A stretch of DNA of 23,492 bases from a virus, in IMG/VR virus record IMGVR_UViG_3300025889_000968, positions 1-23,492 of that record. One strand, given 5' to 3'. The notes under the pieces were generated by a model. That model did not search any database. It was not told the origin of the DNA and saw nothing but the letters and a program-made list of their open reading frames with translations. The translations under genes were made by a program, and so were the position numbers. Positions 1-23,492 of this stretch are shown here, in pieces. The number at the start of each line of letters is the position of its first letter. The stretch's first letter is position 1.

Positions 1-198
1 TGCCACATGGTGTTTCTGTCATTGCCGTGGTCTTTGGAGTTATACGAGCAGACCATTGGACGACTCCACCGATCCGGCCAGCTGCGGGATGTCTGGGTGT
101 ATATCCTCATCGCAAACAAGACAGTTGATGAAAAGATCTGGGCAGCCCTGCACGACAAACGAGCAATTTCCGACATAGCGATGGAGGCGTTGAAATGA
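1..198 (+). CDS. SNF2-family helicase, C-terminal end (partial)
   Basis: The reading frame is open from the first base, so the N-terminus lies outside the window. The visible piece carries QTIGRLHRSGQ, which fits helicase motif VI of the SNF2/SF2 family (QxxGRxHRxGQ), including the arginine-finger region that contacts ATP. It then continues as VYILIANKTVDEKIW, typical of the end of the second RecA-like domain. In phages such proteins are usually part of the replication or early module. The stop codon overlaps the next start (ATGA), so the downstream small genes are probably co-transcribed and translationally coupled. Family assignment is good. The substrate (DNA, or a protein-DNA complex) cannot be told from this piece. 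Confidence 0.85.
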   Translation, partial: CHMVFLSLPWSLELYEQTIGRLHRSGQLRDVWVYILIANKTVDEKIWAALHDKRAISDIAMEALK

Positions 199-473
199 AA
201 TATTTGTTACTACTCTTGGCAGCGCCTGCGCTGGCCGCCGAGCCAGACTACCTGACGTACACCAACGACATCAGCGTGCAGACGATCTTGACGCAAGACC
301 AGCCCAGCTGGTGTTACGGCCTGAAGATGGCTTTTGATATTGACGGGCTGCAGCGCGCCTACTACGGCTGCTGGGTGGCGTCGCAGGGCTTTGTGCATAT
401 CGAGATGCTGGACGGCAGCAAACGCATCATATTGAAGAGCAAATTTACTAAAATGAAAGAGGATGGCAAATGA
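195..473 (+). CDS. Small secreted (signal-peptide) phage protein
   Basis: 92 residues. The first 14-15 residues form a short Sec signal: Lys2, a Leu/Ala core, then an ALA-AEP cleavage site fitting signal peptidase I. There is no lipobox Cys, so the mature protein of about 77 residues should be soluble in the periplasm. Two cysteines (Cys40 and Cys59, in a GCW motif) could form a disulfide there. The start overlaps the helicase stop, with GGAG a few bases upstream. I recall similar small exported proteins with a GCW motif in burkholderial phages and prophages, but no function is known to me. A host-envelope role such as superinfection exclusion is speculation. Confidence 0.75.
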   Translation: MKYLLLLLAAPALAAEPDYLTYTNDISVQTILTQDQPSWCYGLKMAFDIDGLQRAYYGCWVASQGFVHIEMLDGSKRIILKSKFTKMKEDGK

Positions 474-616
474 CTGACTTTACCAAGTACGAGACGCAGC
501 GCGAGATTCTGATTGACTACCTGCATGTCATGATCGCCCGCAGCGACTGGCATGGCGTGTCTGACGTTGCCAACGATCTGCGCGAACTGGAGGCCGAACA
601 ACGTGAAAAGACTTGA
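470..616 (+). CDS. Small hypothetical protein, early operon
   Basis: 48 residues, mostly charged and predicted helical, starting MTDFTKYETQ and ending EAEQREKT. The start overlaps the preceding stop by 4 bases (ATGA), and AGAGGA lies at good spacing upstream, which supports it as a real gene despite its size. No family is recognised. No Cys pair, signal peptide or membrane segment is present. It may be a small phage regulator or host-takeover peptide like others in early operons, but nothing in the sequence proves a role. Confidence 0.6.
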   Translation: MTDFTKYETQREILIDYLHVMIARSDWHGVSDVANDLRELEAEQREKT

Positions 617-776
617 TTATTGGAAGGCGAAGCTGCCTGCCGCCCGTGCAGAGGAGCGCATACGCCAGAAAGAATTGAACCAGATGGCGCGGGCGTTTGA
701 ACGGGCTGTCGAGAAGGTTACCGAAATTGAACAAAGGATAGAAGATGAAAAAGCAAAGCTGGCGCGCACTGAATGA
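603..776 (+). CDS. Small coiled-coil protein (GTG start)
   Basis: The chosen start is GTG at 603, giving 57 residues (KRLDYWKAKL onward). It has a GGAG element upstream and overlaps the previous gene by 14 bases. An ATG at 552 in the same frame would add a segment that runs antiparallel to no known motif and lies deep inside the upstream gene, so it is less likely. The protein is rich in Glu, Lys, Arg and Ala with heptad-like spacing from about residue 15 to 50, consistent with one long helix or a coiled coil. No family is recognised. The 3' end overlaps the next gene. Confidence 0.6.
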   Translation: MKRLDYWKAKLPAARAEERIRQKELNQMARAFERAVEKVTEIEQRIEDEKAKLARTE

Positions 777-939
777 CCAGTTGCCGTCATTGTCAGAAGA
801 CGAGGTATTCGCGTTACTGACGCACGAGACGTTGAACGAGCGCCGCAGCTCTCACCTGCAGCGCCTGCATCAGCGCTACTGCGCCCTGCGTGACGCCCGT
901 GAACGGCTGGAGATTATGGCAAAGGCGGTACGCCCATGA
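745..939 (+). CDS. Small helical hypothetical protein
   Basis: 64 residues starting MKKQSWRALN. AAGGA lies about 8 bases before the ATG. The 5' end overlaps the coiled-coil gene by 32 bases and the 3' end overlaps the zinc-ribbon gene by 4 (ATGA). The protein is basic and helix-rich (SSHLQRLHQRYCALRDARERLE) with one cysteine and no signal or membrane segment. No known domain was recognised. Its tight packing between genes with clear ribosome sites is the main evidence that it is expressed. Confidence 0.6.
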   Translation: MKKQSWRALNDQLPSLSEDEVFALLTHETLNERRSSHLQRLHQRYCALRDARERLEIMAKAVRP

Positions 940-1181
940 AGTGTCAAAACTGCGGTAGCAAGACTGTTGTCGTGAACACCACCCAGCAACCAGGCGGCAT
1001 CCGACGGCAACGCAAGTGCCCCTCATGCAAGAACAATGCCTACTCGGCAGAGGTGTGGATAGCAGGCAACGTTCAGGTGGGTAAATCGATTTATACTAAA
1101 GACGAGGTAGCGTTGATAAAAAAGAAAGGTGTCGACGCTCGCCGTGCGAATGAAGATAGGAGGAAAGACGATGTTACGTGA
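936..1181 (+). CDS. NrdR-like zinc-ribbon protein
   Basis: 81 residues with two CxxC knuckles, Cys3/Cys6 and Cys28/Cys31, separated by 21 residues containing GIRRQRKCPSC. That spacing and the RR-R-CPSC run match the N-terminal zinc ribbon of NrdR, the repressor of ribonucleotide reductase genes. The ATP-cone domain that follows in true NrdR is absent, so this is not a complete NrdR. The C-terminus is Lys/Arg/Asp-rich. A DNA-binding role, perhaps as a small transcription regulator, is inferred. Its start overlaps the stop of the preceding gene (ATGA). Confidence 0.65.
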   Translation: MKCQNCGSKTVVVNTTQQPGGIRRQRKCPSCKNNAYSAEVWIAGNVQVGKSIYTKDEVALIKKKGVDARRANEDRRKDDVT

Positions 1182-1353
1182 TGGATACTTTATTAAGGAA
1201 GACCCACCCAAGATCGGCGCGCACTACATACCGCAGTTCTATCAACGCGTCTCTACGCCGGAGGAACGGTTTATGCAGGACATTGTGCTGGGGGCTAAGC
1301 CGCAGCAGGAGTCGCCTATGGTGAAGTTGTTTGGACGGCTGCTGAGTATATGA
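1171..1353 (+). CDS. Small hypothetical protein
   Basis: 60 residues (MLRDGYFIKEDPPKIG onward). The ATG at 1171 is chosen over the in-frame ATG at 1129 because a strong TAGGAGGA ribosome site sits at 1157-1164. The longer form would lie inside the zinc-ribbon gene with no such site. The sequence is proline-containing with a hydrophobic end (MVKLFGRLLSI) that could be a short amphipathic helix. No family is recognised. It overlaps the zinc-ribbon gene by 11 bases and the next gene by 4. Confidence 0.6.
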   Translation: MLRDGYFIKEDPPKIGAHYIPQFYQRVSTPEERFMQDIVLGAKPQQESPMVKLFGRLLSI

Positions 1354-1544
1354 AAGAACTCGCGCTTGCTTACTATGTGGTAATCGCGGTGGCCACTATT
1401 ACGTTTCTCATTATGGCCCCCGCCGTACCGGATCGCCCACGCCCCACGCCAGAGCAGTGCAGCGTGGCCGAGATCTCGCCCGACATCACGCCACGCGACC
1501 GCGAGGTCTGCCGCCAATTACGCCAGCATCGTCACCGCATGTGA
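1350..1544 (+). CDS. Small single-pass membrane protein
   Basis: 64 residues. One hydrophobic helix runs over about residues 5-23 (LALAYYVVIAVATITFLIM). A proline-rich stretch and a tail with two cysteines (Cys37, Cys54) follow, in a CSVAEISPDITP context that I recall from small burkholderial phage proteins. With an N-in topology the tail would be periplasmic and could form a disulfide. The start overlaps the upstream stop (ATGA). The 3' end runs 27 bases into the endolysin gene on the other strand, so this is the last gene of the early block. It lacks the long coiled coil of an Rz-type inner-membrane spanin. Function unknown. Confidence 0.65.
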   Translation: MKELALAYYVVIAVATITFLIMAPAVPDRPRPTPEQCSVAEISPDITPRDREVCRQLRQHRHRM

Positions 1545-2030
1545 CTTGGCCTCATCGACACGGCGCAGCCAGCCACGGCCAAACGTCGCAAACGTTGGCA
1601 GCGCCTTGTAGAACAGCTCTTTCTCCATGCTGAACTTAGCGATTAAATCTGTCGGGTCGGCGGCCTTTAACGCTGCCATCGTCTTGGGGCCGATGGCGCC
1701 ATCAGGCGTCGTTCCGATGGCTTTCTGCATGGTCCGAACAGCACGGCCTGGCCCCGCATTGATCGCAAAGTCGAACATCAGATAGTCCAGACCCGTTGGC
1801 AGCTCGTCGGCCTTGACCGCATCCCAGTATTTCTTGCGGTACATCGGTGCCACTGTATCCGGGGTCAACGCGCGCATCTCTTTTTCGCCAACAGGACGGC
1901 CTATCCATTCTTCCCACACTTTCTTGGTGACGCCCAGGTTGGTCATGCCGCCTGGGTCTTTTGGATGGTTAACGTAGCCGCCTTCGTGCTTTAGGATCGC
2001 CTTCAAAGACTCGTCGAAATTCTCTTTCAT
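1518..2030 (-). CDS. Endolysin, GH108 N-acetylmuramidase with C-terminal peptidoglycan-binding domain
   Basis: 170 residues. The N-terminus has HEGGYVNHPKDPGGMTNLG (residues 15-33), the signature of glycoside hydrolase family 108. Glu16 would be the catalytic acid for cutting the MurNAc-GlcNAc bond of the cell wall. The second half (about 87-165), with FAINAGPGRAV and DGAIGPKTMAAL, matches the peptidoglycan-binding domain usually paired with GH108. Length is normal for the family. There is no signal peptide or N-terminal anchor, so it should need the adjacent holin to reach the wall. Its start overlaps the holin stop (ATGA). It is the last gene of the late operon. Confidence 0.92.
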   Translation of the reverse strand: MKENFDESLKAILKHEGGYVNHPKDPGGMTNLGVTKKVWEEWIGRPVGEKEMRALTPDTVAPMYRKKYWDAVKADELPTGLDYLMFDFAINAGPGRAVRTMQKAIGTTPDGAIGPKTMAALKAADPTDLIAKFSMEKELFYKALPTFATFGRGWLRRVDEAKSHAVTMLA

Positions 2031-2437
2031 TTCTTCTCTTTCATGTCGATAATCTTCTCCAGCGTTCTACCACCAAAGTAAAATGACATGACCAACATCC
2101 CCCAATTTCCAAGCAATTCCACGAAGGAATCAGCAATATCCAAAACAGACGCATCCATAATCGCTAAAGCCAGATACGCCACCAGAATGTAGACTAACGT
2201 CAGAGGACGGATATTCTTAGACAGCCAGCTATCGCTCGCCATGTCGGCTTGCTGACGCTGCGTCAGGTTGTTTTGCTCCGTCTTGTAGAGGTCGGTATCG
2301 TTGGCCATCTTGGCTAATTCACCGTCCTGAGCCATCTTGGCGAGTTCCAACTGCGCCTTAGCTTTTTGTTCCGGATCCGGAATCAGCTTGTCGATCAGTT
2401 TGCCGCCGATACCCAGCAGCGCGTCAAGTCCTAGCAT
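2027..2437 (-). CDS. Holin, GTA/3TM-holin type
   Basis: 136 residues. The start is the ATG at 2437 because a near-perfect AAGGAGGT ribosome site precedes it. An in-frame ATG at 2491 would lie inside the upstream gene. The N-terminus (LLGIGGKLIDKLIPDPEQKA) followed by an Ala/Glu/Lys-rich helix is typical of the holin family first named in gene transfer agents. Two clear membrane helices follow at about 78-95 and 104-124, then a short charged tail. A third helix, as the family name implies, is not obvious unless the N-terminal amphipathic part inserts. It would permeabilise the inner membrane and release the GH108 lysin encoded directly downstream. Confidence 0.85.
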   Translation of the reverse strand: MLGLDALLGIGGKLIDKLIPDPEQKAKAQLELAKMAQDGELAKMANDTDLYKTEQNNLTQRQQADMASDSWLSKNIRPLTLVYILVAYLALAIMDASVLDIADSFVELLGNWGMLVMSFYFGGRTLEKIIDMKEKK

Positions 2438-2438
2438 G

Positions 2439-3056
2439 TCAACCTCCTTGTTGAAACATCCACCACATAGCCCAGCAAAACGCGAACACAACGCCCACCA
2501 TAAGGACGACGGTCGCGGCTAACTCAATATGTTCAAGCACCTTCTGCTTGGCGCGCCGCTTTCGCATCTCAGCGGCCTTGGCTTGCAGGCGCTTCTCTGT
2601 CTCAGCCTGGCGCAGCGCCTCGGCCTTGGCCTCGCGGTCGGCTCGCAGCTTGCCCATGCGCGCCCAGAACTCATCCCACATGCCGGCTTCTTGGAAATGA
2701 TAGGTGAAAATGTGCTTGATGTCGTCGTAATACTGCTTGATCTGACGATCGATAATCATCAGCTCCATGACGTACTCAGCATCTGATACGTAGTCGGGCA
2801 CCGGCTCGCCTTTGGCAACAGCTATCTCTTGCGCTGCCTTGGCCTCTTCCAGTTGACTGCGTTTGGTTTCGTACTTGCCAGCAGCGGAGAAGAACTTAGT
2901 GACGCCTGACATGGAGTCGGCCAGCGTCTTGCCGGACTCGACTGCGCCATTGATCTCATCGAACGCCTCGCGGGCGAGTGCTGCGGCCTCTTTGACGCCA
3001 GTGACGACGGCTTTAACGCCTGCAATGGCCAAGCCGATGGTCACCGGGTCGATCAT
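2439..3056 (-). CDS. Conserved phage membrane protein with long helical body
   Basis: 205 residues. It begins MIDPVTIGLAIAGVKA, a start I recall from many environmental podovirus proteins near the lysis or tail-fibre region. The middle is helical, and residues about 130-172 are very rich in Ala, Glu, Lys and Arg and look like a coiled coil. One membrane helix lies near the C-terminus (about 178-200, ending CWAMWWMFQQGG), so it is a tail-anchored protein. The start overlaps the upstream stop (ATGA), and the holin starts right after it. A role in lysis or as an internal virion protein are both possible; the neighbourhood favours lysis. Exact function unknown. Confidence 0.7.
   Translation of the reverse strand: MIDPVTIGLAIAGVKAVVTGVKEAAALAREAFDEINGAVESGKTLADSMSGVTKFFSAAGKYETKRSQLEEAKAAQEIAVAKGEPVPDYVSDAEYVMELMIIDRQIKQYYDDIKHIFTYHFQEAGMWDEFWARMGKLRADREAKAEALRQAETEKRLQAKAAEMRKRRAKQKVLEHIELAATVVLMVGVVFAFCWAMWWMFQQGG
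2442..2449 (-). promoter_or_regulatory. Strong Shine-Dalgarno site of the holin gene
   Basis: On the minus strand this reads AAGGAGGT, four bases before the holin ATG and running up to the TGA of the upstream gene. It is among the strongest ribosome sites in the window and fixes the holin start at 2437 rather than 2491. It also suggests re-initiation by ribosomes finishing the preceding membrane-protein gene. Confidence 0.8.
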
Positions 3057-3274
3057 TTATCCTGTTTGTTGTCGAGCTTGTCAAAAATCTTGGCCAACAT
3101 GTCGCGGATGTCGCGGATGTCGTCCTTGTAATCTTCGCGGGTCACATACGTGTGCGGCATGGCACGCACGTCGGTGTCCAGCCGGTCGATTGAACGATGG
3201 ATGTTGTTGAGTATCCACCCACCAAAGAAGCCCGCGATGGCGACCGCGATATTGAATAAGACTTGCGAATCCAT
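3053..3274 (-). CDS. Small membrane protein with C-terminal helix
   Basis: 73 residues. A hydrophobic helix spans about residues 5-22 (VLFNIAVAIAGFFGGWIL). A charged, heptad-patterned tail follows that could form a coiled coil (DDIRDIRDMLAKIFDKLDNK). One membrane helix plus a soluble coil is the general shape of some holin-like and inner-membrane spanin proteins, but it is shorter than a usual Rz. It sits between the fibre-tip cluster and the holin/endolysin pair, and its 3' end overlaps the next gene by ATGA. The ribosome site is weak, and the start lies three bases after the upstream stop. Probable lysis-cassette member; not proven. Confidence 0.65.
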   Translation of the reverse strand: MDSQVLFNIAVAIAGFFGGWILNNIHRSIDRLDTDVRAMPHTYVTREDYKDDIRDIRDMLAKIFDKLDNKQDK

Positions 3275-3277
3275 GCG

Positions 3278-3347
3278 TCACTCGTAAAGGATATTGATAG
3301 TGCCAGCGTCGAAGGTGTTTGTGCCGCCGACTGTGGTGATGCGGACT
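3278..3347 (-). repeat. 3' repeat copy A, shared with 4781-4850
   Basis: The last 70 bases of this gene match the last 70 of the gene at 4781-5353 at about 58 positions by eye. They encode the same TFDAGTINILYE end. Conservation this high over the 3' end, with more divergent middles, points to duplication with continued exchange, or to a recombination handle for swapping tips. Confidence 0.8.
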
Positions 3348-3814
3348 TGCGTTAAAGTATCTGAGAGGGTTTTTGACCCTGCAAACATTTTAGGTTGACC
3401 AGAAGCATTGATCGCAATGACTCCACTAATTACCCAAGAGTTTGAGCTATTTACAAGAGCAATTGTTGCAACACCGGAATAAGCACTAGCAGCGGCAGGA
3501 GAATAAACTAATTGAAAGCCCGCAGTAGACGCGCCTTCACTACCCCTATCGCCGGAGCCACCTAAATAACCTGTGTTTTCAATACCGCCAGAGTCACCTA
3601 ATTGAATTAACCACGGCGATGTGCCGCTTGTCGACACGTTGCTAAACATCACAGTAATTTTCTTCACCCACGAAGGAATGCCTGTGAAGTTCACAGCAGT
3701 ACCTGAGGCCGTTACCGCCGTACCCGACACAACGGGGTACACCTGACCTGTTACGCCATCGACTTCATAGTCGGGCGAGCTGATACCATTTGTACCATCA
3801 ATCACAACAGCCAT
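3278..3814 (-). CDS. Short fibre-tip/adhesin-like protein (paralogue A)
   Basis: 178 residues, Gly/Ser/Thr/Val-rich and probably all-beta. It starts MAVVIDGTNGISSP, a common phage fibre opening. From about residue 28 it aligns with the product of the gene at 4781-5353: SGTAVTASGTAVNFTGIPSWVKKITVM against SGTAVSASGTSVDFTDIPSWVKRITVM. Both end TFDAGTINILYE. I take this as a receptor-binding tip or fibre-associated domain present twice. A TAATG junction and AAGGAG site tie it to the preceding chaperone-like gene. No enzymatic motif is visible. Confidence 0.75.
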   Translation of the reverse strand: MAVVIDGTNGISSPDYEVDGVTGQVYPVVSGTAVTASGTAVNFTGIPSWVKKITVMFSNVSTSGTSPWLIQLGDSGGIENTGYLGGSGDRGSEGASTAGFQLVYSPAAASAYSGVATIALVNSSNSWVISGVIAINASGQPKMFAGSKTLSDTLTQVRITTVGGTNTFDAGTINILYE

Positions 3815-4134
3815 TATGCTTCTCCTTCAGGTTCAACGACTGGCTCAACGACTGGCTCAACGACTGGCTCTGGCTCGACCACAGGTTCTGCCACAGGTTC
3901 AACGACTGGCGCAGCGCAGCTCAAGGCTTTCAGTTCATCCAAGGTAGCGCAGGTATCAACTTGGCTCGTAATGTCACGCAGACGCTGCTTCTCAGCCACA
4001 ATCGCTGCTGTATCGCTACCAGACTCTAACGCACGTTGGAATGCGACATCCTGAGCAGCTAGAAGCGGCGCACGTTCAGCACGAAGCCGATCTTTAGTAA
4101 TCGACTTGGCCTTGTCCAGATCAATCGTAATCAT
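3814..4134 (-). CDS. Tail-fibre assembly/chaperone-like protein with VVEP repeat tail
   Basis: 106 residues. The first 70 (MITIDLDKAKSITKDRLRAER, AEKQRLRD, LDELKAL) resemble the short helical proteins found next to phage tail fibres (XkdW/DUF4376-like fibre-assembly proteins). That match is from memory of the motif pattern. From residue 77 to 102 it becomes a run of VVEP/VAEP/EPEP units, acidic and disordered, encoded by a DNA tandem repeat. It overlaps the upstream gene by ATGA and touches the downstream fibre-tip gene by TAATG, so it would be made together with the tip. Role as a folding helper is inferred. Confidence 0.7.
   Translation of the reverse strand: MITIDLDKAKSITKDRLRAERAPLLAAQDVAFQRALESGSDTAAIVAEKQRLRDITSQVDTCATLDELKALSCAAPVVEPVAEPVVEPEPVVEPVVEPVVEPEGEA
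3829..3906. repeat. Short tandem repeat coding (V/A)VEP units
   Basis: On the plus strand the unit GGCTCAACGACT recurs in tandem at about 3841-3876, with variants on both sides (GGTTCAACGACT, GGTTCTGCCACA). On the minus strand this encodes VVEP-type units at residues 77-102 of the chaperone-like protein. The unit is a multiple of three, so slippage would change repeat number without breaking the frame. Confidence 0.85.
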
Positions 4135-4322
4135 TCGGTCACCTCAGTAAAGTCAGCCGTCCAAGCGTCACGGAATGTACGGTCAGCAGGAATGTCAGCA
4201 GCGTCAACGATCTTATAAGGCTTGCCCGCAGGAATGTCTTTCATCGCCGCTTCAACCGATTCCGCTGGGATGATGACTGCGACACCGCCGTCATCTGTTG
4301 GGTAAATTATTCGTGAGTTCAT
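4131..4322 (-). CDS. Conserved small phage protein near tail fibres
   Basis: 63 residues: MNSRIIYPTDDGGVAVIIPAE..., then AGKPYKIVDAADIPADRTFRDAW. I recognise this pattern (RIIYPT at the start, GKPY-I-D-A-DIP-DRTFR-AW near the end) from small proteins next to tail-fibre genes in many podoviruses and siphoviruses. No function is known to me. A clear AGGAG site precedes the ATG, and its stop overlaps the next start (ATGA). It is probably co-translated with the chaperone-like protein and may be part of fibre assembly. Confidence 0.7.
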   Translation of the reverse strand: MNSRIIYPTDDGGVAVIIPAESVEAAMKDIPAGKPYKIVDAADIPADRTFRDAWTADFTEVTE

Positions 4323-4330
4323 GGTTTCTC

Positions 4331-4771
4331 CTATCGGAAGACTGAGACATTACATTCTGCTGAGTCCAGCATAACTGAAGCGTATGCATCTCCCGTTGTA
4401 ACTTGTATTTGAGTTGTAGATTTTAAAACTGCTGCACCACTAGAGCCAGCAATTACCATTGTTCTTGCGTTATTTGTTGTGGACGCTCCAGCGCTAGTTG
4501 TATTTACTGCATAGTTTGCATCAGGCATAGCAGTCGTAAAGTTGACCGTGTAATCACCCGTACCGTTATCCGTAATACTCGACACATTCAACGATGCACG
4601 AATAGCGACAGTGCCGGTTCCGTTAAAGTTGACCCAAGCGCGGCAGAACGTACCAATCTCAGTACCTGCGCTATCCTGAATAGTTGGCGGCGTATTGGCT
4701 ACACCGTTCTTTAGCACCAGCGTACTTGTCGATGCTGCTTGTATGTTATCTGCTACGATAGTTCCAGCCAT
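4331..4771 (-). CDS. Short fibre/adhesin-tip protein
   Basis: 146 residues, starting MAGTIVADNIQAASTSTLVLKNG, a common phage fibre or baseplate-decoration opening. The middle, CRAWVNFNGTGTVAIRAS then ITDNGTGDYTVNFTTAMPDANYAV, is a module I know from the C-termini of many aquatic phage fibre proteins. It is probably beta-rich and ends AECNVSVFR. An AGAGGAC site precedes the ATG. Unlike its two neighbours it does not carry the NILYE end, so the cluster contains at least two unrelated tip types. Receptor binding is inferred. Confidence 0.75.
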   Translation of the reverse strand: MAGTIVADNIQAASTSTLVLKNGVANTPPTIQDSAGTEIGTFCRAWVNFNGTGTVAIRASLNVSSITDNGTGDYTVNFTTAMPDANYAVNTTSAGASTTNNARTMVIAGSSGAAVLKSTTQIQVTTGDAYASVMLDSAECNVSVFR

Positions 4772-4780
4772 GATGTCCTC

Positions 4781-4850
4781 TTATTCGTAGAGAATGTTAA
4801 TAGTGCCGGCGTCGAAGGTGTCTGTGCCATTGATTGTGGTGATGCGGACT
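4781..4850 (-). repeat. 3' repeat copy B, shared with 3278-3347
   Basis: This is the partner of the repeat at 3278-3347, in the same orientation and offset by 1503 bases. It contains runs such as GCGTCGAAGGTGT and TGTGGTGATGCGGACT (plus strand) that are identical in both copies. The stop codon differs (TAA here, TGA in copy A). Confidence 0.8.
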
Positions 4851-5353
4851 ATATCTAGCGCACCGCCCAGAGTTACAGTACCTGCAATTACGTTAAACCC
4901 CGCTAATGACGTAGCTATATTTCCAGAACCGACCCAAGCATTACTGCCAATTAAAGTAAATACAGCAGCCCCATAAGCAGCATTTGCCGCAGTCAATCCG
5001 CCATACATATCAAAACCTGCGGTAAAAGTTTGCGTTGTTGGTGATCCACCTGAATTGGATGCTGCTCCTAAGTACCCAGATGTTGCAACCGTACCGCCCG
5101 TTCCTAACCTAAAACGCAGTGATGAACTTCCACTAAGGCTAATACCATTCAACATCACCGTAATCCGTTTGACCCATGATGGAATATCCGTAAAGTCAAC
5201 GCTTGTGCCAGACGCAGACACAGCCGTACCCGACACAATCGGAGCCAACGTACCAGTGACAGCAGCCAACGTCTGCGTATTACTGCCAGCAACAGCAGGG
5301 GCAGACACCGTAACTGTGCCGCTGGTATCGCCTGAGAGAACTAAAGATGCCAT
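4781..5353 (-). CDS. Short fibre-tip/adhesin-like protein (paralogue B)
   Basis: 190 residues. The ATG at 5353 is chosen because AAAGGAG lies at good spacing; an in-frame ATG at 5404 has no such site and would overlap the upstream fibre gene. The N-terminus (MASLVLSGDTSGTVTVSAPAV) is a typical phage fibre leader, different from that of its paralogue at 3278-3814. The body and the end TFDAGTINILYE are shared. This looks like the same tip module on two different leaders. Gly/Ser/Thr-rich, probably beta-structured, no catalytic motif. Confidence 0.75.
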   Translation of the reverse strand: MASLVLSGDTSGTVTVSAPAVAGSNTQTLAAVTGTLAPIVSGTAVSASGTSVDFTDIPSWVKRITVMLNGISLSGSSSLRFRLGTGGTVATSGYLGAASNSGGSPTTQTFTAGFDMYGGLTAANAAYGAAVFTLIGSNAWVGSGNIATSLAGFNVIAGTVTLGGALDIVRITTINGTDTFDAGTINILYE

Positions 5354-5363
5354 GATTACTCCT

Positions 5364-6254
5364 TTAAATGACGATCCACCGACTGCCGGATGGAACGGTG
5401 ACAATCACCGGCGCGGTGATGTCGTCCAGCGACACCGACTGCGAGATGTCCACTTCGTAGGTACCAATACCACCGGTGCCGGTACCCAAGGTTGTGATGA
5501 CCGTGCCCACTGTGATGCTGGTGCCGACAATCACCGAACCCACACCCAAAACGCCGGAAGTAACGGTATCAATCGTCAGCGTCGTGCCAGCGATACTGCC
5601 GGTGCCAACAAAGCCAGCATCCAGCGTGATCGGGCCGGTCGTCATGGCGTTCTTGGTAGCCGGAATTGTATAACTGATCGTAACCGTCTGATCGTTTTCG
5701 ATGAAAACTTCATCATTACCACCGCCGGTCGCGCCTGCTGCACCGCCCACCTGACCCCAGGCGCCATTAACAAACCCTTCAAACAGATTCAGCGTGCTGT
5801 TGTAGCGGAACATGCCGTCTGTCGGCGCGTCAGGCCGGTCAGTTGTGGCGCCCACAGGCATCTGCACGTAGCCAAAACCGGAGAAGGTGACGTCCTGCGT
5901 GGCTGAAAGAGTAGTGAACGCGCCCGTATCGGGCGACACGTCACCAATCGGGGGTGGCGAGCCGAACGACAGGTTGTCCACAGGCACCAGGATATTGTCG
6001 GTGGTGTACTGGGTGACATCGTTCTCGTCGGTGACGACGAACTTGTACGCAATCGTTGGCTGCAGCCAGATGTTGGCCATGCCCCGCGCATCAAGAATGA
6101 TCGGGTTGGCGTTAGCTGTGCCGCCCGCCTGGTCGGTGTAGGTCGCAATCGGTGTCGTCGTGCCACCGGCGTAGGTGTAGACCTTACCAGCTACCAGCGG
6201 GTTGCCGTTGGCGTCGAAGAACTGCTGCTTGGGTGTTGGGGTTAAGGATGCCAT
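5364..6254 (-). CDS. Tail fibre protein with tailspike head-binding-like N-terminus
   Basis: 296 residues. Residues 11-95 ([50 protein letters not shown]) match the conserved particle-binding domain at the start of many podovirus fibres and tailspikes. [11 protein letters not shown]...[12 protein letters not shown] segment follows, then a Gly-rich linker and a low-complexity Thr/Gly/Val stretch. It ends [12 protein letters not shown], nearly the same end as the 644-residue fibre (VTVSSGSRWVVV). It is too short to hold a full tailspike beta-helix, so the tip genes just downstream may complete it. GAGGA precedes the ATG. Confidence 0.8.
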
Positions 6255-8450
6255 TTATTTCCTCAGATTGTTTCGGTTTTCTGGCGCTAACACGTTGACC
6301 ACAGCCCCGCGCCCTTCTTTTGGTATCACAGCCCACTCCTGCGGATTGTTCAACGCGCGCAGCACAACGTTGCGCTCCACAGCCGGCAGCGTATCAAGCA
6401 GTTTAGCCATGTTTCGGCCTGACTTGGACGCTTCCGTCAATTTGTTCATCACGTTTTTACCCAGCTTTTTCTCCAGCGCGTCCAGCGTCGCATTGGTCAG
6501 CGTGGCTGCACGACTAAAAAAGGCAGGTAAACGAAATTTGGTGGCATTAGCCTCAATCAGCTCGCGCAAGGCGTCCCGGCCAGCTGCCGCCTGCTCACCC
6601 ACGCGGATGTCGCGCTTGACTTCGCCGGCAACACCCTTCAAGGTCGCCACGGCTTTAGCGCTCATCTCTTTAGCAATGTCGTAGCTGCCCGAGCCAAAAA
6701 TCTTTTCAACTTCTTTGGGGCTGTTGCCTTCCACTAGTTTAATAAACGCTTTTGGGTCGTTCTGGTACATCTCCAGCGCTTTGGCCGACAATTTCTTTTG
6801 GCTGACGGCTTTTAGCCCTTGCGAATACGCATCAAGGTAGGCGCCATATCCGGTGCCGCCTGCGTCTTCAACGGCTTTGACAATCGAAGGCCGCACGCTT
6901 TCCAACACTTTGGCGGCTAACTCTTTCTGCGCCTTGGGGTCGTTGGGGTGCAGTTGTTTGGCAACTGCATTGACTGAGTTTTTGCGAATGGTGTCCAGCG
7001 CCCATGCGTCAATTACCCCGCCCAGATTCGTCCACTGTTTAATATCGGATGCGACGCGGCCCAACGCACGTTGCAGATCGCGGTTGCCGGGTGCGAGCTT
7101 GGGATCGGCCAACGTCTTTTCAATGCTGGCAACAATCGCGTCGCCTTTGAGTGGCTTTAAGCCGTGCGCTTCCAAGCTGTTGGCCGCGGCGGTGGCAAAG
7201 CGCGACGCCTCACCAAAAATAAGCGAGCCTTCAGCAGCCTGTGTGGCTACATCATCAGCACGTTTGGCTAGTTCACCTTCGTAGGTATAGCGCCCTGTGC
7301 TGACCGGACGGCCAAGCTCGATAGATTTTTGCTGACCTTTTTCTAGTAGGCGTGTACCTGCCGGCACAGTGCCTTCTGCCGCAGGCACTAAACCTACTAC
7401 GGGTTCTTGCTTTATTACGCCGGGCGGCACGGCTGACAAGCGTCGTACTTGGTCAGATTTTTGTGCAGCCACTGTACCCATACGCTCGGCTTGCGCTTCC
7501 AATGCGGGCTTCAACGCACCTGCCGTATTGGCGGCTGCCATCTCAACTTCAAGCTGCGGAATCAGCTGGTTGCGCAACTCTTTCTTAGCTTGACCTTGCG
7601 CAGTTCTTGCGCCCGTTTGCGTTTCAGCGCCAGCCAACTCAGCCAGCTTATTTAGCCGGGCGGCCTCTTGAGCTTCTGCGGTTGTCAGCAGGTAGCGTGG
7701 GTCACGCTTGGCCGCCCGCTCCAGCAACGCCTGCGTGGTGGGTGAGGTTAGGTCGGCAATCGACTGTGCAGCGGTCACATCAGTCGGCGCATTGCGAGCC
7801 AAAGCACGGGCGGCTGCTACATCAACGCCCAGCGAGTCACGCAGAATCTTGGCGGCTTTTTGTGCGCCGATCTGGCCAGACAAGGTATCGTACAGCCAGC
7901 CAAGACCGCGCCCACCCATCTGCAAGGCTTTATTAACCATCGGCGCAGCAACCTGACCGCCTGCCTCAAAGATGGCGCCCATCAACAGATCGCGGGTACC
8001 AGCTTCGATACCCTGGCCGGCAGTCATCTCAGGTATGTTGCCCAGCGCGATGTCGGCTTGACGCAACAGCCCTGACGCTAGCCCGTAGCCGCCAGCCGAA
8101 CCCATAACAACGCCGGCGGGGCCAGCTGGTGCCCCAAAGAAACCACCCGCTATTGCACCGCCCGCCTCCAATGTCGGGCCAAGAAATTGCCGTGCAGTTT
8201 GCGCGGCGCTATAAAGGCCGGGGTAATCTTTAGCGAACGGAGGCGGCTGCACGCGTGGCCCCGGCACTTCGCTTACAGGCGCTTGTTCTGGCGTGGCAGG
8301 CAGTGGAGTGTCAAATATCCATTTGTCATCAACAAGATAAGCTTTAGCGCCTTCTTTGTTAGTCGCTGATTCAGTAATGGGCCGCCATTGCCCATTAACG
8401 AGCGCAACGCGCTCGCCAGTTTCAGGGTTAGTTGCGGTTTCCAGAGCCAT
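6255..8450 (-). CDS. Putative DNA-ejection / internal virion protein (large)
   Basis: 731 residues. The N-terminus has two related short units (GERVALVNGQWRPI and GAKAYLVDDKWIFD). A hydrophobic Gly/Ala-rich segment follows at about 91-128 that could insert in a membrane, then a long Ala/Lys/Glu helical body. No lytic transglycosylase or other enzyme motif was seen. Its place as the third protein after the gp7-like one matches P22 gp16, which is ejected with the DNA, so an ejection role is inferred mainly from position, size and composition. It joins the upstream gene by TAATG. Sequence similarity to P22 gp16 was not established. Confidence 0.6.
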   Translation of the reverse strand: MALETATNPETGERVALVNGQWRPITESATNKEGAKAYLVDDKWIFDTPLPATPEQAPVSEVPGPRVQPPPFAKDYPGLYSAAQTARQFLGPTLEAGGAIAGGFFGAPAGPAGVVMGSAGGYGLASGLLRQADIALGNIPEMTAGQGIEAGTRDLLMGAIFEAGGQVAAPMVNKALQMGGRGLGWLYDTLSGQIGAQKAAKILRDSLGVDVAAARALARNAPTDVTAAQSIADLTSPTTQALLERAAKRDPRYLLTTAEAQEAARLNKLAELAGAETQTGARTAQGQAKKELRNQLIPQLEVEMAAANTAGALKPALEAQAERMGTVAAQKSDQVRRLSAVPPGVIKQEPVVGLVPAAEGTVPAGTRLLEKGQQKSIELGRPVSTGRYTYEGELAKRADDVATQAAEGSLIFGEASRFATAAANSLEAHGLKPLKGDAIVASIEKTLADPKLAPGNRDLQRALGRVASDIKQWTNLGGVIDAWALDTIRKNSVNAVAKQLHPNDPKAQKELAAKVLESVRPSIVKAVEDAGGTGYGAYLDAYSQGLKAVSQKKLSAKALEMYQNDPKAFIKLVEGNSPKEVEKIFGSGSYDIAKEMSAKAVATLKGVAGEVKRDIRVGEQAAAGRDALRELIEANATKFRLPAFFSRAATLTNATLDALEKKLGKNVMNKLTEASKSGRNMAKLLDTLPAVERNVVLRALNNPQEWAVIPKEGRGAVVNVLAPENRNNLRK

Positions 8451-10153
8451 TATTTTTTATCCGATACAAAACCTGAAGGTAAGGGTGGGGCTTTACGTTG
8501 GCTAGAGCTTGTGTCCATGCCTTCGCCAACAAACTGATCTTTACGCTCTTTCATCAAGCGAAGAATAGTACGTCCAGCTTCTTTGCGAATTTCAGCAGGC
8601 AACGTAGAATCGTTTAGCTGACCAGCCGCTTGTTTATATGACAGTGTGTCTTTGTCCGATTGCGGGCCTTCAAAACGTGGCACCATCTTCAGCACCATGT
8701 CAGCAATAGGCGCTAACTTAGCTGAGGCAATATCTCCAGGCGTAGCTTGACCGAATACGCGGGCGCCTATGTCTACGGCTTTGCCAATGTAACTACCAGT
8801 AGATTGATCAATCAAACCACCATCTGCAGTAATTTCAGCCAACTCTTTGCTGGTACGCTCAATGTCACGCGACAAATTCTTTTCGGCTTGTTCCGCTTTA
8901 ATAAGGTTAGGGCTCTTTTTGCCAGCATTAGTTTCTGTACGAATCTTTTGACCAAACGCGTTGTAGAACGTAACATTACCTTGGTCATCAGTCGATGTGT
9001 GCGCAACCTTGTTGGGGTTTTCACCAGCAGTTGGCTTATTAATTTCCGCGCGGCGCAATCTTTCCATTTCTTTGTTGTGGCGCGTTGTTTCTTCAAGCTG
9101 CAACTGCGCGCGATCAGCGCCAGCGCGGCCAATCGACTCCATAGCGTTTGCATGACGCGTCTGTTCTTGAATACGCGCGTCTTCCAACGCAAGCCGCGAG
9201 GCTTCATTTTCAAGCCGAGCTTTTTCCCGCGCTTCTTTTCGATCTGCACGCTCTGCTTCACGCACATCTTTAACTCTATTACGCGCCATTTCGATAACGT
9301 CTTTAGGATTAACGCCGCTTGACGTTAACTTCCAGTTTTCAGGATCTTGATTAAACGCATCTTGATTAGCGTTAATAGCCTCTTCGTAAGGCCGTACTTG
9401 CGACAAAACTGGCCCAAGGTCTGGGTCTTGATACATCGCTGACACAAGCTGAGACACGCCGTCTATTGTGTTGACATTAGGTACAACAGACTGAAAAAGT
9501 TTGAGCTTACGCTCGGCTTTATCAGCTTTAAGTTTATCAATGTCAAATGTGGCTTTTTCTGCTGCGCGTTGTTCTTCAAAAACTTTTTCTGGCGCTAACA
9601 TGTTCGTTAGCGTTTGGGTTCTGAACTGACTCATATCAGCATCAGGCGTTAGACGCGAGAGCATGTCATCCGCTTCTTCGCGGTCGATCTCGCCAGCCCG
9701 AACACTTCGTTCAATCATGCTGACAGCCTGACCGTAATCAGGCGCACCAGCAATCTTGCGCAAACCAAACTCGCGATTAGCTAGACGTGTTTTTCTACGC
9801 TGCTCTTCAGTTGCAGCTTCGCGTTGTTGTTGAGTCGAAAGCGCTGTTTGTCGTTGCGCTTCTGCAGCGTTTCGTTTTTCTAATCCGGTAGCAATTTTTT
9901 CATAAAAACTAGGCGCAACGGTAGCAAGTCGGTTAAAAAACTCATCTGATCCATACTTTATGCCGCTACCCATCAACTGCGCAAGCGCGTTGCGCTCTTG
10001 CACTTGCTGTTGATACTCTTGCGCTTTCAACGCATTTAGTTGCGACGATTCTTGCAGATTGCGCAGCTGCATGCCCCGCGCCATAGCGTTCATTGGCGAT
10101 TCAAGCTGAATGCCTTTAAATTGCCCTGGAAGGCTGTAATCAATACCGGCCAT
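8450..10153 (-). CDS. Putative DNA-ejection / internal virion protein (coiled-coil)
   Basis: 567 residues, Gln/Glu/Arg/Ala-rich. It starts MAGIDYSLPGQFKGIQLESPMNAM and is helical throughout, with a strong coiled-coil run at about 290-370 (KEAREKARLENEASRLALED). The C-terminal part, DIASAKLAPIADMVLKMVPRFEGPQSDKDT, recurs in the ejection proteins of many podoviruses. The order gp7-like, this gene, large protein parallels P22 gp7-gp20-gp16. By eye its codons look more A/T-rich than the flanking genes. The role in forming the DNA-ejection channel is inferred from order and composition. Confidence 0.65.
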   Translation of the reverse strand: MAGIDYSLPGQFKGIQLESPMNAMARGMQLRNLQESSQLNALKAQEYQQQVQERNALAQLMGSGIKYGSDEFFNRLATVAPSFYEKIATGLEKRNAAEAQRQTALSTQQQREAATEEQRRKTRLANREFGLRKIAGAPDYGQAVSMIERSVRAGEIDREEADDMLSRLTPDADMSQFRTQTLTNMLAPEKVFEEQRAAEKATFDIDKLKADKAERKLKLFQSVVPNVNTIDGVSQLVSAMYQDPDLGPVLSQVRPYEEAINANQDAFNQDPENWKLTSSGVNPKDVIEMARNRVKDVREAERADRKEAREKARLENEASRLALEDARIQEQTRHANAMESIGRAGADRAQLQLEETTRHNKEMERLRRAEINKPTAGENPNKVAHTSTDDQGNVTFYNAFGQKIRTETNAGKKSPNLIKAEQAEKNLSRDIERTSKELAEITADGGLIDQSTGSYIGKAVDIGARVFGQATPGDIASAKLAPIADMVLKMVPRFEGPQSDKDTLSYKQAAGQLNDSTLPAEIRKEAGRTILRLMKERKDQFVGEGMDTSSSQRKAPPLPSGFVSDKK

Positions 10154-10162
10154 GATTTACCT

Positions 10163-10867
10163 TTAAGTAACGTCGTATGGGAACGGATTACCCGGCATAC
10201 CTAACGGCGCTGCTCCACTTAGTTGCTGTTGCGGGAAAATCCGATTCATCATCTGTTGATTCTGGTAATAGTTCAACCCTTGACCCAACGCGCCGGTCAG
10301 CGCATTCGCTTGGTTCATGTAGCCAGACGCGCGGATGTTACCCATCTGCGCTGCGCCTTGCGCCATGCTTTGGCCGTACTGACCGGCTTGGTTAGCCAAC
10401 GTGGTAGCAGTTGTCTGACCCATACCTGCCAGACTTTGTAGTGGGTTTAAACGAGCGGCGCGTTCTGCCTGATAACGGTTAAACGCATTGGTGTACTCTT
10501 GCGACCCCAGCTCTTGCCCGAACCGAGTGACACCTCGCATCTGGTTGCCCGACAGCAGACCGCCTCGCGCAGCTGCTGAACTTTCCAGCGCGCGCAAACC
10601 TTCTTTCAAGCGAAAACCGTAGCCGGGGTCTTGCTGAAACTGTTCCATACCAAACGGCGTGTAGCGAGAGGCTTGGATCAGTTCAGGCAGCGCGTTAACA
10701 CCAGCCTGGCGAAATGGCTCTTGCAGCTCAACCTGACGGTTAAACATGCGCTCTTCAGCTGCTGCGCTTTCTCTTGCAGCACGTTCTTGCGCGCGGCCAG
10801 CAGCACCTGAAGCAGCACCGCCAATTAACGCGCTACCAAGCATTGCCCCACCAATAATCCAAGGCAT
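10163..10867 (-). CDS. DNA transfer/ejection protein, P22 gp7-like
   Basis: 234 residues from the ATG at 10867, which has AAAAGGAG upstream. The in-frame ATG at 10930 lies inside the cupin gene and is not favoured. A hydrophobic Gly/Ala N-terminus (WIIGGAMLGSALIGGAASGAAG) is followed by a helical body with PGYGFRLKEGLRALESSAAARG and LGSQEYTNAFNRYQAERAARLNPLQSL, motifs that recur in phage DNA-transfer proteins of the gp7 class. In P22, gp7 is ejected first and loses its N-terminus. The short hydrophobic start here could be a comparable leader, but cleavage is only a guess. Ends with a Gln/Pro-rich tail. Confidence 0.75.
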   Translation of the reverse strand: MPWIIGGAMLGSALIGGAASGAAGRAQERAARESAAAEERMFNRQVELQEPFRQAGVNALPELIQASRYTPFGMEQFQQDPGYGFRLKEGLRALESSAAARGGLLSGNQMRGVTRFGQELGSQEYTNAFNRYQAERAARLNPLQSLAGMGQTTATTLANQAGQYGQSMAQGAAQMGNIRASGYMNQANALTGALGQGLNYYQNQQMMNRIFPQQQLSGAAPLGMPGNPFPYDVT

Positions 10868-10868
10868 A

Positions 10869-11225
10869 TCAATACTCCTTTTGCAATTCGCTTGCGATGT
10901 TTTGCGCGGCGGCCATATCGCCCGGCGCAATTAAAACTTCGTCAATTTCGTATTCATCCACACAGCTTGTGGCGTGAATGCAATACCAAACTACATCAGT
11001 TAACGCTTTTACGCCGTGGTGCTTATTAGCTTCTATGGTCAACAAAGCTGGCGCACACAAAATGTCTTTTTTGCCGTCAACCAAAATTTCAACTTGACCT
11101 TCAGCCAAAATAGACATGTGGTCGTATTTGTGCGCATGCTGTACTAACACTTGCCCAGCAGGTATGCGAGTTTCTTTAGCGTATACGCCGGAGCTAAAAT
11201 AATGACTAATCACACCACCACCCAT
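10869..11225 (-). CDS. Cupin-fold protein
   Basis: 118 residues. PAGQVLVQHAHKYDHMSILAEG (from residue 22) fits cupin motif 1, with His30, His32 and His36. LLTIEANKHHGVKAL holds the second motif histidines (69, 70). A metal site is therefore likely, though no substrate is indicated and the usual motif-1 glutamate is not in place. Similar cupins (HFSSGVYAKE start, DVVWYCIHAT end) occur in other podovirus structural regions. The ATG at 11225 overlaps the fibre gene by 16 bases. A GTG at 11213 (start VISHYFSSG) gives a 4-base GTGA overlap and would match the shorter homologues I recall, so the true start is uncertain. Role in the virion or infected cell unknown. Confidence 0.8.
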   Translation of the reverse strand: MGGGVISHYFSSGVYAKETRIPAGQVLVQHAHKYDHMSILAEGQVEILVDGKKDILCAPALLTIEANKHHGVKALTDVVWYCIHATSCVDEYEIDEVLIAPGDMAAAQNIASELQKEY

Positions 11226-13144
11226 CTTGAGCCGCTAGACACCGTCACTGTCGTGCCACTAGATACTGTTACCGGGCCAGCTGACATGCCTGACGTGCCT
11301 GCGGCGATTGTGTAGCTGGTGTCGATAGTTAAACTATTGACAAATATACCATTGCCCGCTACGAAATGCTCCGATGTTAATTCACCTGTGCTAGGTTTGT
11401 ACAGATATTTGGCGTTGCTGGTATAGATGGTCGACAGCGAGCCGGACGTGGCAGCTGCAAACGTCGGATAGACGTTCGTTGACGTGCTAGTGTCGTTCGT
11501 AATCGTGGCGCCCGAGCCAGTGGCCACCGCCCAGGTTGCTGTCGTGCCGTTCGATGTCAGCACGTAATTATTGGCGCCAATCGGCAGGCGAGTCGAGCTG
11601 TTGGCGCCGTTGCCGATAATTAAGTCGCCTGTGCTAGTGACCGGCGACAGGGCGTTAAAGGCTGCACTGGCAGTCGTCTGGCCTGTGCCGCCGTTGGCGA
11701 TCGGCAGCGTGCCGGTCACTTGGCTGGTTAGATCCACGCCGGTCAGAGTGCCACCCAGTGTCAGGCTGCCGCTAGATGTGACCGTGCCAGACAGGCTAAT
11801 ACCGTTGACCGTACCGGTGCCAGACACACTAGTGACGGTGCCGGTGTACTGGTCGTTCGACGTGATGGTGAAGTTGGGGTACGTACCTGAGATGCTGGTC
11901 GTGCCCGCACCGGTCAACGACACCACTTGGTCAGGCAAGGTATTGGTGATCGTAAAGTTAGGGTACGTGCCGGACGTGCTGATGCCTGTGCCGCCGGTCA
12001 AGGACACCGTTTGGTCTGGCGCGGAGTTGTTGATCGTGACCGCGACCGAGCCATTGTAGGTCGTGCCAACGCTGTACGAGATGCCGGTGCCGGCAGTCAA
12101 AGCATTGGCCACGCTGCCAACGCCTGTGACGCTGCTAGGGGGGACGTTTTTCCAGTATTGAGCCGTGCTGTCGTACTGAATTAAATCACTATTGGCTAGC
12201 GTTGAGAACTGTACGTTGGAGTCCGTACCGCCCAACACGGAGCCTGGCCGCAGAAGTACCTGAAACGACCCCGACCCGCCTGGCCCTGCGGTAATGATGA
12301 TGCCGACTTGCACCTTAATGTTGGGCGCGGTAGGCTCGACATTAGTCGGGTTGCCGGTTACCGGGTTGTACCAAATAATGTCGTCATCAGCCCACGTTTC
12401 ACCGTAAGCGGTTCCGTTGGTGGTGATATTACGAACCACGCCAAAGTTGGTGACTCGACCAAAACCGTTTAGCGCAATATTTTCAGTAGCAACGCCAACA
12501 ATCGCGTTTATGTCCGTAATGCCTGCAATCGTAGGGGCAAAGGTGATGACGCCACTAGCACCTACCGTACCTGTATGGTAGACAATCTGAAGCGGCGAAT
12601 CGGAAATAGCCGCTGTGGCTTTACCGTAAACAAAAACCTCTTCACCTACCTGCTGGGTAATGTTGCCACCGCCCATGCCCATGTTCCAGCTGCCGGTGGT
12701 TTGGTCATACCACATGCGGCCAGCAGCCAACGTGGTGCCGGAACCATTACCCATCTGGATGTAGGTGGGTGAGCTGATAGCCCCTGTAATGCCCGACATC
12801 GAGGTGATGTCTGAGTTGGCACCTAATGCGGCTGCACCCAGATTAGTGCGCGCGCCAGAGGCTGTAGTAGCCCCTGTGCCGCCGTTATCGACGTCTAGGG
12901 TTCCGGCCAAGGTAATCGTGCCGGACGTCGTGACAGGCCCGCCAGAAGTCGTCAACCCCGTTGTGCCGCCGGAGACATTGACCGATGTGACCGTGCCTGT
13001 GCCGCCGCCCCCGCCGCCTGAGTTGGCTTTGTTGAGTAGGTTTAGGAAAAACCGATACCAATCCCGCGAGACAAGCCCCGTCCGCTCGTCGATGATTGAC
13101 GATTGGTTTTTGGGTAGTTGTGGCTCGTTATCTGGGTTAGGCAT
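11210..13144 (-). CDS. Long tail fibre protein
   Basis: 644 residues from the ATG at 13144, which overlaps the gp10-like gene's end by 8 bases. The longer frame to 13225 sits wholly inside that gene. The N-terminus (QSSIIDERTGLVSRDWYRFFLNLLNK) is a known fibre opening in podoviruses and probably binds the tail. A six-glycine linker follows, then TGTVTSV and NGGTG repeats, two 24-residue units at about 377-428, and a beta-rich end finishing VTVSSGSRWVVV. The gene stands where P22 has its tail needle gp26 and follows gp10. The C-terminal part should contact the host surface; receptor unknown. Confidence 0.85.
   Translation of the reverse strand: MPNPDNEPQLPKNQSSIIDERTGLVSRDWYRFFLNLLNKANSGGGGGGTGTVTSVNVSGGTTGLTTSGGPVTTSGTITLAGTLDVDNGGTGATTASGARTNLGAAALGANSDITSMSGITGAISSPTYIQMGNGSGTTLAAGRMWYDQTTGSWNMGMGGGNITQQVGEEVFVYGKATAAISDSPLQIVYHTGTVGASGVITFAPTIAGITDINAIVGVATENIALNGFGRVTNFGVVRNITTNGTAYGETWADDDIIWYNPVTGNPTNVEPTAPNIKVQVGIIITAGPGGSGSFQVLLRPGSVLGGTDSNVQFSTLANSDLIQYDSTAQYWKNVPPSSVTGVGSVANALTAGTGISYSVGTTYNGSVAVTINNSAPDQTVSLTGGTGISTSGTYPNFTITNTLPDQVVSLTGAGTTSISGTYPNFTITSNDQYTGTVTSVSGTGTVNGISLSGTVTSSGSLTLGGTLTGVDLTSQVTGTLPIANGGTGQTTASAAFNALSPVTSTGDLIIGNGANSSTRLPIGANNYVLTSNGTTATWAVATGSGATITNDTSTSTNVYPTFAAATSGSLSTIYTSNAKYLYKPSTGELTSEHFVAGNGIFVNSLTIDTSYTIAAGTSGMSAGPVTVSSGTTVTVSSGSRWVVV
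11861..12016 (-). repeat. Imperfect 72-base direct repeat in the fibre gene
   Basis: Two 24-residue units, coded by 11945-12016 and 11861-11932, start DQ(T/V)VSLTG and end SGTYPNFTIT. They match at 18 of 24 residues and are separated by NTLP. This is typical of fibre shafts that grow or shrink by recombination between units. Confidence 0.8.
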
Positions 13145-14570
13145 TGGTGCCGGACAACGCAAGTTCGGCACCCAAAATGGCGATCTTGACGGGGTCGGTG
13201 CCTGATACCTCGTACACGCGGTCACGCAGCTTGTCAGTCATACCTAACCGACGCCAGAACGCTCTGAATCCATAATTGCCCATTTTGCCCATGCCAGCCC
13301 ACTTCTCGTTCGACCAGGTGTGGCCACCATCGTCTGAGAAGCGCAGCATGACTTTAGGGTCGTTGCCTTGGCCAGTTACCAGACCCACACCGGTTTCGCA
13401 CTCAAGCTGCAAGGCGTGTTGGGCAGTACGCTTTAAGTTGTTCTGGCCGGTGGGCAGCGCCCGCCACGACCGCAGCCACTTCTGGGGCAGGTTGTCGTCG
13501 GCAAACACGTCCAAGTCGTATGCGTAGATCTTGCCGTTTTGAAAGTCGCCCACAACAACCTGGTTGTTGAAGAACGTCTGGCAGTTTGCGCGATGGCGGA
13601 TAAACTGGCCGTTAGCAAACCCGGCGCGCTCATGCCAAGCGCCTATCGCCACATCAAACACCCATGTTCGCTGGGCGGTCGGAAAGGTCAGCACGTAGAA
13701 CGAATGACCGTCCTGCTGGTAAGTAAAGCCGATTGCGTCTGAGATGGTGCCATAACTCTGGATAGCGTACTCGACCGCGTGGGTAGAGATGCGCTGGCCA
13801 GAATAACCATTAGCCCGAAAAACAATACCTTGGCCACGGGCGTCAGCGCCTAGCCAGAATAGCGAGTTGTCCATCTTGGCAACTGAGAAGGTCGCTGCAC
13901 AGCCAATTTCGTTAACTGCACCTTGGATACGCGCCAGCGGAAACGGCGTGTCGCCAGCGTTGTACCAAACTTCAACCGATTGGGTGCCAAACAGCCACAC
14001 CTCGCGGTGGTCGACAAACAGCGAGATCAGATCGTCAGGCATACCTTCAGCACTGGCAAACGACAGGGGGTCAATCTGCGTGCCGTCAAGCAGCTCGGAC
14101 GTCCAGAATCGCTGAGAGTTTGGCTCTTGGAAAATGAAGTAGCCATCCAGATAGCCCACCGTCACTGCGCCGGGGAAGTCCACGTCAGTAATTTCGGCGT
14201 AGGCTTCGGTTGCCGCGTCGTAGATGTAGCCGTCGGGGTTGGCCGCGATAAAAAGCTGCGTGCCGTTGTCGACCATCGATACAGGGCCAGTGCCGCTGAC
14301 GTTGCCAACAGGTGTGGCCACCCAGTTGCTGTCGACTCGGTACAGTTTGCTGCCTGAGACGACGTACATGTAGTCGCCATACGACCACAGCCCCCGAATG
14401 GGGCCGGTGCCTACGACGCCTAGCTTGCGCAAGCCTGGCGCTCGGTTCAAGTACGCAGGCTCCATACCTTCTGGCGCCGGTGTGGCTTCAGGGTACAAGT
14501 TCACCATTCGTGAGTCCGCTGCGTTGACGCTGCGGGCTACGTAGGATTGACCGAGAATGGGTGTTTTCAT
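13137..14570 (-). CDS. Packaged-DNA stabilisation protein, P22 gp10-like
   Basis: 477 residues, close to the 472 of P22 gp10. It opens MKTPILGQSYVARSVNAADSRMVNLYPE and has NRAPGLRKLGVVG, then repeated beta segments such as GLWSYGDYMYVVSGSKLYRV, VWLFGTQSVEVWYN and LFWLGAD, all typical of the phage stabilisation family. It ends with a FSDDGGHTWSNE and FRAFWRRLGMTDK region. It closes the portal channel after packaging by binding below the gp4-like ring. Its start overlaps the 151-residue gene's stop (ATGA). Confidence 0.92.
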   Translation of the reverse strand: MKTPILGQSYVARSVNAADSRMVNLYPEATPAPEGMEPAYLNRAPGLRKLGVVGTGPIRGLWSYGDYMYVVSGSKLYRVDSNWVATPVGNVSGTGPVSMVDNGTQLFIAANPDGYIYDAATEAYAEITDVDFPGAVTVGYLDGYFIFQEPNSQRFWTSELLDGTQIDPLSFASAEGMPDDLISLFVDHREVWLFGTQSVEVWYNAGDTPFPLARIQGAVNEIGCAATFSVAKMDNSLFWLGADARGQGIVFRANGYSGQRISTHAVEYAIQSYGTISDAIGFTYQQDGHSFYVLTFPTAQRTWVFDVAIGAWHERAGFANGQFIRHRANCQTFFNNQVVVGDFQNGKIYAYDLDVFADDNLPQKWLRSWRALPTGQNNLKRTAQHALQLECETGVGLVTGQGNDPKVMLRFSDDGGHTWSNEKWAGMGKMGNYGFRAFWRRLGMTDKLRDRVYEVSGTDPVKIAILGAELALSGTNA

Positions 14571-15022
14571 TTCATACCGCCGTATCGGTACACCAGACCG
14601 CGTTGTATCGCTTCTATTTGCGCGGGCGTCATGGTGCCAGGTGTGTGTGGGTCACGGCCAGTTACGCTCATATAATCTTCCATCCAAGCAGTTGGATGGC
14701 TAGTAGATTTAACGCTTTTTCCTTGCGGCGTAGTGCTGCCCCAATGTTGCATTTCCCTATCAAATTCGTAATCTTGCGGGCGCATTCCAGATTTCCACGC
14801 TGCGCGGTAATTGTACTCGGGGGAGTCTAAATTTGGGGCTTCACCAAACTTTTTTATGAATTGTGCGTACCAAGGTGTTTGCCGAATACCTTTCTGAAAT
14901 GCTTTTTCGTCGGCAGCAGTCCAAGTACCTAACTCCGCTTCAGGCGCAATAGAATATTCTGGCGTAAGGCGCAAACCTTGAGCCAGTTTATTCTTGTTTG
15001 GCGGCGCTAAAGCGTTGGGCAT
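14567..15022 (-). CDS. Conserved podovirus protein of unknown function
   Basis: 151 residues. Motifs IRQTPWYAQFIKKFGEAPNL (47-66), YNYRAAWKSG (70-79) and HP-TAWMEDYM (109-118) recur in proteins next to head or tail genes of several podoviruses, as far as I recall, so I call it a conserved family. It holds many aromatic residues and no membrane segment. It lies between the gp4-like connector and the gp10-like protein, which suggests a structural or assembly role. In P22 these two genes are adjacent, so this is an insertion relative to that order. The start is 3 bases upstream-adjacent to the gp4-like stop. Confidence 0.65.
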   Translation of the reverse strand: MPNALAPPNKNKLAQGLRLTPEYSIAPEAELGTWTAADEKAFQKGIRQTPWYAQFIKKFGEAPNLDSPEYNYRAAWKSGMRPQDYEFDREMQHWGSTTPQGKSVKSTSHPTAWMEDYMSVTGRDPHTPGTMTPAQIEAIQRGLVYRYGGMK

Positions 15023-15024
15023 GC

Positions 15025-15735
15025 CTAGTAATTTCCTGCGTAAATATTAAAGCGTTGACGAGTAGCAACCAGCGAATACGGCAGGGACATCACGTCATCA
15101 GGATTGTTGATGCGCTTTAGGTTGCGTTTGGACGTCATGGCAATACGTTGCACCTGCGGCATAGGCTCGACGCCAAACTCGTTGGCAATCTCCATTGCCA
15201 AGTTGTATTTAAATGCTCGCAAATAGCCCGGCGGAAACGACAACACGGTGTTTAGCGTGGCCGGTTTAGTTAACTGCTGCACCGACACAAAGTGCCATTC
15301 CAGAAGCCGTGTAGGTTTGGGGTAGATCGTCATGGTGATGTCTGGGAACGTGTTGTTCACAAACATAACCTGCGGGTAGGTGCTGGTGACTGTCTTGACC
15401 GCAATGCCGTCGTACTGCTGCTGGTTAATCAGCTTGACGCCGAAAGACACGTTAGTTTGCGGGTCGCGAAAGTACGTCGCATCGTCAATAAGAATAGGCC
15501 GATTACCAACAAAGTCGCCGGTAGGCCCGAGCGTGCGGGTGATGGTGTCGGTTGGCCAGTTAAATACTTGATCTTCCGTGCAAAACACGGCTAGGCGCTC
15601 AGTATTCCATGAATCAATCATTTGATTCATAGCGTTCAAAGCGTCTTGTGCTGCCTGCGGGGATGGCTCTTCACCTTCAGCCAGCTGGCCAATGAGCCGA
15701 AGCGACGCTTTGATCTGGTCGAAGGCGGTTGCCAT
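15025..15735 (-). CDS. Head-tail connector, P22 gp4-like tail accessory factor
   Basis: 236 residues. The N-terminal helices (ALRLIGQLAEGE-like segment, AAQDALNAMNQMIDSWNTERLAV) and the later FPPGYLRAFKYNLAMEIANEFG are characteristic of the P22 gp4 tail-accessory family, which sits under the portal and takes the gp10-like protein. The protein is longer than P22 gp4 (166), with extra beta segments between about 50 and 160. AAAGGAG precedes the ATG. The gene order portal-scaffold-coat-gp4-gp10 supports it. Confidence 0.88.
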   Translation of the reverse strand: MATAFDQIKASLRLIGQLAEGEEPSPQAAQDALNAMNQMIDSWNTERLAVFCTEDQVFNWPTDTITRTLGPTGDFVGNRPILIDDATYFRDPQTNVSFGVKLINQQQYDGIAVKTVTSTYPQVMFVNNTFPDITMTIYPKPTRLLEWHFVSVQQLTKPATLNTVLSFPPGYLRAFKYNLAMEIANEFGVEPMPQVQRIAMTSKRNLKRINNPDDVMSLPYSLVATRQRFNIYAGNY

Positions 15736-15745
15736 TTACACTCCT

Positions 15746-15940
15746 TTAAGCTGCCGCCTCTACGTTGGTGCGGCTACGACGACGTTTAACTTCCAGTTCA
15801 TTGGCTGGTGCCGCCGCTTCAGGAGCTGAAGGCGTGTCGGGATTATATCGCTCCCAGCCGTTTTGTTCATCATTTTCGGCTTCAAGTTCCATAATTGCAA
15901 CCTTGGCGCCGTGAATTGGATGTCGTAAGTGGATAATCAT
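15746..15940 (-). CDS. Conserved small podovirus protein
   Basis: 64 residues: IHLRHPIHGAKVAIMELEAENDEQNGWERYNPDTP, then an Ala-rich and basic tail (KRRRSRTNVEAAA). The first half (HP-HG-KVA-ME-EA--DE-NGWERY) is a pattern I recall from small genes next to podovirus coat genes. Its start lies 13 bases after the terminator tract and has no visible purine-rich ribosome site (the stretch before it reads TTTTTACCTCTATAACT). Translation may therefore depend on read-through RNA and be low. Function unknown. Confidence 0.7.
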   Translation of the reverse strand: MIIHLRHPIHGAKVAIMELEAENDEQNGWERYNPDTPSAPEAAAPANELEVKRRRSRTNVEAAA

Positions 15941-15952
15941 AGTTATAGAGGT

Positions 15953-15977
15953 AAAAATCGGGGGCCGAAGCCCCCGA
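15953..15977 (-). terminator. Rho-independent terminator after the coat gene
   Basis: On the minus strand the sequence reads TCGGGGGC TTCG GCCCCCGA followed by TTTTT. This is an 8-bp GC-rich stem with a stable TTCG loop and a T-tract, 8 bases after the coat stop. It is the only strong intrinsic terminator I found in the late operon. It should stop part of the transcripts coming from scaffold and coat, leaving less RNA for the tail genes downstream. Confidence 0.92.
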
Positions 15978-15984
15978 AGTCAAA

Positions 15985-17187
15985 TTAACCCCACATACGG
16001 CAGGCCATTTGTGGACGAATTGTGCTGTAACCGTACAAAACGTCAATACGGCAAGGCAGGCGGTCATTGTTAATGTCGTATTGACGAACAATACGCATTG
16101 AGATGCCGTTGTGGACTTGGCGGGAAGCCATGTCAACGCCTTGTGGCATCAGCAAGTCGGCGGTCGCAAAAGTGATCGCGTCTTTGTGATAGACCAAGTT
16201 TTGAGCATATTGAGTTGCTGCTGAACCCAACATAGTCACTACAGCGCCAGAAGCTGGCAGCGCGTCAACAGTCGCCAGAGCCTGACCTGCGGAGTACAGT
16301 GCTGGGTAAATTGACAGCGTTGCAGTTGAAGAGCCTGATGCAGCGGCAGTTACGACAAACTGCTGGAGCGAACCGGTGGACTCGCGAGTTTGTGGGTTAA
16401 CAGCGTACACACCTGCGATGGTGAACACGTCGCCAACATTCCAAGTCTTTGAGGAACCGGTAAAGCTGATTGGCAGAGTCGACTGACCTTCGGTAGTAAC
16501 AGTCGAAGTTACAGTGATCGAAGTGCCCCAATCGCCGTTAGTGTGCTGCTTGATCGACTGAGACATGTTGACTTCATCGTAACCCAGAACACCGGTGCCC
16601 ATCATGCCGTTCTTGAACTGACGGCTGATAGTGTCGGTCGGGTTAAACAAGCCTTTCAGACCTTCAACCAAACCAGCGTTAGCAGCTGGGTTAACAGTTG
16701 CGTAACGTGGCGACATCACAGCTGCGTTTTCGTTCAGCTTCTGCTGGGCTTGCAGCAGAACGAGCGAAGTCGAAGGCGTGGTGCCAGGAGTGCCGACCGA
16801 GTTACCGATGGCCTTGTATGCGTTAGCAACGTCAGCGTCGATGCTGGAAGCCAGCTGAGAAATACGAGGCTTCAGAACACGCTCGGCGAAGTCATCCAAC
16901 TGCATAGTGAGTTCAGCGGAAGTAAACTGCACGCCAATGTGCTTTTGGGAAGCAACAGTCAGTGTAGTGTACTGTTCGTTGTCGTCTTGTGCAGTTAGAG
17001 CAGCGCCGTCAGTCACCAGAGCGCGATCCGGCAGGCGGATACGCAGTGTGGAACCAATTTTGGCGCCTTCAACGGCGAAAGAATCGTCATATTGACGGTT
17101 AACGTTACGGGTGAGTACCAGGTTGTTCTCGAGAATTTCGAGAGCCTTCCGGGTAATCATGTCGATGGTAAGAATCGAGTTTGCCAT
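15985..17187 (-). CDS. Major capsid (coat) protein, P22 coat-like
   Basis: 400 residues (P22 coat: 430). The start MANSILTIDMITRKALEILENNL and the later segments SFAVEGAKIGSTLRIRLPDR, VQFTSAELTMQLDDFAERVLKP and NPAANAGLVEGLKGLFNPTD are typical of the P22 coat family with an HK97 core. A beta-rich insertion at about 222-300 (KTWNVGDVFTIAGVYAVNPQTRE) corresponds to the inserted I-domain of that family. The end (YDINNDRLPCRIDVLYGYSTIRPQMACRMWG) matches the family C-terminus. AGGAAA precedes the ATG, and a terminator follows the stop. Confidence 0.95.
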   Translation of the reverse strand: MANSILTIDMITRKALEILENNLVLTRNVNRQYDDSFAVEGAKIGSTLRIRLPDRALVTDGAALTAQDDNEQYTTLTVASQKHIGVQFTSAELTMQLDDFAERVLKPRISQLASSIDADVANAYKAIGNSVGTPGTTPSTSLVLLQAQQKLNENAAVMSPRYATVNPAANAGLVEGLKGLFNPTDTISRQFKNGMMGTGVLGYDEVNMSQSIKQHTNGDWGTSITVTSTVTTEGQSTLPISFTGSSKTWNVGDVFTIAGVYAVNPQTRESTGSLQQFVVTAAASGSSTATLSIYPALYSAGQALATVDALPASGAVVTMLGSAATQYAQNLVYHKDAITFATADLLMPQGVDMASRQVHNGISMRIVRQYDINNDRLPCRIDVLYGYSTIRPQMACRMWG

Positions 17188-17207
17188 GATTTATTTCCTA
17201 AAAAAAG

Positions 17208-17987
17208 TTAGCGGTTACGTTGAGCTTCCCACTTTTTGATTTGGCGCTGGCGTTCTGCCTCAATCCACTCTGACGTACTCATGTTCTTGATAGAACGAGG
17301 GTCAGTTGTGTCATAAGACGGTGAGCCAGAGCCACGGCCACTAATAGGCGCTATCGGTGGTGGGGCGCTAGTTGTCTTTCTTAAGACCGGCTCTGAAGCA
17401 ATTTTAGCTTCTAGTTTGCCAATCTCTTTAGCCTGCAAAATAGGCGACAGACGCGAAATCCGACTGGCTTCATTTGGGTGCGACCCCAAGTAATACGCCA
17501 GATCCGGGCCAATTTCAGACGCCTGAATAGTTTCCGCCATCGCAGTCGTGATCGGCAGTGCAGGGTTGTATGCGACTTGCTCGAAGTCTTCATACTTAGT
17601 CCGCGCGTCCTCTTCACGATCTTGATACGCTTCAAGCATACTCATGCGTTCACGATCAGCTTCACGCTTGGCCAACAGCTCTTCCGCTTTCCGTATTGCC
17701 AATGCATCAGCATACGCGTCAACGGAGTCAAACTGCTCGACCGGCGGGAGTTCGGCAGGAGCGGCAGGCGCTTCTTGCGCTCGACGTGCCTGTTCTCTTT
17801 CCCACTTACGCTGTTCTCTTGCAAGCCTTTTGCCAATGGCAGCGTCTAGTTCTTCTTGTGTGAAGACTTTAGCTGGCTTTGACTCTTCATTCTCCGGCGC
17901 ATGTGTTTCTTCAGCTACAGGCTCTGCCGTCGGTGCCTGTTCTGGCGCGGGTGCTTCCGCTAACTCGTTTTGTACTTCATCAGACAT
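17208..17987 (-). CDS. Scaffolding protein
   Basis: 259 residues (P22 scaffold: 303). It is highly charged, with an acidic Pro/Ala/Glu N-terminus (about 1-40), a long helical core (FTQEELDAAIGKRLAREQRK) and a basic C-terminal helix (SEWIEAERQRQIKKWEAQRNR), the region that binds coat in P22. It directs coat into procapsids and leaves before packaging. It lies directly upstream of the coat gene, with only 20 bases between them. The start has AGGA 7 bases upstream, inside a possible hairpin. P22 scaffold limits its own synthesis; the leader here invites the same question. Confidence 0.9.
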   Translation of the reverse strand: MSDEVQNELAEAPAPEQAPTAEPVAEETHAPENEESKPAKVFTQEELDAAIGKRLAREQRKWEREQARRAQEAPAAPAELPPVEQFDSVDAYADALAIRKAEELLAKREADRERMSMLEAYQDREEDARTKYEDFEQVAYNPALPITTAMAETIQASEIGPDLAYYLGSHPNEASRISRLSPILQAKEIGKLEAKIASEPVLRKTTSAPPPIAPISGRGSGSPSYDTTDPRSIKNMSTSEWIEAERQRQIKKWEAQRNR

Positions 17988-17991
17988 TGTC

Positions 17992-18006
17992 GATTCCTAA
18001 AGAATC
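17992..18006 (-). promoter_or_regulatory. Possible hairpin covering the scaffold ribosome site
   Basis: On the minus strand GATTC and GAATC are 5-bp inverted arms around TTTAG, and the AGGA ribosome site of the scaffold gene spans the loop and second arm. If folded it would hide the site. The stem is short and AU-rich, so it may be weak. Position makes it a candidate for translational control, but this is only a fold seen by eye. Confidence 0.35.
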
Positions 18007-18007
18007 C

Positions 18008-18029
18008 CAGGTGTGCCGCACCTGTGCGG
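18008..18029 (-). promoter_or_regulatory. Overlapping alternative hairpins upstream of scaffold
   Basis: Two inverted repeats share bases. CAGGTG (18008-18013) can pair with CACCTG (18019-18024), or CCGCAC (18016-18021) with GTGCGG (18024-18029). They cannot form at the same time. No T-tract follows, so this is not a standard terminator. It lies in the roughly 50-base gap between the 88-residue gene and scaffold, the largest gap in the late operon. Confidence 0.45.
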
Positions 18030-18038
18030 TATTTCGAC

Positions 18039-18305
18039 TTACTCGTAAATAACTGTTGCGGTTACTGTACCACCGATAACGACATAAATGCCATTTTTAG
18101 CATACGCGCCATCAAGCGGCAACAGATAGGACGTTGCCCCTGTGGGGGTGAACGTGCCCAAAATAATGTTGGTGGTAGTTGCTGCGGCTGAATCGTAGAC
18201 GGTGATCGTCGGCGTGCTAGACGCAGCACTGACAAAAATACCCTTGAGCTTGCCAGCAGCAGGTTTAATGTTGGCCGTAGCCGTGATGTAGGTGTAATTT
18301 GCCAT
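18039..18305 (-). CDS. Small beta-rich phage protein
   Basis: 88 residues: MANYTYITATANIKPAAGKLKGIFVSAASSTPTITVYDSAA, then GTFTPTGATSYLLPLDGAYAKNGIYVVIGGTVTATVIYE. It is Thr/Ala/Gly/Val-rich with alternating polar and hydrophobic residues, so probably a beta-sandwich. I recall similar small proteins from aquatic phages near capsid genes. A capsid or fibre decoration role is possible. It is not a P22 homologue. It lies between the DUF-like helical gene and scaffold. Confidence 0.65.
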   Translation of the reverse strand: MANYTYITATANIKPAAGKLKGIFVSAASSTPTITVYDSAAATTTNIILGTFTPTGATSYLLPLDGAYAKNGIYVVIGGTVTATVIYE

Positions 18306-18313
18306 GATCTACC

Positions 18314-18676
18314 TTACGCAAGAAATTTTAGTTTGTACAGCGTTGACATATACAGCGCTTCAATCTCATCAATAATGTTGTGGATTGCGGTGCAGTCCTT
18401 ATCGACAACCTTATGACGCGCAGAATGTATTTCAGCCAATTGGTCTTCTAAAAACTCAATGATGTTGCCCTGCTTTTTGGCAGACTGCAATGCAATCGGG
18501 CCAATCAGGCCGTACTTGCCTTGGTAGGCTTCAGCAAACTTGTCCGCTAGGTCAATAACTTCATCATAGAAAGTATTTAACGCTGCGTGTTTGGCGTAAC
18601 TGCGGGTATTCAGATGCACTGAATGAGCCACATCACGGCCTAAAAACAGTGTGCCTACAAAATCAGCTGCGTTCAT
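18314..18676 (-). CDS. Small all-helical phage protein (DUF5856-like)
   Basis: 120 residues, predicted four helices. NTRSYAKHAALNTFYDEVIDLADKFAEAYQGKYG and IIDEIEALYMSTLYKLKFL are the features. They recall a phage family of Dps/ferritin-like helical bundles annotated as DUF5856 (number from memory). Two histidine-containing helices (HSVHLNTRSYAKHAAL) are present but no complete metal-ligand pattern was shown. It overlaps the portal stop by ATGA, so it should be made with the portal. Its job is unknown. Confidence 0.65.
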   Translation of the reverse strand: MNAADFVGTLFLGRDVAHSVHLNTRSYAKHAALNTFYDEVIDLADKFAEAYQGKYGLIGPIALQSAKKQGNIIEFLEDQLAEIHSARHKVVDKDCTAIHNIIDEIEALYMSTLYKLKFLA

Positions 18677-20961
18677 AGCTGGGGTTCCTCGGGCGGTATA
18701 TTCATCATTTCTGGCGGCATTTGGGCCGATTCAGGTGGAATCATACCCATTTCAGGTGGCATTTGCTGCATTTCTTGCGGCATTCCACCCATTTCAGGTG
18801 GCATTTCACCCATTTCACCCATCAATTCTTGGCCTTGTTGCTCCATTACCAAGTCGCCCGTAGTCATGACGTCGCGCAGTGTTTGCATGACGACTTCTTG
18901 CACTTGCTCTGGATTCATGGCGCCAGATACGGCAGTTAAGCGCTGTGTCTCGGCCTGATACGCCTTAATTTCGGCTTCGAACGCCTTGCGCTCCAAGTCC
19001 TGAACTTCGACCGATTTACCAACATTTTGCAGCATCTGCTGGAGCTGATCCAGCTCTTGGCCCATTGCTTCCATCTGCATCTTGGCCTGCTGCATCTCGG
19101 GCGAATCGTCGGTATCGGCCATAATTTTCGGGTCGATAATTTTGGCAAACCGATCCGCCATCTCCTGCGCGCCTGGCCAGTCCATGTTCTTAATGAACAG
19201 GTCGCCAGCGACTTGCCAGAGCTGCGGGTTGGATTGCAAGATCATACCCATCGCGTCCAGTGCCTCCTGACGCTTGGTCATGTAGGATGGGCCGGTGGTG
19301 ACCACCACGTCGTACTTACCGACGCCGGGGTTGTAGATTTTGTCAATGACGATATTGTTCTCGTCTCGGATTTCTTTAACTGGCTCTTGCTGGGCCGGAT
19401 CGAGCTTGACCATGTCGGTGTCGCCGTCCAAACCAATGATGCGAGCCACACGCTGGGTGTCGTAAATCTTCGGAATCAGACCAACGAGCTGACGAGTGAC
19501 ATGCCGGACAGCCCGCGCCAGATTATCGACGTAATGATAAGTGCCAGTGTCAGACTGACGCTCGCGCGCCAGAATTGCCTTGCCCGAACGCTCATTGGAG
19601 GTGGCTCCCAGACTGGTGTCGTACTGCCCCGTGGTCGACTTGATGTCGTCTGCCGACCCCATTTTGGCCTGAATCAGGCCCGTTTGCGGCAGTGGTGGTG
19701 GCGCGCGTTGCGGCAATGGAAGCACTGCACCATTTCCGTCGGTTACGTCGGGATTAACCTCCAAATACGGCCAATTTTGCGTGTTTGCGGTCTTCCATTG
19801 GGTTTCGTACCCTTCAAACTGCCCGCCGTAGCCAATAAAGGGTGCTTTTGGTGCCAAAGCCAGCATTTCTGCTTCTTGTGACACCCAATAGTTGTACATC
19901 CGCTGCGCATCCTTGGCATTTCTGACCAACCCTGACACGTACAGCTTGCCTTCTACCTCAAATTCGTTGCCAATGACGCGAACGACCGGTATCCAGTCGC
20001 CTGCCCAGTCGCTTTTTTCCAAAAACTCGTAGCCATTCGTCTTGCACCACTTGACCCGCTTGGCGTCCACCCGGCGGCTGCGCACAGGTTTGACGCCCAT
20101 TTGCTTTAATTGCTTGGCTTCGGGCGAACCCTCGAACGCCGTGATGTTGCCTGGGTACAGGTGCAGCGTCGCTTTGTCGTATTCAATGTAGTAATACTCG
20201 GCGATACGCACCGTGTCTTCGTTAATCCAGACGTTGATTGACTGGTCGCCAATACCCAGCGTTTGCAAACTGGAAATAGGCGACGCATCAGGGAACAGAC
20301 GCTCATATTCGTCGCGCTGCAGGTCTTCGGTAACAAAACACCACTTCGCATCCGCGCCGCAGGGGTCTTGAATCGTCGGATCCATGTAGACCGAGAACGA
20401 GTTTCTGACCCGCATGATCTTGATGTCTTGATCGAACGTGTTGTCGTCGCAGTACTCGGTAATAATCCGAATGTAGCCCTCACCGTAACTTACCTGGTTC
20501 TCGCAGGCGGTGTCGTAGGCGACGTCGGCATCTGAGATGTACTCGATGTGCCTGACCATGCCGTTGTAGATTTCGGCCACTTCCGGGTCGGCTCGGTCGT
20601 CAGCGGGTATAACTTTGCCGCTCGGACGGTTTTGTCTTTGGTCGTTCGTAACTTGTCGGACATGCTGTGGCAGCTTGTTGATGGTCAGTGTCGGACGAGC
20701 GTTGATCGTCTGCCCCTGCACCGCGCCACGCGTTGCCAGAACGTCGGCTGGCCACTGCCAGTGGTTGTCCGGCGAGCCTGCATAGAAGCGCAGGTCGTCT
20801 AGTTCATCTTCACGGGATTCAGAGAGCGCGGAGATCGCCATATTCAGGCGAGTCCGCATGGTGGCCAGCGTGTCGCTGTCGTCCTTGTCGACGTTGGCGG
20901 GCTGCGGGTTGCCGCCGATTGCAGCGACCTTAGCAGCCGAATTTATGCCGGTGTAGTCCAT
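18673..20961 (-). CDS. Portal protein, P22-like
   Basis: 762 residues (P22 portal: 725). Segments in order: DDLRFYAGSPDNHWQWPADV (about 55-74), PTLTINKLPQHVRQVTNDQRQNRPSG (about 90-115), VSYGEGYIRIITEY (157-170), RSGKAILARERQSDTGTYHYVDNLARAV (458-486), and a helical barrel region (600-680). All are typical of the podovirus P22-type portal. The ring of twelve subunits is the channel for DNA packaging and the site for gp4-like binding. The C-terminus (about 718-760) is a Met/Pro-rich PPEM repeat, unlike the long helical barrel tip of P22. Confidence 0.95.
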   Translation of the reverse strand: MDYTGINSAAKVAAIGGNPQPANVDKDDSDTLATMRTRLNMAISALSESREDELDDLRFYAGSPDNHWQWPADVLATRGAVQGQTINARPTLTINKLPQHVRQVTNDQRQNRPSGKVIPADDRADPEVAEIYNGMVRHIEYISDADVAYDTACENQVSYGEGYIRIITEYCDDNTFDQDIKIMRVRNSFSVYMDPTIQDPCGADAKWCFVTEDLQRDEYERLFPDASPISSLQTLGIGDQSINVWINEDTVRIAEYYYIEYDKATLHLYPGNITAFEGSPEAKQLKQMGVKPVRSRRVDAKRVKWCKTNGYEFLEKSDWAGDWIPVVRVIGNEFEVEGKLYVSGLVRNAKDAQRMYNYWVSQEAEMLALAPKAPFIGYGGQFEGYETQWKTANTQNWPYLEVNPDVTDGNGAVLPLPQRAPPPLPQTGLIQAKMGSADDIKSTTGQYDTSLGATSNERSGKAILARERQSDTGTYHYVDNLARAVRHVTRQLVGLIPKIYDTQRVARIIGLDGDTDMVKLDPAQQEPVKEIRDENNIVIDKIYNPGVGKYDVVVTTGPSYMTKRQEALDAMGMILQSNPQLWQVAGDLFIKNMDWPGAQEMADRFAKIIDPKIMADTDDSPEMQQAKMQMEAMGQELDQLQQMLQNVGKSVEVQDLERKAFEAEIKAYQAETQRLTAVSGAMNPEQVQEVVMQTLRDVMTTGDLVMEQQGQELMGEMGEMPPEMGGMPQEMQQMPPEMGMIPPESAQMPPEMMNIPPEEPQL
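18682..18810 (-). repeat. Repeat coding the Met/Pro-rich portal tail
   Basis: Plus-strand words ATTTCAGGTGGCAT and close variants recur at short intervals here. They encode PPEM/PQEM/PPES units in residues 718-760 of the portal. Repeat units differ in length, and the protein stretch has low complexity. Confidence 0.75.
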
Positions 20962-21114
20962 TTACTTTTTGCCTTTAGCTGGCGCCTTGGATTGTGCTGC
21001 TCGTTTGGTGGCGTAGGCGATGGCCACAGCCTGTTTCACAGGTTTGCCTGATTGTACCTCGGCCTTGACGTTTTTACGAAAGGCTTCTTTGCTTGCGCTT
21101 TTCACTAAAGGCAT
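20962..21114 (-). CDS. Tiny basic protein 1 (Lys/Ala-rich)
   Basis: 50 residues: MPLVKSASKEAFRKNVKAEV, then QSGKPVKQAVAIAYATKRAA and a Lys-rich end. It has 11 Lys and 2 Arg against 2 acidic residues. The core (KSASKEAFRKN-KAE, GKPVKQAVAIAY--KR) is a pattern that recurs in small phage proteins near terminase and portal genes, and I regard it as a conserved family. GGGGAA lies upstream of the ATG. The stop touches the portal start. A DNA- or RNA-binding role is likely from charge only. Confidence 0.75.
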   Translation of the reverse strand: MPLVKSASKEAFRKNVKAEVQSGKPVKQAVAIAYATKRAAQSKAPAKGKK

Positions 21115-21115
21115 G

Positions 21116-21271
21116 TCACTTCCCCTTTTTAGCCGTTTTGGCCGACTGCTTGAACGCCTTGTCGGTGGGCGCGCCTGCCGTGCCGGGCTTCCTCATCTTC
21201 TCGCCGGAGCCTTCTTTGATGCGCTCGCGTTTAGCGTGAATATTACTGTAAAGACCAGGTTTCGTAGCCAT
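21116..21271 (-). CDS. Tiny basic protein 2 (Lys-rich)
   Basis: 51 residues: MATKPGLYSNIHAKRERIKE, GSGEKMRKPGTAGAPTDKAF, ending KQSAKTAKKGK. The motif KPGLY-NIHAKR-RI--GSGEKMRKPG-KGAPT-like is one I know from small phage and bacterial proteins of unknown role. It has 11 Lys and 3 Arg. It lies one base after the terminase stop and one base before tiny protein 1, so both are cotranscribed with TerL and portal. Probably a nucleic-acid-binding or packaging helper; not shown. Confidence 0.75.
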   Translation of the reverse strand: MATKPGLYSNIHAKRERIKEGSGEKMRKPGTAGAPTDKAFKQSAKTAKKGK

Positions 21272-21272
21272 C

Positions 21273-22814
21273 TTAGTGCCCCATCCATCCTGTTGCCGCC
21301 ATTATTTGCTGTTGATACCCTCGCGATGTCGCCCGTGCCGCCCGGTCGTAGCTCGATTCACGGCTTGCCACCGGGAACGCGAACGTCACCGCCAGCGCGT
21401 CAGCTGCGTCCGGTGACGCTAACCCCCGCGACTTCATTTCTTTCTTGCCTTCCAGATAGATCGTCCCCGACGAGTCGGGCTTTTTCGTTGGGCCGGTCAG
21501 GTCGGCTTTCAACTGCCTGTCGTTGGGGATGCTGGCGGTTTTCAACCAGTCCTTCATCGCACCCCACATCTCAGCACGCTTGTTGCCCCACATGACGGGT
21601 TTGCTCGACTTCCATCCGAAGTTCACTCCCCGCACCTTGTAACGCTGTTCTTTTAACCTGTCAAGTACCCCGTAGCCCAGACCACCCTCATCGATCACGG
21701 TCAGTGCCGGGCGGTACTCTTCGATGGCGTCAATCACCCGGCCAACGGTCGTCATGGTGTCCTCGCCGTGGTACCGCTTGATCGCTACCAAGTCGCGGCC
21801 TTGTCTGACGACGATGACAGTGGCGTCCGCGCCGCCGCGAGCTGGGTCAACGCCGATAACAATTGGCGCCGTCTCGTCCTTGTAGCGTGGCCGACCGGCG
21901 GCATCGTCGACAGCAGACGCACCAATAAACTGATCTTCGCCAGCCGATGGGAATTCACCGTAGACCTCAACCCGAGCCTGTGGCGAATCCTCGCCATACT
22001 CCGCAATGATCTGCTCATATATCTGCTTGTCCGTGTCCTCGACCGTTCTGGAGTCGATGTTCTCCGTGTGCCAGAACGCCCGCTTAGCGTTAAAGCACTC
22101 GTAGAAGTAGCCCTGATTACGCCGAGGGTTACTGAACGCGAACCAGTACCTGTCTAGTATGGGTTCTGTAAAGAAGCCTGCACCAACCGACCAGATGGCG
22201 TCCGGAATACCACTGGCCTCGTCGAAGATCAGCATCATGCCGTCGTGGTTGTGGACACCCGCGTAGCTGTCCGGGTTCTCTTCCGACCACAGCTTGCCTT
22301 CCGCCGCCCAGTAGCGCGTACCTTTCTTCAAGTCGCGCTCGACCAGTTCAGTGATCCACTTGGCGGGCACCAGCTTGGTCGCGCTGATTTCCCACCAGTG
22401 GCTGTTAATCACCATCGCCTGCCACTTGGTCAGCTCACCCCAGGTGACCGACCGCAGCTGCGCTTCCGAGTTGGCGCTCACAATGACGCTGGAGCCGATG
22501 CGGGTGGACAGCATCCACAGCACTAGCCAGCTGACTAGCGCAGACTTACCGATGCCTCGACCGGACGCGACCGCTGTTCTCAAGGCGTCCATGTCGATCT
22601 GACCCCGATTATTTCGGATGTGCGTGGCTATCCTGCGCAGGATCTTGCGCTGCCAGGTGCGCGGGCCTTTGAACTTGGCCAGCGGTGTGTTCGTCTGCCC
22701 CCACGGGAACGCGAACAGCACGAACGCTTCGGGGTCGTCGGCGATGGTCGGCGCCCACAGGCGGCTCATTAAGAGCTGCTCGCCCTCGGCGTCATAGATC
22801 GGCTGTTGCGCCAT
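21273..22814 (-). CDS. terL: Terminase large subunit
   Basis: 513 residues. ATPase domain: Walker A ASGRGIGKS (83-91) and Walker B LIFDEASG (195-202, Asp198/Glu199). Nuclease domain: GVDPARGGAD (321-330, Asp323), VIDEGG (373-378, Asp375) and PDAADALA (468-475), the three acidic groups of the RNase-H-like fold. It pumps DNA into the procapsid through the portal and cuts the concatemer. Length agrees with P22 TerL (499). Its start overlaps the stop of the 163-residue gene. All key residues are present, so it should be functional. Confidence 0.95.
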   Translation of the reverse strand: MAQQPIYDAEGEQLLMSRLWAPTIADDPEAFVLFAFPWGQTNTPLAKFKGPRTWQRKILRRIATHIRNNRGQIDMDALRTAVASGRGIGKSALVSWLVLWMLSTRIGSSVIVSANSEAQLRSVTWGELTKWQAMVINSHWWEISATKLVPAKWITELVERDLKKGTRYWAAEGKLWSEENPDSYAGVHNHDGMMLIFDEASGIPDAIWSVGAGFFTEPILDRYWFAFSNPRRNQGYFYECFNAKRAFWHTENIDSRTVEDTDKQIYEQIIAEYGEDSPQARVEVYGEFPSAGEDQFIGASAVDDAAGRPRYKDETAPIVIGVDPARGGADATVIVVRQGRDLVAIKRYHGEDTMTTVGRVIDAIEEYRPALTVIDEGGLGYGVLDRLKEQRYKVRGVNFGWKSSKPVMWGNKRAEMWGAMKDWLKTASIPNDRQLKADLTGPTKKPDSSGTIYLEGKKEMKSRGLASPDAADALAVTFAFPVASRESSYDRAARATSRGYQQQIMAATGWMGH

Positions 22815-23305
22815 TAGAACTCTTTGTTGTACCGCACGTTGACGCCATACATTGGACGGGACGACGGCGCTAGGCCGTAGAACCCACTGACGTCGACGTT
22901 GCCGCCCATCATAGGTGTGGAGTACCCAACGTCCGCTGCGCCAGGCATTGTTTTAATACCTGTTGGCAGTCTAACCGCTGTGCCGCTGACGCCAGCTCTT
23001 GCGTTACCACGTTCTATGCCTAACCGCGCCATTAACATTTCTGGCGTTACGTCCTCTACTTCACCTAACGCTCGCCCTCGCATTAGGTCGCCTGAATTGC
23101 CCATTAGCATCAAGGCAATGCGCGGATCGCGGCGCAATTCATATGATAACAAGTCTTGCATAGGCATTTCATATCCGCTTGAACCTAGTCTGCTGTACAG
23201 CGCTTTTTTAGCTAGGTGCTCGCGCACCAGATCGCGGTAGTCCAACCCTTCACGGGCCGCGCGCAGCGCGTTCAAACTAATAGGGGCTAATGCGTTGTCA
23301 TCCAT
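22814..23305 (-). CDS. Hypothetical protein between TerS and TerL
   Basis: 163 residues. The first 60 are helical (LDYRDLVREHLAKKALYSRLG, MPMQDLLSYELRRDPRIAL). The end (GGNVDVSGFYGLAPSSRPMYGVNVRYNKEF) is beta-like with a terminal Phe, a pattern I recall from podovirus genes in this slot. Its ATG lies inside the TerS stop region (ATGGATGA). Just upstream is a 14-base dyad whose loop holds the AGG ribosome site. Function unknown. A packaging role is suggested only by its place between the terminase genes. Confidence 0.65.
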   Translation of the reverse strand: MDDNALAPISLNALRAAREGLDYRDLVREHLAKKALYSRLGSSGYEMPMQDLLSYELRRDPRIALMLMGNSGDLMRGRALGEVEDVTPEMLMARLGIERGNARAGVSGTAVRLPTGIKTMPGAADVGYSTPMMGGNVDVSGFYGLAPSSRPMYGVNVRYNKEF

Positions 23306-23492
23306 GCTGCACCTGTGCAGTTAGTTTAGTTGGCAATACTTCTGGTTGCTGTTCCGTAATCAGCCCGTCGATGGTGCGCCCATCGATGACGCGCTCCTGC
23401 GCCTGCTGCAGCGCCTGCGTGATGCTGATCTTGTTCGTGATGTCGACACTAATCTCTTGGCGGGCCGTCCAGCCGTGGGCGTGCTGCAGGAT
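23298..23492 (-). CDS. terS: Terminase small subunit, C-terminal part (partial)
   Basis: The frame is open at the window edge, giving the last 64 residues: ILQHAHGWTARQEISVDITN, KISITQALQQAQERVIDGRT, then a tail ending QVQHG. The HGW-ARQEISVDIT-KISI--AL-QAQ-RVIDG pattern resembles the C-terminal part of small terminase subunits, which recognise the packaging start site and feed DNA to TerL. Position upstream of TerL fits. The stop overlaps the next start. The DNA-binding N-terminus is outside the window. Confidence 0.75.
   Translation of the reverse strand: MLQHAHGWTARQEISVDITNKISITQALQQAQERVIDGRTIDGLITEQQPEVLPTKLTAQVQHG
23307..23320 (-). promoter_or_regulatory. Dyad with ribosome site in the loop, before the 163-residue gene
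   Basis: On the minus strand CTGCACAGGTGCAG has perfect 6-bp arms (CTGCAC/GTGCAG) around AG. The AGG would serve as ribosome site, 6 bases from the ATG at 23305. It matches CCGCACAGGTGCGG at 18016-18029 except for one base in each arm, where a T-A pair replaces a C-G pair. It also codes part of the TerS C-terminus. Confidence 0.5.

Follow-up and report, generated by a model that had tools for sequence, protein, structure and literature searches.

A probable three-slot array of receptor-binding tip genes with exchanged bodies in a P22-like podovirus

A 3-kb block in the genome of an aquatic, short-tailed phage probably constitutes a three-slot receptor-binding tip array, with a conserved base gene, FIB, at its head and after it three tip genes together with two small chaperone-like ones. 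This reading comes from sequence comparison, in which gene order, slot-specific leaders, nearly slot-free bodies, transfers of bodies between phages and presence or absence of the whole island were observed. The DNA analysed (the window, 23,492 nucleotides) covers part of a P22-like podovirus genome, with portal, coat and gp10 all P22-like, and Rfam and tRNA scans found nothing in it. Portal relatives at about 67-80% identity lie on contigs mostly labelled beta- or gammaproteobacterial; because nearly all of these are metagenome bins, such a host is only suggested. An earlier note on this DNA had described four fibre or adhesin genes as interchangeable cassettes; its coordinates are correct, all four genes lying on the minus strand, and it mentioned neither a second small gene (4131-4322), which adjoins TFA, nor the clean insertion site that holds the entire unit. 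The features are as follows.

3275..6254, no strand assigned: whole island, from the stop of the gene at 6255-8450 to the start of the gene at 3053-3274; absent in close relatives
5364..6254, minus strand: FIB, base fibre protein, 296 aa, with an N-terminal tailspike head-binding-like domain and a C-terminal motif
4781..5353, minus strand: TIP1, slot 1, leader MASLVLSGDTSG... (residues 1 to about 50) and predicted beta-sandwich body
5156..5203, minus strand: TIP1 seam SVDFTDIPSWVKRITV, conserved in every slot with a TIP body (column entropy 0.5-0.9 bits)
4871..5071, minus strand: TIP1 hypervariable segment, residues 95-161, strands 4-8, from the entropy per strand
4784..4852, minus strand: TIP1 conserved end, IVRITT...TFDAGTINILYE, 85% DNA identity to the TIP2 end
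4331..4771, minus strand: TIPX, slot 2, leader MAGTIVADNIQ...; matches phrog_11355 tail fiber (E=1.6e-20)
4131..4322, minus strand: g4131, small protein accompanying TIPX; the order TIPX-g4131-TFA/TFA78 recurs in TIPX islands
3814..4134, minus strand: TFA, small protein resembling tail assembly chaperones, with a Val/Glu/Pro repeat tail; weak family matches
3833..3870, minus strand: 12-bp tandem repeat, 3.2 perfect copies, in frame (Tandem Repeats Finder)
3278..3814, minus strand: TIP2, slot 3, leader MAVVIDGTNGI... (residues 1 to about 38) and TIP1-family body

The block behaves as a unit. Close relatives without the whole island (L083, L084 and L090) miss FIB and all three tips, and their junction is clean: with a slash for the boundary, L083 reads ...GAGGAAATAGTAG/ATGGACTCGCAAG and the window ...GAGGAAATAA/ATGGCATCC, island, GAGTGACGC/ATGGATTCGCAAG. 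Inside the island the genes are tightly packed and operon-like, with Shine-Dalgarno-like sequences; one of these, AAGGAGAA, is encoded by the EGEA end of TFA immediately ahead of TIP2.

FIB has a particle-binding N-terminus, as the earlier note had proposed: over residues 7-89 it resembles the head-binding domains of solved tailspikes (7eeq, E=1.2e-7; 9vyg, about 1e-6). A PHROG tail-fibre match falls in its C-terminal domain. The median identity of FIB among 39 related islands is 86%, and a search of bacterial genomes did not find it. Because the FIB structure model was poor (mean pLDDT 48.8, too low for a fold search), no docking site is visible on it, which counts against the three-slot reading.

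TIP1 and TIP2 are related tips with different leaders, as had been proposed: they are 49% identical over 161 aa (BLASTP, E=1e-36), and their shared end extends to DNA, the final 66 bp being 85% identical. The gene between them was rightly called unrelated; profile comparison of TIPX and TIP gave a probability of 0.2%, which rules out kinship, and TIPX matches PHROG tail-fibre families. Its first 88 aa are conserved in the alignment, the C-terminal part is variable and the FR end is again conserved. TIP2 matches phrog_18673 tail fiber (E=4.3e-6). The fold of TIP1 is predicted, by an AlphaFold2 model with a mean pLDDT of 84.6 (about 53-68 in the first 40 residues, mostly >90 in the body), and this model matched the structures of numerous phage proteins, including some as long as fibres. 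Strands 4-8 had a mean entropy of 2.35-3.0 bits, compared with 0.4-1.5 in the flanking strands. A fold search of the PDB with the TIP model returned no match at E<0.001, which also counts against the three-slot reading; the best, weak matches were galectin, xyloglucan-enzyme and tail-needle-knob folds. Nothing significant was found when TIP and TIPX profiles were compared with PDB sequences, and neither Pfam nor NCBIfam matched any tip or FIB. Protein families and predicted folds support the view that these short proteins are probably virion tips.

The earlier note had also placed an assembly-like gene with a slippage-prone repeat among the tips. The perfect 12-bp repeat is real; the chaperone assignment is weak. 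TFA matched phrog_4912 tail fiber assembly with E=0.0035, and the window copy matched Phage_tail_APC with E=0.025 (14.9 bits, below the curated cut-off of 26.6); weak matches to the latter at E<=0.1 occurred in 12 of 18 relatives, the best at 0.0011. Because the 12-bp unit keeps the frame, slippage would alter length and not an on/off state, so that a slippage switch was ruled out. The repeat tail is present, short or absent in relatives, and it looks incidental to exchange.

To compare the locus across relatives we used 39 complete, non-identical islands whose base is at least 78% identical to the window FIB. All 39 contained exactly three tip slots. The slot 1 leader was MASLVL or MSSLVL in every one of them; slot 2 was occupied by TIPX and its small genes in some islands and by a gene with a MAVTLNASTS leader in the others, and slot 3 leaders were mostly of the MxVxI(N/D/S)G type. 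For 77 of 78 genes the closest leader belonged to the same slot, and leader identity was 0.80 within and 0.40 between slots. In permutation tests, same-slot minus cross-slot identity was +0.338 for leaders (p=0.0005) and +0.005 for bodies (p=0.037). Bodies carried almost no slot signal: the nearest body lay in the same slot for 39/78 genes, against 29.8 expected, and their median identity was 0.50 both within and between slots. Bodies were highly variable in all three slots (median identity 0.42-0.51). Similarity of bodies correlated weakly with that of leaders and of FIB (r 0.13-0.28); linkage is therefore not fully erased, a further point against the three-slot reading. A single slot-3 leader type bears either a TIP or an unrelated TIPY body, and in L114 the slot-2 leader bears a Peptidase_S74 fibre-chaperone body (E=4.4e-13). 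The wider group showed 34 gene orders in 62 stretches. Free-standing endonuclease genes are present inside some arrays.

Several bodies have DNA-level counterparts in a different slot of a different phage, with the join in the conserved seam. The slot-3 body of L102 and the slot-1 body of L141 are 96.7% identical over 449 bp, while between the same two phages the stretch that begins in FIB and runs into slot 1 has an identity of 80.8%. The L141 slot-1 leader matches slot 1 of L102, and the leader match and the body match have 89 bp of the seam in common. Likewise, the slot-1 body of L003 and L004 was found in slot 2 of L012, and the pair L020 and L022 shares FIB at 96% and the slot-1 leader at 98%, with bodies at 45%. 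Codons of the ITVMF motif were shared between slots of different phages at 1.71x expectation, and codon identity in the last 25 alignment columns of TIP was 1.37x expectation; this synonymous sharing speaks for the three-slot reading, with the reservation that at the ends it could also reflect constraint on the DNA. Relatives thus did not all carry the same four genes without exchange. Gene orders, slot-specific leaders with nearly slot-free bodies and DNA-level transfers strongly support tip exchange between phages and between slots, as the earlier note had supposed.

These observations suggest a model in which FIB would be the conserved base anchored to the virion and the three short proteins encoded after it would be tips, probably trimeric. 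Each short N-terminal leader may act as a positional address by docking onto FIB or a partner, and the C-terminal body would contact the host surface. Because the conserved upstream seam and 3′ end bound the shared-family bodies, homologous recombination, either with a co-infecting phage or from slot to slot, could replace bodies while the leaders preserve assembly. A more elaborate version, which we offer tentatively as a rather doubtful one, is an address-and-body system in which three short leaders fix three positions on one particle and a population-wide pool of compatible bodies moves between positions and between phages via built-in recombination seams, sometimes aided by endonucleases.

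Alternative or mixed display of tips had been envisaged. To look for switching genes we scanned 16 records, the window (a fragment) and 15 relatives, most of 35-38 kb. RVT_1 matched in 0/16 records, with control genomes giving matches, and resolvase or phage integrase likewise in 0/16; inverted repeats were few, short and imperfect, and no convincing pair was found. It is consequently very improbable that a diversity-generating retroelement or DNA inversion alters or switches tips within a lineage, although changes are concentrated in a single segment and a distant homologue bears the annotation 'major tropism determinant protein'; variation also includes indels and wholesale body replacement. 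Switching is thus unsupported. Given the lack of these genes in the records scanned and the operon-like packing, mixed display with homologous exchange is likelier than programmed switching, and all three tips are probably made from one transcript and displayed together.

The fixed order and slot-specific leaders in 39/39 islands would also fit a serial fibre, in which FIB, TIP1 and the slot-2 and slot-3 proteins are joined end to end like T4 gp34-35-36-37 and every leader docks onto the end of the protein before it. Slot-2 and slot-3 body types also show some linkage (TIPY goes with MAVTLNASTS arrays, Fisher p=0.005). However, slot-3 leaders of one type can come after either of the two unrelated slot-2 bodies (INGSAGV 5 and 11 times, IDGTNGI 5 and 5), an outcome hard to reconcile with a chain that docks on the previous body end, and bodies vary in all three slots as if all were exposed, making a linear fibre unlikely. 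We judge it similarly improbable that the short proteins merely decorate the virion or bind carbohydrates in an accessory role and are not primary receptor-binding tips. The three relatives without FIB and tips would fit that idea, since some phages evidently do without the island, as would the weak resemblance of the TIP fold to lectin-like sandwiches; yet these relatives retain other genes, located between gp10 and the ejection genes, with a possible role in adsorption, FIB bears a tail-attachment domain, one slot-2 leader bears an S74 fibre tip and the PHROG links are to tail fibres. Plain duplication and divergence of TIP2 from TIP1 in this lineage, without exchange, would account for their identity and near-identical ends, but there is next to no chance that it explains the locus, as body similarity between slots equals that within slots, near-identical bodies occupy different slots of different phages, mosaic junctions contradict it and the array is a recurring three-slot structure.

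The modular build of a three-slot tip array would probably help the phage to keep pace with changing bacterial surfaces, and it offers a natural, countable example of probable receptor-binding parts being changed without breaking assembly. The split between leader and body predicts recombination positions, the array points to a set of uncharacterised putative binding bodies that share an attachment end, and the small size of a podovirus makes it practical to test joint against one-at-a-time display.

No earlier description of such an array was found in the literature searched, and an arrangement of three slots for small tips appears to be new for P22-like phages. In T-even phages the distal adhesin occupies a single position, whereas each genome with the present array offers three, among which bodies move. 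Swapping of the T-even distal tail-fibre adhesin was reportedly described by Tetart et al. in 1998; specificity regions are exchanged there, as probably here, by recombination between conserved motifs. The head-binding match of FIB recalls P22-type tailspikes, from which FIB differs in that no beta-helix enzymatic body was recognised in its 296 aa (no Pfam match), the protein closing instead with a small fibre motif into which a domain is inserted (residues about 215-281). Unlike diversity-generating retroelement targets, the locus lacks a linked reverse transcriptase, and unlike invertible fibre loci of the Mu/P1 type it lacks a resolvase or integrase and good inverted pairs, in the 16 records scanned. 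The branched tailspike complex of Ackermannviridae has clustered receptor-binding genes whose tailspikes are linked by XD and TD domains, conserved N-terminal anchoring or docking domains and variable C-terminal receptor-binding parts, and recombination between its clustered genes tsp4 and tsp5 has been observed in the laboratory (PMC11414711). The present locus is alike in its cluster of putative receptor-binding genes, its slot-specific conserved N-termini with variable C-termini and its single member with a virion-anchor domain, a likeness at the level of genes; it differs in its tips of 146-190 aa with leaders of 25-50 aa, its P22-like podovirus setting and the lack of a recognised enzyme or docking domain in Pfam and NCBIfam. 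Shuffling of receptor-binding protein domains, with a conserved N-terminus and a C-terminus exchanged among close relatives, is described in PMC10684548, where the examples considered are single genes across phages; the array reported here combines, in one clade, three fixed slots with transfer between them.

The head and tail block of this 23.5-kb virus record is P22-like and lies on the minus strand, with these genes annotated:

terminase, minus strand, P22-like block of the window
portal, minus strand, phrog_156
coat, minus strand, phrog_283
gp10-like head closure, minus strand, phrog_578
DNA-ejection gene, minus strand, phrog_598

The portal gene ends (18730-18817) in a 21-bp tandem repeat encoding a Pro/Glu/Met-rich tail. 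The tip island (3275-6254) was not found in the portal-nearest annotated genomes, phage DSL-LC05 and an uncultured podovirus (70-71%), and was 100% identical on another IMG/VR contig. Elsewhere in the window, a small cupin-like protein (10869-11225), with matches among the PHROG families for short tail fibres and tail fibre adhesins (phrog_12032, E=8e-19), adjoins a second fibre gene (11210-13225), and the pair is possibly a second adsorption module.

The four fibre and tip genes of the earlier note were found as it described: the base fibre FIB (5364-6254, minus strand) and the tips TIP1 (slot 1, 4781-5353), TIPX (slot 2, 4331-4771) and TIP2 (slot 3, 3278-3814). The kinship and common end that it saw in TIP1 and TIP2 correspond to 49% identity (E=1e-36) and 3′ ends near-identical as DNA, and the middle tip is indeed unrelated to them, matching tail-fibre families. 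The particle-binding domain that it placed in the fibre agrees with a head-binding-like FIB N-terminus (7eeq, E=1.2e-7). Two small genes, g4131 (4131-4322) and the tail-assembly-chaperone-like TFA (3814-4134), separate the middle tip from the third, and the repeat that it saw in an assembly-like gene lies in one of them, with a 12-bp unit that is in frame. Genes are tightly packed, with gaps or overlaps of ~0-10 bp, and clear Shine-Dalgarno-like sequences precede TIP1 (AAAGGAG), TIPX (AGAGGA), g4131 (AGGAGA) and TIP2 (AAGGAGAA, formed by the codons for EGEA at the end of TFA). Within FIB, an inserted domain of ~67 aa (residues about 215-281) splits a terminal motif (Y.IP..KNA...GPIT ... VTV.....W.I/V) that is uninterrupted in two related contigs (L025, L049) and in the window's own second fibre.

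Related contigs (L numbers) were gathered with four queries (TIP1, the ejection gene, FIB and the endolysin); those that carry the island are metagenomic. In L083/L084 and L090/L091, island-free with ejection protein identity of 82-86%, the ejection gene runs straight into the homologue of 3053-3274; base and tips were not found between the two, so the island is either there or missing as one block. The 62 non-identical stretches, 3 of them empty, showed 34 gene orders, which rest on a simple ORF caller and in some cases differ only in small extra ORFs. An HNH/EndoVII-like or GIY-YIG-like gene was present in 9/62 (6 checked by Pfam or PHROG, the rest by resemblance); in these nine (L107, L118, L129, L143, L085, L163, L086, L154 and L160) the HNH, GIY-YIG or endonuclease VII-like gene is free-standing, lies between tip genes and may drive exchange. 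Beside the island, the ejection protein (6255-8450; homologues in L003, L018 and L020) is as mosaic as the tips, at 70-86% identity in some relatives versus 27-37% in others with the base protein still at 83-85%.

From these stretches we took the 39 complete islands whose base is at least 78% identical to that of the window, slots being defined from automatic ORF calls plus pattern matching. All 39 contain three tip genes, and four have one extra ORF, identified as a GIY-YIG or HNH endonuclease through Pfam in L107, L118 and L143 and through near-identity in L129. Slot 1 always starts with MASLVL or MSSLVL. Slot 2 comes in two versions: TIPX together with its two small genes, or a gene whose leader reads MAVTLNASTS. 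In several islands the latter follows a small gene of another kind (MHRIVVDVQTGQV...); a single island, L114, has the slot-2 leader joined to a Peptidase_S74 fibre-chaperone body. Slot-3 leaders are mostly of the MxVxI(N/D/S)G type, joined to one of three body families. The MHRIVVDVQTGQV... protein (L114:9386-9538, L111:9378-9554, L119:9481-9645) ends in a Pro/Val/Glu repeat of varying copy number, and its tail resembles that of TFA; the two proteins look unrelated.

We then compared leaders and bodies among the 78 TIP-family tips of the 39 islands. Median leader identity was 0.80 within a slot versus 0.40 between slots, and median body identity was 0.50 in both cases. Permutation of slot labels within genomes gave a difference of 0.338 for leaders (p=0.0005) and a detectable but very small residue of 0.005 for bodies (p=0.037). 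The nearest neighbour came from the same slot for 77/78 leaders and for 39/78 bodies (29.8 expected). FIB and the downstream gene had medians of 86-88%, versus 42-51% for bodies. By sequence comparison, leaders thus look like addresses and bodies like a common pool.

Individual mosaics display this exchange directly. Slot 3 of L102 and slot 1 of L141 hold genes that are 96.7% identical over 449 bp, versus only 80.8% between these phages from FIB into slot 1, and the L141 slot-1 leader matches that of L102. The two matches have 89 bp in common (L141:9028-9116), which include the seam, the conserved upstream boundary of the TIP body (ITVMF), so the join is located there. Slot 2 of L012 combines its own-slot leader with a body whose DNA is 89% identical to that in slot 1 of L003/L004, the overlap again in the seam. 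Between L003 and L004, slot-1 body DNA is 100% identical and the 600-bp flanks 81-82%; L020 and L022 show the reverse pattern (FIB 96%, slot-1 leader 98%, body 45%). Between slots of different phages, codon agreement for shared residues exceeded expectation at ITVMF (1.71) and the 3′ end (1.37) and was lower in the variable segment (1.08); as the stretch just upstream of the seam also reached 1.37, the pattern is suggestive of crossover points, short of proof.

The predicted TIP1 structure is a confident beta-sandwich from ~residue 40 (mean pLDDT 84.6). Confidence is low in the leader, which would fit a segment that needs partners. Variation falls in strands 4-8 (residues 95-161), and strands 1-3 and 9-10 are conserved. 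The fold occurs in many phage proteins, in some at 40-50% sequence identity within proteins of 300-900 aa, and at the C-terminal end of a 468-aa protein of Pseudomonas phage AH02.

Most likely, a base anchored on the tail would carry three putative tips docked through their leaders, whose bodies may bind host surface structures as putative receptor-binding domains and would be renewed by homologous recombination via their conserved ends. A serial fibre made of the successive proteins is less likely, since slot-3 leaders of the same types come after either of two unrelated slot-2 bodies. For programmed switching of the tips we found nothing in support.

A conserved N-terminus with an exchanged C-terminus is well known (PMC10684548). 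In the literature searched, with most subscription papers outside its scope, no earlier description of a three-slot array was found. What appears new from these comparisons is the quantified separation of address and body, with body transfer between slots, and the arrangement itself: Ackermannviridae have branched clusters with docking N-termini, with laboratory recombination between clustered genes (PMC11414711), whereas here the form is a compact three-slot one, in P22-like aquatic podoviruses.
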